A stretch of 64,000 nucleotides of DNA. It comes from Deltaproteobacteria bacterium RIFCSPHIGHO2_02_FULL_40_28 (lineage in GTDB: Bacteria; UBA10199; 2-12-FULL-40-28). Of the stretch, positions 1 to 64,000 are shown piece by piece. The position numbers were made by a program, and so were the translations under genes. The stretch is from NCBI GenBank assembly GCA_001798135.1, contig MGRJ01000027.1, positions 62,001 to 126,000 of the forward strand, read 5' to 3'. The stretch's first letter is position 1. The number at the start of each line of letters is the position of its first letter. The notes below the pieces were generated by a model. That model was not told where the DNA came from. It did no database searches and saw only the letters and a list, made by a program, of their open reading frames with translations.

Positions 1-1278
1 AGGCAAGCCCATGCTTTAAAAACCCCCGTTACTTTTGCAGGATCCAGAACTGCTATGACGGGGGCTTCTATCCCAGATTCGGGAATGGTAATCTCGCTAG
101 AAAAAATGAATCGGTTTTTAGATATGGGCGCAAGTCATGGGGAAATGGTAGCAAAAGCCGAACCAGGGATTCTTTTAGGTGATTTTAAAAATAAAATTTC
201 AGATGAAAATTATTTTTATCCCCCAGATCCTACTAGTTTTCGTGAAGCCCAATTAGGAGGAACCCTGGCAACAAATGCCACAGGAGAAGATTCTTATTTT
301 TTTGGATCCACAAGAAAATACGTACAAGAATTAAAATTAATTTTAGCTGATGGATCTGAAAAAACAATCACAAGAAAACAAATACCCATCATTTCTACAA
401 AAAATAAGGCTGGATATTTTTTAGAAGGAGAAGAAATTGATCATCTTATTGGTTCCGAAGGAAGCCTGGCCTTAATCCGCGAAGCAACTCTTAAAATCCT
501 GCCACAGGACCATGATTTTTTTTCAGCCCTTATTCCGTTTTCTTCTTTTGAATCTTGTTTGGATTTTGTTGTTCAAACTAAAACTCATGGGCCAAAACTG
601 CGTGCCATGGAATTTTTAGGGCCTGGGGCTTATGAAATTTTTATATCTCAAAAAGGAATTCCTTCTTTTCCAAAAGGCACGGTTTGTCTTGTTTATCTTA
701 AAAAAGATTTTGAAAATGAGAAAAATGAGATTGCTTGCACTGAAATTTTTACTTGGCTTCAAAATTTTTTTAAAACAGAACCAAGTTTTTTAGATTCTGT
801 TTTTATAGCCCTGTCCCCAAAACAAAAAGAAAACATCAGACAATGGCGACATTTTGTCCCGGCTACTGTTAATGAAAATAATCGTAAAAGAATGGAAGCC
901 GGTGGTGGAAAAATTTCAACAGATTGGTGGGTTCCAACTGAATTTATTATTCCTATGATGAGTTGGGTTTATAGTGAGAGTCAAAAAATGGGAGTTGATT
1001 TTCTGGTTTTTGCCCACATTGGTGATGGGCATCCCCATTGGAATTATTTAACCAAAAATCCAGATGAAAAAAAACGTGTAGAGAATTTTGTAGAAGTGAT
1101 GTGCCGTCGTGCTGTGGCCTATGGTGGAGGGGTTGCTGGTGAGCACGGGATTGGAAAAATTCATCACAATTATCTGGCTATTCAACATAGTGCCAAAACA
1201 ATTCAAAAAATGAGAGAACTTAAAACCAGGTGGGATCCACATTGGATTTTGGGCCGGAATAATTTATTTTCTTTTTGA
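1..1278 (+). CDS. FAD-binding oxidase of the GlcD/D-lactate dehydrogenase type (5' end outside window)
   Basis: The reading frame is open to base 1 and continues upstream, so the first ATG at 55 is internal. The visible part begins inside the FAD-binding PCMH domain (GSRTAMTGASIP, then VISLEKMN). It runs through LGGTLATNATGEDS and an IGSEGSLALI segment, and ends in the FAD-oxidase C-terminal domain with AHIGDGHPHWN and GEHGIGKIHH. These motifs are typical of flavin-dependent 2-hydroxyacid dehydrogenases such as glycolate oxidase subunit D or D-lactate dehydrogenase. The substrate cannot be told from sequence. Its stop overlaps by 15 bp the end of the convergent secretin gene, leaving no room for a terminator between them. 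Confidence 0.88.
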   Translation, partial: RQAHALKTPVTFAGSRTAMTGASIPDSGMVISLEKMNRFLDMGASHGEMVAKAEPGILLGDFKNKISDENYFYPPDPTSFREAQLGGTLATNATGEDSYFFGSTRKYVQELKLILADGSEKTITRKQIPIISTKNKAGYFLEGEEIDHLIGSEGSLALIREATLKILPQDHDFFSALIPFSSFESCLDFVVQTKTHGPKLRAMEFLGPGAYEIFISQKGIPSFPKGTVCLVYLKKDFENEKNEIACTEIFTWLQNFFKTEPSFLDSVFIALSPKQKENIRQWRHFVPATVNENNRKRMEAGGGKISTDWWVPTEFIIPMMSWVYSESQKMGVDFLVFAHIGDGHPHWNYLTKNPDEKKRVENFVEVMCRRAVAYGGGVAGEHGIGKIHHNYLAIQHSAKTIQKMRELKTRWDPHWILGRNNLFSF

Positions 1279-2961
1279 TTTTATTTTTCTTTTACTTTTT
1301 TTCGTGGCTTTTTTTGTATCAATAATATTTGGATAAGTTTTTTCACTAATAGCGGCCGCTTGTTCTGTAGGTGTTATGGTAACACTATCATAAATGGTTG
1401 GTGTGATAAAAATAAGAAGTTCGTTGTCGGCTTTGGTTTTTGTTTTACTTTTGAAAAGCCAACCTAAAAGAGGAATGCTTGAAATAATAGGTACACCGCT
1501 TGTACCACTTGTTTTTTTAATCTTAAGCATGCCTCCAATCACAGTAGTTTCTCCATTGCGTACCAGCACAGTTGTGGTTGCCTTATTATCAATAACAGCA
1601 GGAATATTATCTACAGCGCGTGAAAAATCAGCCTCGGATTCTTCGGCTTCAATTTTCATTTTAATCATATCACCCTTGGTAATTTGGGGAGTTACAGTCA
1701 GTTGAATCCCTGTATCAATTTCTTCTAAGCCAGAGTCTTCTGCTGTAGAAGTGGTTCCCGTGGAGCCTCCCACAGCAATAGTGGAAGATGTTTTAACATA
1801 AATTTTAAGACCACTTCGTATGACAGCTGGTGCATTGTTTACTGTAGTAATGGAAGGTTGCGATAAAATGTGGGCATCTCCTTTTGTTTCGGCAGCTGTA
1901 ATTTTGGCATCCAAATCCGCATCGTTTAAAACATTGCCAATTAAAAGTCCAAAGCCACTACTTGGGGCTGCTGCAGGTAAATCAATGTTCCAAGGATTGT
2001 CTGTTGCTGTGTTGGTTCCTACTTCGTCTACGCCAAAACCCTGAACACGTCCTGCATCTCTGGTAAATCCCCATTGAATGCCTAAACCCCGACTAAAGTT
2101 TCTAGACACATCCACAATTTTGGATTCGATGCGTACCTGAATATCTTGTTTGTCTAGTTTGGCAATAATCGGCATGATACTATCAATAATGGCTTTTTGA
2201 TCTTTTAAAATAACGGTGTTGGTACGAGTATCTGATGTAATTTTTCCTTTTTCAGACAAATGAGATTTAATGGCATCCACCAATTGATCGGCTTTGGCAT
2301 ATTGGAGGCTAAATTCCTGGGTTGCAAGGTAAGAACTACCAGTAAAATCATCTTCTTTTCCAACACGGATAATTCCATTTTCGTCGGCATATTCGAGTTG
2401 GTTGACTCTCAAAATAGAAGCCAAGGCATCTTTTAATGAAGTTTGGTGAAGCGCCACAGTAACTCTTCCATCAGTTGGTTCTGGCAAAATAATGTTAAAG
2501 TTACCTGCAACTGCAATTAATCTTAAAGCCTTGGCTAGTTCTGCATTATTAAATGCGATTTCAAAAGCCTCGCCACGAACCAATGTGCCTACATAATTAG
2601 GAAGAGAAAGAGTGGTGATGCCATCTACAGATTGTACATCAACTTGTCCTGGTTTAATTTCACGGATCAAAAAATTTCCCAATTTTTGTCCTGTCTGATA
2701 AATTTGGCCTCCAATTAAAACAAGTGAAGTTTTTTGCCCTGTAACAATACCTTCAAGATTTAAGCCTCTGGGATCTGTATCTGTAAGAGAAGCTCCAGGA
2801 GTAAAAGGATTTCTTTTTTCACCTTTTGCACTTCCCTCATCAAAAATATTTCCTGAGATGTCAGAAAGAGAACCTTTTGTACTCTGAGCATAAATAGGAG
2901 ATGGAAGAATAAATAAAACTATCAAGAAAAAGATTAAAAATCTAGTTAAGTGCCGATGCAT
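1264..2961 (-). CDS. pilQ: Type IV pilus/MSHA-type secretin with an N-terminal PilP-like domain
   Basis: Outer-membrane channel through which the pilus leaves the cell. I start it at 2961 (MHRHLTRF), because a GGAGGG ribosome site lies just upstream and a signal peptide ending near IYAQ follows; it then overlaps pilO by 20 bp. In order: signal peptide, a segment at residues ~45-110 (RNPFTPG, GLNLEGIVTG, GQKLGNFLIREI) resembling PilP/GspC-HR, a secretin STN domain (~135-200), an N1 domain, and the secretin core ending in VIGGMLK, PLLGWLFKS and ELLIFITPTI. No separate pilP is present, so the PilP-like segment is probably fused here. The tail is strongly basic (KKSKRKIKSKRK). MshL is the alternative family name. 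Confidence 0.9.
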   Translation of the reverse strand: MHRHLTRFLIFFLIVLFILPSPIYAQSTKGSLSDISGNIFDEGSAKGEKRNPFTPGASLTDTDPRGLNLEGIVTGQKTSLVLIGGQIYQTGQKLGNFLIREIKPGQVDVQSVDGITTLSLPNYVGTLVRGEAFEIAFNNAELAKALRLIAVAGNFNIILPEPTDGRVTVALHQTSLKDALASILRVNQLEYADENGIIRVGKEDDFTGSSYLATQEFSLQYAKADQLVDAIKSHLSEKGKITSDTRTNTVILKDQKAIIDSIMPIIAKLDKQDIQVRIESKIVDVSRNFSRGLGIQWGFTRDAGRVQGFGVDEVGTNTATDNPWNIDLPAAAPSSGFGLLIGNVLNDADLDAKITAAETKGDAHILSQPSITTVNNAPAVIRSGLKIYVKTSSTIAVGGSTGTTSTAEDSGLEEIDTGIQLTVTPQITKGDMIKMKIEAEESEADFSRAVDNIPAVIDNKATTTVLVRNGETTVIGGMLKIKKTSGTSGVPIISSIPLLGWLFKSKTKTKADNELLIFITPTIYDSVTITPTEQAAAISEKTYPNIIDTKKATKKSKRKIKSKRK

Positions 2962-3535
2962 GGATGCCCTCCACTTCATAAAAAGTAATGCCTGCTTCAA
3001 GGTTCATTTCTCCTTTAATTATTTCATCTTGTTTTAAATCGAGGCTATCTACAGAAACCAGTGCTGGTAATTTATCGAGCTTATCTAAAAAAGAAATAAT
3101 TTCATCAAAGGTGCCACGTACTTTAAGTAAGAAACTTTTTTTAATATAACCAGTTGATTCTACAGAAGGCTGTAGCGCAAGTGAAATAATTATCATGTCT
3201 CCCACAAAATCATCACTGGAAATTTTTTTGATGAGTTCGGATGTTTTTAAAATCTCGGGTTTTGCCTCATTTTTTAGAATTTGAATTTTTGGATTAGTTG
3301 ATTGGGCCCGTTGCACTTGTTTTGCCTCATTTTTTTGTTTCAGTGCCCCAATATCTTTTTTCAGGGTAATCATGTCGGTTTCGATTCCCTTAATGCGGTC
3401 TTTTTGCTGGGTAATTTTTTCACCATTGGGTTTGTAAACAAAACTGAAAAAAACAAAAACAAGAGCAAGCATAGCACCAACAAAAAGAAAAACTTCTCTG
3501 GGCGTGGCCATTTTTTTAAGTTCAGCAATTGGCAT
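2942..3535 (-). CDS. pilO: PilO-like inner-membrane pilus assembly protein
   Basis: Bitopic protein of 197 residues. A short cytoplasmic N-terminus precedes one membrane helix (VFLFVGAMLALVFVFFSFVY), then a coiled-coil stretch (~35-75, rich in K/E/Q) and a ferredoxin-like domain with FDEIISFLDKL and a final TFYEV strand. In type IV pilus systems PilO pairs with PilN and bridges the PilM ring to the PilP/secretin complex. Position between PilN and the secretin fits this role; its 3' end overlaps the secretin start, suggesting coupled translation. There is no obvious ribosome site at the chosen ATG. An internal ATG at 3511 is possible. Confidence 0.85.
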   Translation of the reverse strand: MPIAELKKMATPREVFLFVGAMLALVFVFFSFVYKPNGEKITQQKDRIKGIETDMITLKKDIGALKQKNEAKQVQRAQSTNPKIQILKNEAKPEILKTSELIKKISSDDFVGDMIIISLALQPSVESTGYIKKSFLLKVRGTFDEIISFLDKLDKLPALVSVDSLDLKQDEIIKGEMNLEAGITFYEVEGIHASALN

Positions 3536-3538
3536 ATA

Positions 3539-4159
3539 TTATTGAGTAATGGGCAGAATATCACATTCTATCTGGAACGTGAAACTCGCGTCCTTTCTAT
3601 CTGTATTCGATAAAGTAGGCCTTGTAATAAAGGGAGAATCGTTTAAGTGCACCAAAAATCCCGAGAGATCCGCAACTGATTTGGCTAGACCTACAAGTGT
3701 AATGCTATTTAAATCCATTTCCTTGATCACTGGTGGCTCTTCTCCTTTTTTGGATTTAGATGTTTTTTCGTTTTTATCTTTTGTTTCTTGTTTTTTCTTT
3801 TCTTGTTTTTTGATTTGTGTTTTAAAATTTGTAAGCCATACTGTAGAAGGTAATTTGTTAGTTACATCACTCAAAAGACTAGCCCAAGGAGGATTTTGAG
3901 TAAATATTTGAATGAGTTCTTCCAGTGGGCCACCAGCTACTTTCTGAGGAGCTAATCTCAAAAGTGTTTCTTTTTCTTTTTTAAGAGTAATCACTTGTGA
4001 TTCTAAATGTGTAATTTTTTTGTTGTTAAAATACATCTTGGTGAGTTGAAACGCAAAAAGATAAACACAAAGCACAACCAAACCAGCACCAATTTTAACA
4101 ATCTTTTGGTAGCTAAATTTAAAAGGCTCTTTCTCAATTAAATTAATGCGTTCAATCAT
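3539..4159 (-). CDS. pilN: PilN-like inner-membrane pilus assembly protein
   Basis: The protein begins MIERINLIEKE, matching the conserved PilN N-terminus (hydrophobic INLL-type motif that docks in PilM), which places the start at 4159, one base after the pilM stop. One membrane helix (~18-40) is followed by a coiled coil (TLKKEKETLL) and a periplasmic Fimbrial-assembly-type domain (LIQIFTQNPPWASLLSDVTNKL, VWLTNFK). An unusual Lys/Glu-rich insert of about 25 residues (KKQEKKKQETKDKNEK) interrupts this domain. It likely forms the PilM-PilN-PilO platform with its neighbours. Confidence 0.85.
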   Translation of the reverse strand: MIERINLIEKEPFKFSYQKIVKIGAGLVVLCVYLFAFQLTKMYFNNKKITHLESQVITLKKEKETLLRLAPQKVAGGPLEELIQIFTQNPPWASLLSDVTNKLPSTVWLTNFKTQIKKQEKKKQETKDKNEKTSKSKKGEEPPVIKEMDLNSITLVGLAKSVADLSGFLVHLNDSPFITRPTLSNTDRKDASFTFQIECDILPITQ

Positions 4160-4160
4160 C

Positions 4161-5081
4161 TTACACCCGTGCCAAAGCCAAAGCATGAGCAAACAGATGC
4201 CCGGTTTTTTTGGCTAAAGCTTTTTGCTCATCAGATAAATTAAGTTCTTCAATGGGATTAAAAAAAATTGTTTTAATAGCCAAGTTTGTTGAAAGATAAT
4301 TGGCTAAATCTACACTGCCTCCACCACCCACAATAAAAATACGATCGAGTTGATCAATTTTAAAAGTAACAGAAAAAGTATCCAGGGTATTTTGGATTTC
4401 TACTGCTAGTTTTTGATGATATTCTTCTGGAGATAAAATATGAGAAAGACTAATTCCATGTAAGGGTCTCGAAAAATGAAAACGATTTTTTCCATTAATT
4501 CCAAAAAAAGATTTTTTAACTCCCAGATCAGCAAAACCAACCCATTCGTTTTCAGAGGGATAAATATTTTCGACTGCTGCTGATAAGCTTATAATGGCAG
4601 GTTCAATGAAGGAAGGGGTGAGGTTGCATTTTTCCAATAACTTACTGAGGTTTTTTACACTTTCTTTTTTAATAGCATAACCAACATAATTAATAATTTT
4701 GGCTCCAACTTGGGGGGCTTCGAGGATAGAATAACGAATGATGTAATCTGATATGGTGCCATCAATAACATCTCGCATTTTAAATTTAATGGCTTCTTTC
4801 AGATCTGATTCAGGCATTTTAGGGAGTTCAATTTTTCTGATTTTTAAGCTGGGATCTTCCAGCGAGGAAATAGCCTGTTTGCCTTTAAGACCATGTTGCT
4901 CTAAGTAGGTAGCTAGATGATTTTCGTAATTTTTTTCTTCTGGGTTGGCCTCCAAGTAACCCATAAATCCAATTTGTTCTTTGCTACCAGGCCCCTTGGT
5001 GAGTTGGATAATTTTGGTGAGTTTACTTCCAATGTCGATTCCAACCCCAAGTTTTTTTTTGGTTTTAAAACCTGGAATCAT
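4161..5081 (-). CDS. pilM: PilM, actin-like ATP-binding pilus assembly protein
   Basis: Cytoplasmic actin/FtsA-fold protein of 306 residues. The first ATP-binding strand reads VGIDIGSKLTKIIQL. A phosphate-2 type motif is near residue 190 (WVGFADLGVKKS), and the adenosine motif is FIVGGGGSVDLANYL near 253. The family forms a cytoplasmic ring binding the PilN N-terminus. The start overlaps by 4 bp the end of the TPR gene and the stop is 1 bp from pilN, so these genes are tightly co-transcribed. It is somewhat shorter than the ~350 residues usual for PilM. Confidence 0.9.
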   Translation of the reverse strand: MIPGFKTKKKLGVGIDIGSKLTKIIQLTKGPGSKEQIGFMGYLEANPEEKNYENHLATYLEQHGLKGKQAISSLEDPSLKIRKIELPKMPESDLKEAIKFKMRDVIDGTISDYIIRYSILEAPQVGAKIINYVGYAIKKESVKNLSKLLEKCNLTPSFIEPAIISLSAAVENIYPSENEWVGFADLGVKKSFFGINGKNRFHFSRPLHGISLSHILSPEEYHQKLAVEIQNTLDTFSVTFKIDQLDRIFIVGGGGSVDLANYLSTNLAIKTIFFNPIEELNLSDEQKALAKKTGHLFAHALALARV

Positions 5082-5827
5082 GGCAAAACCTCTTTTTGTG
5101 TGCGGGTTTTAAGTTCAGCAATTTTTAATTCCATTTCACCTTTTAATTTTTTATTAAAATTTTCTCCTAAGGCTAGAAATTGCTGGTAGTGTTCAAGGGC
5201 TGCAATGAGTTTTCCTTCTTTTTCTAAGAGATAAGCTCTGTGTAAATGGGCCTCGGCATATTGGGGATTGATTTGTAGGGCTGTATCAATGAGCTCTGTT
5301 GCTCTGGAATAGTTTTTTTCCATGATCAGAATTGAGGCTAAATTATTAAGAGCTTCAGCATAACGCAGATTTTTTTTCAAAGCCAAGGCATACGATTCTT
5401 TGGCATGATTGATTTCACCCATTTTTTTATAGAGCACTCCCATGTTGTTATAATTTTCGGGATTTTCTGGCTCGAGTTTTATCAGCTTTTCCCAGAGAGA
5501 AAGGCTTTCTGAGTATTCGCCTGTTTGATAAAATTCAAAAGCCTTCTCACGCATTTGTTCAGGATTTTTTTCGATTGGATCTATCTTTTTAGGAATAACA
5601 GCTACAGGTTGATAAGTGGCCTTGGGTTTTTGGCCAAATTTTTTATAAAGTGAAAAAGATAAATAACTAACGGATATGACAACCAGGATAATGCCTAAAA
5701 TAAAAAAGGAAGGAGATTTTTTCCCTGATTTTTTTGGAGGCATGAAAGGAGATGGGGCAGGTTCTTGCTGATTTTTTTCACCGCGATCTTTTTCAGTTTT
5801 GTTTAAAGCATCAAGAATAATGGACAT
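5078..5827 (-). CDS. TPR protein with GspB/MshN-like N-terminus
   Basis: Starts MSIILDALNKTEKDR, which resembles the N-terminal cytoplasmic motif of GspB/MshN proteins. A GGGAGG ribosome site precedes the ATG at 5827. One membrane helix follows at about residues 38-58, then a periplasmic region with at least four tetratricopeptide repeats (EKAFEFYQTGEYSESLSLW, NYNNMGVLYKKMG, AEALNNLASIL, AEAHLHRAYLLEKEG). GspB/MshN partners of ExeA-like ATPases help insert or assemble the secretin through peptidoglycan. The upstream gene encodes exactly such an ATPase and overlaps it by 17 bp. I infer the same role here. Confidence 0.8.
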   Translation of the reverse strand: MSIILDALNKTEKDRGEKNQQEPAPSPFMPPKKSGKKSPSFFILGIILVVISVSYLSFSLYKKFGQKPKATYQPVAVIPKKIDPIEKNPEQMREKAFEFYQTGEYSESLSLWEKLIKLEPENPENYNNMGVLYKKMGEINHAKESYALALKKNLRYAEALNNLASILIMEKNYSRATELIDTALQINPQYAEAHLHRAYLLEKEGKLIAALEHYQQFLALGENFNKKLKGEMELKIAELKTRTQKEVLP

Positions 5828-6629
5828 GGATGGGTGCCTCCCTTGCTGCTTCTTTAATGATGTGTTTAGTGATAACCCGCGTTTCTTGTGCATATGCACT
5901 CATTAAAGCTAACTCGCAAATGGTATTAATGATGCGTGGGATACCGCCACTAATTTTATAAAGTTCACGAAGAGCTACAGGTTCAAAGGCAAGCAACGGA
6001 CTGCTCCCGGCTTTTTGGAGCCGAAACGAGACATAGTGGCAAGTTTCTGCAAAACTCAATGGGAAAAGCTTGCAATAAATTTGAATCCGTTGGGCAATTT
6101 GTCTTAAATGTTTTTCGGATAATTTTTCTTCTAATTCGGGTTGTCCTACCAAGAGAATTTGAAGCAGTTTATGAGTGTTTGTTTCTAGGTTTGATAGAAG
6201 CCTGGCCATTTCCAGTGTTTCAGATGAGAGGTTTTGAGCTTCATCGATAACAACAACCGCTGTTCTACCTTGGGTATCATTGTTTAGAAGAAAGGCATTT
6301 AAGGTTTCGAGTTGATCGTGAATAGATTCTCCCAAAGGTTCACACCCAAAATCTTTATTGATGGTTTTTAAAAGTTCGAGAGTTGATATGAGAGGATTAA
6401 AAATAAAACTTGTTTGAACTTGGTCACCTAATCTTTTTAAAAGTTCACGAGTACTTGTTGTTTTACCTGTCCCCACTTCACCCACTAAGAGTAAAAATCC
6501 CTTTCGTTCACAAATACCATGTTCTAAAATACGAATCACCCCCTCGTGTTGGACAGAAGGATAGAGGTAATGTGTATTAGGTGTTGTAGAAAAAGGCTTC
6601 TCAAAGAAGCCGAAAAAACTTTCGTACAT
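5811..6629 (-). CDS. ExeA/MshM-like AAA ATPase
   Basis: Begins MYESFFGFFEKPFSTTPNT, the characteristic N-terminus of the ExeA/GspA/MshM family. Walker A GEVGTGKT is at residues 50-57 and Walker B VVVIDEAQNL near 125-135, followed by sensor segments (LLVGQPELEEKL, SGGIPRIINTICELAL). In Aeromonas ExeA, with ExeB, drives secretin assembly using ATP. It sits upstream of the GspB/MshN-like partner and of PilM-N-O-secretin. I prefer the ATG at 6629 over a GTG at 6641, because the family motif begins there and GGGGGAG lies just before it. This protein lacks the C-terminal peptidoglycan-binding domain of full ExeA. Confidence 0.88.
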   Translation of the reverse strand: MYESFFGFFEKPFSTTPNTHYLYPSVQHEGVIRILEHGICERKGFLLLVGEVGTGKTTSTRELLKRLGDQVQTSFIFNPLISTLELLKTINKDFGCEPLGESIHDQLETLNAFLLNNDTQGRTAVVVIDEAQNLSSETLEMARLLSNLETNTHKLLQILLVGQPELEEKLSEKHLRQIAQRIQIYCKLFPLSFAETCHYVSFRLQKAGSSPLLAFEPVALRELYKISGGIPRIINTICELALMSAYAQETRVITKHIIKEAAREAPIHVHYS

Positions 6630-6687
6630 GTGCTCCCCCACTGAAATCCTTTGAATTTTATCGTTTTTTCACAAATTGAGCAAATGA

Positions 6688-8313
6688 TTAGTCAGACTTC
6701 TTTTTTAACACCATCAAGTTTTCATCATAATCAATGCTGTTATCATCATTGCTCTCTGAATTTATTTGGCTTGGTACAGCCACAGTAAGAAGCACAACTA
6801 AATCTTGGAAATCAGCTGCACTGCTTGTTGGATTGGTTTTCATGTTGACCCCCAATTCAAAGAGCATAATCACTTGGTTAAAGGCAAGTTGCACTTTACC
6901 CGTTTCATCCAAGTATGGGGCCAAGAAATCTAGTACTGGTTTCTGTCCGCCAAATCCTGCAAGGGCTGGAGCTTGATCGCCATCAACAAGGGTTTTTACC
7001 TGGGTTGTATTGGTAGAATCATATTTGGCTTTAAAACTACCATACTTGGCCTGGGCTCTCACCGTGTAGTTGGTTTGAATGTCATTGTTTGCAACTGTAT
7101 AGGTTTCTCCTCCGTCTACATCACTGCCGCTAAAAAGTGAGGCATAGCTGTAATTGCTGCCATTACCCGAGTTTGTACCTAATTCAACGGTAACTGGGAC
7201 TTCTGGTCCTCCAGCTCCATAAGTGATTTCTGATCCCAAGATATCCATCGTCATCGTAGCGTCTGAGTCTGTAGTGAGTGTCCCATTGCTTATGGTAAAA
7301 CCAGGATCCAAGGCTCCACGATTATCTTGGAACGAACCAGAAATTTCTGTGCCATCAGAAAAACGCGCTGTGATTCTGTAATATCCATAGCCCGGGTGTG
7401 CTTGATCAAAGCGAATGGGAAAGGCATTTCCTTCTAAGGTATACACAGCATTAGCATCTAGCAGGGTATCTCCTACATCAATCACTTCTTCTGAAGTGAC
7501 CCCGGCTCCACTATTGGAAGGGGATCCAATGCCTAAACTAGCATCGTAGATGGTTGTGTTTTCGAAGCCAATTCCTGTGATATGGGCATTGCCATTGTCG
7601 TAATTTTCTGCTGTGCAATAAGTTTCTTCGGTATCAACGCATGAACCTAAATGATCTTGATCATGACTCATGTGGCCATTTTCCCATCCTTCCCAATCAA
7701 TTGAAATATCGTGGTTGTTATGACACACAATCACATGGTTGGCATTATCAGGATCGGTATAATCTTCTGCATTTTCTGCATTTCCTGTAGCGGCTTCAAG
7801 GCAGGTATCCCAGTTCCAATATCCTTCCATCTCAACCAGAGTAGCATCGGTTTCACACAGTTTATTAATTTTAACATCATAGATGTAATTTTCTGAGGTA
7901 TTCACCTCACTCATGTCCATTTCGAGACAACCTGTTTCATCCACAGGAGTTTCATCATCATTTCCACCGCTGATATAGGATGATCCATTAATGGTTTGAT
8001 AACGTTTGGCATCGCCTACTTGCCCCATGACTGAAATGGTTCCATTAGTAAGATCTGTTGTGATGGTAAACTGGCCTGATCCAAAGGAATAGGTTCCATC
8101 TGGGTTAATGCTTTGGGACCATTGTTCAATGGCATGTTCTACTCCCGCCCCTGTTACATAAAAGGCCTGATCCTGATGGCTCATATTAACGGAGGTTACT
8201 TGTTCATTGGATGCATTTTGAATGAGGGCCGACCCAGCCAAACTTAAAATGCTGATGGCGAAAAGAGCTCCCACCATTGTTGAACCACGATTGTTTGTTA
8301 TAACCTTAAACAT
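6688..8313 (-). CDS. Large PilX-like minor pilin / pilus-tip candidate
   Basis: 541 residues starting MFKVITNNRGSTMVGALFAI, a pilin/PilX-type N-terminal membrane helix with a short basic leader. The start at 8313 has a GGTGAGGG ribosome site and lies 24 nt after a sigma-54 promoter, which excludes the longer frame. The remainder is extracellular, Asp/Asn/Thr-rich and beta-strand-like. It contains paired cysteines and a metal-site-like block (VIVCHNNHD, then GHMSHDQDHLGSC) seen in many secreted bacterial proteins. It ends with segments of hydrophobic repeats. Size and position suggest a tip or adhesin subunit of the pilus, by inference. The prepilin cleavage consensus is imperfect (no Glu at +5). 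Confidence 0.7.
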   Translation of the reverse strand: MFKVITNNRGSTMVGALFAISILSLAGSALIQNASNEQVTSVNMSHQDQAFYVTGAGVEHAIEQWSQSINPDGTYSFGSGQFTITTDLTNGTISVMGQVGDAKRYQTINGSSYISGGNDDETPVDETGCLEMDMSEVNTSENYIYDVKINKLCETDATLVEMEGYWNWDTCLEAATGNAENAEDYTDPDNANHVIVCHNNHDISIDWEGWENGHMSHDQDHLGSCVDTEETYCTAENYDNGNAHITGIGFENTTIYDASLGIGSPSNSGAGVTSEEVIDVGDTLLDANAVYTLEGNAFPIRFDQAHPGYGYYRITARFSDGTEISGSFQDNRGALDPGFTISNGTLTTDSDATMTMDILGSEITYGAGGPEVPVTVELGTNSGNGSNYSYASLFSGSDVDGGETYTVANNDIQTNYTVRAQAKYGSFKAKYDSTNTTQVKTLVDGDQAPALAGFGGQKPVLDFLAPYLDETGKVQLAFNQVIMLFELGVNMKTNPTSSAADFQDLVVLLTVAVPSQINSESNDDNSIDYDENLMVLKKKSD

Positions 8314-8334
8314 GTTGACCCTCACCTTTAGGTA

Positions 8335-8352
8335 TTGCAAGGTCTGTGCCAA
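8335..8352 (-). promoter_or_regulatory. Sigma-54 promoter of the PilX-like gene
   Basis: Minus strand reads TTGGCAC-AGACC-TTGCAA, a full match to the -24/-12 consensus TGGCAC-N5-TTGC with GG-N10-GC spacing. The -12 GC lies 24 nt upstream of the start codon at 8313, so the 5' leader would be only about a dozen bases and contain just the ribosome site. Two further copies with the same geometry are at 9949 and 13639. Confidence 0.8.
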
Positions 8353-8510
8353 AGTAAAAAAAATATCAAATATAAGTATTTGATTTTATTAGTGTTTTTT
8401 TATCAAGAAAGAGAATTTAAGAAAGCACCGCAAATGTGACTTTTTGAGGGGCTGTTTTGGTCCAAGTATGAAAAAAAAGGATCATTTTGTGACATGAGGA
8501 TGTTTTGTAG

Positions 8511-8966
8511 TTAAAGTCTAGAGACATGGCCTGAGGTATTGGAAATTTGAATTTGTTTTGATTCGGTTCCACAGTTTATTTGTACAATGGTTCCTGCTCC
8601 TGTTGTAGGGGTTCCCATGGCATCAAAAACAATATGGTAGGTGGTGTTATTAAAAGCAGTGCTATTAAAATCATCGTCTAAATCAACTTGCATGGGGCTT
8701 TGAGTAAAGGGGGACGTAGCTACTACGCCCGTATTTACATTGTAAATTTGGTAGGTTGTATTTCCAGTAACTTGAAAGCCATGCGGATCACTGGTTGTCA
8801 TGGCCATATTTTGAGCAAAACGAATATCATTTTCTACTCTTCTCGTAGCTGCATCTAGCGAAACAGAAGTCATCCAAAAACCATCAGGAATGGCAGTAAC
8901 AGCGATGAGTGAGAGCACAAGAATCACTAAGGTAAGCTCGATCATTGTAAAACCGTTTTTATTCAT
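8511..8966 (-). CDS. GspH/FimT-like minor prepilin
   Basis: MNKNG then FTMIELTLVILVLSLIAVTA is a class III prepilin signal: cleavage after Gly5, Phe +1 and Glu +5, followed by the membrane helix. The body is short, beta-rich and has a segment (AATRRVENDIRFAQNMAMTT) typical of GspH/FimT pseudopilins. Mature length is about 147 residues. The ATG at 8966 overlaps the end of the upstream PilW-like gene, so translation is probably coupled; an ATG at 8975 is an alternative. It probably belongs to the minor pilin complex that primes pilus assembly. Confidence 0.83.
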   Translation of the reverse strand: MNKNGFTMIELTLVILVLSLIAVTAIPDGFWMTSVSLDAATRRVENDIRFAQNMAMTTSDPHGFQVTGNTTYQIYNVNTGVVATSPFTQSPMQVDLDDDFNSTAFNNTTYHIVFDAMGTPTTGAGTIVQINCGTESKQIQISNTSGHVSRL

Positions 8967-9483
8967 AGTTGGCATAAATAAAATTTCTAGGTGTGATGGA
9001 TTTGGTGAGGGTGATATTACCTTGGTTATTTACATCTCCACAAGTGAGAGTAACGGTAATCCTGCGGATATCAGCAATGGTGGTAGTGGCGTTGTTGTTT
9101 ATGTCATAATACTCTAAGGTGAAAGTAACCACATCACTTAAAAGAGTTTCGCCGTTGCGTGTGATGGTAGGTATTGGTCCTGTGGTATCTAAGGCCAGGA
9201 TAACATTGTTGCCAGTTGTATCTATAAAGGTGATGGTATCATTCTCCACATTCACCAAATCACTGGTTTCTATATACACTAATTCGTTAGAAATTCTTCC
9301 CATCGTATAGCTGGCATCGGCTAGGCTTCCTTGTCTTTCAGAGACAAAGGCGTAGGTATCAAGTTGAGTTACCATGACATACGAGGTAATTCCTACCACA
9401 ATGGAAGAAAGAGAAATGTAGAGGACGAGTTCTACAAGTGAGAACCCGCCCAGGCTCGCTAGTCTTTTTCTTAGACTCTCCAT
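8959..9483 (-). CDS. PilW/GspJ-like minor prepilin
   Basis: N-terminus MESLRKRLASLGG then FSLVELVLYISLSSIVVG: a basic leader, Gly-Gly|Phe cleavage site and Glu at +5. The following ~150 residues are beta-rich (ISNELVYIETSDLV, NDTITFIDTTGNN), as in GspJ/PilW minor pilins. A GGAGGAAAC ribosome site is visible just before 9483. It sits between PilV-like and GspH-like genes, the same order of minor pilin types seen in many type IV pilus loci. It needs a prepilin peptidase, and none is encoded in this window. Confidence 0.83.
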   Translation of the reverse strand: MESLRKRLASLGGFSLVELVLYISLSSIVVGITSYVMVTQLDTYAFVSERQGSLADASYTMGRISNELVYIETSDLVNVENDTITFIDTTGNNVILALDTTGPIPTITRNGETLLSDVVTFTLEYYDINNNATTTIADIRRITVTLTCGDVNNQGNITLTKSITPRNFIYANYE

Positions 9484-9499
9484 GTTTCCTCCGGAGCCG

Positions 9500-9925
9500 T
9501 CATGTATAGTCGGTTAAAACTGTGCTAACCACAATGGTGGTATCTGAATCGTCTGAACCCCAGGTTACTCTTACATCCACTCTTTTGTATCCGCTTCCAA
9601 CTTGGGGAGTGGATAAATCGCTGGGGTCTACTTCGGTAACATCGGTTTCTCTGGCAAAACCATTGTAGGGATCAGCTAAAGTTTCGTCGGGATAGTTAGC
9701 TTCTGTAATGGTGCTATATCCTTGAAAGGATTTATCAGCGATCACTTCTTCCATTTTTTCACTGGCTAATTGGCTAGCAACCACTCTGTAGTCTCCTTCA
9801 AGGCTGGAGTTAGAGGCAGAATAAAACACGGTGAGAATACCCCATAAGGCCCAGGACATAAGTGCTGTGGTTAAAATTGCTTCGATGAAGCTGAAACCTT
9901 TCTGATTGTGTAACCTCTGTAACAT
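9500..9925 (-). CDS. PilV/GspI-like minor prepilin
   Basis: Starts MLQRLHNQKG then FSFIEAILTTALMSWALWG, a prepilin signal with Glu at +5. The next helical part (VVASQLASEKMEEVIA) is typical of PilV/GspI proteins. Length is 141 residues. A ribosome site GGGGGTGAGGG precedes the ATG; it is nearly identical to that of the PilX-like gene. A sigma-54 promoter lies 25 nt upstream. It probably opens a minor-pilin transcription unit running through the PilW and GspH types. Confidence 0.83.
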   Translation of the reverse strand: MLQRLHNQKGFSFIEAILTTALMSWALWGILTVFYSASNSSLEGDYRVVASQLASEKMEEVIADKSFQGYSTITEANYPDETLADPYNGFARETDVTEVDPSDLSTPQVGSGYKRVDVRVTWGSDDSDTTIVVSTVLTDYT

Positions 9926-9948
9926 TTTTGACCCTCACCCCCTTAGAT

Positions 9949-9965
9949 TGCATAAAGCATGCCAG
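9949..9965 (-). promoter_or_regulatory. Sigma-54 promoter of the minor pilin genes
   Basis: Minus strand CTGGCAT-GCTTT-ATGCA keeps the invariant GG-N10-GC of -24/-12 promoters. The -12 GC lies 25 nt from the start codon at 9925, the same geometry as the copies at 8335 and 13639. The match is weaker than at 8335 (ATGC instead of TTGC). Confidence 0.65.
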
Positions 9966-10102
9966 AGAAACCTTTCCTTTTAGTTATGTAAGTTATTGGA
10001 ATTTATTGTTTTTTATTATCTAAGAGTATGTCCAAAATAAGGATGACGCATCATGTGCATAGATGTGGCAGTTAGGGTTACAACTGGGACACAATTTGAT
10101 AC

Positions 10103-10128
10103 AAAAAAAAGGGCCCCGAACGGGGCCC
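10103..10128 (-). terminator. Rho-independent terminator after the major pilin gene
   Basis: On the minus strand a GC-only stem (GGGCCCC / GGGGCCC, 10111-10117 with 10122-10128) closes a 4-base loop and is followed by eight T. It begins 23 bases after the pilin stop, so the abundant pilin mRNA probably ends here. Downstream genes then rely on the sigma-54 promoter at 9949. Confidence 0.9.
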
Positions 10129-10150
10129 TTAGGAACTCTTTTAAGAGTGA

Positions 10151-10558
10151 TTATTCGTTGAATGTGCCGGCAGCTGGGGCGTAAGTAAAGATGGTGGATA
10201 CTGTACCATTGGAGTAGGTATAGGTTCCATCAGCATTGTTTGTCCAGCTTCCATCAGCCAAACCACCTTGAATAACACCTGTAAAGAGCAGGTTGGTGGT
10301 TGTAGCTTGCCCAGAGTTAGGGCTCATCTGAGCATCGGTGGGATAGCTTCCTGGAGGTCCGTTTACCACAAGGTCGTTGGCTCGATAGAGCGCAACACCT
10401 TCGCGAACAGCACCTGCAACACCATCACGAGAAGCTTCGGCAGCATCTGTACTCACATCGATAAAGTTCGGGAGTGCAGCAACCGCTAAGATACCCAGGA
10501 TGGTAATAACCAACACAAGTTCAATAAGGGTAAACCCCTTTTGATTATTTACCTTCAT
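10151..10558 (-). CDS. pilA: Major type IV pilin (MshA/PilA-like)
   Basis: MKVNNQKG then FTLIELVLVITILGILAVAA is a textbook type IVa prepilin: short leader, cleavage after Gly8, Phe +1, Glu +5 and a hydrophobic helix with Pro at +22 (LPNFIDV). The following VSTDAAEASRDGVAGAVREGVAL matches MSHA-type pilins. The C-terminus is short and Gly/Thr-rich with no cysteine pair. An AGGAGG site sits 6 bases before the ATG. It has its own structured 5' leader and its own terminator, as expected for the main structural subunit. No prepilin peptidase gene is in view. Confidence 0.92.
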   Translation of the reverse strand: MKVNNQKGFTLIELVLVITILGILAVAALPNFIDVSTDAAEASRDGVAGAVREGVALYRANDLVVNGPPGSYPTDAQMSPNSGQATTTNLLFTGVIQGGLADGSWTNNADGTYTYSNGTVSTIFTYAPAAGTFNE

Positions 10559-10575
10559 ATTAGCCTCCTAAAATT

Positions 10576-10663
10576 CGACCGATTATTTTCGGTCGTTTTC
10601 CATGACGTAAGTTGTCGTCATGGCAATTTTTGATTTGTGGACCCAATCACCATGATGGGGTCC
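10576..10663 (-). promoter_or_regulatory. Structured 5' leader of the major pilin mRNA (three hairpins)
   Basis: Between the platform gene and the pilin ATG three consecutive inverted repeats can be read: GGACCC/GGGTCC (10639-10663), CCATGACG/CGTCATGG (10600-10623, 8-bp perfect stem) and CGACCG/CGGTCG (10576-10595), the last ending 17 bases before the start codon. None is followed by a T-run in the pilin direction, so they look like mRNA-stabilising or processing structures rather than terminators. No clear promoter was recognised. Confidence 0.5.
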
Positions 10664-10682
10664 TCTGAACCAAACTTTATTT

Positions 10683-11909
10683 TCAATGGTGACCCACGAT
10701 TTTTGACATGTTCCACATTGGCAAAAAGATCGCCAAAGCAAACACAGTCACCATACCAAACACTAAAAAAAGCATGATCGGCTCAATCAGCGTGGTTAAA
10801 TTTTTAAGCGTGTATTGAACTTCCTTTTCAAAATGTTCCCCAATGGCTTTATACATTTCATCTAAAGCTCCTGTTTTTTCACCAATGGCTGTTGCTTCTA
10901 CCAAGAGGGGACTAAATGTTTTTTTACCGCGCATAACACTGGAAATGGAATGTCCTTTTTCAATTTCGTTTTTCACCATCATGATGTCTTGGGTAAAAAC
11001 TTCGTTTCCAATTGTTTTTGCGGTGATTTCAATTCCCTGAGTAATGGGCAGACCCGCACGATAAAGTGAGGCAATCAGAAGTGCAAAACGAGCATTTGAA
11101 ACTTTTTGAGCTAGTGGCCCAAAAACTGGAATTTTCCATTGAATATTATCAAGTACCATGCGGCCCCTGATAGTCTTACGCCAGCGCTTTAAGGCATAAA
11201 TCAAAGCAACAATTGAACCCAGAACTATGTACCAGTAAGTTCTGATCAGATAGCTTGTTGTAATCATGATTTGTGTGGGGAGAGGCAGTTCTGCCTTGAA
11301 GGTAGCATAGAAACTTGAAAACTTAGGAATCACATAAGTCATCATGACAAAAACAGCACCAACCAAGACAAAGACAACTATCTTGGGATAAAGGGTGGCC
11401 GATTTAATTGAAGCCTTCAGAACAATTTCCTTCTCCATGACAGCACACAGTTGTTCCAAGGCATTATCTAAAATTCCAGCTTCCTCACCGGTGGCCAGCA
11501 TGTTGGTGTAGAGTTCATCGAAAACATCGGGATGCTGAGCAAAAGCCCTGGAGAGAGAAGATCCAGAATTAATGTCTGTTTTGATTTTTAAAATGGTTTC
11601 TGAGAATTTTTTATTTCGGGTTTGATTTGCCATGGTGGAGAGCAGGGTTTCCATATCCATGCCGGCTTTAAATAAAGTTTGAAATTGCCTCGTAAAATGA
11701 AGAATTTCTTGTTGGCTAACCTGATTAAAAAAATTGGAAAGAGAAGTTAAAAAGCCATGACTAATATTGGCAGCTCCTTGGCTTACTGAAATGGGAATTA
11801 AACCCCTGTCGGCTAAAGTATCGCGTACAGAATCAAGCGACAGACCATCAATTTGGCCCATCACAAGTAGTCCATTCATATCCCTTGCTCTGTATGAAAA
11901 TAAACTCAT
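10683..11909 (-). CDS. pilC: Type IV pilus platform protein (PilC/GspF/MshG family)
   Basis: 408 residues with the duplicated GspF architecture: cytoplasmic helical domain 1 (~60-160, FTRQFQTLFKAGMDMETLL, LATGEEAGILDNAL), membrane helices (~170-190 and ~220-240), cytoplasmic domain 2 (ARFALLIASLYRAGLPI, IGEKTGALDEMY) and a last helix near residue 380. An N-terminal SLFSYRARDMNG motif is also typical. The protein couples the assembly ATPase to pilin polymerisation in the inner membrane. It begins 2 bp after the ATPase gene with an AGGA ribosome site. Confidence 0.93.
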   Translation of the reverse strand: MSLFSYRARDMNGLLVMGQIDGLSLDSVRDTLADRGLIPISVSQGAANISHGFLTSLSNFFNQVSQQEILHFTRQFQTLFKAGMDMETLLSTMANQTRNKKFSETILKIKTDINSGSSLSRAFAQHPDVFDELYTNMLATGEEAGILDNALEQLCAVMEKEIVLKASIKSATLYPKIVVFVLVGAVFVMMTYVIPKFSSFYATFKAELPLPTQIMITTSYLIRTYWYIVLGSIVALIYALKRWRKTIRGRMVLDNIQWKIPVFGPLAQKVSNARFALLIASLYRAGLPITQGIEITAKTIGNEVFTQDIMMVKNEIEKGHSISSVMRGKKTFSPLLVEATAIGEKTGALDEMYKAIGEHFEKEVQYTLKNLTTLIEPIMLFLVFGMVTVFALAIFLPMWNMSKIVGHH

Positions 11910-11911
11910 CT

Positions 11912-13618
11912 TTAATCCTCGCTTGTAACCCGCAAAACCTCTTCTAGAGTAGTAATCCCGTCTTCAATTCTTTGAATCCCATCTTCCATAATTGATTTAA
12001 CCCCTATTTTTCTAAGCTCTGCTACAATGGCTGATTCATCTGCTTTTTCGTGAATGAGAGTTCGAATGACATCGGTGATGGGGGCTAATTCAAAAATTCC
12101 AACACGTCCGCTATAACCTGTGTAATGACACGCCTTGCAGCCTACGCCACAGAAGGCTTTTTTGGCTTTTGCAGTTAAAGCTCCATAGCGGTGATCTTCA
12201 GTTGAAGTTTCGGTTCTGCAACTTTTACAAATTTTTCTCACTAAACGTTGGGCTAAAACTCCTTTTAAGGCAGAAGCTAAAAGAAAAGATTCCACACCTA
12301 AATCGTTTAATCGTGAAATGGCACCAGAGGCTGTATTGGTGTGAAGGGTTGAGAGAACCATGTGGCCAGTGATCGCGGCTCGCACAGCAATCTGAGCTGT
12401 TTCAGCATCACGAATTTCACCAATCATGATGATGTCGGGATCTTGTCTCAATACAGAACGTAAAACAGCAGCAAAGCTAAGCCCAGCTTTAGGATTTACA
12501 TTCACTTGATTTACCCCCTCAATCTGGTTTTCAATGGGGTCTTCAATAGAAATAATATTTCGATCGGGTGAATTAATTCGGGTTAAGGCAGCATAAAGTG
12601 TTGTTGATTTTCCTGAACCCGTTGGACCTGTTACCAGAAAAATTCCATGACTTTTTGAAATAATGTCAGAAAAAAGTCTTCGCTCTTTATCTGGAAACCC
12701 AAGGCTTTCAATGCTGCGTACGGCATCCTTGGATAAAAGACGAACCACCACTTTTTCACCATGCTGAGTGGGGCAGGTTGAAATACGTAAATCAAGCGGC
12801 TTACCTACTAACATCACTCGCACGCGCCCATCTTGAGGTATACGGCGTTCGGCAATATCCAACTCTGCTAAAATTTTGATGCGTGAAACCACAGGCAGGT
12901 GCATATTTTTAGGCATGGTGCCACGTTCTCGAAGAAGCCCATCGACCCTAAAACGGAAAATTATTTTATTTTGATTGGGTTCAATGTGAATATCGCTCGC
13001 CCCTTCATGATGAGCTCTTGCAATGAGATTGTTGACTGCAGATACAACTTTTGGACCAAGGGCCATTTCTTGCATCTTGCGGGTTTCAGCTTCACTTTGT
13101 GTATCGGCTTCAGAAAGTACCTCAACGGTTGTAAGGTTTTCTGATTCTGCTTCGCCTGATTCATAAAATTGATCCAGGAAATGATCAACATCAGCACCAT
13201 TTGCTAAACAAGGTTCGATTTCTGTTTTAAAAATTCCTTTGAGATCATCGAGTGCAAATTGATCGAAGGGATTAGCCATGGCCACAATGTAATTTGTGCC
13301 ATTTTGTTTTAAGGGAATTACTTTGTACTGTCTGGCAATTTGGAGGGGGACTTTGCGAACGATATCGGGATCAATTTTGGTTTCTTTTAAATCAACAAAA
13401 GAAAATCCAATACGTTTGGCCACAAAAGAGAGAAGAATATTTTCAGAAATGTATCCTCTTTTGACTAAAATAGTTCCTAAATCCTGTCCTAAATTTTGTT
13501 GGCTAATTTTAGCAATGGTGAGTTGATCTTCGCTAATTAAACCCTCAGCAATGAGATCTTTTTCATAACGGCTAAGCACACCATCAGCTTGAAGGATTGT
13601 AGAAGTGTTTGAATTCAT
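11912..13618 (-). CDS. pilB: Type IV pilus assembly ATPase (PilB/GspE/MshE family)
   Basis: 568 residues. An N-terminal MshEN-like domain (~20-140, LIAEGLISEDQL, GYISENILLSFVAKRIG) is followed by the GspE/PilB ATPase. The Walker A is GPTGSGKSTT near residue 330, the Asp box is IEDPIE, Walker B is DPDIIMIGEIRD and the His box is LSTLHTN. A tetracysteine zinc module (CKSC, then CGVGCKAC) sits near residues 460-500. MshEN domains of related proteins bind c-di-GMP. Whether this one does cannot be decided by eye. It is the first gene of the pilus locus and has a sigma-54 promoter just upstream. Confidence 0.93.
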   Translation of the reverse strand: MNSNTSTILQADGVLSRYEKDLIAEGLISEDQLTIAKISQQNLGQDLGTILVKRGYISENILLSFVAKRIGFSFVDLKETKIDPDIVRKVPLQIARQYKVIPLKQNGTNYIVAMANPFDQFALDDLKGIFKTEIEPCLANGADVDHFLDQFYESGEAESENLTTVEVLSEADTQSEAETRKMQEMALGPKVVSAVNNLIARAHHEGASDIHIEPNQNKIIFRFRVDGLLRERGTMPKNMHLPVVSRIKILAELDIAERRIPQDGRVRVMLVGKPLDLRISTCPTQHGEKVVVRLLSKDAVRSIESLGFPDKERRLFSDIISKSHGIFLVTGPTGSGKSTTLYAALTRINSPDRNIISIEDPIENQIEGVNQVNVNPKAGLSFAAVLRSVLRQDPDIIMIGEIRDAETAQIAVRAAITGHMVLSTLHTNTASGAISRLNDLGVESFLLASALKGVLAQRLVRKICKSCRTETSTEDHRYGALTAKAKKAFCGVGCKACHYTGYSGRVGIFELAPITDVIRTLIHEKADESAIVAELRKIGVKSIMEDGIQRIEDGITTLEEVLRVTSED

Positions 13619-13638
13619 AGAGTTCCCATGAAGAAAGG

Positions 13639-13656
13639 TTGCATTTTGTTTGCCAA
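13639..13656 (-). promoter_or_regulatory. Sigma-54 promoter upstream of pilB
   Basis: Minus strand TTGGCAA-ACAAA-ATGCAA keeps GG-N10-GC, with TGGCA at -24 and TGCA at -12. The GC is 23 nt from the pilB start. The rest of the 13657-13885 spacer to pilT is AT-rich and no other site was recognised. Confidence 0.6.
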
Positions 13657-13885
13657 GGATTGCAGAAAATAAGTGCCCATCCCGACTTTAAAATAAATTA
13701 ATAAAATCAAGTAGTTATGATATTTTTGAACAGATTTTTTAGTTTTGTCAAAAATTTGATATTAAGTTTTTTTGACGAAAAGGAATTTTTTTCCTATTTT
13801 TTGTCACAAAGGGGCACGAAGAAATTTTTATACAATTCAAGAAATGATTTCGAAGCTTGGCGTTTCTTTGTTAGAATGAAATCTC

Positions 13886-14944
13886 ATGAGTCATTCACTT
13901 TCGCAGCTTTTCGATATTGTTTTAGAGAAGGGAGCCTCAGATCTTCATATTTGTGAGGGAGCTTCTCCACAAATTCGTATCGATGGTGAATTATATCCAG
14001 TAGGAAGTGCAACTCTTTCGGCTGATGAATGTAGAAATCTTTGTTACGAGCAAGTGTTACCCGAACAAATTAAAAGTTTTGAAGAAACTTGGGAACTAGA
14101 CATTGCTGTTAATCACAAAACCAAAGCTCGTTTTCGTGTTAATTTATCTTATCAAAGGGGAAGTATTACTGGAGCCTATCGTCCCATTCCCACAATTATT
14201 CCTAAACCAGAAGATTTGGGTATTCCCCAAATGGCCATGAATTTAACTCTCAAACCAAGAGGCTTGGTTTTAGTAACGGGCCCAACGGGATCAGGCAAAT
14301 CAACAACACTAGCTGCCATGATTGATCGCATTAACGAGGTGAGAAGCGAACATATTATTACCGTTGAAGATCCCATCGAATATTTACACACTTCTAAAAA
14401 ATGTTTGATCGCACAAAGAGAAGTGGAAAAAGATACACAGAATTTTGGTGCTGCCTTGAAAAGAGTTTTAAGACAAGATCCCGATGTTGTGCTGATTGGA
14501 GAAATGCGTGATTTAGAAACCATTGCCACAGCCATTACTGTTTCTGAAACTGGTCATTTGGTCTTTGCCACCTTGCATACAAACACGGCAGTACAAACGG
14601 TTAACCGTATTATCGATGTATTTCCAGCCCATCAACAACCACAAATCCGTACCCAGCTTTCTTTTATTTTGGAAGGAATTTTGTCTCAACAACTTATTCC
14701 CAAAAAAGATGGAGGCAGAGCCTTGGCCATGGAAATTTTGGTTCCTACATCAGCGATTAGAAATTTAATCCGGGAAGATAAAATTCATCAAATTTATGCT
14801 GCCATGCAGATGGATCAAGCCCGAAGTGGAATGCAAACCATGAATCAATCACTTGTTAAACTTGTAAAAGAAGGTAAGATCAGCAAAGAATCAGCAATGG
14901 ATTATTGTACGGAGATGGAAGAAATCAAAAAACTCTTATCATAG
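13886..14944 (+). CDS. pilT: PilT, pilus retraction ATPase
   Basis: 352 residues with the PilT arrangement: N-terminal PAS-like domain (LEKGASDLHICEGASPQIRIDGEL) and RecA-like domain. Walker A is GPTGSGKSTT near residue 132, the Asp box is VEDPIEYLH, Walker B is DPDVVLIGEMRD and the His box is FATLHTNTA. The retraction-specific AIRNLIRE motif lies near 290-297. It powers pilus disassembly, giving twitching or DNA uptake. It is divergent from the assembly operon, 267 bp from pilB, so it is expressed separately. The N-terminal SHSLSQLF replaces the more usual MDIAQLL. Confidence 0.95.
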   Translation: MSHSLSQLFDIVLEKGASDLHICEGASPQIRIDGELYPVGSATLSADECRNLCYEQVLPEQIKSFEETWELDIAVNHKTKARFRVNLSYQRGSITGAYRPIPTIIPKPEDLGIPQMAMNLTLKPRGLVLVTGPTGSGKSTTLAAMIDRINEVRSEHIITVEDPIEYLHTSKKCLIAQREVEKDTQNFGAALKRVLRQDPDVVLIGEMRDLETIATAITVSETGHLVFATLHTNTAVQTVNRIIDVFPAHQQPQIRTQLSFILEGILSQQLIPKKDGGRALAMEILVPTSAIRNLIREDKIHQIYAAMQMDQARSGMQTMNQSLVKLVKEGKISKESAMDYCTEMEEIKKLLS

Positions 14945-14960
14945 GGGTGAGGAAAATAAA

Positions 14961-15812
14961 ATGTTTCAAAGCAATTTACTGAAAGACAAGGTTATTTTGA
15001 TTACAGGTGGGGGAACGGGCCTTGGAAAATCAATGGCTTTGGGTTTTTCTAAATTAGGAGCCAAGTTGGTTTTATGTGGAAGAAGAGAAGACATGTTGAA
15101 GGAAGTATCTCATGAAATTAAAAAAGGGGGAGGGGAGGTTTTTTACAAAACTTGTGATGTGCGCAAAATGGATGAAGTAGAAGCTTTAATCAACGCTGCT
15201 TTTGAGCATTTTGGAAAAATCGATGGGCTGATTAACAATGCAGCTGGTAATTTTCTTTGTCCAACAGAGTATCTTTCTCCCAATGGATTTGATGCCGTTG
15301 TTAAAATTGTTTTGTATGGATCTTTTAATTGCACCCAGGCTCTTGGAAAACAATGGATTGAAAGAGGGGTGGGTGGAAGAATTTTAAATATGTGCACTAC
15401 CTATGCTTGGACAGGCTCTGCCTTTGTGGTGCCTTCGGTTTGTGCAAAAGCAGGGGTTTTAGCCATGACACGTTCTCTAGCTGTTGAATGGGGAAAATAT
15501 AACATTCGCCTCAATGCTATTGCTCCAGGCCCTTTTCCTACCGAGCAAGCCTGGGCTAATTTAATGCCTCCAGGTTTTGAGCAAAAAATGATGCACAAAA
15601 ATCCAACCCAAAGAACTGGTAAACACGAAGAGCTTGTAAATTTAGCAACCTACTTGATGTCGGATGGGGCGGGATATATTAATGGGGATTGCATTACCAT
15701 TGATGGGGGCGAATGGCTACAAGGTGCTGGAGAATTTAATGGACTCCTCGATTTAACCGCCGAGGATTGGATGAATATGAAAATAAAAGCCGAAGCTAAT
15801 CGGAAGAAGTAA
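14961..15812 (+). CDS. SDR-family oxidoreductase resembling 2,4-dienoyl-CoA reductase
   Basis: Rossmann short-chain dehydrogenase of 283 residues. The nucleotide motif is [10 protein letters not shown], followed by LCGRRE (Arg pair favouring NADPH), CDVR and NNAAGN. Around the active site it reads SVCAKAG, keeping the Lys but lacking the usual Tyr of YxxxK. The mitochondrial/peroxisomal 2,4-dienoyl-CoA reductases share exactly this loss (SAKA/AAKAG), and the following [23 protein letters not shown] is also DECR-like. Role would be reduction of unsaturated fatty acyl-CoA. It lies 16 bp after pilT on the same strand, probably by chance of position rather than function. Confidence 0.82.
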
Positions 15813-15855
15813 ACGTAAAAATCCCATCAAAATCGAATCCCCAAAACAACACGAT

Positions 15856-16875
15856 ATGAAACCAGGAAATTTTAAAAGTTTATTTGCAGGCGTAGCTCTC
15901 GCACTAGTTGTATTTTTATCAATCCCGATTGATGCAAAAGATATAACGCTTTTAAATGTATCTTATGATCCAACCCGTGAGCTCTATCAAGAATTTAACC
16001 AGGCTTTTGCCAAGTACTGGAAAGAAAAAACAGGAGATACGGTCACAGTCCAGCAATCCCATGGTGGGTCAGGTAAACAAGCGCGCACTGTTATCGATGG
16101 TTTAGCAGCCGATGTGGTAACCCTGGCTTTAGCGTACGATATCGATGCTGTCTCTGAGCGGGCGGGATTGTTGCCAGCTACCTGGCAAACACGTCTTTCC
16201 AATAATAGTTCACCTTACACATCCCCCATTGTTTTTCTGGTGCGCATCGGTAATCCCAAGGGAATCAAAGACTGGGAAGATCTTGTAAAACCTGGAACAG
16301 CGGTTGTTACACCAAATCCAAAAACATCAGGAGGAGCCCGGTGGAATTATTTGGCAGCCTGGGCCTTTGCTTCCAAAAAATATGGTAACCAAGACCGAGC
16401 TAAAGATTTTGTGCGGGCTCTTTATAAAAATGTTCCTGTGCTTGATTCGGGAGCCAGAGGATCAACCATTACCTTTGTTGAACGGGGCATTGGTGACGTG
16501 CTTTTAGCTTGGGAAAGCGAGGCTTTGTTAGCCTTAAATATGTTGGGCAAAGACAAGTTTGAAATTATTATTCCTTCCCTTTCAATTTTAGCAGAGCCCC
16601 CCGTGACTTTGGTAGATAAGGTGGTAGATAAAAAGGGTACACGTGTTGTAGCCGAAGCATATCTTAATTATCTCTACTCACCTCTTGGACAAGAAATTGC
16701 AGCAAAACATTATTATCGTCCCAGGCTGCAGGCTGCTTTGGCCAAGTATCCTGGGCGTTTTAGAGAGGTGCAATTTGTAACCATTAATGATACTTTTGGT
16801 GGCTGGGCCAAAGCTCATCGCTTGCATTTTATTGATGGTGGTGTTTTTGACCAAATTTATTCGGAAGGGTTTTAG
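15856..16875 (+). CDS. sbp: Periplasmic sulfate-binding protein
   Basis: 339 residues beginning with a signal peptide (hydrophobic run to ~27, cleavage near IDAKD). Family motifs: [27 protein letters not shown] (sulfate-binding loop), [30 protein letters not shown] and [16 protein letters not shown]. It delivers sulfate or thiosulfate to the ABC permeases that follow directly: the cysT start codon is adjacent to its stop. No Shine-Dalgarno is obvious upstream of its ATG. Confidence 0.93.
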
Positions 16876-17709
16876 ATGAAATTTGTACTGAAGGAAAAAA
16901 GCGTGCTTCCCGGATTTAAACCCACCATGGGTTTTACTCTTTTTTATCTTTCAGTCTTGGTTTTAATTCCACTTTCGATGTTGTTTTTTAAAACAGCAAA
17001 CTTATCTTTGCAGGATTTTTGGCAAGCCATTAGCTCTCCCAGAGTATTGGCTTCTTATCGTTTAAGCTTTGGAGCTTCATTTGTTGCAGCAACTTTAAAC
17101 ATGATTTTTGGAACGCTTGTAGCTTGGGTTTTAGTGCGTTATCCTTTTCCTGGCAAGTGGGCTGTAGATATGTTGATTGATCTTCCTTTTGCTCTGCCTA
17201 CGGCAGTAGCAGGCATTGCCTTGACCAGTGCTTTTTCTCCCAATAGTGTTCTGGGCAGCATGCTTGCCCCCCTTGGGATTCAGGTAGCTTTTACTTTCCT
17301 GGGGATTATAGTGGCCCTCACTTTTATTGGCATTCCCTTTGTGGTGAGAACCGTGCAGCCTGTTTTAAAAGATCTTGATCGTGATATGGAAGAAGCTGCT
17401 GTATGTTTAGGCGCCAGACGCTACCAGACTTTTGTTCATGTGATTTTTCCTGCTATTCTTCCAGCCATGATGAGTGGCTTTGCCATGGCCTTTGCAAGAG
17501 CCTTGGGAGAGTATGGTTCGGTGGTTTTTATTGCAGGTAATTTGCCGATGAAAACCGAAATTGTTCCGCTGATTATCATGACCAAGTTGGAACAATACGA
17601 TTACGCAGGAGCCACAGCCATTGCAGTTGTGATGCTTTTAGCTTCTTTTGTGATTCTTTTTCTTATTAACAGGCTTCAATGGTGGAGCCATTCGCGTTAC
17701 AAGGTGTAA
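16876..17709 (+). CDS. cysT: Sulfate ABC transporter permease CysT
   Basis: 277 residues with about six membrane helices and the ABC permease EAA loop ([21 protein letters not shown]). Motifs [16 protein letters not shown] and [16 protein letters not shown] are specific to the CysT/CysU sulfate permease. It pairs with CysW to form the membrane channel. The start codon directly follows the sbp stop and cysW begins 3 bp after its own stop, so the four genes form one operon. Confidence 0.94.
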
Positions 17710-17711
17710 GG

Positions 17712-18542
17712 ATGACAGAATCTAATTTAGTGCGTAGAATTTTTATTTTAATCGCCTTGGGTTTTTTAACTCTTTTTCTCATTGTACCCTTGTTTGCTGT
17801 TTTTAAGGGAGCTGTAGCAGGTGGCATGGGAACTTTTTTAAATACCTTACGTGATCCTTATACCCTTTCTGCTGTGGGTTTAACTTTAAAAACGGCCGCT
17901 ATTGTGGTGCCGCTTAATCTTTTTTTTGGTGTGATGGCAGCTTGGTCTATTGCTAAATTTAATTTTGTTGGGAAAAAAATACTGATGACCTTCATTGATC
18001 TTCCCTTTAGTGTTTCGCCCGTTATTGCAGGTTTGATTTTTGTTTTACTTTTTGGAGCCCAAGGGCTTTTAGGACCATGGCTTTTAGCACATGATATTAA
18101 AATCATGTTTGCCCTTCCTTCCATTATTCTGGCCACTCTTTTTGTAACCTTTCCTTACGTGGCCCGTGAATTAATTCCTCTCATGCAAAGTCAGGGCACA
18201 GATCAAGAAGAAGCCGCCTTAACCCTTGGAGCTAACGGGTGGCAGACTTTTTTTAGTGTTACTCTTCCTAACATTCGTTGGGGTATTATTTATGGTGTTA
18301 TTTTGCTCAATGCTCGTGCCATGGGAGAATTTGGTGCTGTGAGTGTGGTTTCGGGGCACATTAGGGGATTAACAAACACCATGCCCCTCCATGTTGAAAT
18401 TCTTTACAACGAATATAATTTGGTGGGGGCTTTCTCTGTTGCTTCTCTCTTGGCTTTGATGGCTTTGGCTACCCTGCTCATGAAGGCTCTCGTTAAATGG
18501 AAAATGCGCCAACAAAAACTTGAGGTTAATTATGAGTATTAA
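17712..18542 (+). CDS. cysW: Sulfate ABC transporter permease CysW
   Basis: 276 residues from ATG 17712 ([11 protein letters not shown]), chosen because an AAGG ribosome site overlaps the cysT stop. The EAA loop is [21 protein letters not shown], and [16 protein letters not shown] plus [20 protein letters not shown] are CysW hallmarks. About six membrane helices. Its 3' end overlaps cysA by 11 bp. Confidence 0.94.
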
Positions 18543-19578
18543 CATCGAACATTTAATTAAACACTTTAATGGTTATATGGCCGTGAATAATGTTTCCTTT
18601 TCGGTGGGAGAGGGGGAGTTTGTTACTCTTTTGGGTCCATCTGGTTCAGGTAAATCAACCATTCTTCGCTTGATAGCTGGTTTAGAGGCAGCCGATTCAG
18701 GATTAATTGAAGTGAATGGTGAAGATGTGACAAAAATTCCTGTTCAAGAAAGAAAAGTAGGTTTTGTTTTTCAACACTATGCTTTGTTTCGTCATATGAA
18801 TATTTTAGAGAATATTGCCTTTGGATTAAAGGTAAGTGGAGTTAAGAAAAAAATCCGTGCAGAAAAGGCCAGTGAACTTTTAGAGCTTGTAGGGCTTTTT
18901 GGTTTGGGGCATCGTATGCCTTCGCAAATTTCTGGTGGGCAAAGACAGCGTGTGGCTCTAGCACGTGCCCTGGCGCCAGAGCCTGGGCTTTTACTTTTAG
19001 ATGAACCTTTTGGGGCACTAGATGCCAGGCTTCGAAAAGAATTGCGCAGTTGGCTTAAGAAACTTCATGATCGTATCAAACTCACTACCTTGCTTGTTAC
19101 TCATGATCAGGACGAAGCTTTAGAACTGTCTGATAAAGTACTTGTGATGAACCGCGGCAAAATTGAGCAAGAAGCTCCTCCTCAAGCTATTTTTGATAAT
19201 CCAGCTACAGAGTTTGTTGCTACCTTTGTGGGGGAAACCAATCGTGTAGATACCCTCGTTAAAAACGGAGAGGTGAGGTGGGGGCCACTTCTTTTTGGTT
19301 ACTATCACATGATGGATGGAGCACAGGCCAAGGTATTGTTTAGACCCAATGATGTTTATGTTTCTTCTCATCAAGAAGCAGGAGCCATTTCTGGCACTAT
19401 TTATTCCATGCAATTTTTGGGGGCCACGGTTGCCCTTCAAATTCGTTTAACCGATGATTACTTCATTACAGCCCATATTCCCAAGGGAGTTGCCGAACAA
19501 AGCCATTTTGCTCTGGGGCGACAAGTTTATGTTACGGTGACCCGGAGCCATATTTTTTGTTCATTGGGATCATCTTAA
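18532..19578 (+). CDS. cysA: Sulfate ABC transporter ATPase CysA
   Basis: 348 residues from ATG 18532 ([12 protein letters not shown] site upstream), in preference to a TTG at 18520. Walker [11 protein letters not shown]-loop [11 protein letters not shown], signature [15 protein letters not shown], Walker [17 protein letters not shown] and the switch His in VTHDQDEAL are all intact. A C-terminal TOBE-like segment (~240-345, [10 protein letters not shown]) follows, as in CysA. It energises sulfate import with CysT and CysW. Confidence 0.94.
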
Positions 19579-19596
19579 ATCTTTGACTTTTTGTCC

Positions 19597-19614
19597 CCCT
19601 TAAGTCAATAAGGG
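19597..19614 (+). promoter_or_regulatory. Hairpin enclosing the dctQ ribosome-binding site
   Basis: CCCTTA (19597-19602) pairs with TAAGGG (19609-19614), six bases before the dctQ ATG. The AAGG that would act as Shine-Dalgarno is inside the 3' arm, so the hairpin could limit translation. A role as a weak terminator for cysA is less likely because no T-run follows. Confidence 0.4.
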
Positions 19615-19620
19615 CAAACT

Positions 19621-20163
19621 ATGGTTAAGAGTATTCTTAAAGGGTTAGACAAAATAGATGTTTGCCTTTCTTTTTTTGAGAAGGGGCTTATTTGTGTGAG
19701 TTTAAGTGTGATGCTTATTATAGCCATTCTTCAGGTTATTTTGCGGAACATTTTTGATTCGGGTATTGAATGGGGTGATGTGTTTATTCGTCACATGGTT
19801 TTGTTTCTTTTATTTTTTGGAGCCAGTCTTTCTACGCGCAATAAATCTCACATTCAAATGGATGTTTCTTCTAAAATTACTCCCCAGCGGTTTAAACCGG
19901 TGATTTTTTTTCTCATTAATTCTTTTTGTATTTTAGTTAATTTTTATCTTCTAAAAGCCGCATGGATTTTTGCTGGTGATGAAAAGGCGTCGGGGAGTAT
20001 TTTATTTGGGCAAGTTCCTACCTGGTTTTTTATTGCCATTATGCCTATTGGTTTTTCCATTATTTCTTTTCGTTTTCTTTTAAATTGGATTGATAATATT
20101 TTTGTAATGTTAGGTTACAAACGCGCATCCGCGGATGATCATCCTGTAATAATCGGAGCTTAA
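19621..20163 (+). CDS. dctQ: TRAP transporter small permease (DctQ family)
   Basis: 180 residues with four membrane helices; family signature includes ILQVILRNIF, IEWGDVFIRHMVLFLLFFGA and TRNKSHIQMDV. TRAP transporters move organic acids and similar solutes using ion gradients and need a periplasmic binding protein (DctP). DctM follows 2 bp downstream, but no DctP gene is adjacent. The substrate is therefore unknown. Confidence 0.9.
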   Translation: MVKSILKGLDKIDVCLSFFEKGLICVSLSVMLIIAILQVILRNIFDSGIEWGDVFIRHMVLFLLFFGASLSTRNKSHIQMDVSSKITPQRFKPVIFFLINSFCILVNFYLLKAAWIFAGDEKASGSILFGQVPTWFFIAIMPIGFSIISFRFLLNWIDNIFVMLGYKRASADDHPVIIGA

Positions 20164-20165
20164 AT

Positions 20166-21437
20166 ATGGGAATTACTATAGCCCTTTCTACCTTAGCTCT
20201 TTTAGGAACCCCCTTATTTGTTTTGTTTGGAGCCAGTGCTCTTACTCTTTTCATGCAGGCCCATATTAATATTTCTGCTGTCATGATTGAGTTTTATCGT
20301 TTAGCTTCGGCTCCTACCTTAAGTGCTATTCCTTTTTTTACTTTTGCTGGTTTTATTTTAGCCGAAAGTAATGCTCCCAAACGTTTGGTAAATGTGGCCA
20401 AGGCCTTTGTGGGATTTTTACCAGGCGGGCTTCCAATTGTTACGGTTTTAGTGTGTGCTTTTTTTACAGCTTTTACTGGCGCTAGCGGGGTTACCATTAT
20501 TGCTTTGGGTGGTCTTTTGTATCCAGCGCTCATGAAAGAAAAATATAAAGAGCGCTTTTCTATTGGGGTGGTTACTTCTTGTGGTAGTATTGGCTTGCTG
20601 TTGCCACCCAGCCTGCCTTTAATTCTTTATGGTCTTATTGCTCAAGTGAGCATCGATAAACTTTTTATTGCAGGTATTTTGCCTTCGCTTCTTTTGGTAG
20701 GATTATTTTCTATTTATAGTTGTTTTATTGGAGTGCGTTCTAAAATTGAGCGTATTCCTTTCAAACCAAAAAATATTTGGAAATCTTTGAAGGATGCAAA
20801 ATGGGAAATGCCTCTTCCCATTATTGTTTTGTATGGAATTTATGGTGGCATTATTACAGCTTCTGAGGCTGCAGCCATTACAGCTATATATGCCTTTATT
20901 GTCGAAGTTTTTATTATCAAAGATTTAAAATTAAAACGCGATGTACCTAAAATTATGGTGGAGTCTATTACCATGGTAGGGGGCATTTTAATTATTTTGG
21001 GTGTTGCCATGGGGCTTACCAACTACTTAGTTGATCAAGATGTAACGACTCAAATTTTTAATTGGGTTAAGCCGCACATTACAAGCCAGGCCATGTTTTT
21101 ACTTCTCCTTAACGTTTTTCTTTTAATTGTGGGTTCTTTGATGGATATTTTTTCAGCTATTATTGTGGTGGTGCCAATCATTATGCCTTTGGCATTAAAA
21201 TACGGTGTAAATCCCATTCATTTAGGCATGATTTTTTTAACCAACTTAGAGGTTGGTTACTTACATCCGCCTTTAGGTTTAAATCTTTTTATTGCTTCTT
21301 ACCGTTTCAAAAAATCCCTCTACGAGCTGTATTGGGCCACCCTGCCTTTCTTAATTTTGGTGATTATTGCTTTGTTAGTGATTACTTATGTTCCGGAGCT
21401 AAGCCTTTATCTCATTAAAATGTTAAACGTGAGATAA
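20166..21437 (+). CDS. dctM: TRAP transporter large permease (DctM family)
   Basis: 423 residues, about 12 membrane helices. Typical DctM segments: PFFTFAGFILAES, FTAFTGASGVTIIALGGLLYPAL, SCGSIGLLLPPSLPLILYG, GIITASEAAAITAIYA and LNVFLLIVGSLMDIFSAIIV. It is the main ion-coupled transport subunit and partners with DctQ directly upstream. The helicase gene after it begins 16 bp later, probably as an independent unit or read-through. Confidence 0.92.
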   Translation: MGITIALSTLALLGTPLFVLFGASALTLFMQAHINISAVMIEFYRLASAPTLSAIPFFTFAGFILAESNAPKRLVNVAKAFVGFLPGGLPIVTVLVCAFFTAFTGASGVTIIALGGLLYPALMKEKYKERFSIGVVTSCGSIGLLLPPSLPLILYGLIAQVSIDKLFIAGILPSLLLVGLFSIYSCFIGVRSKIERIPFKPKNIWKSLKDAKWEMPLPIIVLYGIYGGIITASEAAAITAIYAFIVEVFIIKDLKLKRDVPKIMVESITMVGGILIILGVAMGLTNYLVDQDVTTQIFNWVKPHITSQAMFLLLLNVFLLIVGSLMDIFSAIIVVVPIIMPLALKYGVNPIHLGMIFLTNLEVGYLHPPLGLNLFIASYRFKKSLYELYWATLPFLILVIIALLVITYVPELSLYLIKMLNVR

Positions 21438-21453
21438 TTGGATTTTATAAAGT

Positions 21454-22677
<1,224 letters not shown>

Positions 22678-22786
22678 TTCCAAGGAAGTTTGAAATTGTG
22701 GAGAAAGTTGAACAGAGATGAATTGCCTGTACTTGAAAGTTAGTATCGTTGTTTATCTGACACCAGATTTGATTCACATGTTTTCA

Positions 22787-23308
22787 CTACTTCACTTTAA
22801 ACCCAATTTTTTGTTTTTTCTCTTCAGGAGGGTTCATCATTTGTCGGATAGTGTTAAAGAGGGACCTGATTGCATCATCATGGGTACCAAGGCGTTTTTC
22901 CAACTCGGTTAATTTATGAGCCATTTCTTTATGTGTTGCCAACATTTGACGAAGTTTAACAAAGGCACGAACCACAAAAACACTTACTTCAATGGCTCGC
23001 TTAGTATTTAAAATGCTAGCGGCCATAATGACCCCATGTTCTGTAAAAACATTTGGTAGAAATCTGCGACCTCCCCAGCTTAAACTTGAAGTCGCAAAAT
23101 GCGACCTCAAGATGGTAACCTCTTGAAATATAAGCTGAAACATAAAGTCTTTAGGAAAACGGTGTTTATTGCGTCGTACCTGTTCGTTTAAACGCTTTGT
23201 GGTCACTCCATATAGTTTTGCGAGCGTTGAATCGAGAATAACTTTTTGTCCTCGGATAAGAAGAATTTCGTTTTCAATAACTTCTAAAGAAATAAGCGAT
23301 TTTGGCAT
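22787..23308 (-). CDS. ORF6N-domain DNA-binding protein
   Basis: 173 residues. The N-terminal ORF6N domain is clear: ILLIRGQKVILDSTLAKLYGV, then LNEQVRRNKHRFPKDFMFQL and FTEHGVIMAASIL. A C-terminal coiled coil (~118-150) may mediate dimerisation. ORF6N proteins are phage- or mobile-element-type DNA-binding proteins, often found as single chromosomal genes. It has an AAGGA ribosome site and a 23-bp palindrome in its promoter region, which suggests autoregulation. Confidence 0.88.
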   Translation of the reverse strand: MPKSLISLEVIENEILLIRGQKVILDSTLAKLYGVTTKRLNEQVRRNKHRFPKDFMFQLIFQEVTILRSHFATSSLSWGGRRFLPNVFTEHGVIMAASILNTKRAIEVSVFVVRAFVKLRQMLATHKEMAHKLTELEKRLGTHDDAIRSLFNTIRQMMNPPEEKKQKIGFKVK

Positions 23309-23322
23309 AAATTTCCTTTTTT

Positions 23323-23345
23323 TAAGGTCATATATTGTGACCTTA
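23323..23345 (-). promoter_or_regulatory. Palindromic operator of the ORF6N gene
   Basis: TAAGGTCA-TATATTG-TGACCTTA: two perfect 8-base arms around a 7-base centre, 14 bases upstream of the start codon and overlapping the probable leader. This is the expected position for an autorepression site. Confidence 0.6.
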
Positions 23346-23423
23346 CATCAACTTCCTATTCTCGGCAGTTCACCCCACCAAAGTTGTTTCTTATGTGAAA
23401 TTTTTTTGAGTATGGATAGAAAC

Positions 23424-23933
23424 CTAGGCTTTTGTTACTCTTCTCAATTCTTTTCTTACGATTTTATCGATGTGGCTGAAGTTTTTTTGAATGAAGGTTT
23501 GATTTTTTTTGGAAGTGTGGCCCTTCACCCAACAAATTTCTGGTTGAAGTTGATCGTAGAGTACAAATAATTTTTGATACAGATCTGCATTCGATAATAT
23601 TTCTTTTTTTCGGCCACTCATAAAACCCGTAGACTCTAATTTTTTTCTTCTTTGTAAAAGGTTGGGGATAACCTCACAATCGGTATACAAATTTATTTTA
23701 GAAATATTTTTTAGAACGGCAACCGTTTCCAAAGCCAAAATGGCGCCTCTTAATTCGGCCCGGATATTTGTTTTTTCTGGAAACTTCATGGTGCAAATTA
23801 AAGACGATGGAATAACCCCAACTTCATGTTCCTCATCATTTTTAAAAATAATAAATCCAGAAACCCCCATCAGTTTTATATTATTAAAACTCGCATCGGT
23901 ATAAATGTGCAATGTATTGTTAGGCATTTGCAT
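23424..23933 (-). CDS. RNase H-like domain protein
   Basis: 169 residues with an RNase HI order of acidic residues: IYTDAS (Asp13), IRAELRGAILAL (Glu), NLYTDCE (Asp), then WVKGHTSKKNQ (His loop) and a C-terminal HIDKIVRKEL supplying the last Asp. It would cleave RNA in RNA-DNA hybrids. It is more divergent than RnhA, with a longer insert before the His loop, so it may be an accessory paralogue. Start could be the ATG at 23933 or 23927; neither has a strong ribosome site. Confidence 0.8.
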   Translation of the reverse strand: MQMPNNTLHIYTDASFNNIKLMGVSGFIIFKNDEEHEVGVIPSSLICTMKFPEKTNIRAELRGAILALETVAVLKNISKINLYTDCEVIPNLLQRRKKLESTGFMSGRKKEILSNADLYQKLFVLYDQLQPEICWVKGHTSKKNQTFIQKNFSHIDKIVRKELRRVTKA

Positions 23934-23957
23934 CTGGATAGTTTTCAGAGGTGTTTT

Positions 23958-24413
23958 TTAGTAACTGATATCCCACTTTTTAGGAAGGGAAACAGTTGGA
24001 TCTAAATTGCCTTTACCTGGAACATAATTAGCTTCGATACGAATACCATCCGGATCTTCAAAAAGAATGGAATAATATCCGGGGGCCCAGTGGCTATCTT
24101 CTTGAGGTTTACGGATCATTTTAACGTCTAATTTTTTAACAAACTGATACAAAGCTTCTACATCTTCACGTGAGCGCAAGCGAAAACAAAAATGATGTAG
24201 ACCTGATCGATTTTGATGGAAGTTTTCGTTTTGAAATTGCTTGTCTGCTTTGCAAATAGCAATGCCAGTTTTGCCACCCACACAGTAGTAAAAACCATCA
24301 CCATCTAGAATGGGTGTCATTTCAAAAAAATGAAGGAGTTTTTTGTAGAAAGGAAGGCATTTTTCATAGTTTTTTACGGTGAGTTGGATATGTGCAATGC
24401 CATTAATTTGCAT
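23958..24413 (-). CDS. VOC (glyoxalase/dioxygenase superfamily) protein
   Basis: 151 residues, two beta-alpha-beta-beta-beta modules: IAHIQLTVKNYEKCLPFYKKLL and LHHFCFRLRSREDVEALY, ending YSILFEDPDGIRIEANYVPG. Metal ligands expected from the family are visible as His8, His in GLHHF and Glu in RIEAN. The reaction cannot be assigned: members include lyases, dioxygenases and resistance proteins. It is divergent from the release-factor-like gene. Confidence 0.82.
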   Translation of the reverse strand: MQINGIAHIQLTVKNYEKCLPFYKKLLHFFEMTPILDGDGFYYCVGGKTGIAICKADKQFQNENFHQNRSGLHHFCFRLRSREDVEALYQFVKKLDVKMIRKPQEDSHWAPGYYSILFEDPDGIRIEANYVPGKGNLDPTVSLPKKWDISY

Positions 24414-24498
24414 ACAATTTTATTGCGTGAATAGAAAGGATGGTCAAGCTGAAAAAAAGAAGATAGGAATTATTAATGAAATAAAAAAGGCAGTTTTT

Positions 24499-24918
24499 AT
24501 GAACGATTTTCCTGTGTCTTTAAAGAAAAGAGAAGAGCTTCAAACAAGAATGAATCGTCTTGGTTTGAAGGAAGACAACTTGGTTGAAAAATTCATTCGA
24601 GGCTCTGGTGCCGGCGGACAAAAAATAAATAAAACATCTGTTGTAGTTTATTTGTCTCATCCAGCTTCAGGAATTAACGTTCGTTGCCAAGAAGGGCGCT
24701 CTCAAGCTTTAAACCGCTACTTTGCCAGAAGAATGCTGGTTGAAAAACTGGAAGAAAAACTTTTAGGATTAAAAAGAGAAAAAGATCGATTAAAAAGTAA
24801 AATTAGACGCCAGAAAAAACGCCGCTCTCGTCGTGCTCAAGAAAAAATTCTTTCCGATAAAAAATATTCAGGCTTTAAAAAGAAATTACGCAGTAAACCC
24901 ACGGAAAAAGACCTATGA
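24499..24918 (+). CDS. GGQ peptide chain release factor-like protein
   Basis: 139 residues from ATG 24499 (MNDFPVSLKKREE), with AAGG upstream. The peptidyl-tRNA hydrolysis motif is GSGAGGQKINKTSVVVYL, followed by IxVRCQEGRSQALNR, exactly the class I release factor domain 3. There is no codon-recognition domain and the tail is very basic (KIRRQKKRRSRRAQEK). This architecture resembles rescue factors of the ArfB/mtRF-R type, which free stalled ribosomes. The assignment to a specific subfamily is not certain. It overlaps the flavoprotein gene by ATGA. Confidence 0.87.
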   Translation: MNDFPVSLKKREELQTRMNRLGLKEDNLVEKFIRGSGAGGQKINKTSVVVYLSHPASGINVRCQEGRSQALNRYFARRMLVEKLEEKLLGLKREKDRLKSKIRRQKKRRSRRAQEKILSDKKYSGFKKKLRSKPTEKDL

Positions 24919-26093
24919 TCTACGATGTAATTGTTATTGGCGCTGGGGCCGCTGGTTTATTTGCAGCTTATTCTGCCAAGCTTCGTCAAAAAAAGATTCT
25001 TATTTTAGAATCTAATTCTCGTCCGGGGCTTAAAATTTTAATCTCCGGGGGCGGGCGATGTAATTTTACAAATTTAAACATCACTTCAAAAGATTTTGTT
25101 TCAAATAACCCCCATTTTTGTAAATCAGCTTTAACGCAATTTACTCAAAACGATTTTATTCACTTGGTAGAAGAAGCGGGCATTTCTTTTTATGAAAAAA
25201 CCTTGGGCCAACTTTTTTGCACGCATACCTCCAAAGAAATTTTAGGTCTTTTATTAAAAAAGATTGGAGATACCGAATTAAAGACTGAAGCCCTTGTTCA
25301 GTCTGTTACACATCAAGAAAATATTTTTAGTGTTGAAACCAACCAAGGACTTTTTAAATCTAAAAATTTAATCGTAGCTACGGGGGGATTATCTATTCCT
25401 AAATTAGGGGCTAGTGATTTAGGATACAAAATTGCCCAACAATTTGGGCATACAATCATAAAACTTTCCCCCGCCCTTGATGGTTTTGTTTATAATACCT
25501 CTGAAGCCTCCTTTTTTAAAGGTTTAGAGGGCATTTCTCTTTTGGCAACTCTTAAAATTAACAAACGTGAATTTACTGAAAATATTCTTTTTACTCATCA
25601 GGGTATTAGTGGCCCTGCTGCTTTAAAGGCTTCTTTGTTTTGGGAAGAAGGCCAGGAATTGGAAATTAATTTTTTACCAAGCCTCTCTGATTTTATTTCT
25701 TGGATAAAAGATCAAAGGAATGAGCATCCTAAAAAAACTATTTCATCTGTTTTATCTTTTATTTTACCAGCACACTTTTGTGAAAAAGTTATCAAAAAAT
25801 GCTTAGATTCAGATATTAAGATGGCTGAAATTTCTAATGAGCAAATTAAAAACCTAGATGCATTTTTAAAAAGGTGGAAATGGATTCCTTTTGAAACTGT
25901 TGGGTATGCCAAGGCTGAGGTAACCAGGGGCGGTGTTGATACAAAAGATATTTCATCTCAAACCATGGAATCTAAACTGGTACCTGGGCTTTATTTTGTT
26001 GGAGAGGTGTTAGACGTTACTGGCCTTTTAGGTGGTTACAATTTTCAATGGGCCTGGTCTTCTGGTTGGGTGGCGGGGAAGAGTGTGGAGTAA
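24915..26093 (+). CDS. HI0933/BaiN-like FAD-dependent oxidoreductase
   Basis: 392 residues. Dinucleotide motif VIVIGAGAAGLFAAYSAK at the N-terminus, then LKILISGGGRCNFTN, the HI0933-family signature, and LIVATGGLSIPKLGASDLGYKIA. The C-terminus has FVGEVLDVTGLLGGYNFQWAWSSGW, the second FAD contact. Biochemical role of most members is undefined. Start overlaps the previous stop (ATGA), so the two genes are co-translated. Confidence 0.92.
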   Translation: MIYDVIVIGAGAAGLFAAYSAKLRQKKILILESNSRPGLKILISGGGRCNFTNLNITSKDFVSNNPHFCKSALTQFTQNDFIHLVEEAGISFYEKTLGQLFCTHTSKEILGLLLKKIGDTELKTEALVQSVTHQENIFSVETNQGLFKSKNLIVATGGLSIPKLGASDLGYKIAQQFGHTIIKLSPALDGFVYNTSEASFFKGLEGISLLATLKINKREFTENILFTHQGISGPAALKASLFWEEGQELEINFLPSLSDFISWIKDQRNEHPKKTISSVLSFILPAHFCEKVIKKCLDSDIKMAEISNEQIKNLDAFLKRWKWIPFETVGYAKAEVTRGGVDTKDISSQTMESKLVPGLYFVGEVLDVTGLLGGYNFQWAWSSGWVAGKSVE

Positions 26094-26094
26094 A

Positions 26095-26148
26095 GTAATT
26101 AAAAATCTCTCCCAATCACTGTTTTACGGCCAGAGGCTCTGGCTTTAT
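26095..26148. repeat. Left 54-bp direct repeat, a copy of the histone-like gene's 3' end
   Basis: Matches 27310-27363 at 52 of 54 positions. On the minus strand it encodes KARASGRKTVIGRDF and a stop, the same C-terminus as the zinc-finger/histone-fold gene (which has M for I). Upstream (26149-26215) the similarity ends. It is either a target duplication made when the Fic module inserted or the remnant of a second histone-like gene. Confidence 0.85.
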
Positions 26149-26215
26149 TATTAGAATCTTTTCTTGATTTATTACCCATTAAATTACATAATTCATAAGT
26201 TAGGAAAATTAAACA

Positions 26216-27277
26216 ATGAAGACGCTCGAACAATTGCTATCTGACTTTGAAAATGTGCCGACAACAATATCCTGGTATCTTGCTGATCTTGGTGAGGCAA
26301 AAGGCAAGCAGGATCTTTTTACCAAGCAATCTCCTCAAAAATTAAAAACCTTACGTGAGCATGCTTTGATCGAAAGTGCTGTGTCCTCAAACCGTATTGA
26401 AGGCGTTGAAGTTAACCAAGCCCGTATTGGTACCGTGGTATTTGGAAAAGCTTTCCTGCGTGATCGCAATGAGGAGGAAGTGCGTGGTTATCGCAAAACC
26501 TTAGATTGGATTCATCAAAAGGGAGTCAAATTGCCTGTGTCTGAAAAAACCGTTCTCCAATTTCATAAGCTAACACGCGGGGAAATATGGGATGCAGGAA
26601 AATACAAGGAAAAGGATGGGGACATCATCGAAAAATACCCAGATGGTCGTGAACGAGTTCGTTTTAAAACGGTCAAGGCTTCTAATACATCTCGTTATAT
26701 GAAAGCATTAATTCTGAAATGGAATGATTGCATCAAACAACGGGAAGTCCATCCTTTGATTGTTTTAGCAGCTTTCAGCCTGGATTTTCTCTGCATTCAC
26801 CCCTTTCGTGATGGTAACGGCAGGGTATCTAGGCTCTTGTTGCTATTACAGTGTTACCATTTGGGCTATGAAGTAGGTCACTTTATCAGTTTGGAACGGA
26901 TTATCGAAGAAAACAAAAATCGTTATTACGAAACCTTGGAACAATCTTCCCGGCATTGGCACGAGGGGAAACATGATCCCTGGCCCTACATTGGCTATGT
27001 TTTGTACATTCTCAAAACTGCTTATCGAGAATTTGAAGAACGGATGGGAGATCTTAAAAACCCTCGTGGTGAAAAAACTGCTTTGGTTGTTCGAGCCATT
27101 CGACAATCTTCCGAAACGTTTCGTATTGCTGATATTCAACGTAAATGCCCTAGCATTAGCGTGGATATGATTCGGAAGGTACTTAAAGACTTAAGGGCCG
27201 AAGGCCGAACGAAATGTCTCGGACGGGGAAAAACTGCCCAGTGGAAACGTGTAGGGAAATGGCGGAATTTGAATTAG
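26216..27277 (+). CDS. Fic family AMP-transferase-like protein
   Basis: 353 residues. The Fic core HPFRDGNGR (195-203) has the catalytic His and the anion-binding GNGR. An N-terminal Fic_N region carries the autoinhibitory motif SNRIEG (58-63, pattern S/TxxxEG), placing it with class II Fic proteins. A C-terminal winged-helix segment (FRIADIQRKCPSISVDMIRKVLKDL) is typical of the Fic-HTH group. It would AMPylate a protein target, held in check by the inhibitory Glu62. It stands alone between 54-bp direct repeats that copy the end of the neighbouring gene. Confidence 0.93.
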   Translation: MKTLEQLLSDFENVPTTISWYLADLGEAKGKQDLFTKQSPQKLKTLREHALIESAVSSNRIEGVEVNQARIGTVVFGKAFLRDRNEEEVRGYRKTLDWIHQKGVKLPVSEKTVLQFHKLTRGEIWDAGKYKEKDGDIIEKYPDGRERVRFKTVKASNTSRYMKALILKWNDCIKQREVHPLIVLAAFSLDFLCIHPFRDGNGRVSRLLLLLQCYHLGYEVGHFISLERIIEENKNRYYETLEQSSRHWHEGKHDPWPYIGYVLYILKTAYREFEERMGDLKNPRGEKTALVVRAIRQSSETFRIADIQRKCPSISVDMIRKVLKDLRAEGRTKCLGRGKTAQWKRVGKWRNLN

Positions 27278-27309
27278 GTAATACAAGATTCAAATAGGTA
27301 ATAATATGG

Positions 27310-27363
27310 GTAATTAAAAATCTCTTCCCATCACTGTTTTACGGCCAGAGGCTCTGGCTTTAT
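27310..27363. repeat. Right 54-bp direct repeat at the 3' end of the histone-like gene
   Basis: 52/54 identical to 26095-26148. It covers the last 15 codons and stop of the minus-strand histone-like gene plus four bases beyond. Together the copies bracket the 1.16-kb Fic module. Near the inner edges ATTACCCAT (around 26170) and ATGGGTAAT (27305-27313) are inverted, a possible weak terminal repeat. Confidence 0.85.
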
Positions 27364-27769
27364 CGATGGCCTTAAGGCATTCTTTCACCACAATTTCGGT
27401 TAGGGCATCTACGGCGCATTGACTGGTGTTATAACCCGAGCGGTCTTGGATGATTTTTTTAACTTTAGAAACCACTACCAAAGTATCTACTTCAGGAAGG
27501 GAAAAGGTGGTTGATTGGTTGGATCGAATTACGATTTTTTTTGCAGCGGGAATACTTGCTCCTGCATGGGAGGGCGCTGTTTTTTCAATGGCGGAGGATT
27601 CTCGATGATTGGCAAAGCCTAAGTGCGCATCCCAACAGGCTACGCAGCAAAAAGCCAAACCTGTTTTTTTGGTATTGCAGGTGGATACTGAACAAGTTTG
27701 GTACTTCCCCCCAAACACAATGGGCTTTTTACAGCTGGCACATTTTTTCCAAAATAATTCTTCGGACAT
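27314..27769 (-). CDS. Zinc-finger protein with C-terminal bacterial-histone-like fold
   Basis: 151 residues in two parts. Residues 8-58 hold a Cys/His cluster (CASC, then C26, C31, CCVAC, H49, H55) that would bind one or two zinc ions, in the style of ZZ-type or similar fingers. After a linker, residues 96-151 read VVVSKVKKIIQD, CAVDALTEIVVKECLKAIDKA and SGRKTVMGRDF. This fits the histone fold: helix 1, long helix 2, then the GRKTV-x3-D loop that contacts DNA in archaeal histones. The protein ends at the start of helix 3, as I recall for short bacterial histones of Bdellovibrio. Probably a nucleoid-associated protein or DNA-binding adaptor; the histone assignment is inference from the motif order. 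Confidence 0.7.
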   Translation of the reverse strand: MSEELFWKKCASCKKPIVFGGKYQTCSVSTCNTKKTGLAFCCVACWDAHLGFANHRESSAIEKTAPSHAGASIPAAKKIVIRSNQSTTFSLPEVDTLVVVSKVKKIIQDRSGYNTSQCAVDALTEIVVKECLKAIDKARASGRKTVMGRDF

Positions 27770-27857
27770 AGCCTCATGATAAGGGGAGGGAGGGGGGAGA
27801 ACAAGGGGTTTTTTAGAAGAGTTTTAACGATAGGTGATCAGAAAACCGAGTAGACAA

Positions 27858-28715
27858 TCAACATAGGGATCTCCAATCTTTCTTTTCATTGGCCATTCTT
27901 ATGATGTTGCCTATTTTTTCAAGGTCTTTTGAAAGATTTGCGAAATCTGGCTTCGGATTACAACTTATAATCATAAGGAATGCTTTATTTACATTTAACC
28001 ATCTTTCTTTTTTAGGCTTCGTTTTTTCGCTGTTGTCAAAATCACCATAAAAAATTGATACAAGTGCATGAAACAAGCAGGCAAGATTAAACATTATGAT
28101 ATTCACACACATTGGCATTCCGAAGTTTTTATCAGATTGGTATAAAAGTCTTACAATTTGGTTTGGATCACTTTGTCTAGAGATGATTTCTGATAAAACC
28201 CGATGTTTTTTAGAATGGTGAATCGCACTCATTATACGGTATAGAAAATCCCATTTTAATTTAAGGATGTCATTTGGGAAATTGGAAACGTTAAAGGTAA
28301 CTTTGCCTTTTTCAGGCTTTATAAAAACTGATTCATGATCGTTTGGGAAGCAAGAGATAAAGACGATTCTCAAGAAAGTTTCATAGATGCTTCTATTTAA
28401 CATCATTGACTCGTCATAATAACCATCATTTAGATCTTCGAATGCCCTATGTAAGGTTTTCATTGTTTCGGGAAACATTAGGTATTGAATTTTTTTTGTA
28501 TAAGGCCAGTCGTCCTTGGGAACATAGTTCAACAGGACAACAAGTTCATTCATATCGTTAAAAAAAACTTCAAACTGCTTAATAAAATTTTCGAACTCTT
28601 TATGAAAAAACAATTTGTGCTCTTGAACGTATTTATAAATATCAAGGCTTGTTTCTGAGGGGTCAGCCCACAGAAGGCTTTCAACAAATTCTTTGGTTTC
28701 TTTTTCCTTACTCAT
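27858..28715 (-). CDS. Hypothetical helical protein
   Basis: 285 residues, no recognised family. The composition is alpha-helical, with aromatic-rich stretches (KLFFHKEFENFIKQFEVFF) and a central RSIYETFLRIVFI segment that weakly recalls DUF5677-type proteins. One hydrophobic stretch (NIIMFNLACLFHALVSIFYG) could be a membrane or core helix. It lies alone among accessory modules. Codon use appears as AT-rich as that of its neighbours. Function unknown. Confidence 0.6.
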   Translation of the reverse strand: MSKEKETKEFVESLLWADPSETSLDIYKYVQEHKLFFHKEFENFIKQFEVFFNDMNELVVLLNYVPKDDWPYTKKIQYLMFPETMKTLHRAFEDLNDGYYDESMMLNRSIYETFLRIVFISCFPNDHESVFIKPEKGKVTFNVSNFPNDILKLKWDFLYRIMSAIHHSKKHRVLSEIISRQSDPNQIVRLLYQSDKNFGMPMCVNIIMFNLACLFHALVSIFYGDFDNSEKTKPKKERWLNVNKAFLMIISCNPKPDFANLSKDLEKIGNIIRMANEKKDWRSLC

Positions 28716-28764
28716 AAAATGAGATGTGCTTACTGGGTTAAAAATGGCCCTTTGATGTCACTCA

Positions 28765-28799
28765 CACTCCCAAACCCCTTCAAAATAATCAATCCAAAA
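28765..28799. repeat. 35-bp dispersed repeat, copy 1
   Basis: 32 of 35 bases match 31848-31882. The second copy covers the last codons and 3' flank of a GIY-YIG nuclease gene. Here no nuclease gene is attached, so this may be the trace of a lost one. The whole 28716-29043 spacer contains no convincing gene; it holds this repeat, the 50-bp repeat at 28818 and the terminator at 29007. Confidence 0.7.
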
Positions 28800-28817
28800 T
28801 AATCTTCTCTGGAATAG

Positions 28818-28867
28818 TAGAAAAAATAGGATAGACAAGTGAACGGCCTTAACTGTAGGCGTCGATT
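28818..28867. repeat. 50-bp perfect direct repeat, left copy (NYN module)
   Basis: Identical over 50 bases to 29712-29761. The pair encloses the NYN nuclease gene and its leader, spacing 894 bp. Core reads AAGTGAACGGCCTTAACTGT. No transposase or integrase is inside. Confidence 0.92.
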
Positions 28868-29006
28868 TGTGAACCGTTTTGTGCAATTTAAAGATGAGTT
28901 AAAACGCATGGTTGGGCAACTAGAAATCAACTGGAAAATGGCCTTGAATTTATCAATGATATCCTTTATAACTAATATATCTACTCCCCGTTGGACCAGC
29001 CCTCAC

Positions 29007-29032
29007 AGGCCTCCTTCGGGGTTTTGTTTTTT
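29007..29032 (+). terminator. Possible rho-independent terminator before the NYN gene
   Basis: CCTC-CTTC-GGGG stem extended by G-T and A-T pairs and followed by TTTTGTTTTTT. It ends 11 bases before the NYN start codon. It could stop incoming transcription or attenuate the gene. Confidence 0.5.
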
Positions 29033-29043
29033 AGGGGGTGGAA

Positions 29044-29685
29044 ATGCCTGCTGAACCGACTATCAAACGGGCTATAGCTTTTATCGACGGCCAGAATCTT
29101 TTCTATGCTGTTAAAAAAGCTTATGGGTATAAATTTCCTAATTACGATCCGAAGTTATTATCTAAAAAAATTTGTGACTCTCATGGTTGGAAATTGGAAG
29201 GTGTTCATTTCTATACCGGTGTTCCTCAATCTACTGATGATTCATTTTGGCATTATTTCTGGACAAAAAAACTTGCGATCATGGGTACCCGTAAGGTGCA
29301 GACTTTTTCCAGACCTCTGCGTTACCGCCATCAAACCGTAACTCTTCCCAATGGAAATTCAACTTCTATCCTTGTTGGTCAAGAAAAAGGAGTCGATATT
29401 CGGATTGCCCTTGATGTGGTGAGATTAGCTTTGGATATCAAGTATGATATCGCCTTAATTTTTAGCCAAGATCAGGATCTTTCCGAAGTTGCCGATGAGG
29501 TAAGAAAAATATCCATCCTTCAAGACCGGTGGATTAAAGTTTGTTGTGCCTTCCCGATAAGTCCTGCCTATGACAATAAGCGCGGAATCAATAATACTGA
29601 TTGGATTAAGATTGATCGTAAAACTTATGATGCTTGCCTAGATCCCATGGATTATCGACCTAAACCTAAAGCAGATAAAAAATAA
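29044..29685 (+). CDS. NYN-domain (LabA/PIN-like) nuclease
   Basis: 213 residues from ATG 29044, with AGGGGGTG as ribosome site. The N-terminus RAIAFIDGQNLFYAVKKAYG holds the first catalytic Asp. GVDIRIALDVVRLAL and IALIFSQDQDLSEVADEV supply the further Asp cluster of NYN/LabA-type PIN nucleases. These are probable metal-dependent RNases, sometimes linked to defence. The gene forms a single-gene module between perfect 50-bp repeats. Confidence 0.88.
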   Translation: MPAEPTIKRAIAFIDGQNLFYAVKKAYGYKFPNYDPKLLSKKICDSHGWKLEGVHFYTGVPQSTDDSFWHYFWTKKLAIMGTRKVQTFSRPLRYRHQTVTLPNGNSTSILVGQEKGVDIRIALDVVRLALDIKYDIALIFSQDQDLSEVADEVRKISILQDRWIKVCCAFPISPAYDNKRGINNTDWIKIDRKTYDACLDPMDYRPKPKADKK

Positions 29686-29711
29686 CCCCCCTTGGTGCCA
29701 GATACTTTTTT

Positions 29712-29761
29712 TAGAAAAAATAGGATAGACAAGTGAACGGCCTTAACTGTAGGCGTCGATT
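29712..29761. repeat. 50-bp perfect direct repeat, right copy (NYN module)
   Basis: Second copy of the 28818-28867 repeat. Just upstream lies GTGCCAGATACTTTTTTT, similar to GTGCCAGATATTTTTATT at 32155. After it the hipT promoter region begins. Confidence 0.92.
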
Positions 29762-29823
29762 ATGATTTAAATAGCTGTATTTTATAGGTAAAATATAAGT
29801 ATATATTTATATATAAAAATAAT

Positions 29824-29868
29824 AAGTATAAGTTTATACTTGATAATTATTAGTATATATGTATACTA
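29824..29868 (+). promoter_or_regulatory. Paired palindromic operators before the HipT-like gene
   Basis: AAGTATAA-GT-TTATACTT (29824-29841) and TAGTATA-TATG-TATACTA (29851-29868) share the same arms and start 27 bp apart. A third, degraded TATATA-rich copy may lie near 29800. The second palindrome ends six bases before the start codon, where no Shine-Dalgarno exists. This is what is expected for binding of the HTH antitoxin encoded downstream. Confidence 0.7.
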
Positions 29869-29874
29869 AAAAAC

Positions 29875-30813
29875 ATGGGAAGAAAGTATTGTCTCAGATG
29901 TAACCAAGTCATTGCGGCAGGTCAGGCGCATTATGGGCAGCATATTTACTGCTTTAAAGAAATATTTTTAGTTTCTGAGGTTTTAGAATTTCATTCCTTA
30001 GCTAGGAAGGAATCAAGCAGTAACAAAGAACAGAAAAGCTTGTTGCCGCATCTTACTTCTTATTTTGCCGGTAACTATAAAAAGTATGAAGGGAAGTTAG
30101 GAGACTTAAGCTACATTTTAAAATTTTCAAAGTCTGAGTATCCAGAATTGGCACCGGTGGAATATGTTTGCAATAAAATTGCTTACTATTGTGGCATCCC
30201 TACCCCAAAACCTTTTACTCTTATCGAGATGGCGGATGATGAACTGGCGTTCGTTTCAAAAAACTTCATGCACACCATGAAAACTCATTCTACCTTAGTG
30301 CATATCTATCGATATTTGGAAGGGGGCGCAGAAAATTACAATGTTGAAACAATAAGTAACACTATTTTCCGAGAAACCAAGGCGTCTCAGGATGTGACAA
30401 ATTTTTTTAAAGTTCTTTTGTTTGATTCGTTAATAGGAAACCACGATAGGCATGGAAGTAATTTGGCACTTTTTGAAACAGCAAAAGAAAAACAATTAGC
30501 TCCTATTTATGACAACCCCTCATATCTTGGATTAGAATCAGGCGGGATGCTCAAGGCGGATTTTTCGCCAAAAGGCAAAATATGGACGAAAGATTCCAAA
30601 GAACCAGGGATGACAGAATATTTAGAGGAAATAAGCCGGTTGGGTGTGTTTGAAATGGCGGAGGATTTTTTTAATAAACTTCCAATTGAAAGGATTCGAT
30701 CAACAATTAGTGAAGCTGTTTGCCTTTCAGATCCGATGAAAAATGTTCTGCTTAAACTTATTGATAAGAGATACCTGGAACTTAAAAAATATGTCGAAAA
30801 TAGAAGAAATTAA
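29875..30813 (+). CDS. HipT-like Ser/Thr kinase (HipA C-terminal kinase core)
   Basis: 312 residues. N-terminal zinc-ribbon-like CLRC...HIYC (6-26), then a HipA-type kinase: glycine loop region KLGDLSYILK (74-83) with Lys83, NHDRHGSN catalytic loop (189-196) and IYDN metal site (Asp213). The HipA N-terminal subdomain is absent here and occurs instead in the next gene. HipA/HipT kinases phosphorylate aminoacyl-tRNA synthetases (GltX, TrpS) to arrest growth; the target here is unknown. Gene order is toxin first. No ribosome site is visible, so translation may be weak or leaderless. Confidence 0.88.
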   Translation: MGRKYCLRCNQVIAAGQAHYGQHIYCFKEIFLVSEVLEFHSLARKESSSNKEQKSLLPHLTSYFAGNYKKYEGKLGDLSYILKFSKSEYPELAPVEYVCNKIAYYCGIPTPKPFTLIEMADDELAFVSKNFMHTMKTHSTLVHIYRYLEGGAENYNVETISNTIFRETKASQDVTNFFKVLLFDSLIGNHDRHGSNLALFETAKEKQLAPIYDNPSYLGLESGGMLKADFSPKGKIWTKDSKEPGMTEYLEEISRLGVFEMAEDFFNKLPIERIRSTISEAVCLSDPMKNVLLKLIDKRYLELKKYVENRRN

Positions 30814-31405
30814 TATCTATAGCCAAACAAAAACAAAGCGCATCTTTGTCGGAAAGCTATGGAGAGAAGGTAAAAAATATTTCTTTGAGTATGCCAATAC
30901 TTATAAGAAATTAAGAAGTGCCTTGTCTCTTGGCCCTGAGCTTCCTTTGTGGAAAGGTAGGGCTTCTTCAAGCGCCTTATTCCCAGCTTTTTCAGACCGC
31001 ATCCCATCCAAAAAAAATCCTGCCTACAAGGATTATTGTCGCGAATGGGGGATTGGCGAAAATGAGAAGGATGTTTTTGTTTTGCTAACAACTATCGGGC
31101 GCAGAGGTCCTTCGACCTTTGTTTTTGAGCCAGCTATTAAAAACGAATATACAGCTTCACAACTGAAAGATTTTAGAAATCGATTAGGACTTACTCAATC
31201 TGAATTTGAAGTGTTCTTTAATATATCTCATATGACTTTGTTTCGTTTGGAAGCGGGTAAGTCCAAGAGTGACTTCTATTTGCGGTATTTTGAACTATTC
31301 GACAAAGTGCCTCAGGCTTTAGCTTGGATGTTGGAAAAAAGAGGGCAATTACTGCATGATGAAAAAAGAATTCGTCTGCTAAGCCAAAAGAAGCTGATAT
31401 GTTAG
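30791..31405 (+). CDS. HipS-HTH fusion, probable antitoxin of the kinase
   Basis: 204 residues from ATG 30791, overlapping the kinase by 23 bp. Residues ~20-85 (GKLWREGKKYFFEYANTYKK, LFPAFSDRIPS) resemble the N-terminal subdomain of HipA, known as the separate HipS protein in three-part HipBST systems. Residues ~135-180 (LKDFRNRLGLTQSEFEVFF, HMTLFRLEAGKS) form an XRE-type helix-turn-helix, like HipB. HipB and HipS roles therefore appear combined in one protein: kinase neutralisation and operator binding to the palindromes at 29824-29868. The fusion is direct from sequence; the roles are inference. Confidence 0.75.
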   Translation: MSKIEEINIYSQTKTKRIFVGKLWREGKKYFFEYANTYKKLRSALSLGPELPLWKGRASSSALFPAFSDRIPSKKNPAYKDYCREWGIGENEKDVFVLLTTIGRRGPSTFVFEPAIKNEYTASQLKDFRNRLGLTQSEFEVFFNISHMTLFRLEAGKSKSDFYLRYFELFDKVPQALAWMLEKRGQLLHDEKRIRLLSQKKLIC

Positions 31406-31623
31406 CCGCTATTCATGAGGCTTTATTGCATCCCGAGTTTGTAGTACAATCAAATAGTGATGAGAAGGCACATTTGTATTATCGGTATTATTCAAAAACC
31501 ATGGTTGGGGGAAAATATTTGTGCGTCATTGTTAAGGTAGAGAAAAAAGAAGCTTTTATTTTAACAGCCTATTTGACTGACAAAGTTAAGAAAGGAAAAA
31601 TATTATGGGAAGCAAAACAATAA
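31399..31623 (+). pseudogene. N-terminally truncated copy of the nuclease-like toxin candidate at 35254
   Basis: 74 codons closely related to the last 74 residues of the 104-residue protein encoded at 35254-35568 (shared ALLHPEFVVQS, YYRYYSKTMVGGKYLCVIVK, LTAYLTDKVKKGKILW). The first 30 residues, with the RLAHILEHPEM segment, are missing, and homology starts right at the end of the HipS-HTH gene. I class it as a truncated, probably inactive copy, though its frame is open and it is still followed by the intact DUF2283 gene. Confidence 0.7.
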
Positions 31624-31817
31624 AAGTTTGGTTTGATCCTGAAGGCGATTTTTTAGAGGTCATTTTTGAAAACAAACCCGGTTTTTTCAAAGAAACTGAT
31701 AATGATCTCGTCATGGAAAAAGTGGATGAGGATGGAAATATTCTTGGTTTTTCAGTTCAGCAAATCAGCTCCATCAAGAAAAAACCCTTAGAAGCAATTT
31801 TGCAAGTTATAGGCTGA
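31605..31817 (+). CDS. DUF2283 protein, copy 1
   Basis: 70 residues of the DUF2283 family (KVWFDPEGDFLEVIFEN, DNDLVMEKVDEDGNILGFSV). It differs from the copy at 35060 in only 6 of 70 residues. It overlaps the truncated nuclease-like gene by 19 bp, as in the complete copy. DUF2283 proteins commonly accompany small toxin-like proteins and are plausible antitoxins. Kept while its partner is truncated, it could act in trans against the intact partner at 35254. Confidence 0.85.
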   Translation: MGSKTIKVWFDPEGDFLEVIFENKPGFFKETDNDLVMEKVDEDGNILGFSVQQISSIKKKPLEAILQVIG

Positions 31818-31847
31818 AAGGCATAAGTTAGTCTTGGTCCCAGGCAA

Positions 31848-31882
31848 CACTTCCAAACTCTTTCAAAATAATCAATCCAAAA
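31848..31882. repeat. 35-bp dispersed repeat, copy 2
   Basis: 32/35 match to 28765-28799. It covers the final codons and 3' flank of the GIY-YIG gene. Confidence 0.7.
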
Positions 31883-32123
31883 CACCTTTAACCAACCCCT
31901 CTTTTTCCTTCCTCGACAGTTTTTTAATTTGAGTTTCGCGTTTTAAAGCTTGGAATTTGTCTGGAAAAATTTCGTGATAAAGAATTTTTTTGGCGCCAAA
32001 TGATTTTGTAAATTTTCCACCAGATCCGGATTGATGTTGCTTAAAGCGTCTCTCCAAATCTGTGGTGTAACCCGTATAAAAACGCCCGTCTTTAGTTTGA
32101 AGAATATAAACAAAAAAGTTCAT
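31872..32123 (-). CDS. GIY-YIG nuclease-superfamily small protein (YhbQ/UPF0213-like)
   Basis: 83 residues: FFVYILQTKDGRFYTGYTTDLERRFKQH gives the GIY-YIG-type strand pair (VYI, YTG) with the helix Arg, followed by GGKFTKSFGAKKILYHEIF. These stand-alone GIY-YIG proteins are widespread, and the nuclease activity of many is unproven. It ends inside a 35-bp repeat also seen at 28765. The 218-bp region upstream to 32342 is extremely AT-rich and holds only promoter-like sequence. Confidence 0.9.
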   Translation of the reverse strand: MNFFVYILQTKDGRFYTGYTTDLERRFKQHQSGSGGKFTKSFGAKKILYHEIFPDKFQALKRETQIKKLSRKEKEGLVKGVLD

Positions 32124-32341
32124 GGGTAGAAGGTTAGTGTTGCTTAAAAAGAAAGTGCCAGATATTTTTATTTTTTTTATATCATTGCCCTTAATGTACT
32201 ATTTTTTGTATGTTAATTATTTTTAATAAAATAATTAAATTAATAATTACAAATAGTTATAATAAAAAATGTACACAAAAAATGCAATAATTTAAATTAA
32301 TTTGTTGACTCTTTTTTCATCAACAAGTAAAATTGAGAGGT

Positions 32342-33208
32342 ATGAAAGATGGTTCTCAATCTATTCTCATCACTCAATATCAGGATTATGTTCCGTATTT
32401 AAAAGATCTGGTGACCTTTAAGAAGAAAGAAGAAGGTTTTACCTTTCGTAGTTTTTGTAAAAAATCAGGTTTCAAATCTCCTACTTATCTTAAATGGGTT
32501 TTAGATGAGGTACGTCCTGTTTCTCCAAAAAGTGCAGGGCGTTTTGCTAAAGGTTTAGGGCTAGGAAAAAGGGAGCAACGTTATTTTGAGTTGTTGGTCC
32601 ATTACAAGGATAGTCCCGAGCCTGGGAAGAAAAAATTTTTCTTTGAGGAACTGCTTCGTTATCAGGAGGATGAGCAAAAACCTGTTGTTCAGGATCGCTA
32701 TGAGTATTTAAGCCATTGGTATTACGTTACCATCCGTGAGCTTGTTGCTCATCCCAATTTTAAAGAAGATCCAGAATGGATTCGCCAAAAACTTTACGGC
32801 AGCGTGTCTCTTTGGGAAGTAAAGCATGCCATGCATACCTTGCAAAGGCTTGGGTTGATTGTGCGGGATAACTTGGGGCGGTGGAGCCAAAACGATGCCG
32901 AACTTCATACAGGAAAAGAAGTGGAGTCTTTAGCTGCCTACAATTACCATTTCGAAAGTCTTGGTTTGTCTCGTGAAGTGCTTCAACACACTTCGCACCG
33001 CATGCGCGAATATTCTTCCTTAGTTGCTTTGCTTGATCATGAGAGTTTTTTAGAATTGAAACAAAAGATGCTTTTTTTTCAGACAAGCCTAGTTGCAGAT
33101 CTTCGCCGTAAAATGAAGATGGGAATGGGGCAGGGGGTTCCTTTGGAGGTTTTTATGCTCAATATGCAGCTTTTTCCTGTAACCCAATTTGAAAGGAACC
33201 CAAAATGA
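32342..33208 (+). CDS. TIGR02147-family protein (DUF4423)
   Basis: 288 residues from ATG 32342; a TTG at 32333 is an alternative. An N-terminal HTH-like region (FTFRSFCKKSGFKSPTYLKWVL) leads to helical segments LSHWYYVTIRELVAHPNF and a winged-helix-like block (VKHAMHTLQRLGLIVRDNLGRWSQ), all diagnostic of TIGR02147. The family is abundant in Fibrobacter and Bdellovibrio-like genomes. Members usually sit next to secreted or lipoprotein genes, as here (ATGA overlap). A regulatory role is supposed, not shown. Confidence 0.87.
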   Translation: MKDGSQSILITQYQDYVPYLKDLVTFKKKEEGFTFRSFCKKSGFKSPTYLKWVLDEVRPVSPKSAGRFAKGLGLGKREQRYFELLVHYKDSPEPGKKKFFFEELLRYQEDEQKPVVQDRYEYLSHWYYVTIRELVAHPNFKEDPEWIRQKLYGSVSLWEVKHAMHTLQRLGLIVRDNLGRWSQNDAELHTGKEVESLAAYNYHFESLGLSREVLQHTSHRMREYSSLVALLDHESFLELKQKMLFFQTSLVADLRRKMKMGMGQGVPLEVFMLNMQLFPVTQFERNPK

Positions 33209-34206
33209 TGATCAAAAAAATATCAGTAATTATTTTTATTTTTTGTTTTTTTCTATCCGCCTGTGGTGGCTTAACTACGGTTGGAAATCCTCGTGGAAAA
33301 CCTGTAGAAGCTTCTCTCACCAATGATGTTGATAATCCGGTTTCCGAAGCACTTCATGCTGTAACTGTTCAAAGCGGTGCGGATTGCCGGTTAGGCAGTG
33401 GCAGCTGTTACACTCCACCCCTTTACATTTTTGGAATGAGGAGCTTGGGGCTTGTGCGCTGTGTGGATGTTGCTGGTGATGACGAGGCTTGCCCAGGCCA
33501 AACGGGTGAAGAGCTTGAAGAAAATGCTCTTACTATCAATGAAGACTTTTTTGTCTCTTCCTTAAACGAAACTGTAACGGATTTTATTCTCTACAGTGAT
33601 CCTAGCGAGGCCTCAGCACTGCTTGGAAGCAATTCTGGAACTGTTACAGGGGAGATTACCCAAGGGGGAATATATTCCGGGCTTGAGTTTGCTCTTGATT
33701 TCGTTGTGACTCAACTTCCAAGTGATATTTTTAGTATTGATGCTACTTTTGCTTTTTATTGTCTTAATTCAGAAGGCTGCAGTTCTTTGAATGGGTACAG
33801 CTCTTTTTACGATGGTTTAAGTGAAGGAGAGGTAAGCGGAGGGGACATTGTTTTTCTAGATGAGTTGGGTGCTAACTGGTTTTACTGGGATTTTGATGCT
33901 GATGCTCTTGTTCCGTTGTCTACAGAGAAGCCAACAAATGTTCTGAGCCAGAGCTTGCCGGACTGGGAGGATACGTCGACGGGCGCTTTGGTTTATCATC
34001 CTTCCTTCGGATCGGTTACCCCTTTAACTATTAGCGTTACATCGGAGGAGACGGCTTTTTTGAGGCTTATTTTTGCAGTAGAAAACGCCATGGCCTTTCA
34101 AGATGCAAATAGCAATAGTCAAGTAGATGCCAGTGAAATAGAAAATTTGGAATTTGGAAAACCTTTCATTATTGATGGTGGAATTAGTATTACCGACCCT
34201 ACTTAA
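33205..34206 (+). CDS. Lipoprotein of unknown function
   Basis: 333 residues with a type II signal peptide: hydrophobic run then lipobox FLSAC at residues 16-20, followed by GGLTTVGNP. The mature part is acidic, rich in Ser, Asp and Gly, with cysteines at ~61-68 (CRLGSGSC), ~90-97 and ~188-194, and a C-terminal EF-hand-like run (FQDANSNSQVDASEI). It overlaps the TIGR02147 gene by four bases, so both are made together. Function unknown; probably an outer-membrane-anchored protein. Confidence 0.75.
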   Translation: MMIKKISVIIFIFCFFLSACGGLTTVGNPRGKPVEASLTNDVDNPVSEALHAVTVQSGADCRLGSGSCYTPPLYIFGMRSLGLVRCVDVAGDDEACPGQTGEELEENALTINEDFFVSSLNETVTDFILYSDPSEASALLGSNSGTVTGEITQGGIYSGLEFALDFVVTQLPSDIFSIDATFAFYCLNSEGCSSLNGYSSFYDGLSEGEVSGGDIVFLDELGANWFYWDFDADALVPLSTEKPTNVLSQSLPDWEDTSTGALVYHPSFGSVTPLTISVTSEETAFLRLIFAVENAMAFQDANSNSQVDASEIENLEFGKPFIIDGGISITDPT

Positions 34207-34546
34207 GCAGGTGAAGTTTTTCAAAAACCAAAACTCCAATAAAAAGCGCAACGGTAGAAATTCCCATGGTTATGAGGAATGGCACTTTCGCGCGGAACAG
34301 ATAAATGGCCGCAATTAAAAAAAGAAAGCTGGGTAAAATCCAAATCAAAACATCCTTGGTGTAGTTTGCAAGAAGCGCCAGGTCTTTTGTTTCCACATAA
34401 ATCCAAATCAACGAAAGAAAGGTCATGAGTGGCAGCGCGGTTAAAAGGGCTGCCCATTTTGGAAAAGTTTTGGCAAGGCTACTGATAGCAGCAATAAGAA
34501 CCCCTGAGATAACAACTTTCCCAATAAAAAAAATTGAAGCTGGCAT
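34199..34546 (-). CDS. DUF3147 membrane protein
   Basis: 115 residues from ATG 34546 with four predicted membrane helices: IFFIGKVVISGVLIAAISSLA, WAALLTALPLMTFLSLIWIYV, DVLIWILPSFLFLIAAIYLF and FLITMGISTVALFIGVLVFE. This matches the DUF3147 family. No ribosome site is clear. Its end overlaps the convergent lipoprotein gene by 8 bp. Function unknown. Confidence 0.75.
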   Translation of the reverse strand: MPASIFFIGKVVISGVLIAAISSLAKTFPKWAALLTALPLMTFLSLIWIYVETKDLALLANYTKDVLIWILPSFLFLIAAIYLFRAKVPFLITMGISTVALFIGVLVFEKLHLLK

Positions 34547-34668
34547 GAAGTTTATGTAAACTAAAGCTTCCTGTTTGACAAGAGGGGAGTGACAGTTCTT
34601 AACGATCTTATTGACACCCCTTCTTCTTTCCAATAATTAAGCCAAACGGTGGAATTTTTAAGTGAAAT

Positions 34669-34953
34669 TCCGGAGTAGCTCAGTCGGTAGAGCAAGCGGC
34701 TGTTATTGTTAGCAGCCTCTTCCAGTAATGGAGGAGTGAAAAGTGGGCTAAGTCAGGGAAACCGTAACGTCGAGTCGACGGCAATCCTGAGCTAGCATCC
34801 CTTAACGGGAGGGCAAGTGCAGAGACTCTACACCCACTATCCCGAGTGAGGCCTTCAAGGCCAAGTCGAGGGATAAAGATAAAGTCCGACTCTTGGGGAA
34901 ACTCAAGTCAGATTGTAACCGCTAGGTCGCCGGTTCGAGTCCGGCCTCCGGAG
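34669..34953 (+). tRNA. tRNA-Asn(GUU) gene interrupted by a group I intron
   Basis: Exons 34669-34703 and 34916-34953 join into a perfect cloverleaf. The acceptor TCCGGAG/CTCCGGA has seven pairs, the D stem is GCTC/GAGC, the anticodon stem AGCGG/CCGCT, and the T arm is GCCGG-TTCGAGT-CCGGC. The anticodon loop is CT-GTT-AA, and the discriminator G is usual for tRNA-Asn. The intron splits the anticodon between positions 35 and 36. CCA is not encoded (GCAT follows). A terminator follows 14 bases downstream, so it is a single-gene unit. Confidence 0.95.
34704..34915 (+). ncRNA. Group I self-splicing intron (212 nt, no ORF)
   Basis: The 5' exon end GGCTGT pairs with the internal guide GCAGCC (34712-34717), giving P1 with the required U-G wobble at the splice site. 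The adjacent guide bases GTTA (34708-34711) pair with the first 3' exon bases TAAC (34916-34919), forming P10. The intron ends in G (34915). Core elements are in order: AGTCAGGGAAACC (P-like, 34751 on), AATCCTGAGC (Q, 34783-34792), GTGCAGAGACTCTAC (R, 34817 on), AAGATAAAGTCC (S, 34876-34887), then a P9 hairpin. These match tRNA-borne introns of the cyanobacterial tRNA-Leu type. No homing endonuclease is present. Confidence 0.93.
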
Positions 34954-34967
34954 CATTTCCGTAGAAG

Positions 34968-35006
34968 AAGCCGTTTTTCCGAATAGGGAGAACGGCTTTT
35001 TCTTTT
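34968..35006 (+). terminator. Terminator of the tRNA-Asn gene
   Basis: AAGCCGTT (34968-34975) pairs with AACGGCTT (34991-34998), and TTTTTCTTTT follows. Confidence 0.85.
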
Positions 35007-35059
35007 CGTATCCGAGGGTTGCGCCGTTTAGTGGTGCCTGAAAAAATTCTCGCATGTAA

Positions 35060-35272
35060 TCAACCAGCGACTTGTAAAAGTGCTTCTAAAGGTTTTTTCT
35101 TGATAGAACTAATTTGCTGAACGGAAAAACCTAAAATGTTCCCATCCTTATCCACTTTCTCCATGACGAGGTCATTGTCCGTTTCTTTGAAAAACCCCGG
35201 CTTGTTTTCAAAAATGACCTCTAAAAAATCACCTTCGGCATCAAACCAAACTTTTATTGCTTTGCTTTCCAT
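35060..35272 (-). CDS. DUF2283 protein, copy 2
   Basis: 70 residues, 64 identical to the copy at 31605. Overlaps its upstream partner by 19 bp, the last gene of a six-gene minus-strand cluster. The conserved core KVWFDAEGDFLEVIFEN and NILGFSVQQIS identify DUF2283. Likely the antitoxin or partner of the preceding nuclease-like protein, by inference from the fixed pairing. Confidence 0.87.
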   Translation of the reverse strand: MESKAIKVWFDAEGDFLEVIFENKPGFFKETDNDLVMEKVDKDGNILGFSVQQISSIKKKPLEALLQVAG

Positions 35273-35568
35273 AATATTTTTCCTTTCTTAACCTTGTCGG
35301 TTAAATAAGCTGTCAACACAAACGCGTCGTCATTCCGAATCTTGACGATGACGCAGAGATATTTCCCCCCAACCATAGTTTTCGAATAATAGCGGTAATA
35401 CAAATTTGCCGTTTCATCACTCTTTGATTGTACAACAAATTCGGGGTGTAATAAAGCTTCTTGAATTGCGGCTGCCATCTCATGCATTTCTGGATGTTCC
35501 AAAATATGAGCCAGCCGCTCATCGGTTAGTCGCACAGAAATACCCTTGTAATCTTTAAGATATTTCAA
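35254..35568 (-). CDS. Small nuclease-like protein, probable toxin partner of DUF2283
   Basis: 104 residues. The layout SVRLTDERLAHILEHPEM, ALLHPEFVVQS, YYRYYSK, YLCVIVK and FVLTAYLTDKVKKGKILW resembles the barnase/EndoU/ColicinE5-D/RelE-like (PBECR) or DUF4258-type folds of small RNases. The His in HILEHPEM and the terminal Tyr/Thr/Lys cluster would be active-site candidates. Overlaps both neighbours (4 bp with 35565 gene, 19 bp with DUF2283). A truncated second copy is at 31399. Family assignment is tentative. Confidence 0.65.
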   Translation of the reverse strand: MKYLKDYKGISVRLTDERLAHILEHPEMHEMAAAIQEALLHPEFVVQSKSDETANLYYRYYSKTMVGGKYLCVIVKIRNDDAFVLTAYLTDKVKKGKILWKAKQ

Positions 35569-35945
35569 GCAATCCTCCTATTCAGGCTTTGTTCATATTC
35601 TCTTTCCCACGGATCAAAAACTAACCAGCCGCTTTCACGTGCCTGGATCACGTCAGCCAAGAATTCAGAGATGCGTCTGCAATGGCGGTCATTACTTGGT
35701 ACGTCAGTGTATTTCATGCCGATAAATTCATGAAAACAGTGGTCGTCACTAGAAAAATGGTGCTTATCAAAAAATAATTCGGGTATTTTGATCTGGTCAG
35801 CGATGAATGCCCCGTGAATAACAGTACATTCAAATGCTAAGCTGATGGCACTAAGCGACCATGAATCTGGATTTTCAAAAATGACTTGGCCACTTCTCTT
35901 AAAATTACTGGCGTCTCTGTATTGATAATTAAAAGCAATATTCAC
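35565..35945 (-). CDS. Hypothetical protein of the HNH/ImmA cluster
   Basis: 126 residues, unrecognised. It begins MNIAFNYQYRDASNFKRSG and has FENPDSWSLSAISLAFECTVIHGAFIADQI, a His-rich segment (FDKHHFSSDDHCFHEFIG) and a C-terminal helical part. The His/Asp cluster might bind metal. It lies 8 bp after the HNH gene and overlaps the nuclease-like gene by 4 bp, so it belongs to the same transcript. Confidence 0.65.
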   Translation of the reverse strand: MNIAFNYQYRDASNFKRSGQVIFENPDSWSLSAISLAFECTVIHGAFIADQIKIPELFFDKHHFSSDDHCFHEFIGMKYTDVPSNDRHCRRISEFLADVIQARESGWLVFDPWEREYEQSLNRRIA

Positions 35946-35953
35946 AAATCCTC

Positions 35954-36721
35954 CTATCCGACAAAGATGTGTTGATTGTGGTAATCCAAAAATTGAGCCT
36001 CTGGCTGAAAGCGGTTTGGTAGTTTAATTTTCTTAGAATGATATTTGCCGATAAAATCTGTAAAGGGCTCTTCGTTCGATTTCTTTAACAAAGATTTGGC
36101 AAATCGCACTTCAAAATCAGGAGTAACAGTCATCAACCCGCGATCAAAGGCACGGTCGTGAAGAGCATTAAGACATAATCCATTTTTAGGATTGATACGA
36201 TTAGACTCATCAACAGCCCAAGGCACAATATGACTTGCAACCAACAATTCAGGAACGGTCAGCCCCGTTAAACAGCACTTATTTTCATGGGCCGCTAAAA
36301 CCGATTTTCTGAAGAATTGTTGATTAACTCTCACCATGACGACACTTTCCCGTTCCTTGCCCTCCTTAGGCAAATCATCTGTTTCAATTTCAGCAATTTT
36401 CTCCACAGGTTTATGGAGCAACTCGGCTAAACATCTCTCGCTTTCAAAAGCTAATCGATCCCAATTGCTATGGAATTCTTTCCATATTTCTTCTTCGCCT
36501 TTTGAGCCATGAGCCGCGCCCTTAATATTGCGTTGTTGCAAAGCCGGATCTAATCTCGCAAAATTTGCCAGTTTCCATGAAACTGATGAAGGTGTTCTTC
36601 CAAAAGCTTTTGCAAGCTCGATAATTTCTGGATTCCGAATATGAATTCTGCCGAACGGAATCTTGCAATAGAGATTGAAAGCAATAATCAGTTCTTCTCT
36701 GGTCCATTGATTACTTTTCAT
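35954..36721 (-). CDS. HNH endonuclease
   Basis: 255 residues from ATG 36721. The C-terminal HNH_2-type domain reads CCLTG, ASHIVPWAVDESNRINPKNGLCLNALHDRAFDRGL (split: SHIVPW, then NPKNGLCLN, then LHDRAFDRGL), carrying the His, Asn and His of the metal-finger. The N-terminal half (WTREELIIAFNLYCKIPFG, FGRTPSSVSWKLANFARLD) is a putative DNA-recognition region found in many stand-alone restriction-like HNH proteins. It follows the XRE/ImmA genes in the same direction. No methyltransferase is nearby, so classic restriction-modification is unlikely. Confidence 0.87.
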   Translation of the reverse strand: MKSNQWTREELIIAFNLYCKIPFGRIHIRNPEIIELAKAFGRTPSSVSWKLANFARLDPALQQRNIKGAAHGSKGEEEIWKEFHSNWDRLAFESERCLAELLHKPVEKIAEIETDDLPKEGKERESVVMVRVNQQFFRKSVLAAHENKCCLTGLTVPELLVASHIVPWAVDESNRINPKNGLCLNALHDRAFDRGLMTVTPDFEVRFAKSLLKKSNEEPFTDFIGKYHSKKIKLPNRFQPEAQFLDYHNQHIFVG

Positions 36722-36731
36722 AAAATCTCGC

Positions 36732-37244
36732 TCACAAGATTCCAAGAACCGACAGCCTTATGCTCATGGCCTGCAGGCTGACACCAAAAAAATTGGCCAT
36801 CTCGGCAATGGTTGTTTCAGTAATCCCCCTGATCTTGTTGTCGGCAAAGTATTGCCCAACGCACTTTTCAGGCATCAAAAGTTCTGCGGCAAACTGGTTG
36901 GCTTCAATTTCGTGAAGATCTTCACCTGTCGAGGACTTGCTGTTTCTGTAAACCACCGTGAAATCATTATCCACATGCACCTGTTCCTTTTTGTGAAGCA
37001 GGTAGTGGCCCAATTCGTGGGCAATTGTGAATCTCTGCCTGTTTGAATGCTGCTCGGAATTTACAAAAATCACGGGTTTTTCCTCCTGCAACACAAGAAC
37101 ACCCGAAACTTCATCATCCAGTTTTTCAAATACGACTTTTAGACCGATTTTTTTTGCCAGACTCTCAGGCTCGGTCTTGCCGTATTCCCCAATATGGGTT
37201 TCCCAGATTTTTTTTGCCTCGTTTTTTGCCTGAATTACACTCAT
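36732..37244 (-). CDS. ImmA/IrrE-type metallopeptidase
   Basis: 170 residues with the zinc-protease motif FTIAHELGHYLLH near residue 70 and a downstream Glu in HEIEANQFAAELLMP. ImmA/IrrE proteases cleave or inactivate a paired XRE repressor upon a signal. The XRE gene lies 3 bp upstream in the same operon, which supports that pairing. Target and trigger are unknown. Confidence 0.92.
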   Translation of the reverse strand: MSVIQAKNEAKKIWETHIGEYGKTEPESLAKKIGLKVVFEKLDDEVSGVLVLQEEKPVIFVNSEQHSNRQRFTIAHELGHYLLHKKEQVHVDNDFTVVYRNSKSSTGEDLHEIEANQFAAELLMPEKCVGQYFADNKIRGITETTIAEMANFFGVSLQAMSIRLSVLGIL

Positions 37245-37247
37245 GGT

Positions 37248-37580
37248 TTATGTCCTGTTAAGGCGGTTCAGTATTCTTGAAGCTGAATGTGCCGGAAGTT
37301 TTTTGTTTAATTCCTTTTTCAGAGCATCGTCGTTTCGGTCTGCCTTCTGGGGCATTGCAATCTTTGGCAGTAACTTGAACGGATCTGTATGGCAGGCATC
37401 TGCTATATTATAAAGGGTGTGCAGAAGAATTTGCTGACGTCCGCTTTCGATATTGGCTACAGCGGCCCTTGTAAGACCAATGTTGCCTGCCAGCATTTTC
37501 TGGGTGAGGTTGGCTGATTTTCTGGCTTCCCTGATTTTATCGGCAACAGGTCTGTAGAAATTATTGTCCAATGTCCCCAT
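37248..37580 (-). CDS. XRE-family repressor paired with ImmA
   Basis: 110 residues from ATG 37580 (MGTLDNNFYRPVADKIREARKS). The helix-turn-helix is NLTQKMLAGNIGLTRAAVANIESGRQQILLHTLYNIADA, i.e. residues about 26-64. The C-terminal region is Lys-rich. It probably represses the cluster that follows, and cleavage by the adjacent ImmA protease would relieve this. A palindrome is located 44 bases upstream. Confidence 0.9.
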   Translation of the reverse strand: MGTLDNNFYRPVADKIREARKSANLTQKMLAGNIGLTRAAVANIESGRQQILLHTLYNIADACHTDPFKLLPKIAMPQKADRNDDALKKELNKKLPAHSASRILNRLNRT

Positions 37581-37623
37581 GATGTTTCTCTTGTAAACCA
37601 GCCGCCCACCAGTGTCAATATAA

Positions 37624-37644
37624 AACACACTGTAATAATGTGTT
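37624..37644 (-). promoter_or_regulatory. Candidate operator of the XRE/ImmA cluster
   Basis: AACACA-CTGTAATAA-TGTGTT: 6-base arms, 9-base spacer. It lies between the repressor gene and the divergent CD-NTase relic, in promoter position for the former. Confidence 0.45.
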
Positions 37645-37703
37645 CTTGACAATCAGAGTGTTTATAATTATCTATTTTTAGGTGTCACTAATAATATCCA
37701 AAG

Positions 37704-38085
37704 ATGTTTACGCCAACCAAAAAACCGCTTGAAGAAGCCTTCTCAACCCTGCTTACACGGCTCGAACTGAATTTGGGAACCGGCGGATTACGATTATGAT
37801 GCTGAATACCTGACCCAGCTGAATCAATCCCCAGACGTTGATGGACGGCTTATTCCTGCCATAAAAATCACAAAAGCCTTTTTGCGGAATCACGGGATTT
37901 CGATAAAATCCTTTTTCATCGAGATTGTCTGTGCACAGCATCTTCCGAATGTCCTGCGTTTTGCCAAACTGTTCAATACAGACTTGGGTTATGCCCGCAC
38001 GTTGTGCAACACCTTCAATTCTGCGGCTCTTATGGATCGATGGGGTGTTTTTTTTGGATTTCCTTTTCCGCAGGGGGAAATATGA
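37704..38085 (+). pseudogene. Decayed CD-NTase (SMODS nucleotidyltransferase) relic
   Basis: The start MFTPTKKPLEEAFSTLLTRLEL reads like the N-terminal helix of a SMODS nucleotidyltransferase but ends at a stop near 37799. From about 37783, in another frame, comes DYDAEYLTQLNQSPDVDGRL, then IPAIKITKAFLRNHG and ISIKSFFIEIVCAQHL, the helical C-terminal domain of such enzymes. The catalytic GS...DxD core is missing between them. The gene therefore lost its centre by deletion and frameshift. It is followed immediately (ATGA overlap) by a SLATT-like membrane protein, the usual partner. Assignment is by motif order only. Confidence 0.55.
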
Positions 38086-38558
38086 TTGATGATTTGAGCA
38101 AGGCTTGCAGTAAAATAGCCGAAGATTCTCTTTACACGGCGCAGGCCCATTTTTTCTGTGCAAAAAAGTGGCACACGAAGTCGTTTTGGCTTGTGGTCGT
38201 GCCCTCATTCATGGCGGGCTTGGCCGGTTTTATAGTGGCAATGGGCGGCCCCTCTTGGATAGCAGCCATTTCTGCCCTTGGTGGCCTGATTACAGCTGTT
38301 GCATCATGGGTGGGTGTGGAGCGGGACAGCATTCGTCACGAGTTTGCCGGCAAAATGTTTACCTCACTTCGTCGTGAAGCCGATGTTTTGAATGAAACCT
38401 TGAAAAACACAATGCCACCCGAAGAATTTAAAAACCACTTTTTGCAACTACACAAAAAATACCTGCTGCTGTCAGAGACGCTTGAGATAACCGAAGATGA
38501 CTGCCTTCGCAAGGCGAGAGAAAATGTTCAGCAGGGTATTTTTCTAGGTCCTTTTTGA
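38082..38558 (+). CDS. SLATT-like two-helix membrane protein (CBASS effector type)
   Basis: 158 residues from ATG 38082 with AGGGGGA ribosome site. An N-terminal helix (EDSLYTAQAHFFCAKKWH) precedes two membrane helices (SFWLVVVPSFMAGLAGFIVA and WIAAISALGGLITAVASWVG), followed by a long cytoplasmic helical tail (FTSLRREADVLNETLKN). This is the layout of SLATT effectors that, when activated by cyclic nucleotides, are thought to permeabilise the membrane. With the upstream nucleotidyltransferase dead, this effector would be orphaned. Confidence 0.65.
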   Translation: MIDDLSKACSKIAEDSLYTAQAHFFCAKKWHTKSFWLVVVPSFMAGLAGFIVAMGGPSWIAAISALGGLITAVASWVGVERDSIRHEFAGKMFTSLRREADVLNETLKNTMPPEEFKNHFLQLHKKYLLLSETLEITEDDCLRKARENVQQGIFLGPF

Positions 38559-38562
38559 GCCG

Positions 38563-38897
38563 CTGCCATGTCCGGTTGGAGGTCTTTCCCATGATGGACC
38601 GAAGGCCCCGGAGCCCGATCGATTGAATCAGGGACAGCCCGCCCAAAACCTGAAGGGCCTTTGCCGGCTTCATCCCACCGCTGGTCAGGATCTGGAATAG
38701 ATCCTCCGGTTTATGTTGCGACAGCGACACGACATTCAGTTCCAGTTCGATCAGCCCCCAAAAATGAAGAAGGACATGTTGAGCGATGTCTTGGCGAAAG
38801 GCGTCCCGAAATGTTTACGGGCGGAGGGATTGAATTTGTCGTAGTCCAAAATCCGGAATTGGTCTTCAGACAATGTCAGCACAATCGTATCGATCAT
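38563..38897 (-). pseudogene. Frameshifted remnant of an unidentified gene
   Basis: An ATG at 38897 opens MIDTIVLTLSEDQFRILDYD, which stops after 48 codons at 38751. A second frame continues with LLHFWGLIELELNVVSLSQHK and EDLFQILTSGGMKPAKALQVL. The two pieces look like one protein broken by a frameshift near 38780. The N-terminus recalls phage/plasmid replication proteins that begin MIDTI, but this is weak. Base composition here is more GC-rich than around it, suggesting foreign origin. The rest of 38559-39038 shows nothing else. Confidence 0.4.
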
Positions 38898-39038
38898 AGG
38901 CTTTGCTCATTACGTTTTTCCTTCTGTTCACGGTCGATTTGGAGGAGAGTCTCAAAGAAACCGAGCAAATTATGGGTGTATGTATTGGCAGTTCGTAGAA
39001 AGAAAATTTAAAATATGTCCACAATTTATTTTATAGCC

Positions 39039-40475
39039 TCATATCAACAAAAAATAGCTCAACGGCAGATAAATAATTCTGTCTTCCGGGAAATGGGTCA
39101 GTTTTCCGTCACCAATCACAATGCCGTAGTCGCATTGAATTCTTTCCATTGTTTTTTGCACTTGAGTCCGATCCTTTTCCCCAACACCGATCTCAATGGC
39201 GATTTGTTTTTTGTTGGCGATTTGCAGAATGAAGTCGGCACCGCCTTGCACAGCGTCGTAGGTCAACGCTCCGGCCCCGGGTCCGATAAACTCCCGACTG
39301 AAATGCATTGCGGCGGCGTCTTCCAAAAGCTTTCCCATCCGTGTGTGAAACGTGGCCTCTTTTCCGACAATCCCCAAAAGGGCCATCCGGATAGCTGGAG
39401 ACATGAAAAGATATTTGGAAGGTTTGGTTAGTTTGCTTTTGTGTGAACCGTGCGGAAGCACCCGAATCAACAATTCAGCTTGCTCCAAAACTGAAAGAAC
39501 CTTCTGCGCCGTTATACTGCTTTCAATGCCTGTAAGTACCGGAAGTTTTGCGACACTCACAACATCACCAGCATCGGCAAGCAGAAAGAGTAGCCGCTTG
39601 ATGGATTGCAGTGTTTGGGAGTCGAAGGATTTTAGATTTTCAATATCTTTTTGAATGATCTTGTCGAGAAGACTGCTGATGGTTTCGTAAACTTGAGTCG
39701 GATTGGAGAATTGAAGGGCAAAAGGCAAAGTGCCGAGCATGAGATATTGGTGAATCTCCAGCTTGTCCACCCGGCTCCAGTATTGAAGCACATCTTTCCA
39801 CAACTTCGACAGATTTTCATAAGCCTCGTGGCTATCTGATGAGAAATAGACGGCTTGTTTAATCTGTTTTTTGAGTCCCTTGGCGGGGAAAATGCCTTGG
39901 CGAAGCATTTGGTATTCAGGAAAGCTCAAGGGATACAATTTTTCCACAACCACCCGACGATAGACATCCGGATTTGTTTGCAGTGATACGGCAGACGATC
40001 CCGTGCAAAAAATAAATACCTGCTTGGTCCGGTCATAAAGTGATTTCAGGGCAAGTCCCCACTTCGGGTCGTATTGAACCTCATCAATAAAGAGAAAGAT
40101 CGGTTTTTTCGCCCGCTCAAAGCTCTCACCTAATATGCTTTCGTAGGCCTCGAGAATTTCCACAAGATTGGAATTGAGAAGTCCGGTTGCTTCGTCGAGG
40201 GAAACATACAAGGTGCGCAAGGCATCAAAGCGAGGTTGTAGTTTCAAAAAAAGTTGGGACAAGACGGTTGTCTTGCCAACACCCCGAAGGCCCGGCACGA
40301 TGATCCAACGTTGCTCCGTTTTACCGGAGAGAAAGTCGTCCAGATGTCTTTCAAGTTTTTTGTAAATGTGCCTTTGAGGATAAACTTTCCCAGCAGGATC
40401 AGTAATATGGCCCTTTAGGCGATGAGGTGCCTGTGCGATCTGTCCTTGGACGTAATTGAGAGTAGCCTCTTTCAT
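39039..40475 (-). CDS. AAA ATPase of the ATPase/DUF4143-like class
   Basis: 478 residues. Walker A GLRGVGKTT near residue 68, Walker B IFLFIDEVQYDPKW, sensor FCTGSSAVSL, and the helical middle domain with LPFALQFSNP. The C-terminal 90 residues (GGADFILQIANKKQIAIEIGVG) resemble a PD-(D/E)XK-like nuclease fold. Such single-gene ATPases are common in mobile and defence-rich regions, function unknown. Codon use (more G/C at third positions) differs from the housekeeping genes here, suggesting transfer. A related but distinct ATPase is at 52409. Confidence 0.82.
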   Translation of the reverse strand: MKEATLNYVQGQIAQAPHRLKGHITDPAGKVYPQRHIYKKLERHLDDFLSGKTEQRWIIVPGLRGVGKTTVLSQLFLKLQPRFDALRTLYVSLDEATGLLNSNLVEILEAYESILGESFERAKKPIFLFIDEVQYDPKWGLALKSLYDRTKQVFIFCTGSSAVSLQTNPDVYRRVVVEKLYPLSFPEYQMLRQGIFPAKGLKKQIKQAVYFSSDSHEAYENLSKLWKDVLQYWSRVDKLEIHQYLMLGTLPFALQFSNPTQVYETISSLLDKIIQKDIENLKSFDSQTLQSIKRLLFLLADAGDVVSVAKLPVLTGIESSITAQKVLSVLEQAELLIRVLPHGSHKSKLTKPSKYLFMSPAIRMALLGIVGKEATFHTRMGKLLEDAAAMHFSREFIGPGAGALTYDAVQGGADFILQIANKKQIAIEIGVGEKDRTQVQKTMERIQCDYGIVIGDGKLTHFPEDRIIYLPLSYFLLI

Positions 40476-40550
40476 ATATTGTAATATATAATAAACATAA
40501 CTTTATTCAATACTAAAATATATAATACTATGATTCCTTTTTGATTTCAG

Positions 40551-40697
40551 CTAATTGCCCTCGTACGCAGCAGCTACAAGGCTTAAATCATACAGGGCTG
40601 CTTGCAACTCCAGTTGGTCGAAAATACGTGTTGCTTTTTGACGCACACAAGTCATGAGACTAGGAAGAATTTCATTACTGTAAAACTTATGCCCCAT
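40551..40697 (-). CDS. Candidate small protein coupled to the upstream gene
   Basis: 48 codons starting MGHKFYSNEILPS, ending AAAYEGN. Its ATG overlaps the TGA of the upstream gene by one base, the classical arrangement for coupled re-initiation. The content is protein-like (RQKATRIFDQLELQAALYDL) rather than random. It could also be the displaced C-terminus of the upstream gene after a frameshift. No family recognised. Confidence 0.4.
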   Translation of the reverse strand: MGHKFYSNEILPSLMTCVRQKATRIFDQLELQAALYDLSLVAAAYEGN

Positions 40698-41077
40698 CAA
40701 AGGTATGGAAGGGATTTGTTTAGTTTTACCAATGTGTGGGTAATGGGATAAGTGTTACTGAAGGAATTTTTAATGTAACGAATTGTTTGTCTAATTTTAA
40801 GCCAGGCTTTTAAATCCTTATCCGAACTCAACACAAAAAATGGATTTTCAAATTGATCAGCTAATACTTCATGAAGTTGATTTAAAAGAAAATCAAAGGT
40901 GTTTTTTTCGTTCAAACTTAATTTTTTAAGTCTTCTGGGTAAAAAATCTTTTTCCTCATGACCCTGGCGATAAGCTTGCGAGAGAGCCAAACGCAGAGAC
41001 CAAAAACGATTAGCAGAAATGTTCAAATCATTTTTTAAAGTTTTTAATTTTTTTAAAACTGATTTGGGTTGAGTCAT
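40697..41077 (-). CDS. Hypothetical helical protein downstream of EF-G
   Basis: 126 residues, basic and helical (KKLKTLKNDLNISANRFWSLRLALSQAYRQG, in parts), with no recognised family. It starts 6 bp after the EF-G stop and has the same direction, so it is likely co-transcribed. A role near translation is only a guess. Confidence 0.55.
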   Translation of the reverse strand: MTQPKSVLKKLKTLKNDLNISANRFWSLRLALSQAYRQGHEEKDFLPRRLKKLSLNEKNTFDFLLNQLHEVLADQFENPFFVLSSDKDLKAWLKIRQTIRYIKNSFSNTYPITHTLVKLNKSLPYL

Positions 41078-41083
41078 GGTTTT

Positions 41084-43180
41084 TTATTTATTTTCTGCAG
41101 CACGTTTTTCTTGATATTGCTTTACCATCAAATCTTGTACGTTGCGAGGAACAGGTGCATATTTTAAAAATTCCATCTGAAACTCACCCTTACCTTGTGT
41201 GCTACTTCTTAAATCTGTGGAATAACCAAACATTTCGGATAAAGGCACTTCCGCATCTACCTGAACATATTTATTCGAAGTTGAAGTCCCCGCAATAACT
41301 CCTCGGCGTTGGTTAATTTGGCCAACAACGGCCCCCTGAAATTCTTCGGGAGCCTGGGTTTGTAGTCTCATGATGGGTTCTAAAACAACGGGCTTACAGG
41401 CATTGTAAAATTCGCGTACGGCTGTCATAGCGCAAATTCTAAAAGCAAGATCAGATGAATCTACATCATGATACGCTCCATCATCAACAACGGCCCGTAC
41501 TCCTACCACAGGAAAGCCAATCAAAAGCCCTTTTTTCAGTTGCTCCTGAAAACCCTTGTCGCAAGAAGGAATAAATTCACGAGGAATTTTTCCACCAACC
41601 ACTTCATCCACAAATTCATAGGTTTCAACTGCATCTACAGGCAGGGGCTCAAAGTAACCAGCAATTTTAGCATACTGACCAGAACCACCTGTTTGTTTTT
41701 TGTGCTGCCACACAAAATCTGTTTTTTGTGTGATGGTTTCACGGAAGGCCACTTGGGGTTTACCGGCAATAACTTCGCAAGCATATTCACGCTTCATGCG
41801 TTCGATGTAAATTTCTAGATGAAGTTCTCCCATTCCAGAAATAATGGTTTGGGCCGATTCTTCATCGCGATGCACGCGGAAGGTGGGATCTTCCTTGGAA
41901 AAGCGGTTTAAAGCTTTTGAAAAATTAGCCGTGGCACCCTTGTCTTTGGGAGACACAGCCAAAGAAATAACAGCATTAGGAACAAACATGGAAGTCATGG
42001 TGTAGCGAATGGTGCCATCGGTGAAGGTATCTCCCGAGGCACATTCTACACCAAACATGGCTACAATATCCCCAGCAGAAGCGCTTTCGATGTCGTTCAT
42101 TTCATCGGCATGCATACGGACCAAACGAGGAATTTTTACCTTTTTTTCGTTTACAGAATTAATAATCCAATCTCCCTTAGAAACCTTTCCTTGGTAAATT
42201 CTCATGTAGGTTAGCTGTCCAAACCGGCCGTCTTCTAGTTTGAAGGCCAAGCCTACAAAGGATTTATTGGGAACTGATTCAAGAACAATTTTTGCCTCGT
42301 TGTTTCTTTGATCATGAGCTTCGTTTTGTACTTCACTTGGGTTGGGAAGGTAATTGGCAATATTATCCAATAAAAGCTGCACACCCTTATTTTTGTAAGC
42401 CGAGCCCATCATCACAGGAGTAAACTTAAGACTTAAGGTTGCTGTGCGAATGGCTCTTTTAAGAAGCTCTGGTGCAACATCTTTGTCTTCCAAATAGAGA
42501 TGCATGACTTCTTCATCAAAATCACCGGTTGCTCCAATAAGCTCGTGGCGATATTCTTTAGCTTCTTTAAGTAAATTGGCTGGAATTTCTTCGATTCTTA
42601 TTTTTTCGCCATTGTCTCCATCAAAATACCAGGCTTTCATTTCAACAAGATCAATCACTCCCTCAAACTTGTCTTCAGCTCCAATGGGAAGGGCAATCAA
42701 GTGAGCATTATGGGCTAGCTTGTCCCGGAGTTGTTTCATCACACGAATGGGATCGGCTCCAGCTCGGTCCATTTTGTTAACAAAGGCAATGCGGGGAACA
42801 TGGTAGCGGGTCATTTGGCGATCAACGGTAATTGATTGGCTTTGCACGCCAGAAACAGCACACAACACAAGAATGGCTCCATCTAACACACGCAGGGCGC
42901 GTTCTACTTCGATGGTAAAATCCACGTGGCCCGGGGTATCAATGATGTTAATAACAGAATTTTTCCATTCACAATAAGTAGCAGCCGATTGAATGGTAAT
43001 GCCTTTTTCGCGCTCCAGGTCCATAAAATCCATGGTGGCACCTACGCCCGATTTTCCACGCACTTCCTCAATTTTATGAATTTTTTTGGTGTAGAAAAGA
43101 ATACGTTCGGTCAGGGTGGTTTTCCCTGAATCGATGTGAGCTGAAATTCCAATATTTCGAACATTTATAATATCTACCAT
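41084..43180 (-). CDS. fusA: Elongation factor G, mitochondrial/spd-type (EF-G1 lineage)
   Basis: 698 residues, all five domains. G1 [10 protein letters not shown]2 [13 protein letters not shown]3 DTPGHVDFT and G4 NKMD are intact; domain IV and V motifs follow ([25 protein letters not shown]). The combination [14 protein letters not shown] and [19 protein letters not shown] is that of mitochondrial EF-G1 and of the spd EF-G1 known from spirochaetes, planctomycetes and some deltaproteobacteria, rather than ordinary HIDAGKTTTTER. That type is described as working in translocation, with a separate paralogue for recycling; none is in this window. AAGGAG site at the start. Confidence 0.93.
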
Positions 43181-43273
43181 ATTTTCTCCTTAAAACGAAG
43201 ACTCCTCCCATACTGAACTCATCAAACAATGTAAATAAAAAAGAGGGGGGTGATGTATATAACCTATTGATTT

Positions 43274-44920
43274 TTAAACGGATGGTTTCAGTAAATGAAT
43301 GGCTTGATTAATAGCTTGATCAATATGGGTGGCTGTATGTTTATTTCCCCCAATGCGATCTAAAAGGCCATGGCTTTCTAGAACTTCTTTTACATGGGGT
43401 TGAAGTGAAACTAAAATAACTTGGCCCTTATTATTTTGAATTTTTTCCACGATCAAATCGAGGGCGTGAAGGGCTGTAGCATCAATAACAGGAACATTTT
43501 TAAGAGTTAAAATAAGAATTTCTCCGGATTCGTGTTCGATACTTTCTTCTAAAAAACTAGCCGCCCCAAAAAACATGGGACCATTAATTTCATAAAGAGA
43601 AATTTGAGGATAATCTTTGATGAGTTCCTTAAGTCTTAAGGCTGCCTCACTTCCTGTTTTGGTATTGTCTTCCAAAGAAACTACATTAATTTCACTAGCT
43701 CGCTTGATAAATAACAAAGCAGCCAAACCAAAGCCAGCACCCACAGCAACAGTTAAATCTAAAAAAACAGTGAGCAAGTAAGTTGTAACTAAAACAGCAA
43801 TGTCTTCAAAAGGAGAACGAAACAAACGAACCAAGTGATGAAACTCGCTCATTTGATAAGAAACTACCATGAGGATGGCAGCCAGAGATGCCAAGGGAAT
43901 AAAGCGGGCATAGTTAGCAAAATAAAGCATCATTACAAGGAGAGTAATGGAATGAATAACACCTGAAACACGGGATCTGGCTCCGTTGCGGATATTAACT
44001 GCTGTTCTGGCAATGGCTCCTGTTACTGGAATTCCGCCCAATAAAGGAGCTACAATATTGCCAATTCCCTGGGCGATAAGTTCTTTATTGGAATTGTGTT
44101 TGGTGCCTGTCATTCCATCGGCCACAACAGATGAAAGAAGAGATTCAATAGCTCCTAGCATAGCAATGGCTAAAGCTGCAGGAAAAAGATGCTGGATGGT
44201 GGCAAAAGATAAATGAATGAATTCAAAAGTAGGAAGGGAAGTAGGGACAAAGCCAATTCGTTTTATAGATTCTCCAAAAGGGAGTGAAACTAAAGTGCCA
44301 ACCAGCATAGCTAACGGAGTAGAAGGTAGTTTTTTATTTATTTTGGGCCAAATCCAAAAAATTGAAAGGGTAGTAAGTCCCACTAAAGCTGTTTTTAAAT
44401 TAATGCCATGAACAAAACCTTGAGTGAGTGAAAAGATGATGTCCACAAAACCATGGGGTTTATGTGAAAATTGAAGGCCAAAAAAATCCTGAATTTGTCC
44501 AAAGAAAATAATGGTTCCAATACCAGCTGTAAAACCAACGGTAACAGGATAGGGAATAAATTTAATGGTAGCTCCAATCCGAAAAACACCTAAAAGCACC
44601 AACATAATACCAGCCATAAAGCCTGCTGTTAAAAGCCCAGAAATTCCATATTGGTTTACAATTCCCAAAAGAAGAACAACAAAGGCTCCTGTTGGGCCTG
44701 TAATTTGGTAACGAGAACCCGAAAGAAAGGCTACAAGCCCACCTGCAAAGATAGAACTGTACAAACCTTGCTCGGGCTTAGCACCCGATGCCATGGCAAA
44801 GGCAATGGCTAAGGGTAGAGCCACAAGGCCTACAACCACTCCAGAAACTAAATCATGACGAAAATTTCCCTTTAAATAGGGAGTAAGGCGGGAGAAAAAC
44901 TTTGAATGAAAAGATCTCAC
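43274..44920 (-). CDS. SulP-family anion transporter with STAS domain
   Basis: 548 residues with ~11 membrane helices: VSGVVVGLVALPLAIAFAMASG, YQITGPTGAFVVLLLG, and IGNIVAPLLGGIPVTGAIARTAVNIRNGA. A C-terminal STAS domain (~430-540) contains VPVIDATALHALDLIVE. Family members carry sulfate, bicarbonate or other anions; sulfate would fit the siroheme reductase nearby but is not provable. GTG start at 44920 without strong ribosome site. Confidence 0.92.
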   Translation of the reverse strand: MRSFHSKFFSRLTPYLKGNFRHDLVSGVVVGLVALPLAIAFAMASGAKPEQGLYSSIFAGGLVAFLSGSRYQITGPTGAFVVLLLGIVNQYGISGLLTAGFMAGIMLVLLGVFRIGATIKFIPYPVTVGFTAGIGTIIFFGQIQDFFGLQFSHKPHGFVDIIFSLTQGFVHGINLKTALVGLTTLSIFWIWPKINKKLPSTPLAMLVGTLVSLPFGESIKRIGFVPTSLPTFEFIHLSFATIQHLFPAALAIAMLGAIESLLSSVVADGMTGTKHNSNKELIAQGIGNIVAPLLGGIPVTGAIARTAVNIRNGARSRVSGVIHSITLLVMMLYFANYARFIPLASLAAILMVVSYQMSEFHHLVRLFRSPFEDIAVLVTTYLLTVFLDLTVAVGAGFGLAALLFIKRASEINVVSLEDNTKTGSEAALRLKELIKDYPQISLYEINGPMFFGAASFLEESIEHESGEILILTLKNVPVIDATALHALDLIVEKIQNNKGQVILVSLQPHVKEVLESHGLLDRIGGNKHTATHIDQAINQAIHLLKPSV

Positions 44921-45007
44921 AAAAGCAATTTCAAATTAGCAAAAAAATCATGAATTGAAAAGTTTTTAAATAAACGGTAGTTTATTTTTTTTAAAGAAGG
45001 GGCTTTT

Positions 45008-46600
45008 ATGAAAAAAATAATTTTTTTGAGTTTGTTTCTTTTTTCTTTTTTGCAAATAGGAAATGCTGTCACTGACATCGAATTTATTCTTGATGTGTCG
45101 GGATCTATGAAGCAAATTTCTGGTGGCGAAGCCCAAATTGATACAGCTAGAAAAGCTCTGCTGAGCTCCCTTACTTCCATTACAGATCCTACAACGCATG
45201 TGGCTCTTAGAGTTTATGCTCATCGAGTAGAACAAACTAATAAAGCTGGAAGTTGCCAAGACACCGAACTTTTAATTCCCTTTGGCCCTGTAGATAGAGT
45301 AAACCTTGAAGCCAAGCTTAATACTTTGGTGCCCAAGGGTTATACGCCCATTGCTTATTCGTTAGAGCAATCTAAAAACGATTTTTCATTAACTCGTGAG
45401 GCCAATAAAACCATTATTCTTTTAAGTGATGGCGAAGAAACCTGCGGAGGTGATGCCGTAGGAGTGTTAAAGAAACTCAAAGAACAAGGTTTTGAAGTGG
45501 TGGTGCACACCATTGGTTTTAATGTGGATGCTCAAACAAGAAGCCAGTTGGAAGCTATTTCATCAGCTACGGGTGGAAAATATTTTGATGCACGTGATGC
45601 TCAGTCTTTAACGGGAGCTTTAAAAGACGCTACGGCTCAAGCTGTTGTTATTCAGAAAGACAAGCAAATTTATGGAGCCCCTCTTCGTGGCGGAAATTCT
45701 TACGAAACAGCCGTGGCCATTACGCCCAATCAGGAATTTCGTTTGGATCATCATCAAAGACAAAATGAGTTTGATTATTTTTATGTAGATTTAAAGGCAG
45801 GCCAAGAAATTACAGCCTCGGTGTCAACTCTTGAAAGAGGAGTGAATTTACAAAACGGGCAGGCGCGTGCTAATTCTCAGCCTTATGCGGGTATTCAAAT
45901 GCATGGCGATCAACGCAATTTGATAAGAAAAGAAGAAATTATTGGGGATACACACAAAACTAAAACAATTGTGTATGCAACACCCAGAGATAGCCGCATG
46001 TATGTTCTCATTGGTTCTACCTACGATAACATGAATGCTGATGAAACCAACTTTAAGGTGAGTGTAGGAAGTAAGGGAGATTTGGGAAAAGAAGGAGAGG
46101 CAGGAGATACCATTCAAACAGCCATGCCCATTACTTTGGGGCGCTATCCCACCAATTACTTGGGTGGACCAGATCTGCGGGATACCTATAGTTTTCAAGC
46201 TAAAAAAGGAGAGGCTTACTGGGTTGGGTTTATTCCAGATCAAGGTATTAGTGAATTTTTTGGGATTCAAATTTACAATGATTATCGCCAAAAAGTTTTA
46301 GAGGTTTCGGTTCCACCAGGAGAGGGCTTAAAAACCCAGCCTGTTCCCATGCCCGAAGATGGAACTTACTATTTGGAAATTGCTCCTCGTTACACCATGG
46401 AAAAAACAGGAGGATATCTTCTGGAATTTCAAAAAGCAGGAGAGCCTTCGGGCGCGGTTACGCCTTCGGTGGGCGCGGTTCGCTCCGCCCCTACAGGATT
46501 ACCTGTGCCAACCCCTGCAACAACACCATCGACCCAACCTAGTGAGCCGGCTCCAAAAGAGGAGAGTAAATCCTTTTGGAAAAGATGGTTTGGAAAATAA
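45008..46600 (+). CDS. Secreted von Willebrand factor A domain protein
   Basis: 530 residues with signal peptide (MKKIIFLSLFLFSFLQIGNA). The VWA domain (~22-205) has an intact MIDAS: DVSGSM, then the Thr (GYTPIAYSL) and Asp (LLSDGEETCGGD). The following ~270 residues are beta-rich with two similar segments (NSYETAVAITPNQEFRLDHHQRQ; GDTIQTAMPITLGRYP), like pre-peptidase C-terminal domains. A Pro/Thr linker precedes a basic tail (FWKRWFGK). Likely a periplasmic or surface adhesion/assembly protein. AAGGGG site at the start. Confidence 0.85.
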   Translation: MKKIIFLSLFLFSFLQIGNAVTDIEFILDVSGSMKQISGGEAQIDTARKALLSSLTSITDPTTHVALRVYAHRVEQTNKAGSCQDTELLIPFGPVDRVNLEAKLNTLVPKGYTPIAYSLEQSKNDFSLTREANKTIILLSDGEETCGGDAVGVLKKLKEQGFEVVVHTIGFNVDAQTRSQLEAISSATGGKYFDARDAQSLTGALKDATAQAVVIQKDKQIYGAPLRGGNSYETAVAITPNQEFRLDHHQRQNEFDYFYVDLKAGQEITASVSTLERGVNLQNGQARANSQPYAGIQMHGDQRNLIRKEEIIGDTHKTKTIVYATPRDSRMYVLIGSTYDNMNADETNFKVSVGSKGDLGKEGEAGDTIQTAMPITLGRYPTNYLGGPDLRDTYSFQAKKGEAYWVGFIPDQGISEFFGIQIYNDYRQKVLEVSVPPGEGLKTQPVPMPEDGTYYLEIAPRYTMEKTGGYLLEFQKAGEPSGAVTPSVGAVRSAPTGLPVPTPATTPSTQPSEPAPKEESKSFWKRWFGK

Positions 46601-46691
46601 GGAAAAATCTGGGTATTTTTTTACTTGTTTTTTCTGTCCTTAAGAGAGATAATAAAAAGTTCAATTTTGAAAAGGGGTAAAGGGGGATCAA

Positions 46692-47738
46692 ATGGGTAGC
46701 AAAAGATTTTCCCAAAACGGGAATTTTTTGAGTTTTGTTTTTTTAGCCTTTGTTCTGAGTATTTTATCAGCTTGTGGTGGTGGTAGTGGAGATAGCAGTT
46801 CTAGTTCTAGTTCTTGTGCTGAAGGATCTAATGATTTTTATGTTGTTGAGAATGGATCTTGCACTTCAGGAGAAGGGAAGTTGTCCCGTATTAACCCGGA
46901 TGATTTGTGTAAGGAAGAAATTCTCACCGATTTAAATTGCCCTGTTGATTTTGTTCTTTCCACAGTTGATTCAGGCATTGGGTATCTTTCCTCTCAAACA
47001 GATGGTATTTTCCAAGTTGATCTTAACGCTGGAACGGCTACCGAAATTGTTACAACTACCACCATTGTTGCCCCAGCTGGTCTTTTTCTTCTAGAGAGTA
47101 TTACAGAGGCTGAGCGTGAAGGCCCCTGTGGGGGAAACACCCTCGTGGATGCCATCCTCATGATTGCTGATGAAGGAACTGAACTTGATGGCGGCATGAT
47201 TTGGCGTTGGTGTCTTATTACGGATGATCCAGATACCTTGGCTTCTGGATTAAACCCCAGTCCCGTTTCAGAAATTAGCCCAGCACAAATTGAACATCCT
47301 CGTGGAGTTGTTATTATTGATAGAACACAAGTCTACGCAACTGGCCATAACCCTGATGTTGAAGATACAACCCTATCAGCACTTTTAGCTACATGGGTAC
47401 TGGATTCTGGGGAAGTTATTGTTCCAACCTTTTTAACAGATGCAGGTGATTTTTCAGGAACTATTCAAGATCTTATTGCGGATGCAGATGGAACTCTTTT
47501 GATTGCTGATCCAGGACAAGATGCCGTTCTCCGTTATGATGTTGATGCAGATACTTTAACAACTATTTCCGATTTTACAGGAGGCCCTCACGATATTTTA
47601 CAAGTTTCAACAGATCTTTACTTGGTTTCTCAGTTTGACGATAATGTGGTTTCAAGTACTACGATGGTGGATGGAGCAGCTATCACTACTGCAACAACGG
47701 GAATTACACTTTCTTCTCCAGAAGGAATTGCTCAATAG
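46692..47738 (+). CDS. Lipoprotein, probable beta-propeller
   Basis: 348 residues with lipobox ILSAC and a GGGSGDSSSSSSS linker. The mature part shows repeated blade-like units (IGYLSSQTDGIFQVDLNAG, GTLLIADPGQDAVLRYDVDAD, DLYLVSQFDDNVVSS) as in NHL/SMP30-type beta-propellers. Strong AAAGGGGG site before the ATG. Function unknown; surface-exposed sensing or binding is possible. It is convergent with the small gene at 47739, with no gap. Confidence 0.75.
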   Translation: MGSKRFSQNGNFLSFVFLAFVLSILSACGGGSGDSSSSSSSCAEGSNDFYVVENGSCTSGEGKLSRINPDDLCKEEILTDLNCPVDFVLSTVDSGIGYLSSQTDGIFQVDLNAGTATEIVTTTTIVAPAGLFLLESITEAEREGPCGGNTLVDAILMIADEGTELDGGMIWRWCLITDDPDTLASGLNPSPVSEISPAQIEHPRGVVIIDRTQVYATGHNPDVEDTTLSALLATWVLDSGEVIVPTFLTDAGDFSGTIQDLIADADGTLLIADPGQDAVLRYDVDADTLTTISDFTGGPHDILQVSTDLYLVSQFDDNVVSSTTMVDGAAITTATTGITLSSPEGIAQ

Positions 47739-47924
47739 TTACATTCCAAATAATTGGGGACATTTTTTAGTATAATTTTCATTTTTAAGATTTTTGATAA
47801 TTTTTTTGAGCAATAAATGTTTACCCGTATTGGGAAGTTTTTTGTTGAAAGTACTTATTTCTTTTTTCCAATTTTTTAAAAAGGAAGGATTTTTTTCAAA
47901 CAGTTGAATAAGCTGATTTAGCAT
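47739..47924 (-). CDS. Small basic hypothetical protein
   Basis: 61 residues, Lys/Leu/Asn-rich (LFEKNPSFLKNWKKEI, KKIIKNLKNENYTKK). A good ribosome site AGGAG lies 6 bases before the ATG, which supports translation. No family recognised. Begins 38 bp after the end of the cysteine-rich lipoprotein gene and may be co-transcribed with it. Confidence 0.5.
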   Translation of the reverse strand: MLNQLIQLFEKNPSFLKNWKKEISTFNKKLPNTGKHLLLKKIIKNLKNENYTKKCPQLFGM

Positions 47925-47962
47925 TTATTACTCCTTTTTTTCAAGAAATTATTGTCCGCTTA

Positions 47963-48859
47963 CTATTCGATCAAAGCACAACAACCATCGTCGGCACATT
48001 CCACATTGTCGGTTTCAAATTCATCCGTGGTATCATCGTCGGCAAAGAGTTGACATTGAAAATCGGTGGTGCAGGAAATAGTTGTATCATCACAATCACT
48101 TTCTTCCGCAACGAGAGCGCAACAACCCGAAGCACATTCAGTGTTCCCCGTGGTGAATTCATCATCAGGGTCATCATCTGCGAAAAGTTGGCATTGAAAA
48201 TCGTTGGAACATTCTAGGGTGCTACAAGCAGCATCATCGTTATCAGAGCAGGCACTATCGACTTCTGAATCTGTGAGGGCAGACAAGTCGGCATTATCAA
48301 AGGTGCCATCTTGCCAAACTTCCCCATCGTGCAAAATACTTAAAGTCAGATCACTTGTACCATCGGAATTATTGGTTACAACGCCTGTAATGCGGTAAAC
48401 CCCGCTGGAAAAAGTAGCTGAAAAATCAAATGCAATTAAATCATCTAAAGTGTCAAAGCTAATAGAGCCCGTAGTTGAAAAAGTTTCATCATCAATGATT
48501 AAATCTTGATCCCACTCATGGGTAACTAGACTCCCTGATTCTGTTACAGTATAAGTTCCCCGACCTAAATAAGTGACTGCAGAGTTGGAGGTAACTATAC
48601 AGTCATTAAGAGCAATACTAGAACCCGATTCAGTCATCGTTCCACCTCCAGGGCATGTAATAGGCAAGGAGAGGGTTTTATCTGAGTCCATGAAGTCGTT
48701 TACAGCTTCCCAAGCTGCACCAGACCATTTAATAAAGAGAGCTAGATCAGCGTCAGAGGGTTCTGAGGAGGTCGTAGTACTACTTCCTGATGAGCCCCCA
48801 CATTGAAGAGTAGAACAAACTAAAAAAACAATGAAAATGATTTTTGAAAATAAAGACAC
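47963..48859 (-). CDS. Cysteine-rich lipoprotein with tandem repeat
   Basis: 298 residues starting at GTG 48859, chosen because a perfect AAAGGAGGT site is 5-6 bases upstream. The product begins with a signal ending at lipobox STLQC. The middle is a beta-rich domain. The C-terminus holds two tandem copies of a ~44-residue unit: CSNDFQCQLFADDD...CCAL and CTTDFQCQLFADDD...CCAL, each with about six cysteines likely forming disulfides. Asp-rich turns may bind calcium. Function unknown. Confidence 0.75.
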   Translation of the reverse strand: MSLFSKIIFIVFLVCSTLQCGGSSGSSTTTSSEPSDADLALFIKWSGAAWEAVNDFMDSDKTLSLPITCPGGGTMTESGSSIALNDCIVTSNSAVTYLGRGTYTVTESGSLVTHEWDQDLIIDDETFSTTGSISFDTLDDLIAFDFSATFSSGVYRITGVVTNNSDGTSDLTLSILHDGEVWQDGTFDNADLSALTDSEVDSACSDNDDAACSTLECSNDFQCQLFADDDPDDEFTTGNTECASGCCALVAEESDCDDTTISCTTDFQCQLFADDDTTDEFETDNVECADDGCCALIE

Positions 48860-48881
48860 TTTGTACCTCCTTTGAGGATAG

Positions 48882-49895
48882 TTACGCTCCAAATAATTTG
48901 GGTTGTTGAACCCCATGATAATTTTCACCAGTCAAATTATTAAAAGTTGTTCCTAAGAGTGAAGCCGATAGGATTTTTTCTTTTAAAAAAACTTCCATTT
49001 CCTGAGTTAAAGTTAAAGAGTTCAAAATCTCAAGTGATTGCTGGCAAAGATTTTCAACCACAAGAGTTGTATAAGCCAGAGCTCCTGCATCTGTTAGAAT
49101 ATTTTTTAAGCACGTTTTTTCTTGAGAACCCCAATGTGGTGTTTGAAGTAATTCGATTAATTTTTTTCGATCATCACCTTGAAATTTTTCTAAGCAAAAG
49201 GCAATGGGAAGAGATCTTGTTCCTTGTTTTAAATCTGAGCTTGTCTTTGACCAAATTAATTCATGAAAATCCGAGACAATTTGAATGGCAGTGCCTAAAG
49301 TGCGTCCAAAATTTTCGTAAGATTTTTGTTGAGATAGGGAGAGTTTAGCTAATTGAGCTGCGAGTGAGCAAGAAAGAGCTAGTTCTTCACCAGATTTACA
49401 CTCAATGGATTTTTTGATGATTTCCACAGAAACAGAATTTTTGTGTGAGAGGGCGAGGTCTTGTTGTTGCCCTGCACTCATCACTAAAAGTGAATGAGCC
49501 AGTGTTTTTTGCATTTTAAACTTTGTATCCGTATCGGTTTCTAGATCAGCAAGAGCCAATATAGGAAAAACAGTTAAAAGAGTAGCTGAAATAAGAGTAA
49601 CTTCAGAAGGAGAAATGTTGTATGAAGAAAGCTCTAACTCTGCGTCTTGGAGATCATCTAAAAGGTCAGCTCCTAGATAAATAAAACTACTTGTCATTGT
49701 TAAGAGACGAATGTCTTGAGGAGCAAGATTTAAACTTGAGGAGAGGAGATCGGGCAACTCCAGACAGGGGATCCAATAACCTTGTTCAACCATGGCCTCG
49801 GTTTTTTTAAAGCGTTCCATCAAAAAGAAATGCCATGAAGAATGAATTTTTTTTTGTTCAAGAAAGGCTTGGATATTTTCTAGGACTTTTATCAC
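48882..49895 (-). CDS. Polyprenyl synthetase-like (class I isoprenoid synthase fold) protein
   Basis: 337 residues. First Asp-rich region is IYLGADLLDDLQDAEL; the second is degenerate, IVSDFHELIWSK. Other family marks: KSGEELALSCSLAAQLA and YENFGRTLGTAIQI. The pattern resembles ComQ-like or divergent prenyl transferases rather than a housekeeping synthase such as IspA. Activity is uncertain because the second DDxxD is reduced to DFHEL. Product chain length cannot be predicted. Confidence 0.7.
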   Translation of the reverse strand: MIKVLENIQAFLEQKKIHSSWHFFLMERFKKTEAMVEQGYWIPCLELPDLLSSSLNLAPQDIRLLTMTSSFIYLGADLLDDLQDAELELSSYNISPSEVTLISATLLTVFPILALADLETDTDTKFKMQKTLAHSLLVMSAGQQQDLALSHKNSVSVEIIKKSIECKSGEELALSCSLAAQLAKLSLSQQKSYENFGRTLGTAIQIVSDFHELIWSKTSSDLKQGTRSLPIAFCLEKFQGDDRKKLIELLQTPHWGSQEKTCLKNILTDAGALAYTTLVVENLCQQSLEILNSLTLTQEMEVFLKEKILSASLLGTTFNNLTGENYHGVQQPKLFGA

Positions 49896-50000
49896 TTATC
49901 CCCCTAAAATTTATAGGAGGTTTATAGTTTAAAGAAAAATAAGGCGTAATTCAAGTTATATTGCTAAAATTACTCATTTCTTGACTCATCACCCTCAAAT

Positions 50001-50792
50001 ATGAAAATTGAAGATATGCATCAAGTTGTGAAATGTACAGTTTTGGGTTCGGGTACTTCATCGGGAGTCCCGTTTATAGGATGCACGTGTTTAGTGTGCA
50101 CATCCACTAATCCAAAAAATAATCGATTACGATCTTCGTGTTTGTTTCAAGTGGATGGAAAAAATATTGTGGTTGATACCAGCCCCGATTTGCGTCAGCA
50201 AGCTTTGCGAACTCCTTTCAAAATTATTGATGCAGTGCTTTATACCCATGTGCATGCCGATCATGTGCACGGCATTGACGAGCTTCGCATTTTTAATGTA
50301 CATAAAAAGGGAGCTATTCCTGTTTATGGCACCAAAGAAACAATTGATCATTTAATCGCAAAATTTCCCTATGTTTTTTTACCTCACCAAGACTCCACTT
50401 ATTTTATTCCCCATGTTGAAACCCATGTGGTAACGGGTTTATTTGATTGTGAAGGGGTGAAAGTTCAAATGATTCCCTGTCATCATGGAAAAAACTATAT
50501 AACCATGAATTATCGTATTGGAAACATCGCCTGGCTCACCGATACCAATGGAATCCCAGAGGAGTCCAAAAAATTATTAAAAGGTTTGAAATATCTTTTT
50601 TTGGATGGGTTGCGCATCACACCACACAACACGCATTTTAATTTGCAAGAAGCCATCAAAGTTGCGCAAGAAATTGGTGCAGAAAAAACATACCTCATTC
50701 ATTTAACGCACGATTACGATCACGACGAATTCAACAAAACCCTTCCCGCAGGAATTGAACTGGCCTACGATGGATTAACGGTTGAGGCTTAA
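50001..50792 (+). CDS. MBL-fold hydrolase, PhnP-like
   Basis: 263 residues. Metal-binding motif THVHADHVHGIDELR with the fold's HxHxDH, plus an N-terminal GSGTSSGVPFIGCTCLVC cysteine segment typical of PhnP/Rv-type MBL proteins that can bind an extra zinc. Later ligands: HHGKNY, AWLTDTN and HLTHDYDH. The family includes cyclic phosphodiesterases and RNase Z-like enzymes. The alanine dehydrogenase gene abuts its stop codon, so the two are co-transcribed. Confidence 0.88.
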   Translation: MKIEDMHQVVKCTVLGSGTSSGVPFIGCTCLVCTSTNPKNNRLRSSCLFQVDGKNIVVDTSPDLRQQALRTPFKIIDAVLYTHVHADHVHGIDELRIFNVHKKGAIPVYGTKETIDHLIAKFPYVFLPHQDSTYFIPHVETHVVTGLFDCEGVKVQMIPCHHGKNYITMNYRIGNIAWLTDTNGIPEESKKLLKGLKYLFLDGLRITPHNTHFNLQEAIKVAQEIGAEKTYLIHLTHDYDHDEFNKTLPAGIELAYDGLTVEA

Positions 50793-51821
50793 ATGAAAAT
50801 CGCACTTTTAAAAGAATCCCATGCCCATGAAGGAAGGGTAGCTCTAACTCCAGCTCAGATAAAAATTCTGACACGAGAGGGGCATTTGGTTTTAGTGATG
50901 AAGGGGGCAGGTCTTGGTTCTGGTTTTTTTGATAGTGACTATACAAAATCTGGAGCTAAAATTTATTCATCTTTTTCACAAATAATTTCCCAAGCAGATT
51001 TAATTATAAAAGTGAAAGAACCGCTTCTTTCTGAAATAAAATTTATGAAACCGGGGCAGATGGTTTTTAGTTTTCTTCACTTGGCAGCTCTGCCACAGAT
51101 TAGGAGAGCACTTATCAGAAAAAAAATTATAGCTCTGGGTTACGAAATGGTTCAACTGTCTGATGGAAGCCTGCCTCTTTTAGCTCCTATGAGTGAAATT
51201 GCTGGCAAAATGGCCACACAATTAGGGGCTCATTTTTTAAGATCAGATCAAGGTGGTAGAGGAATTCTTTTAGGAGGAACAAAAAAAGTAAATCCTGCTA
51301 CTGTTGTGGTTTTAGGAGGGGGAGTAGTGGGAGAGGGAGCTATTCGAGTGGCTTGTGGCATAGGAGCATCGGTGTATGTGCTCGATAAAAATAAAAAACG
51401 TCTTACAATTTTGAAAAATAAATATAAGGGGCTTCATGTGTTTTTATCTACCCCTGAAACCATTGCAAGGCTTGTTCAAGAAGCTGATTTACTTATTGGT
51501 GCTGTTCTTATTCCTGGAAAAAAAGCACCCATCTTAGTTTCTAAGAATCTTGTTAAAAAAATGAAAAAGGGTTCTGTAATTATTGATGTGGCAGTTGATC
51601 AAGGAGGATGTGTTGAAACTACTCAAAAAACAACTCATGCTAAGCCCATTGTAGTAAAACATGGCGTTGCCCACTATGGGGTTCCTAATATTCCAGGTTT
51701 GGTGCCTAGTACTGCTACACTGGCCTTAACAAAAGAAACCTTCCCCTACATTCAAATTTTAGCCAAGTGGGGTTTGGCAGCTCTCCAAAAATTTCCTCAA
51801 CTTCAAAAAGCTGTTTGCTGA
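50793..51821 (+). CDS. ald: Alanine dehydrogenase
   Basis: 342 residues. Begins MKIALLKESHAHEGRVALTP, the AlaDh/PNT N-terminal signature, with KVKEPL and LHLAALP in the substrate domain and the NAD fold VVVLGGGVVGEGAIRVACG. The C-terminal INIPG-like segment is VPNIPGLVPSTATLAL. It interconverts L-alanine and pyruvate. The catalytic Lys/His positions (K in IKVKEP, H in FLHL) are kept. Slightly shorter than the usual ~370. Confidence 0.92.
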   Translation: MKIALLKESHAHEGRVALTPAQIKILTREGHLVLVMKGAGLGSGFFDSDYTKSGAKIYSSFSQIISQADLIIKVKEPLLSEIKFMKPGQMVFSFLHLAALPQIRRALIRKKIIALGYEMVQLSDGSLPLLAPMSEIAGKMATQLGAHFLRSDQGGRGILLGGTKKVNPATVVVLGGGVVGEGAIRVACGIGASVYVLDKNKKRLTILKNKYKGLHVFLSTPETIARLVQEADLLIGAVLIPGKKAPILVSKNLVKKMKKGSVIIDVAVDQGGCVETTQKTTHAKPIVVKHGVAHYGVPNIPGLVPSTATLALTKETFPYIQILAKWGLAALQKFPQLQKAVC

Positions 51822-51823
51822 TT

Positions 51824-52336
51824 TTAATTTTCAAAAATTTTATTTCTTAGAAAATTTAAAATGACACCAAAGCTTAAACCAAAGCCAATGTGTAAAAAGA
51901 TGGCAAGGATGGGAGAGAGAACTTCTCTCAATGGAAGATTAAAGGATGGCATAAAAAGCATGCAACCAAAAATCCAAATGATCATGCTGGTAACCACGCC
52001 TAAAATAAGCAGAGACTGGGGTTTACTTTTTTCGCAAACGAGTTGAGCAAACACAGCACCATACAAGGCCGATAAACTTAAATGGAGTACAAGCCCTGCA
52101 AAACCAGAAGCTCCCATGGGCCCAAAGCGGGTTCCTTCACTTCCAAAAAAAACAACCCCAATGTATTTAAGGCCAGCAGTTGACTCACCTAAATACGATG
52201 CAGCTATCGGCATTGTGATAATTGCAATCAAAAGACCCGCTAGAACGCCGGATAAAATGCCGCAAATAATCCAGCGAAGATTGAAACGGGTCCAAATGTG
52301 AGTGATGGTAGGTACTTGTTGTGTGTTGGTATCCAT
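51824..52336 (-). CDS. Hypothetical four-helix membrane protein
   Basis: 170 residues, four predicted membrane helices: IICGILSGVLAGLLIAIITMPIA, GFAGLVLHLSLSALYGAVFAQ, SLLILGVVTSMIIWIFGCMLFM and LAIFLHIGFGLSFGVILNFL. No family recognised. Its end is 2 bp from the convergent alanine dehydrogenase. Function unknown. Confidence 0.7.
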   Translation of the reverse strand: MDTNTQQVPTITHIWTRFNLRWIICGILSGVLAGLLIAIITMPIAASYLGESTAGLKYIGVVFFGSEGTRFGPMGASGFAGLVLHLSLSALYGAVFAQLVCEKSKPQSLLILGVVTSMIIWIFGCMLFMPSFNLPLREVLSPILAIFLHIGFGLSFGVILNFLRNKIFEN

Positions 52337-52408
52337 AAGTAAAAGGCCTTTTGTCTTATTTTTTCAAGTTTGACAAGTGTTTTTCAAAGTAGCTGAGGTA
52401 TAGTAGGT

Positions 52409-53767
52409 TTAAGAAATGGTCTCATTGACAATTCGTCGTAACTCGCCAATCAGGTAGATGGGCAACGAAATTAAAGTCATCGCATCGTGTTTGTAAATGG
52501 ATGGTTCATCGCCGTTGAAGCGAACAGCCCTCAGTGATGGGTGTTCTTTCATGAAAACATGAAGTGATTTGAGTTGCCCTGTTTTTCCGGATTTTACCTC
52601 AACAGGAATGATTTGCTGATTTTCTGAAAACACATAGTCTATTTCGGCCGCCGCATTTCGTTTTTCCCGCAACCAATAGAAAACCTCCGGTTCTTGATAC
52701 GGCTGATGATCGTAAAGCAGGTGTTGCCCTATAAATTGTTCTGTGATGGCGCCCTGGTTGATCAAATTAACGTCTTCACTCTTTTTAATATCAATATAGC
52801 CAAGCCCGCTGCTTTGACAAAGAAGACCCACATCCAAAAACAGAATTTTAAAAATGCGCTCGTTGATTTGAGCTCGTAAAGGAACGCCCTGGCACGACGA
52901 GTGATGCACACGATGGCAAACCAGCGCCATACACAGTAGATCAATGGCCTCTGAGAGAGGGCGGGATTGATCCTGCGGATCAAGGTTCACGTATTTAATT
53001 TTTTGGCCTACCATTAACGGCAATTTTGAAAAAATATTGCGTAATCGGTTCTGATTAACCCTTTTGTGATATTTGTGAAAGTCGTCCTGATAGGTTGATA
53101 GGATATTCTGCTGGATTTTAAAACATGCCTCAAAATCTGTCGTTTCTGTATAGGTTTTTATCACTTCTGGCATACCTCCCAAAACAAAATACAGGCGTGC
53201 CAGATCCATCAATCGTTGGTGAAAGGGTAGTGGAATTTTTTTGTGGATTGAAAATCCCAGCATAAAATCGTGCAGCGGTTTTTCGTCAATTGCCAATAAA
53301 AATTCCGGAAATGTCATTTGTGCCAGATGCAAATATTCGATCCGGCCAATAGGCATCGAAAATTCGTGGGTCGCAAGTACAAACTCCAGAAGTGAGCCGG
53401 CCGCAATGACATGTAATTCAGGAAAATCTTCGTAAAAATAACGGAGCATTGGAATTAATTTGGGCGCGTTTTGAATTTCGTCAAAAAAAAGCAGCGTTTG
53501 GCCGGCGATAATTTTTGTTCTGAAATGGATTTCTAGAAGAGGAATCAAATCTTTGGGCGAGGTTGATTCAAAAAGAGGAATTAGGTCTTTTATTGTTGGG
53601 TGATCAAAATTGACTTCAATGAATTGTGAAAATTCCTTTTTGGCAAAGTCACGAACAAGATAAGTTTTGCCCACTTGCCTGGCCCCACGCAGAATCAGGG
53701 GTCTTCTTTGGGGAGAAGACTTCCATTTTATTAAGTATTTTAAATGATTACGATAAAACATCATCAT
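52409..53767 (-). CDS. ATPase of the AAA_14/DUF4143 family
   Basis: 452 residues from the first of three consecutive ATG codons (53767). Walker A LRGARQVGKTYLVRDFA, Walker B LLFFDEIQNAPKLIPMLRYF, sensor VIAAGSLLEF and PIGRIEYLHLAQMTFPEFL. The C-terminal DUF4143 part has PAEIDYVF-like AAEIDYVFSENQQIIPVEVKSGK, a PD-(D/E)xK-type nuclease signature. Such genes are widespread, move horizontally, and lack an assigned function. A pair of direct repeats sits at its promoter. Confidence 0.9.
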   Translation of the reverse strand: MMMFYRNHLKYLIKWKSSPQRRPLILRGARQVGKTYLVRDFAKKEFSQFIEVNFDHPTIKDLIPLFESTSPKDLIPLLEIHFRTKIIAGQTLLFFDEIQNAPKLIPMLRYFYEDFPELHVIAAGSLLEFVLATHEFSMPIGRIEYLHLAQMTFPEFLLAIDEKPLHDFMLGFSIHKKIPLPFHQRLMDLARLYFVLGGMPEVIKTYTETTDFEACFKIQQNILSTYQDDFHKYHKRVNQNRLRNIFSKLPLMVGQKIKYVNLDPQDQSRPLSEAIDLLCMALVCHRVHHSSCQGVPLRAQINERIFKILFLDVGLLCQSSGLGYIDIKKSEDVNLINQGAITEQFIGQHLLYDHQPYQEPEVFYWLREKRNAAAEIDYVFSENQQIIPVEVKSGKTGQLKSLHVFMKEHPSLRAVRFNGDEPSIYKHDAMTLISLPIYLIGELRRIVNETIS

Positions 53768-53779
53768 CAGTTTATATAA

Positions 53780-53829
53780 AAAAATATTAAAATACAACTA
53801 TAAATTAGTATAAAAATATTAAAATACAA
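53780..53829 (-). promoter_or_regulatory. Paired direct repeats upstream of the DUF4143-type ATPase gene
   Basis: The 18-base AAAAATATTAAAATACAA occurs at 53780-53797 and again at 53812-53829, exactly 32 bp apart (about three helical turns). They begin 13 bases upstream of the start codon. This could be a tandem protein-binding site. A similar AT-rich TATTGTAATATATAATA motif is upstream of the ATPase at 40475. Confidence 0.45.
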
Positions 53830-53897
53830 TGTAACTGTTTTTCAAAAAAGTGGGGGCATGATTTCAAAATTGATTTCTATGAAGTATGAGCATGGTG

Positions 53898-53918
53898 GGG
53901 CCCGCCTGAGGCGGGCCC
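53898..53918. promoter_or_regulatory. Strong GC hairpin in the bioB leader
   Basis: GGGCCCGCC-TGA-GGCGGGCCC, a 9-bp GC-only stem with a 3-base loop, 55 bases before bioB. No T-run on either side, so it does not look like a simple terminator. Confidence 0.5.
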
Positions 53919-53972
53919 AACGTGTAAGGGTGAGGGGATATTGACAGAAATCACCTTAAGAGATAGGGGGAA

Positions 53973-54986
53973 ATGATGGGTTTGTGGAATTTGGATGTTG
54001 AGCACATTTATCATCATGGGGTAAGGGCTGATGTCGCATTGGCTGTTTTAACCTGCGATGAAAAGACTTATTTTAGAGAAGTTATGCCATTAGCGCGTGC
54101 TCTGCGATCAAAGGCTTTTGGCAATAAAATCAGTTTTTGTTCCATTACCAATGCTAAAAGTGGGGCCTGTATCGAAGATTGTAAATTTTGTGCCCAATCC
54201 TCTCATTACAAGGAAGGCCAGTCTCCTGTGTATGGTCTTAAATCTGCTGATCAAATTGTTGCAGATGCTAAACAAGCCTGGGATTTTGGCGCTACCGAAT
54301 TTTCCATTGTAACGAGTGGACGAGGAATAACCAAAGAACGTGAAATGGATACCTTGGTTAATGCCATCGATCGTATTCATCAAGAAACAAATTTGGAATC
54401 GTGTGCTTCCCTGGGTCTCATGAAAAAAGAAGATTTAAAACGTCTTCGGGATGTGGGGATGATTAATTATCATCACAATATTGAAACTTCTCGCTCCTAC
54501 TTTCCTAATATTGTCACTACACATCAGTTTGATGATGAAATAGAAAGTTTAAAACATGCCAAAGAATTAGGATTTCAAATTTGTTCGGGTGGAATTTTAG
54601 GAATGGGTGAAAATTTGGATCAACGTGTTGAGTTTGCTTTTAACTTAAAAGAAATAGATCCCGATTCTATTCCGCTTAATTTTTTAAACCCAAGACCAGG
54701 AACCCCCTTAGCTCATTTGCATGATTTAACCCCACTCGATTGTTTAAAAGGTATTTCCATGATTAGGCTGGTTCTTCCAAAAAAAGAGCTTTTTGTTTGT
54801 GGTGGACGTGAGGTTAATTTGGGAGAATGGCAGGATAAAATTTTTGATGCGGGTGCTTCGGGTACCATGTTAGGTAATTATCTTACAACAAGGGGACAAG
54901 CCCCGGAAGATGATGTAAACATGATTAAACGTTTGGGCCTAGAGGCTGTGGCCCCCCATCGTAAAAACTATGACCCATCCATTTGA
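53973..54986 (+). CDS. bioB: Biotin synthase
   Basis: 337 residues, radical SAM enzyme converting dethiobiotin to biotin. The [4Fe-4S] motif CIEDCKFCAQSSHY (Cys at ~66, 70, 73) is BioB-specific. Other blocks: YHHNIETSRSYFPN, CSGGILGMGE, NFLNPRPGTPL and CGGREVNLG. AGGGGGA site in front. No other biotin genes are in the window. It overlaps the reductase gene by 17 bp. Confidence 0.95.
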   Translation: MMGLWNLDVEHIYHHGVRADVALAVLTCDEKTYFREVMPLARALRSKAFGNKISFCSITNAKSGACIEDCKFCAQSSHYKEGQSPVYGLKSADQIVADAKQAWDFGATEFSIVTSGRGITKEREMDTLVNAIDRIHQETNLESCASLGLMKKEDLKRLRDVGMINYHHNIETSRSYFPNIVTTHQFDDEIESLKHAKELGFQICSGGILGMGENLDQRVEFAFNLKEIDPDSIPLNFLNPRPGTPLAHLHDLTPLDCLKGISMIRLVLPKKELFVCGGREVNLGEWQDKIFDAGASGTMLGNYLTTRGQAPEDDVNMIKRLGLEAVAPHRKNYDPSI

Positions 54987-57252
54987 TGACAAAAATCTCA
55001 TCAATCCATCGGTGCTTCACTGGAAGAAAAATCTGAGTGAAAAAATGCCTTCTGATTGGGAAAAAGAAATTAACGAATACGAAACCGAGCTGTATCTTAA
55101 GAAACAAGGAAAAATTGAAGACAAGGTTTTTGCAGAATCGCGGCTGCGAAGAGGTTCCTATGGCCAACGCTACGATCATGGCCAAAGACACGATGGAAAA
55201 GAAACTAAAAAAATTAATTTTCCAAATGAACTCACTAAAGGTCCCATGACACTCTGGGATGCCCCTGGCATGGAACGTATTAAAATTCCCTATGGGGGGC
55301 TAAATGTCAAACAGTTAGAAGTTTTAGCTGATTTAGGCGAAGAATATTCTGATGGCATTTTACATGTAACCACTCGCCAAGATATTCAGCTTCATTATGT
55401 TCATATCGAGGACACTCCCAGTTTGTTTCGCCGTTTGGCAGCTGTTGGTATTACAACACGCGAGGCTTGTGGTAATTCGGTGCGTAATGTAACGGGATGT
55501 CCTTACGCGGGAGTATGTCCTGATGAATCCTTTGATACAACTGGATATGCCGATGCTACTTTTCGTTTTCTTTTAGGTCATCCCGATGTTCAGGATTTTG
55601 GAAGAAAATTCAAAATTTCTTTTTCAGGTTGTAAAAATCATCCTTGCGCTCTTGCTAGCATGCACGATTTAGGTTTAATTGCTGTGACAAAAACAGAAAA
55701 TGGAAAAGAAAAGCGTGGTTTCGAATATTATGTAGGTGGAGGCCTGGGAGCCGTACCCCAGCTGGCTAAGCTTTTTGACGATTTTGTACCCGAAGAAGAA
55801 CTTTTGCCTTTAACTCAAGCTGTAGCCCGCATTTTTGCGCGGTATGGGGAAAAGAAAAATCGTAATCGATCCCGTATTAAATTTTTAGTTTCCGATTGGG
55901 GTATCGATAAATTTCGTGAAGCTGTTTTAGAAGAGCGAAAAAAAATAAAACCCGATCCTCGTTGGAATTCTTTTTTAGAAAAAATAAATCAGTTTGATGA
56001 AACAGCTTTGCGTCCTCCTGGTGAAATAAAACAAATTGGTACCCCTGATTATTTAAAATGGTTACAACACAATATTCGTCCTCAACGCCAAAAAGGTTAT
56101 AGTGTTGTAACTCTTGTGCTTCCTTTAGGAGATTTAACCTCTAACCAAGCGCGTGATTTAGCAGGTATTACCAGAAAATTTATTAAAGATACCATTCGTT
56201 TAACCGTAGAACAAAACTTGGTGTTTCGTTGGGTTTCTAACAATGATTTACCACAATTGTATGAAGAGCTTAAAAAAATTAATTTAGCTGAACCTACAGC
56301 AGGAAGTATTGTGGATATTACTTCTTGCCCAGGAACCGATACGTGTAAGTTGGGTATATCTTCTTCACGTGGATTGTCGGGAGAACTTCGTAAACAATTA
56401 GCAGAAAAAAATTATCAGAACGATGAAGTAATTGGCAATTTACGTATTAAAGTTTCTGGTTGTTTTAATTCCTGTGGCCAACATCACATTGCTGATATGG
56501 GTTTTTATGGAATTTCTCGTAAAGTAGGAAGCTATATTGTGCCTCATTTTCAACTGATTTTAGGTGGACAGATGCAAGAAAATGCAGGGGCTTATGGGCT
56601 TCCCATTGTTGCTATTCCTTCTAAAGCCGTTCCTAAAGCTATAGAGCGTTTAACAGGTATGTATGTGAGCGAACGGCAAGGAAAAGAAAATTTTCAGGCA
56701 TTTATCAAACGTTTAGGTAAGGTTGAAATTAAAAAGCGTTTAGAAGATTTAACACAAGTTCCAACCCATGATGAAGATCCTTCTTACTATGTGGATTGGT
56801 CGGATGTACGTGAATACACCACAAGTGATATTGGCAAGGGAGAATGTGCTGGTGAAATGGTATCTCTTGTTGATTTTGGTTTAAAGGCAGCAGATCGCAT
56901 TGTGTTTGAAGCTCAAATTGATTTGGATGTTGGTAAATTTGAAGATGCAGGCACTAAAGCCTTACAAGCCATGCTTACAGCAGCCCAGGGGCTTATTAAA
57001 GATAAAAATCCTGATATTTCAGATAAACCAGATGAAATTTTGGCAGAATTTAAAACGCGTTTTTGTGACACGGAAATTTTTTACGATCCTTTTGCGCGCG
57101 ATAAATTTGCACGGTATCTTTTTAGTTTTGCAGAAAAAGGAATTGTGGGCTTAAGGCCAGAACAAGTGCGCCAAAGAGTAGAGGAAGCAACATTGTTTAT
57201 CGAAGCAGCATATAGCTGTAATGTGCGCATGAGCATGCAAAAGGCTGTTTGA
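54970..57252 (+). CDS. Siroheme nitrite/sulfite reductase (ferredoxin-type) with C-terminal extension
   Basis: 760 residues, versus ~500-600 for usual NirA/Sir proteins. Two ferrodoxin-like and two siroheme-binding halves: HVTTRQDIQLHYV, ACGNSVRNVTGCPYAGVC and KISFSGCKNHPC, then the cluster ligands CPGTDTC (~453-459) and SGCFNSCGQHH (~498-502). This ligand spacing recalls NirA-like reductases, yet sulfate transport genes in the window favour sulfite as substrate; both possible. Residues ~610-760 form an extra helical domain not normal for the family. Overlaps bioB; start has no clear ribosome site. Confidence 0.88.
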   Translation: MTHPFDDKNLINPSVLHWKKNLSEKMPSDWEKEINEYETELYLKKQGKIEDKVFAESRLRRGSYGQRYDHGQRHDGKETKKINFPNELTKGPMTLWDAPGMERIKIPYGGLNVKQLEVLADLGEEYSDGILHVTTRQDIQLHYVHIEDTPSLFRRLAAVGITTREACGNSVRNVTGCPYAGVCPDESFDTTGYADATFRFLLGHPDVQDFGRKFKISFSGCKNHPCALASMHDLGLIAVTKTENGKEKRGFEYYVGGGLGAVPQLAKLFDDFVPEEELLPLTQAVARIFARYGEKKNRNRSRIKFLVSDWGIDKFREAVLEERKKIKPDPRWNSFLEKINQFDETALRPPGEIKQIGTPDYLKWLQHNIRPQRQKGYSVVTLVLPLGDLTSNQARDLAGITRKFIKDTIRLTVEQNLVFRWVSNNDLPQLYEELKKINLAEPTAGSIVDITSCPGTDTCKLGISSSRGLSGELRKQLAEKNYQNDEVIGNLRIKVSGCFNSCGQHHIADMGFYGISRKVGSYIVPHFQLILGGQMQENAGAYGLPIVAIPSKAVPKAIERLTGMYVSERQGKENFQAFIKRLGKVEIKKRLEDLTQVPTHDEDPSYYVDWSDVREYTTSDIGKGECAGEMVSLVDFGLKAADRIVFEAQIDLDVGKFEDAGTKALQAMLTAAQGLIKDKNPDISDKPDEILAEFKTRFCDTEIFYDPFARDKFARYLFSFAEKGIVGLRPEQVRQRVEEATLFIEAAYSCNVRMSMQKAV

Positions 57253-57267
57253 TAGGCTTCTTTTGTC

Positions 57268-57385
57268 ATTCCCGCGAAGGCGGGAATCCATCTGTCTGTC
57301 ATTCCCAGTGCTCAGTTTGTCATCCCGCACTTGATGCGGGATCCAGGATTTATTCATTAAGATGGATCCCTGCCTTCGCAGGGAT
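57268..57385. repeat. Cluster of three dispersed-type palindromes
   Basis: Three hairpins of 8-bp stems: ATTCCCGC-GAAG-GCGGGAAT (57268-57287), ATCCCGCA-CTTGA-TGCGGGAT (57322-57342) and ATCCCTGC-CTTC-GCAGGGAT (57366-57385), each next to TGTCAT or GATGACA. These are the widely dispersed TGTCAT-CCCGC-type intergenic repeats seen in many proteobacterial genomes. They fill the 57253-57456 spacer, in which no gene is seen. Confidence 0.85.
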
Positions 57386-57456
57386 GACAAAGGATGCAGG
57401 GATGACAAGGTGAAGCGGGATTTCCCAAAAGGGATTTTTTGAGAGATTCTAAAGAT

Positions 57457-58026
57457 ATGATTGAATTTCAAAAGATAAACTGGAAACTGCATTTTAAAAA
57501 TCCGGAGGCCGCACAGGCCGATGATTTTTTTAAGGTGTTTAATACCTGGATTCCCGATAGCCCCGAGATTTTTATCGATGTGGCAGATTACCAGCATGTG
57601 CGTGATGGAACGATAACCATCCTGGTGGGGCATTATGTGGATTATGCCCTTGATGAGATGGATCGAAAACTTGGTTTTCTTTACTCCCACAAGCGTTTAA
57701 TGGATGGAAGTAACCAAGATAAATTACAAAACACATTTCGTGATTTTTTAAATCATGCTCAAAAATTGTTGGATGATTCTTTTTTTAAAGGGAAATTAAA
57801 TTTTGATACTGCGGAGCTTCTGTTTTTTATTAACGATAGAGCTCTGGCTCCCAATACGCCGCAAACTTTGGAGGCAGCAAAACCCGATCTGATTCAATTT
57901 GCAGATAAAATTTTTGGAAAAGGAAATTATACAATCAAGCCTCAAGCTAACTCCACAAAGCGATTTGGGGTTTTATTTCAAAATTCAAAACCTATTTCAA
58001 TTTCAGAGTTAATCAAAAAAATTTAA
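57457..58026 (+). CDS. Conserved-looking hypothetical protein (DUF type unknown)
   Basis: 189 residues from ATG 57457, with GAGAG upstream. Segments such as FFKVFNTWIPDSPEIFIDVADYQHVRDG (in parts), LVGHYVDYALDE and LLFFINDRALAPNTP suggest a soluble alpha/beta protein. Not recognised. It stands between the palindrome cluster and the methyltransferase gene. Confidence 0.6.
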   Translation: MIEFQKINWKLHFKNPEAAQADDFFKVFNTWIPDSPEIFIDVADYQHVRDGTITILVGHYVDYALDEMDRKLGFLYSHKRLMDGSNQDKLQNTFRDFLNHAQKLLDDSFFKGKLNFDTAELLFFINDRALAPNTPQTLEAAKPDLIQFADKIFGKGNYTIKPQANSTKRFGVLFQNSKPISISELIKKI

Positions 58027-58113
58027 AACACCCAGCCACCATAAACATGGGTATCAAAGCTATCCCTGCAAAAGCTCCTTGGCCAAAAATAAAAGTAATG
58101 TAAAGCTGTGAAA

Positions 58114-59067
58114 ATGAAGGGTTTAGAGAAATTAGTTTTTAGCTTATTTGATCAAAAAGAAGAAAGGGAGGGTTTTATGAAAGTTCTTGCCCACCCATTA
58201 CCATCTTCTTTAGCCCTTCTTTGGTTAAAACAAAAACCATCTCCTCTTCCATTTCCCATGGAACCCTTTCTTTTTCCAGAAATTGATTTTGTTAGTTTGG
58301 TTTCTTCTGATGTAAAACCCGGTAAAAACCCCCTACATGATCAAGGGACTTATTATTGCCTTGATGCTTCTTCAGTTTTTGCAGCCTCCGTTTTAACAGC
58401 AATTTCTAGGCAAGTAAAAATTATCATTGATGGATGTGCATCTCCTGGGGGAAAAGCACTTTTTGCTTGGAAATATTTTAAGCCGCAATTTTTACTCGCC
58501 AATGAAGTTGTAAAATCCCGTTTAATGGCCCTCATGTCTAACTTGAAGAGATGTAGTGTAAATCCTTCTGCTGTTTCTAGTTTTGACCCCAAAGTTTTAG
58601 CAAATCATTTTGAAAGCTTAGCTGATGTTGTGATTGCCGATGTGCCTTGCTCGGGTCAATCCCTTTTAGTGAAAGGAACAAGAGTTCCTGGATGTTTTAA
58701 TCCCTTGGTGGTGAAGAAAAATTTTTTACGGCAAAGGCGTGTTATTTCTGAACTAGCTAGGTTGGTAGTTGCCGGAGGGTATTTAGCTTACATGACCTGT
58801 ACTTTTTCTCGTGAGGAAAATGAAGGAATCATTGAATGGTTTTTAAAACATAATCCTACTTTTCATCCTGTGGAAGTTTCTCTGCTCAAAAATTATCAAT
58901 CTCACTTAACTTCTCTTCCTTGCTATCGTCTTTGGCCTCATCGTAATAGCGGTGCTGGGGCTTTTACTTGTTTATTGCAGAAAGAAGGGGGGGTTATTGA
59001 AGATATTGATTCACGTCTTGCAGTTTTTAAAGATTTAAAATACCCGTGGAGTTCTTATGGCGCATAA
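58114..59067 (+). CDS. RsmB/NOP2/Sun-type RNA cytosine-5 methyltransferase
   Basis: 317 residues from ATG 58114. SAM-binding block IDGCASPGGKALFAW, then NEVVKSRL, motif IV DVPCSGQS and motif VI TCTFSREENE, supplying the two conserved cysteines of m5C enzymes. Substrate is an rRNA or tRNA. It lacks the N-terminal NusB-like domain of true RsmB, resembling shorter members of the family. A GTG at 58108 is an alternative start. Confidence 0.88.
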   Translation: MKGLEKLVFSLFDQKEEREGFMKVLAHPLPSSLALLWLKQKPSPLPFPMEPFLFPEIDFVSLVSSDVKPGKNPLHDQGTYYCLDASSVFAASVLTAISRQVKIIIDGCASPGGKALFAWKYFKPQFLLANEVVKSRLMALMSNLKRCSVNPSAVSSFDPKVLANHFESLADVVIADVPCSGQSLLVKGTRVPGCFNPLVVKKNFLRQRRVISELARLVVAGGYLAYMTCTFSREENEGIIEWFLKHNPTFHPVEVSLLKNYQSHLTSLPCYRLWPHRNSGAGAFTCLLQKEGGVIEDIDSRLAVFKDLKYPWSSYGA

Positions 59068-59076
59068 TTTGTGAAC

Positions 59077-59865
59077 CTATTTTTTGAAAATAAGGAAAGA
59101 GAAAAAGATCAAACCTTGGGTGAGAATAATGGTGGCTCCACTTGGAATATCCCAAATAAAAGAAGTAAAAAGTCCAATGATGGTACTTAATAGGCCAATA
59201 ATTACAGAAACAAGTGTCATGCTCATGAGGCGATTGGTAACTAAGCGTGCAGAAGCAGCAGGAATAACTAAGTAAGAAGCAATCAACACAGTTCCCAAAA
59301 TTTTTACTCCAATTACAATCGATATCGAAATCAAAAACATCAGAAGGTAGTCATCTTTTTTAACTGGAATATGATCAGCCATTGCTAGTTCGTGATCAAA
59401 GGTGGTATAGGCAAAACGGCCCCACAGAGGTAAAAAAGCTAAAAGAATAATAACCACTAATCCCGAAAGAATGAGATCTGTATTTTTAATGGTGAGAATG
59501 GAACCAAAGAGGTAGCCATAAATATCTGCCACATATGATTTTTTAAGAGATAAAAAAACAACTCCCAAAGCTACTGCAATGGCAAATAACACTCCAATGG
59601 TGGCATCGTTGCCCAATTTACTTTTGTTGTGAACCCAAGACATAGAAAGGGCTACTATGAGGGTAAAGGGAATGGCAATCCAAAGGGGTTCAAAATTAAG
59701 TAATAGCCCTAAGGCTACTCCCCCAAAGGCTGCATGGGCAAGCCCGCTACCTAAAAAACTCAAACCTCGTTGGACGACAAAAACACCCAAAATACTGGTA
59801 GTAAAAGAAACAGCTAATCCTCCTAAGAGGGCTTTTTGAATAAATGTATAACTTAAATATTCCAT
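59077..59865 (-). CDS. Zinc/manganese ABC transporter permease
   Basis: 262 residues from ATG 59865, one base after the ATPase stop. About eight membrane helices of the ABC-3 (ZnuB/MntB) family: LGGLAVSFTTSILGVFVVQRGLSF-type start, LAHAAFGGVALGLL, YLFGSILTI, FDHELA and ASYLVIPAASARL. It forms the channel for divalent metal import. Metal identity (Zn or Mn) cannot be separated from the sequence. Confidence 0.92.
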   Translation of the reverse strand: MEYLSYTFIQKALLGGLAVSFTTSILGVFVVQRGLSFLGSGLAHAAFGGVALGLLLNFEPLWIAIPFTLIVALSMSWVHNKSKLGNDATIGVLFAIAVALGVVFLSLKKSYVADIYGYLFGSILTIKNTDLILSGLVVIILLAFLPLWGRFAYTTFDHELAMADHIPVKKDDYLLMFLISISIVIGVKILGTVLIASYLVIPAASARLVTNRLMSMTLVSVIIGLLSTIIGLFTSFIWDIPSGATIILTQGLIFFSFLIFKK

Positions 59866-59866
59866 A

Positions 59867-60589
59867 CTAGTGATGCACGTGGGTATCGTGTCCAAAGGCA
59901 CGATACAAATTTTCTTTTGTTAAAACTTTTTTTGCTGGTCCAAAACAAATTTGTTTTTGATTGAGAAGTAAAACAGAATGAGCATGATGGCTGGCTACTT
60001 CTAAATCGTGAGTTGACATGATAATAACGGCTTTAATTTTTTTTCGATAATCCTCTAAGAGAGAATACATGTCTGATTCACCAACTGTATCAATGCCTGT
60101 GGCTGGTTCATCTAAGAGAACCAAGCGAGGATTACGAATAAGGGCACGGGCTAAATAAATCCTTTGGAGTTCCCCTCCCGAGAGGGAGGTTAGTGGTCTG
60201 TCAATCAAATGAGCGGCTCCTACTTGTTCTAAATTTTGAAACACTAATTTTTTTTCATCTTTTGAAATCCGAAAAGGCCACACTCCTTTTAAACCATTTA
60301 AAACTAATTCAGAAGCTAAAGCTGGAAAATGGCGGCTTAGGGTTTTAGTTTGGGGCACATAGCCAATAGGAGAAATATTTTGAGAGAGGGGTTCTCCCCA
60401 TAAAGTCATACTTCCTTGGGAAGGTTTAATTAAACCTAAAAGTGTTTTTATCAAAACTGTTTTTCCTGCGCCATTGGGACCAATAATGGCAACAAATTGA
60501 TTTTCAAAGGCTTCAAAGAAAACATTTTCTAAAACAGGATGTGCTTCTAGTTGAATGGATAAATTTTGAATTTGAAGAATGGGTTTCAT
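59867..60589 (-). CDS. Zinc/manganese ABC transporter ATPase
   Basis: 240 residues. Walker A GPNGAGKTVLIK, Q-loop GYVPQ, signature LSGGELQRIYLARAL, Walker B LVLLDEPATGID, switch MSTHDLE. The tail carries His-rich GHDTHVHH, as in ZnuC-type proteins, possibly metal-sensing. Overlaps the binding-protein gene by ATGA. Confidence 0.92.
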   Translation of the reverse strand: MKPILQIQNLSIQLEAHPVLENVFFEAFENQFVAIIGPNGAGKTVLIKTLLGLIKPSQGSMTLWGEPLSQNISPIGYVPQTKTLSRHFPALASELVLNGLKGVWPFRISKDEKKLVFQNLEQVGAAHLIDRPLTSLSGGELQRIYLARALIRNPRLVLLDEPATGIDTVGESDMYSLLEDYRKKIKAVIIMSTHDLEVASHHAHSVLLLNQKQICFGPAKKVLTKENLYRAFGHDTHVHH

Positions 60590-61449
60590 TGAAGGACTTT
60601 TGTTATTTGCTCCGTATTGTGGGTTAAAAGTTGTTCGTAAGTAAATAATTCATTGGTGCCACCAATGGGATCTGTGACAATAATAGGAATTTGAGTGGCC
60701 TCAGAAAGAGCCATAAGGGTAGAACGTGGAAATTGAATCTCCGCTAAAAGACCTCCACTTTTTTCTTTTTTTAATTGATCAATCAAAACTTTAAAGTCAT
60801 GAGCTGTAGGTTCTTTGCCTGGAGAATGATAAAAGCTTCCCATTATTTTTATCCCATATCTTTTGGCATAATAGTTTAAAAAAGAATGAGTTGTAAAAAC
60901 AGGAAGACGATTAGTTTGAGAAATTTTTTGAGAGATGGTGGTATCTAAATTACCCAGTACTCTCATGAAGTGATCTGCATTGATTTGAAAACCCTGACAA
61001 CCTTCGGGATCAACCTGACAAAGGTGATTTGTAATTTTAGGAATGAGAGAGGATACTAAAAGAGGATCTAACCAAAAGTGAGGATCCACTTCCCTTATTT
61101 GAGGATTTTCTTCGTCTTCAATCATTATTTTTTCATTTTCAGGTATTAAGTCGATGAGTCTCAATTTATTTTTTATTTCGGAATTAATGGCCCAACCATC
61201 CATATGATTGGAAATGTAAATGACTGAAAGAGAGTTTTGGATAAGAGCTACTTGGGATGGTTTAAGTTCAAAACCATGAGGAGTGGCTCCTGGTGGTAGG
61301 AGAGTGATAAGGGTATGTCTTGTGCCTACAATTTCAGAAAGAATAGCTCTTAAAGGGTTAATAGTAACAATGAGGGGTTTGATGGATGAAGTGGTTTTAT
61401 AACAAGAAATGGTAAAGAAAAATAAGAACAAAATCCATTGATATCTCAT
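60586..61449 (-). CDS. Zinc/manganese-binding lipoprotein of the ABC transporter
   Basis: 287 residues from ATG 61449 with lipobox FTISC. Family motifs of cluster A-I metal-binding proteins: LPPGATPHGFELKPSQVALI (first metal His), DPHFWLDP (second His), THSFLNYYAKRYG (third His) and a final Asp in VTDPIGG. No His-rich loop of typical ZnuA is present, which would allow Mn or Zn. First gene of the three-gene transporter operon. No Zur- or MntR-type box was recognised upstream. Confidence 0.88.
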   Translation of the reverse strand: MRYQWILFLFFFTISCYKTTSSIKPLIVTINPLRAILSEIVGTRHTLITLLPPGATPHGFELKPSQVALIQNSLSVIYISNHMDGWAINSEIKNKLRLIDLIPENEKIMIEDEENPQIREVDPHFWLDPLLVSSLIPKITNHLCQVDPEGCQGFQINADHFMRVLGNLDTTISQKISQTNRLPVFTTHSFLNYYAKRYGIKIMGSFYHSPGKEPTAHDFKVLIDQLKKEKSGGLLAEIQFPRSTLMALSEATQIPIIVTDPIGGTNELFTYEQLLTHNTEQITKVLQ

Positions 61450-61502
61450 AGGAGAACCATAGATAACTTGACAAAAAAATCCTATTGGAAAATGAAGGAT
61501 AA

Positions 61503-61886
61503 ATGCAACAAGCTGTAACACATGGAATTCGTGTAAGTGTAGAAACCCAATATGTGGAAGATGAATCTAATTCAGATGAGAGTTACTATGTTTTTTCATA
61601 TACCATCACCATTACCAACGAAAGTGATGGGATAGCCCAACTGATGAGCCGCCACTGGGTTATTACTAATGCTGATGGTAAAACCGAAGAAGTGCGTGGG
61701 CCAGGAGTGGTTGGGCAGCAGCCTATTTTAGCACCAGGTGAATCTTTCACTTATTCTAGTTTTTGTCCCTTATCCACACCCATTGGATCTATGTATGGCA
61801 CCTATCAGGTAGTAAAAAATTCTACAGAAACATTGGAAGTAAAAATTCCCGTCTTTTCCTTGGCAGTGCCTCATGTATTGCATTGA
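61503..61886 (+). CDS. apaG: ApaG
   Basis: 127 residues, fibronectin-III-like ApaG/DUF525 domain: ITHGIRV-type start (VTHGIRVSVETQYV), YTITITNESD, LMSRHWVITNADG, EEVRGPGVVGQQPILAPGESFTY and MYGTYQ. The GxGVVGxxPxLxPGE run is the family hallmark. Linked to metal/phosphate metabolism by genetics, but its biochemical role is open. An AAGGA site precedes it. Divergent from the metal transporter. Confidence 0.95.
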   Translation: MQQAVTHGIRVSVETQYVEDESNSDESYYVFSYTITITNESDGIAQLMSRHWVITNADGKTEEVRGPGVVGQQPILAPGESFTYSSFCPLSTPIGSMYGTYQVVKNSTETLEVKIPVFSLAVPHVLH

Positions 61887-61890
61887 TAAG

Positions 61891-61989
61891 GAGACAGGGA
61901 GGGGTGTTTCTTGAGGAACCGAGGACTGTCTGACGAGCCTTCAAGGCGAGGAGTTCCGCAGGGACGAAAGAAACACCCCTCCCTGTCTC
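61891..61989. other. Long hairpin element with structured loop, convergent spacer
   Basis: A perfect 22-bp inverted repeat, left arm 61891-61912 (GAGACAGGGAGGGGTG...) and right arm 61968-61989, encloses a 55-base loop. The loop itself can fold: GGAAC (61915) with GTTCC (61953) and GCC (61937) with GGC (61945). It starts four bases after the apaG stop and lies 20 bases from the end of the convergent TonB-like gene. T-rich TTTTTATTTTT follows on the plus strand. It could be a terminator, a mobile palindromic element or a structured RNA. Confidence 0.8.
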
Positions 61990-62008
61990 ACAGATCCCGT
62001 TTTTATTT

Positions 62009-62833
62009 TTATAAATACACTGAAAAAGTCCAAGCCATATGAAGTAAGTTATCTGGAGCTAAAAGGTTGGATGGCGGGGATGTAAAAGGGGATGAGGCCC
62101 GTACCGTTCTGATGCCTTCCTGATCGTAAGCTGGAATTCCAGAAGTGCGAATAACAATTAAATCGGCTATATTTCCTTGTGCATTAACCGAAACCCCCAA
62201 AATAACATCAATTTTTCCTCTAGAAATTTCATTAATATGAGCTCTTAAAGCTGGGACGGGATTAAAAGTAAGTTTAAATTTTCTTTTCAGCTCTACAAAA
62301 TAAGCAATATTGGGATTTGCTAGGGTGTTTAAGTAAGTTCTATTTCCAATGGTGTAATTGGGAAGAAAATCTCCTTGGGGCCTAAAGGGTTTTTCAGCTT
62401 GTTCAGGCATCCCTGGAATGGAAGGTGGAGATTCTTTTTTAAAAATAAGAGCCTCCGCTTGTTTTTGAGTCTGTGATTTTTCTTGAGGGGCTTTCTGAGG
62501 TGATGTTTTTTGAGAGGCTCTCTGAGATGGTTTTTTTTGCGGCCCACTGCTGGGAGCTACCATTTCTTTTTCTACTTTTTGGTTGTAAAGACCTTCTGCA
62601 CTAGCCTTGCTAGGTGTTTCTTCTTTTTGTGGTTTTTCTATATCAGCAATGGGCAGGTTTTTTTTAAGGGGAATGAAAACTATTTTTTCTTGGTGTGAAA
62701 TATTTTTTTCATAAGAAATCAACCCGGATTTTAAGAGAAATAAAACACTCAAGTGAATAAACAACGAGATAAAAACAAAAAGCAACAAACGTTGGTGTAT
62801 TTTTTTATTTGTTTCAAAAACGGTAAGGCCCAT
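62009..62833 (-). CDS. TonB-like energy transducer
   Basis: 274 residues. One N-terminal membrane helix (RLLLFVFISLFIHLSVLFLL), a long Pro/Lys/Gln-rich periplasmic spacer (~70-150) and a TonB C-terminal domain (ARGKIDVILGVSVNAQGNIADL region, RTSGIPAYDQEGIRTVRASSPF in parts). The family links ExbBD to outer-membrane transport. No exbB or exbD in the window. It follows the thioesterase gene directly (adjacent stop and start). Confidence 0.85.
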   Translation of the reverse strand: MGLTVFETNKKIHQRLLLFVFISLFIHLSVLFLLKSGLISYEKNISHQEKIVFIPLKKNLPIADIEKPQKEETPSKASAEGLYNQKVEKEMVAPSSGPQKKPSQRASQKTSPQKAPQEKSQTQKQAEALIFKKESPPSIPGMPEQAEKPFRPQGDFLPNYTIGNRTYLNTLANPNIAYFVELKRKFKLTFNPVPALRAHINEISRGKIDVILGVSVNAQGNIADLIVIRTSGIPAYDQEGIRTVRASSPFTSPPSNLLAPDNLLHMAWTFSVYL

Positions 62834-63292
62834 TTATCCGCCTATTCTGACAGCCCGTCTTTTTTTGGCTTCCATATTCCATCTTTTTTCTTGTTCTGTA
62901 TGGGGGAGAACGGGTGGCACAGGAACTGGATGCCCTTTTTCATTAACAGCTACAAAAGTAAGATAAGCAGAAGCTGTATGTTTTTTTTCTCCAGTTAAGG
63001 GATTTTCTGTTGTTACTTTTACTCCAATTTCCATTGAAGTTTTGCCTGTGTAATTTACACTGGCTTGCAAAATGACAATTTCACCCATTTTAACTGGAGA
63101 AATAAAGTGAAGAGCATCCATTGAGGCAGTAACGCATTGGTTACGGCAATGTCTAAAAGAACAAACAGCTGCTGCCGTATCAATCCAAGCCATCAATTGC
63201 CCTCCAAAAATAGTTCCTAGCGCATTAGTATGGTTGGGAAGAACAAGCTCTGTCATTTCAACCCTGGATTCAGAAGGGGATTTTGCTTTCAT
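62834..63292 (-). CDS. Acyl-CoA thioesterase (hotdog fold, YciA/BACH-like)
   Basis: 152 residues from ATG 63292, with AGGA in front. Motifs: LVLPNHTNALGTIFGGQLMAWIDTAAAV, where the helix Asp is catalytic, then ITASMDALHFISPVKMGE-type (VTASMDALHFISPVKMGEIV) and HTASAYLTFVAV. It hydrolyses acyl-CoA. Starts one base after the upstream UbiB-type gene, same operon. Confidence 0.92.
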   Translation of the reverse strand: MKAKSPSESRVEMTELVLPNHTNALGTIFGGQLMAWIDTAAAVCSFRHCRNQCVTASMDALHFISPVKMGEIVILQASVNYTGKTSMEIGVKVTTENPLTGEKKHTASAYLTFVAVNEKGHPVPVPPVLPHTEQEKRWNMEAKKRRAVRIGG

Positions 63293-63293
63293 A

Positions 63294-64000
63294 TTAATGT
63301 TTCCTATTTCTAATGAGTGAAACAAACAGACTAAAACCAAAAAAATAAGAAAGATATTTTGTTTTCAGGTAAAACTCTGCATTTCCATTTTGGTGAAATA
63401 AATAGGCAAAACTTACACTCGTAATAAGCATCAACCCCAAGGTTAACTGCTGGAGAGCATCAGCAATTTTAGAATGGGTATTTTTTTGATCTTTTACCGT
63501 GATAGTCAGTTTTCCCTCATCTAGTTTTTTAATGAGTTTTCTTATTTCAGTGGGCAGACCAATGTAGGAAAGGAGTAATTCTTTGGAAGCCTGGATAATA
63601 ATATCTGTTACTTTTTTATCTTTTCCTAAAACAAATTCTTCAACATAGGGAGTTACAATATCCATGGGGTTTAGATGGGGATCAAGATGAGTGGTTAAAC
63701 CCATCATGAGAATTAAGGTGCGTTCTAAAAGAATCCAATCCTTGGGGACATGAAAGGTGGTGGTGAGCTCCCGGAAACTAATATCCATTTTACGAAGCTC
63801 GATGATATCGTCTAAATGTTGAAAATTAGAAATATTGATTTTTCGAAAATCATCAATTTTAACGCCACGGATTTTGCTGTAAAAATAATCTACAATTTTA
63901 TCGAAAGTTTCTTCGTTATCAATTTTGGCAATAAATCCCATTTGTTTCATGGCTCCCGAAATCACGCGTGTATCTTTTTTAATCAGGCCTTCCACAAAGA
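63294..64000 (-). CDS. UbiB/AarF-type atypical kinase, C-terminal part (5' end outside window)
   Basis: The frame remains open to base 64000, so only the C-terminal ~235 residues are visible. WILLERTLILMMGLTTHLDPHLNP and VTPYVEEFVLG are typical of the AarF/UbiB C-terminal helical region. One or two membrane helices (LGLMLITSVSFAYLF, YFFGFSLFVSL) finish the protein. The kinase motifs lie upstream of the window. Linked in other bacteria to ubiquinone biosynthesis or lipid homeostasis. Confidence 0.85.
   Translation of the reverse strand, partial: FVEGLIKKDTRVISGAMKQMGFIAKIDNEETFDKIVDYFYSKIRGVKIDDFRKINISNFQHLDDIIELRKMDISFRELTTTFHVPKDWILLERTLILMMGLTTHLDPHLNPMDIVTPYVEEFVLGKDKKVTDIIIQASKELLLSYIGLPTEIRKLIKKLDEGKLTITVKDQKNTHSKIADALQQLTLGLMLITSVSFAYLFHQNGNAEFYLKTKYLSYFFGFSLFVSLIRNRKH

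Follow-up and report, generated by a model that had tools for sequence, protein, structure and literature searches.

A probable insertion of a promoter, leader hairpin and NYN ribonuclease gene between direct repeats in a deltaproteobacterial genome

The NYN gene and its surroundings

The window analysed here is a stretch of 64,000 nt from Deltaproteobacteria bacterium RIFCSPHIGHO2_02_FULL_40_28 (GCA_001798135.1, MGRJ01000027.1, positions 62,001-126,000 of the forward strand), and all coordinates below are those of the window unless a locus label precedes them. It contains a gene for an NYN-domain protein lying between two copies of a 50-bp direct repeat (Table 1). An earlier note on this DNA had described the two copies as identical, with a single NYN nuclease gene and no recombinase between them, and this description is borne out. 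The copies are equal at 50/50 bases and stand 894 bp apart; a 29-base portion of the repeat matches the window twice, compared with no match in 100 dinucleotide shuffles. The only gene they enclose matches Pfam PF01936 with 39.6 bits (curated cut-off 24.2; E 9e-10).

Table 1. Features of the NYN locus and of the neighbouring Fic and HipA-like genes
Feature	Position	Strand	Remarks
54-bp direct repeat, upstream copy	26095-26148	+	before Fic gene
Fic-domain gene	26216-27277	+	PADLOC SoFic, E 1e-31
54-bp direct repeat, downstream copy	27310-27363	+	96%; last 50 nt of gene 27314-27769 (-) plus 4 nt
36-bp direct repeat (outer pair), upstream copy	28764-28799	+	pair encloses NYN gene and HipA/HipB-like module
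50-bp direct repeat, upstream copy	28818-28867	+	sequence comparison
sigma70-like promoter	28944-28972	+	TTGAAT 28944-28949, 17-nt spacer, TATAAC 28967-28972
Conserved leader RNA, predicted terminator-like attenuator	28979-29032	+	5' ATCTACT, hairpin 28986-29021, T-rich tract to 29032
NYN-domain ribonuclease (predicted), 213 aa	29044-29685	+	in-frame GTG also at 29038
50-bp direct repeat, downstream copy	29712-29761	+	100% identical to upstream copy
HipA C-terminal-domain kinase homologue	29875-30813	+	profile match
HipA N-terminal-domain/HTH protein, partner of HipA-like kinase	30743-31405	+	profile match
36-bp direct repeat (outer pair), downstream copy	31847-31882	+	92%; overlaps 3' end of GIY-YIG gene 31872-32123 (-)

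By its modelled structure the protein is an NYN-fold ribonuclease. The model, built from 60 sequences, has a pLDDT of 90.5, and its best match in the PDB is 2qip (E 4.5e-8), an uncharacterised Vibrio protein that we take to be an NYN protein; no solved chain matched the protein by sequence. Residues D15, N18, E114, D118 and D145 are invariant across the 60 sequences, and the conserved acidic residues of the NYN fold have a catalytic role. Less strongly (49 bits, E 1.4e-13), the protein also matches HEC-09, a defence candidate in PADLOC whose prefix HEC abbreviates "Hma-embedded candidate" (PMC12988326). The two have in common the NYN domain and fold, a sporadic occurrence and, in some cases, a position near defence genes; however, the match does not exceed 49 bits, and an RNA leader of the kind described below is not part of the description of HEC-09, as far as the accessible text of PMC12988326 goes.

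The earlier note missed two further pairs of direct repeats, both within 6 kb. The outer, 36-bp pair also takes in two small genes besides those listed in Table 1, while the 54-bp pair surrounds the Fic gene, which we take to be a neighbouring insertion of the same kind as NYN. The window is not unusual for this genome in how densely it holds such pairs: its three in 64 kb compare with 17 in 380 kb taken from elsewhere in the genome, although many of the 17 are, by eye, dispersed GC-rich palindromic repeats or repeated genes. Dispersed GC-rich palindromic repeats of the GTAGGGGC type are found on two other contigs of the same genome (L142 and L143). In the window, a 413-nt inverted repeat (31395-31807 and 35070-35482, 85%) covers the small genes that follow the HipA-like module (DUF4258/PBECR2-like and DUF2283). 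Elsewhere, at L009 (1074-2126 and 3992-4621), a Fic homologue 64% identical to that of the window lies about 1.9 kb upstream of an NYN gene, as it does here, with different genes in between.

Upstream of the HipA-like kinase gene are 27-bp AT-rich iterons (29791-29873), a probable operator. A genome of the same order, G005, has a HipA homologue identical at 71% of residues, preceded by similar iterons (L006, 1501-1554), and has no NYN gene. The nesting of the repeat pairs around NYN, together with an identity that drops outwards from 100% for the inner pair to 92% for the outer one, suggests that NYN entered after the HipA-like module. Our search for a close relative with the corresponding empty site found none, G005 being the only genome to show the HipA homologue without NYN. 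No tRNA or tmRNA attachment site was found within the window.

A conserved leader RNA in front of NYN genes

The earlier note had also credited the gene with its own terminator and ribosome site. Both are present, but the terminator-like hairpin lies 5' of the NYN start codon rather than 3' of the gene, and it must therefore be regarded as a leader of NYN and not as its 3' terminator. The hairpin is 36 nt long and consists of an outer stem, a 3-nt bulge and an inner stem. It is within this hairpin, about 60 bp before the start codon, that the similarity between the NYN gene of the window and the three others of the class begins. The same leader stands 5' of NYN in distant phyla; its pattern is ACTTGCT-CCCCG..., followed by an outer stem of 10 pairs, a bulge of 3 nt, a short inner stem and TTATTTTT.

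The alignment comprises 79 of 91 sequences. Five leaders were missed by the search pattern (L010, L026, L029, L050 and L005), although the hairpin is visible by eye in L010, L029, L050 and L005; six were left out for wrong or doubtful automatic boundaries (L028, L037, L043, L077, L080 and L093), and L008 because it is the same gene as L004. At L028, two successive hairpins of the leader type can be seen by eye before NYN. Across the 79 leaders, 8 of the 13 pairs have changed on both sides, and 98.6% of cells are paired; shuffles give 92.4%, and sliding the partners gives no more than 54.4%. The leader of the window folds with -18.6 kcal/mol (z -3.4), with two mismatched positions in its outer stem. 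With E values of up to 1 allowed, neither the window stretch nor any of eight NYN loci gave an Rfam 15 match at the leader, and in the open-access literature we recognised no paper describing a conserved leader before NYN genes.

The surroundings of the hairpin are conserved as well. A promoter-like site scoring at least 9 out of 12 (a scale that includes small bonuses) is found upstream in 54 of the 79 leaders, as against 6.6% of shuffles; these sites mostly end 13-18 nt before the hairpin, with A at -7 conserved in 96% and T at -4 in 99%. At least five T residues occur within 10 nt after the stem in all 80 leaders measured, in which the distance from stem to start codon has a median of 22 nt. 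The predicted start of transcription is about 7 nt upstream of the hairpin. Most transcripts would end at the hairpin and T-tract, and we propose that this keeps NYN low, its mRNA arising by read-through. All features of an intrinsic terminator being present, the hairpin could also be a mere insulator against upstream transcription, devoid of any regulatory role. We consider this very unlikely, since directly upstream there is a promoter-like site whose start region is conserved, and since the bulge length, the inner stem and the 5' lead are conserved across phyla.

The association between hairpin and gene was followed with a covariance model. In the window the model finds one strong match, of 52 bits, the next best reaching 14.5. 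In 46 genomes of the class, four hairpin matches, at 52-63 bits, coincide exactly with the four NYN genes, two of whose leaders (G009 and G029) were not used in building the model; the other six matches do not exceed 35.5 bits. Among 40 genomes picked, from the 80 loci, for carrying NYN, the hairpin is 5' of the gene in all 40, with 43 hairpin places for 41 NYN places. This agreement is partly by construction, because many of these leaders built the model, and the value of the count is that there is almost no hairpin without NYN. One of the two extra hairpins, in G070, is weak. The other, in G064, is the degenerate leader of locus L037. Here a type I restriction locus contains the gene of a DUF1016-type (YhcG) nuclease, in front of which stands a degenerate copy (75%; 2372-2526 and 3858-4015) comprising the terminal part of the preceding gene, the leader of NYN and its first codons; the nuclease reading frame therefore opens with NYN-like codons.

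Distribution of NYN genes and repeats at other loci

A scan of one genome per species yielded at least 184 stretches encoding NYN relatives, and the best 80 of these, which were kept, come from many phyla. Among the matches listed, NYN is scattered over about 17 phylum-level labels, and 10 relatives are on viral contigs. The distribution is patchy at close range too: the gene is found in 4 of the 46 genomes of the class, and among the relatives of an acidobacterial and of an omnitrophotal carrier it occurs in 5 of 300 and 7 of 285, respectively, the centre genome being included in each of these last two counts. A quick tree of 78 proteins requires 36 changes of phylum label, the minimum being 16. 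Most hosts are MAGs, in which binning errors could mimic transfer; NYN copies occur on contigs of up to 5.7 Mb. No NYN relative was matched in phage records, three plasmid records gave a match, and megablast found no match between the viral copy L091 and E. coli genomes. Among the carriers is a bacterium available in culture, Methylobacterium bullatum. Two close hairpin-NYN copies (L060 and L082) are on different contigs of one Rokubacteria genome. We read NYN as a ribonuclease gene that moves horizontally, brings its own predicted attenuator and is possibly a defence gene.

No partner gene recurs beside NYN: among 109 neighbours (of 143), no Pfam family recurs more than twice and no family goes beyond three members, and a few neighbours are defence genes. 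The longest upstream neighbour is co-oriented with NYN in 53 of 70 loci, and the downstream one in 38 of 73. At six viral loci (L089-L092, L094 and L095) NYN is flanked by the genes for the large terminase and the portal protein, the hairpin and gene forming an independent promoter-gene unit within an HK97-like head cluster that is possibly a gene transfer agent. Phage morons are independent promoter-gene units located between phage structural genes, and the six viral loci resemble them in this respect. Most NYN copies are, however, chromosomal, and no phage genes were seen adjoining the copy of the window.

The flanks of other NYN loci were compared by a gapped test. Of 87 loci, 13 had direct repeats and the remaining 74 had none; of 287 placements chosen at random, 3 had them (Fisher p 8e-7). 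The 87 are the 92 loci minus the window, L088 (an artefact of negative indexing), L133 (which looks like the same locus as L079), and L124 and L130 (minus-strand loci tested in the wrong orientation). An earlier ungapped scan had given 12 of 87 loci, the window included, with a score of at least 25, compared with 0.6% of 890 placements. Inverted repeats were found in the flanks of none of the 92 loci.

The repeats at other NYN loci are related neither to the 50-mer of the window nor to each other, and the spacing between repeat and hairpin, like that between stop codon and repeat, is not constant across loci. A site-specific cassette, integron-like or flanked by att sites, was considered and rejected, there being no common recombination site around the different copies. 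In 7 of the 13 loci (L013, L017, L020, L032, L049, L059 and L087) an adjacent gene supplies the repeat with its 3' end, one flank holding the intact gene and the opposite flank a fragment of it; the other six have dispersed repeats or repeats that are not gene ends. In seven coding pairs, namely six gene-end loci (L017 was left out of the counts because of a gap) and the Fic pair of the window, read by eye, the differences fall 13, 12 and 47 times at codon positions 1, 2 and 3 (p 5e-8). For L013, L020, L032, L059, L087 and the Fic pair, 43 of 59 differences are at third positions, whereas those of L049 (3, 6 and 4) have no such bias. A search for an empty site corresponding to L049 returned only distant relatives, which carry the neighbouring gene with one copy and in which the downstream flank is not conserved.

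Insertion of the unit and its possible function

The interpretation of the earlier note was that the 50-bp repeats might be the ends on which an enzyme acts in trans, moving the gene as a cassette. The perfect repeats around one gene, with no recombinase inside, are what a pair of recombination sites for an integrase or transposase encoded elsewhere would look like. The data nevertheless do not support this idea. BLAST of 28700-29900 against the whole genome returned the locus itself and one partial match of 36 bp (31847-31882); thus the 50-mer is confined to a single locus, with no further copies, in the genome-wide search that the earlier note had called for. NYN copies elsewhere have unrelated repeats, often derived from the end of a local neighbouring gene, or no repeats, at distances from hairpin and stop codon that vary, and repeats of this sort also enclose the neighbouring, unrelated Fic gene. 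We therefore hold a cassette moved in trans to be extremely unlikely. What does stand from that interpretation is the insertion of a mobile single-gene unit, in keeping with the occurrence of NYN in few genomes of the class and under many phylum-level labels. Excision between the perfect repeats, which the earlier note also envisaged, may take place by ordinary recombination.

Two routes of insertion without a dedicated enzyme can account for long repeats derived from the target. In the first, one homologous end anchors the incoming DNA and the other end is joined illegitimately. Such homology-facilitated illegitimate recombination is known in naturally competent bacteria and in E. coli conjugation (PMC3240628, in the accessible part of the text), and it could leave both the donor and the recipient copy of the anchor; its operation at NYN loci is suggested by sequence alone. 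In the second, the target of the recipient is copied at insertion, as reported for restriction-modification genes of H. pylori (Nobusato et al. 2000; PMC1643837, PMC3031569). As far as the accessible portions of these sources describe them, the H. pylori insertions resemble those of NYN in that long, variable, target-derived direct repeats flank a selfish or defence-type gene with no recombinase; they differ in that NYN is a solo RNase with an RNA leader, found in many phyla, and in that, where its flanking repeats are coding, differences between the copies are concentrated at third codon positions, as two alleles would show rather than a fresh duplication.

That differences are mostly at third positions implies that the copies first diverged as working genes, as expected for the scar of a homology-anchored insertion and not for the product of a trans-acting recombinase. 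The bias thus favours homologous anchoring and leaves target duplication as the main rival. The perfect identity of the 50-bp copies and the spread of the L049 differences over the three codon positions agree with a duplication, but the excess of third-position changes in the other coding scars would be unexpected if one copy were a functionless, decaying duplicate; we regard target duplication as a serious candidate, though an unlikely one. The repeats of the window, being identical and non-coding, are compatible with either route.

The account that we favour, and consider probable as a whole, is that 28818-29761 is the insertion scar of a self-contained, self-regulated unit of promoter, attenuator and NYN gene, brought in by homology-anchored or illegitimate recombination. 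The unit, with its hairpin RNA and endoribonuclease, would spread among distant bacteria as passenger DNA and, in one viral lineage, would be carried inside the head-gene cluster of a phage or gene transfer agent. It would settle beside genes, mostly after a co-oriented one, and its insertion, which would require no enzyme of its own, could leave long direct repeats derived from the target.

What the leader would respond to may be sought in the unit itself. Since the leader is kept in many phyla and has no partner, its regulator should be either NYN or something universal; NYN is the likeliest sensor, because nothing else travels with the unit, and it would bind or cut its own leader. Such self-binding or cleavage seems to us the simplest choice. 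A bolder one is that the hairpin is an RNA antitoxin, the short terminated transcript binding and silencing NYN, which would be a toxin or an RNase of abortive infection, much as in type III toxin-antitoxin systems. In these systems (ToxIN) the order is promoter, RNA element, terminator and RNase gene, and the NYN unit has the same order. The strict linkage of hairpin and NYN and the presence of defence genes beside some copies are consistent with this proposal. On the other hand, the window has one hairpin upstream of NYN and none of the tandem RNA repeats that characterise type III systems, and the NYN fold is not that of ToxN. We think an RNA antitoxin rather unlikely.

A more speculative possibility, to which we give still less credence, is that the hairpin RNA and the solo NYN RNase form a minimal selfish or defensive unit whose two components need only each other, the transcript being an antidote or sensor that is released, for example, when a phage or stress alters termination. 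Such a unit would be able to function in bacteria of many phyla and would be carried by transducing particles.

A leader RNA without an Rfam family, standing before an RNase that crosses phyla, offers a compact RNA-protein pair that can be tested directly. The NYN loci also amount to a large set of natural insertions of a single gene whose scars can be read, and the excess of third-position differences in these scars bears on the way in which genes lacking a recombinase, defence and toxin genes among them, come into genomes.

Follow-up and report, generated by a model that had tools for sequence, protein, structure and literature searches.

A group I intron in the anticodon of a bacterial tRNA-Asn(GUU) gene, and its relatives at the same site in other bacteria and in phages

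The stretch of DNA that we analysed (64,000 nt, hereafter the window) carries a split tRNA-Asn(GUU) gene at positions 34669-34953 of the plus strand, interrupted between U35 and U36 by an intron of 212 nt. The gene and the feature that follows it are composed as listed here.

34669-34703 (+): tRNA-Asn 5' exon, with the acceptor 5' strand, D arm, anticodon 5' strand and C32 U33 G34 U35 (ARAGORN, joined exons)
34704-34915 (+): group I intron, 212 nt, terminal G at 34915 (RF00028, 69.9 bits; boundaries the same in relatives and in an intron-minus allele)
34916-34953 (+): tRNA-Asn 3' exon, with U36, anticodon 3' strand, T arm, acceptor 3' strand and G73 (ARAGORN, joined exons)
34963-35003 (+): terminator-like hairpin with a U-tract (one found, against a mean of 0.9 in shuffled sequences)

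The Rfam group I intron model (RF00028, Intron_gpI) matched positions 34693-34908 with 69.9 bits against a cut-off of 50 (E 1.1e-15), and at gathering scores Rfam matched nothing else in the window, supporting the group I identity given in the initial annotation. When the exons were joined at 34703 and 34916, ARAGORN returned a clean tRNA-Asn(gtt) of 74 bases by its own count, so that a tRNA check of the kind suggested in that annotation gave the expected result and the interruption it had proposed, 212 nt between anticodon positions 35 and 36, proved correct to the base. In the unjoined window, ARAGORN found no tRNA in its default mode, and with introns allowed it mislabelled the gene as tRNA-Thr(tgt) with a 212-base intron; genomes with such a gene may therefore look as if they had no tRNA-Asn. 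No endonuclease ORF is present inside the window intron, as 212 nt leaves no room for one. IC3 is the usual subgroup of bacterial tRNA introns, and the window intron likely belongs to it, judging from its host and compact form, since only the general Rfam model was used.

The downstream hairpin suggests a single-gene transcript, an inference only, as shuffled sequences give about as many such hairpins. An integrated element at the 3' end of the tRNA gene was considered and is unsupported, the 3' end sequence occurring only once in the window. Elsewhere in the window we observed a free-standing GIY-YIG ORF at 31872-32123 (-) and, downstream of the tRNA gene at 35254-37652 (-), a small cluster of genes for a PBECR2 nuclease, HNH_2, an IrrE-like peptidase and HTH proteins, which looks like mobile or defence cargo.

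Helices P1 to P10 were assigned manually to the window sequence and counted over 19 related introns, including the exon ends, with the following result.

34698-34717 (+): P1, exon GGCUGU (34698-34703) with intron GCAGCC (34712-34717), U-G at the 5' splice site; 97.4% of cells paired in the 19 sequences
34708-34711 (+): P10 5' strand GUUA, pairing with UAAC of the 3' exon (34916-34919); GC to AU double change, in intron and exon together, in 3 of 19
34718-34735 (+): P2 hairpin with a GUAA loop; two-sided change somewhere at 7 of 7 pairs
34743-34747 and 34833-34837 (+): strands of P3; 100% paired, two-sided changes at 3 of 5 pairs
34753-34757 with 34786-34790, and 34762-34765 with 34778-34781 (+): P4 and P5, respectively, from hand placement and pair counts
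34824-34827 (GACU) and 34883-34886 (AGUC) (+): P7, the R and S elements; invariant in the 19 sequences
34838-34843 and 34870-34875 (+): strands of P8; two-sided changes at 5 of 6 pairs
34888-34909 (+): P9 with a GAAA tetraloop; two-sided changes at 6 of 8 pairs

Over the 19 sequences 93.1% of the pair cells held a pair, as compared with a mean of 79.1% after shuffling and at most 48.5% when the partners were slid; P3, P4 and P7 were 100% paired, and two-sided changes occurred at 29 of the 53 pairs. These comparative pair counts exclude chance. The fold of the pre-tRNA was also much more stable than that of shuffled sequences (z -4.4). The sequence thus meets the structural criteria for a group I intron, with a covariation-supported P3-P8 core and P7 pseudoknot, a U-G pair at the 5' splice site, a terminal G at the 3' end and P10; the P1 pairing (GGCTGT with GCAGCC), the P10 pairing (GTTA with TAAC), the terminal G and the core were all found as the initial annotation had read them.

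The source genome (G000; 2.16 Mb in 31 contigs, estimated completeness 100%) contains 41 uninterrupted tRNA genes, none of which is a tRNA-Asn, and a search of the genome for an intact tRNA-Asn with one mismatch allowed matched only a Lys(CUU) gene. The window gene is thus probably the sole tRNA-Asn gene of the bacterium, with the caveat that a second one could lie in a gap between the 31 contigs despite the estimated completeness. As the split gene is the only tRNA-Asn found, decoding of AAC and AAU would depend on splicing, and the likely dependence suggested from the window alone holds up at the level of the genome. The two tRNAs with a CAT anticodon look, by inspection, like Ile2 and elongator Met, so that no uninterrupted initiator tRNA was recognised; the tRNA-fMet gene carries its own group I intron, of 661 nt and with a PDDEXK_5 endonuclease ORF (L002/L045, contig C31, about 81197-81396). 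Since the initiator gene is also intron-bearing, two essential tRNAs probably depend on self-splicing, although splicing itself is inferred, without RNA data. The 23S rRNA of this genome contains a further group I intron (L003 1191-1724, contig C24) whose 169-aa ORF resembles, judged from its sequence alone (GFVDGEGSF), a putative LAGLIDADG endonuclease.

Among 46 genomes of the same phylum, 24 had RF00028 matches, whose hosts were assigned by exon joining with site rules. Introns at the U35/U36 site of tRNA-Asn were present in 13 of these 24, in addition to a copy in G042 that is cut by a contig end. Intact tRNA-Asn genes were found in about 18 of the 46 genomes, and only in G042 did an intact and an intron-bearing gene occur together, leaving 13 of the 14 intron-bearing genomes without an intact copy. 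The two forms in G042 (L049/L061, contigs C131 and C9) share their downstream flank except for one base, CAAGC[G/A]TCAGAACGTATAAACAATCGTTGT. On this sequence alone they are best taken for putative intron-plus and intron-minus alleles of a single population, although closely related strains are possible in a bin whose contamination is estimated at 4%. The intron-minus form gives a precise empty 3' junction. Other hosts in the phylum were tRNA-Lys(CUU), with introns between U33 and C34 in six genomes (L195, L198, L206, L207, L221 and L222), and tRNA-Arg(UCU), with introns between U34 and C35 in two (L227 and L232).

A scan of GTDB genomes with a pattern for a split tRNA-Asn and P1-P4 yielded at least 117 stretches. 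Exon joining verified a tRNA-Asn intron at the same site in 104 of the 117 matches listed, and thus in at least 104 records, two of which (L167 and L173) belong to genomes that the phylum set above already includes. The 104 verified introns among the matches listed measured 184-334 nt, with a median of 244.5. Three of the 117 (L177, L182 and L184) were rejected as chance matches in coding DNA, and seven end at the edge of a contig or sequence stretch. According to the record titles, the matches listed come from more than 20 phylum-level groups, including Omnitrophota, Nitrospirota, Pseudomonadota, Acidobacteriota, Elusimicrobiota, Planctomycetota, Chloroflexota, Actinomycetota and several Patescibacteria; some of the taxon labels are surely wrong, as a 'Klebsiella pneumoniae' bin groups with Binatota. 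Because the pattern fixed GCAG(C/T) and TC(A/G)GGGAA, the constancy of P1 in this set is partly due to construction. An intact tRNA-Asn was found in only one of 50 host genomes tested, three of which carry the permuted form described below, with a pattern for intact genes that matches 102 of the 104 joined exons.

In viral contigs 62 stretches matched (L239-L300), of which about 48 were verified as tRNA-Asn introns, mostly within tRNA arrays; one contig (L300) had two further RF00028 matches nearby. A phage intron used as a query against named phages gave partial matches only. The initial annotation had regarded Asn as an uncommon host, which was wrong, since at least 104 other bacterial genome records and about 48 phage contigs have an intron at this very site; Asn appears uncommon because the papers that we found name other tRNAs. 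The source bacterium and these many unrelated bacteria and phages thus probably need a ribozyme for an essential part of protein synthesis, with splicing again inferred.

In a tree of 164 introns (203 columns, a quick method and short rows), the window intron fell in a well-supported set with copies from Omnitrophota and Melainabacteria, its nearest relative being L075 with 80% identity. The well-supported branches force at least four placements for the tRNA-Asn introns of the phylum, with the window copy nested among those of Omnitrophota, a pattern that would fit horizontal spread but rests on short rows. The tRNA-Lys introns formed a single clade adjoining a tRNA-Asn intron, which suggests that an Asn intron moved to tRNA-Lys. 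Longer tRNA-Asn introns carry endonuclease ORFs of the HNH (G019, G020 and G027), PD-(D/E)XK (phages) and LAGLIDADG (phage contig L271) families, the bacterial HNH example scoring below the Pfam cut-off.

Three tRNA-Asn loci, from Saganbacteria, WOR-1 and Margulisbacteria, present the parts in the order intron 3' half, 3' exon, 5-nt linker, 5' exon and intron 5' half.

L172 3850-4150: permuted tRNA-Asn locus, P8 pairing across the halves
L113 5770-6090: permuted tRNA-Asn locus, P8 pairing across the halves
L087 6750-7070: permuted tRNA-Asn locus, P8 pairing across the halves

In each of the three, the outer halves pair in P8 at 13 of 13 positions, and the changes seen there are compensating or to G-U. 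Joining the exons again produces tRNA-Asn(gtt), and Rfam reports two separate intron matches per locus. A sub-threshold match to YrlA, a Y RNA-like and tRNA-like family, lies over the permuted tRNA, between the two intron matches (L172 3907-4017, L113 5848-5916 and L087 6829-6897), perhaps because both have a permuted tRNA topology. Downstream of the loci there is a GIY-YIG ORF, with an HNH ORF upstream in two of the three. We rejected a tandem duplication as their origin because each locus has a single 5' exon and a single R element, as well as a single P4 element, and another pattern match (L239) was discarded as a permuted gene because it is colinear. A pattern search found no intact tRNA-Asn in these three genomes, and the permuted form was present in 3 of 74 genomes of the Margulisbacteria-type phylum. 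The three loci are apparently natural permuted intron-exon tRNA genes, their splicing being inferred; it would produce a pre-tRNA in the form of a circle, expected to be opened at the 5-nt linker by RNase P and a 3' nuclease.

Taken together, these results are best explained by a compact, ORF-less group I intron between U35 and U36 of the only tRNA-Asn gene found, with decoding dependent on splicing, as a member of a family that has probably spread horizontally (probability about 0.95). In the proposed course of events the pre-tRNA would fold so that the internal guide of the intron pairs with the 5' strand of the anticodon arm (P1, U-G at the cut), exogenous guanosine would attack after U35, and the freed U35, aligned by P10, would attack after the terminal G at 34915, the joining of the exons restoring the anticodon GUU. 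The family, widespread at one site, would have spread horizontally, probably through homing by the endonucleases of its longer members and sometimes through phages. The anatomy, its conservation and distribution, the absence of another copy from the assembly, the endonuclease ORFs of the longer members and the intron-minus allele of a relative were all observed; catalysis in the source cell, dependence on it, homing and phage transfer are inferences made without RNA data.

A decayed intron that no longer splices would leave the gene a pseudogene, with a working tRNA-Asn elsewhere, for instance in an assembly gap. The division of the genome into 31 contigs and the lack of RNA data leave room for this, but we consider it very improbable, as the core helices, splice-site U-G, P10 and terminal G are all intact, the exons make a perfect tRNA, the assembly holds no second tRNA-Asn, and an intact copy is equally missing from 13 of the 14 intron-bearing genomes of the phylum and from 49 of 50 elsewhere. 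Removal by a protein endonuclease and ligase rather than by self-splicing, as for the bulge-helix-bulge introns of archaeal tRNAs, could be proposed from the position in the anticodon loop, which is common to such introns; the length of 212 nt, a complete group I core that shows covariation and a score that clearly exceeds the cut-off of the family make it hardly tenable, and to our knowledge bacteria have no bulge-helix-bulge splicing machinery. A chimeric assembly or mis-binned contig is conceivable in a draft of 31 contigs, but the same form of the gene recurs at the same site in other genomes of the phylum and in at least 104 further records from many independent studies, so we give it almost no weight. 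We therefore retain self-splicing of a group I intron as the explanation, well supported as to the intron and inferred as to splicing; its mechanism is ordinary, while its host and breadth were unexpected.

On a broader reading, which we hold to be probable, the U35/U36 site of tRNA-Asn is a major unrecognised homing site in bacteria and phages, with many lineages decoding asparagine only by way of a ribozyme and one lineage (L172, L113 and L087) in which the ribozyme has allowed circular permutation of the gene, a natural permuted tRNA gene. Should this distribution be confirmed, many groups of uncultured bacteria would depend for translation on a ribozyme lodged in an essential tRNA, and the mobile element would spread via a site common to phages. 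The permuted relatives would parallel, in nature, the laboratory route to circular RNA, and would illustrate how an essential gene can be reordered by a ribozyme while the cell survives. We found no description of a bacterial tRNA-Asn group I intron in the open full-text literature, nor of a natural bacterial tRNA gene of permuted intron-exon form; as subscription journals lay mostly outside the search, the novelty is provisional.

Known bacterial tRNA hosts of group I introns include tRNA-Leu(UAA), tRNA-fMet, tRNA-Ile2(CAU) and tRNA-Arg (PMC3984707; PMC8450103; PMC5733544); fMet and Ile2 are the hosts given in the tRNAscan-SE 2.0 paper, Arg, Gly and Lys come in addition from a survey of cyanobacteria, and according to a 2014 review all phage introns then known were in protein genes (PMC3984707). 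The window intron resembles the bacterial tRNA introns in its size and core, in following a U of the anticodon loop, in forming P1 with the exon and in its probable role in a sole gene copy, and differs from them in its host, tRNA-Asn(GUU), and its site, U35/U36. A tRNA-fMet intron with a PD-(D/E)XK homing endonuclease, the I-Ssp6803I type, was reportedly described by Bonocora and Shub in 2001. The tRNA-fMet intron of the source genome, with its PDDEXK_5 ORF, resembles it, and some phage tRNA-Asn introns have the same endonuclease family, whereas the window intron is ORF-less and lies in another tRNA at another site. Permuted intron-exon (PIE) RNAs were engineered by Puttaraju and Been in 1992, as described in PMC4344496, and Chi et al. 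(2019), as cited in PMC8637638, found that back-splicing removes a group I intron in mushroom-coral mitochondria, a case of natural permuted splicing. The order of parts in these RNAs is the same as in the three permuted tRNA-Asn loci, which differ in being natural bacterial tRNA genes, while the window gene is colinear.
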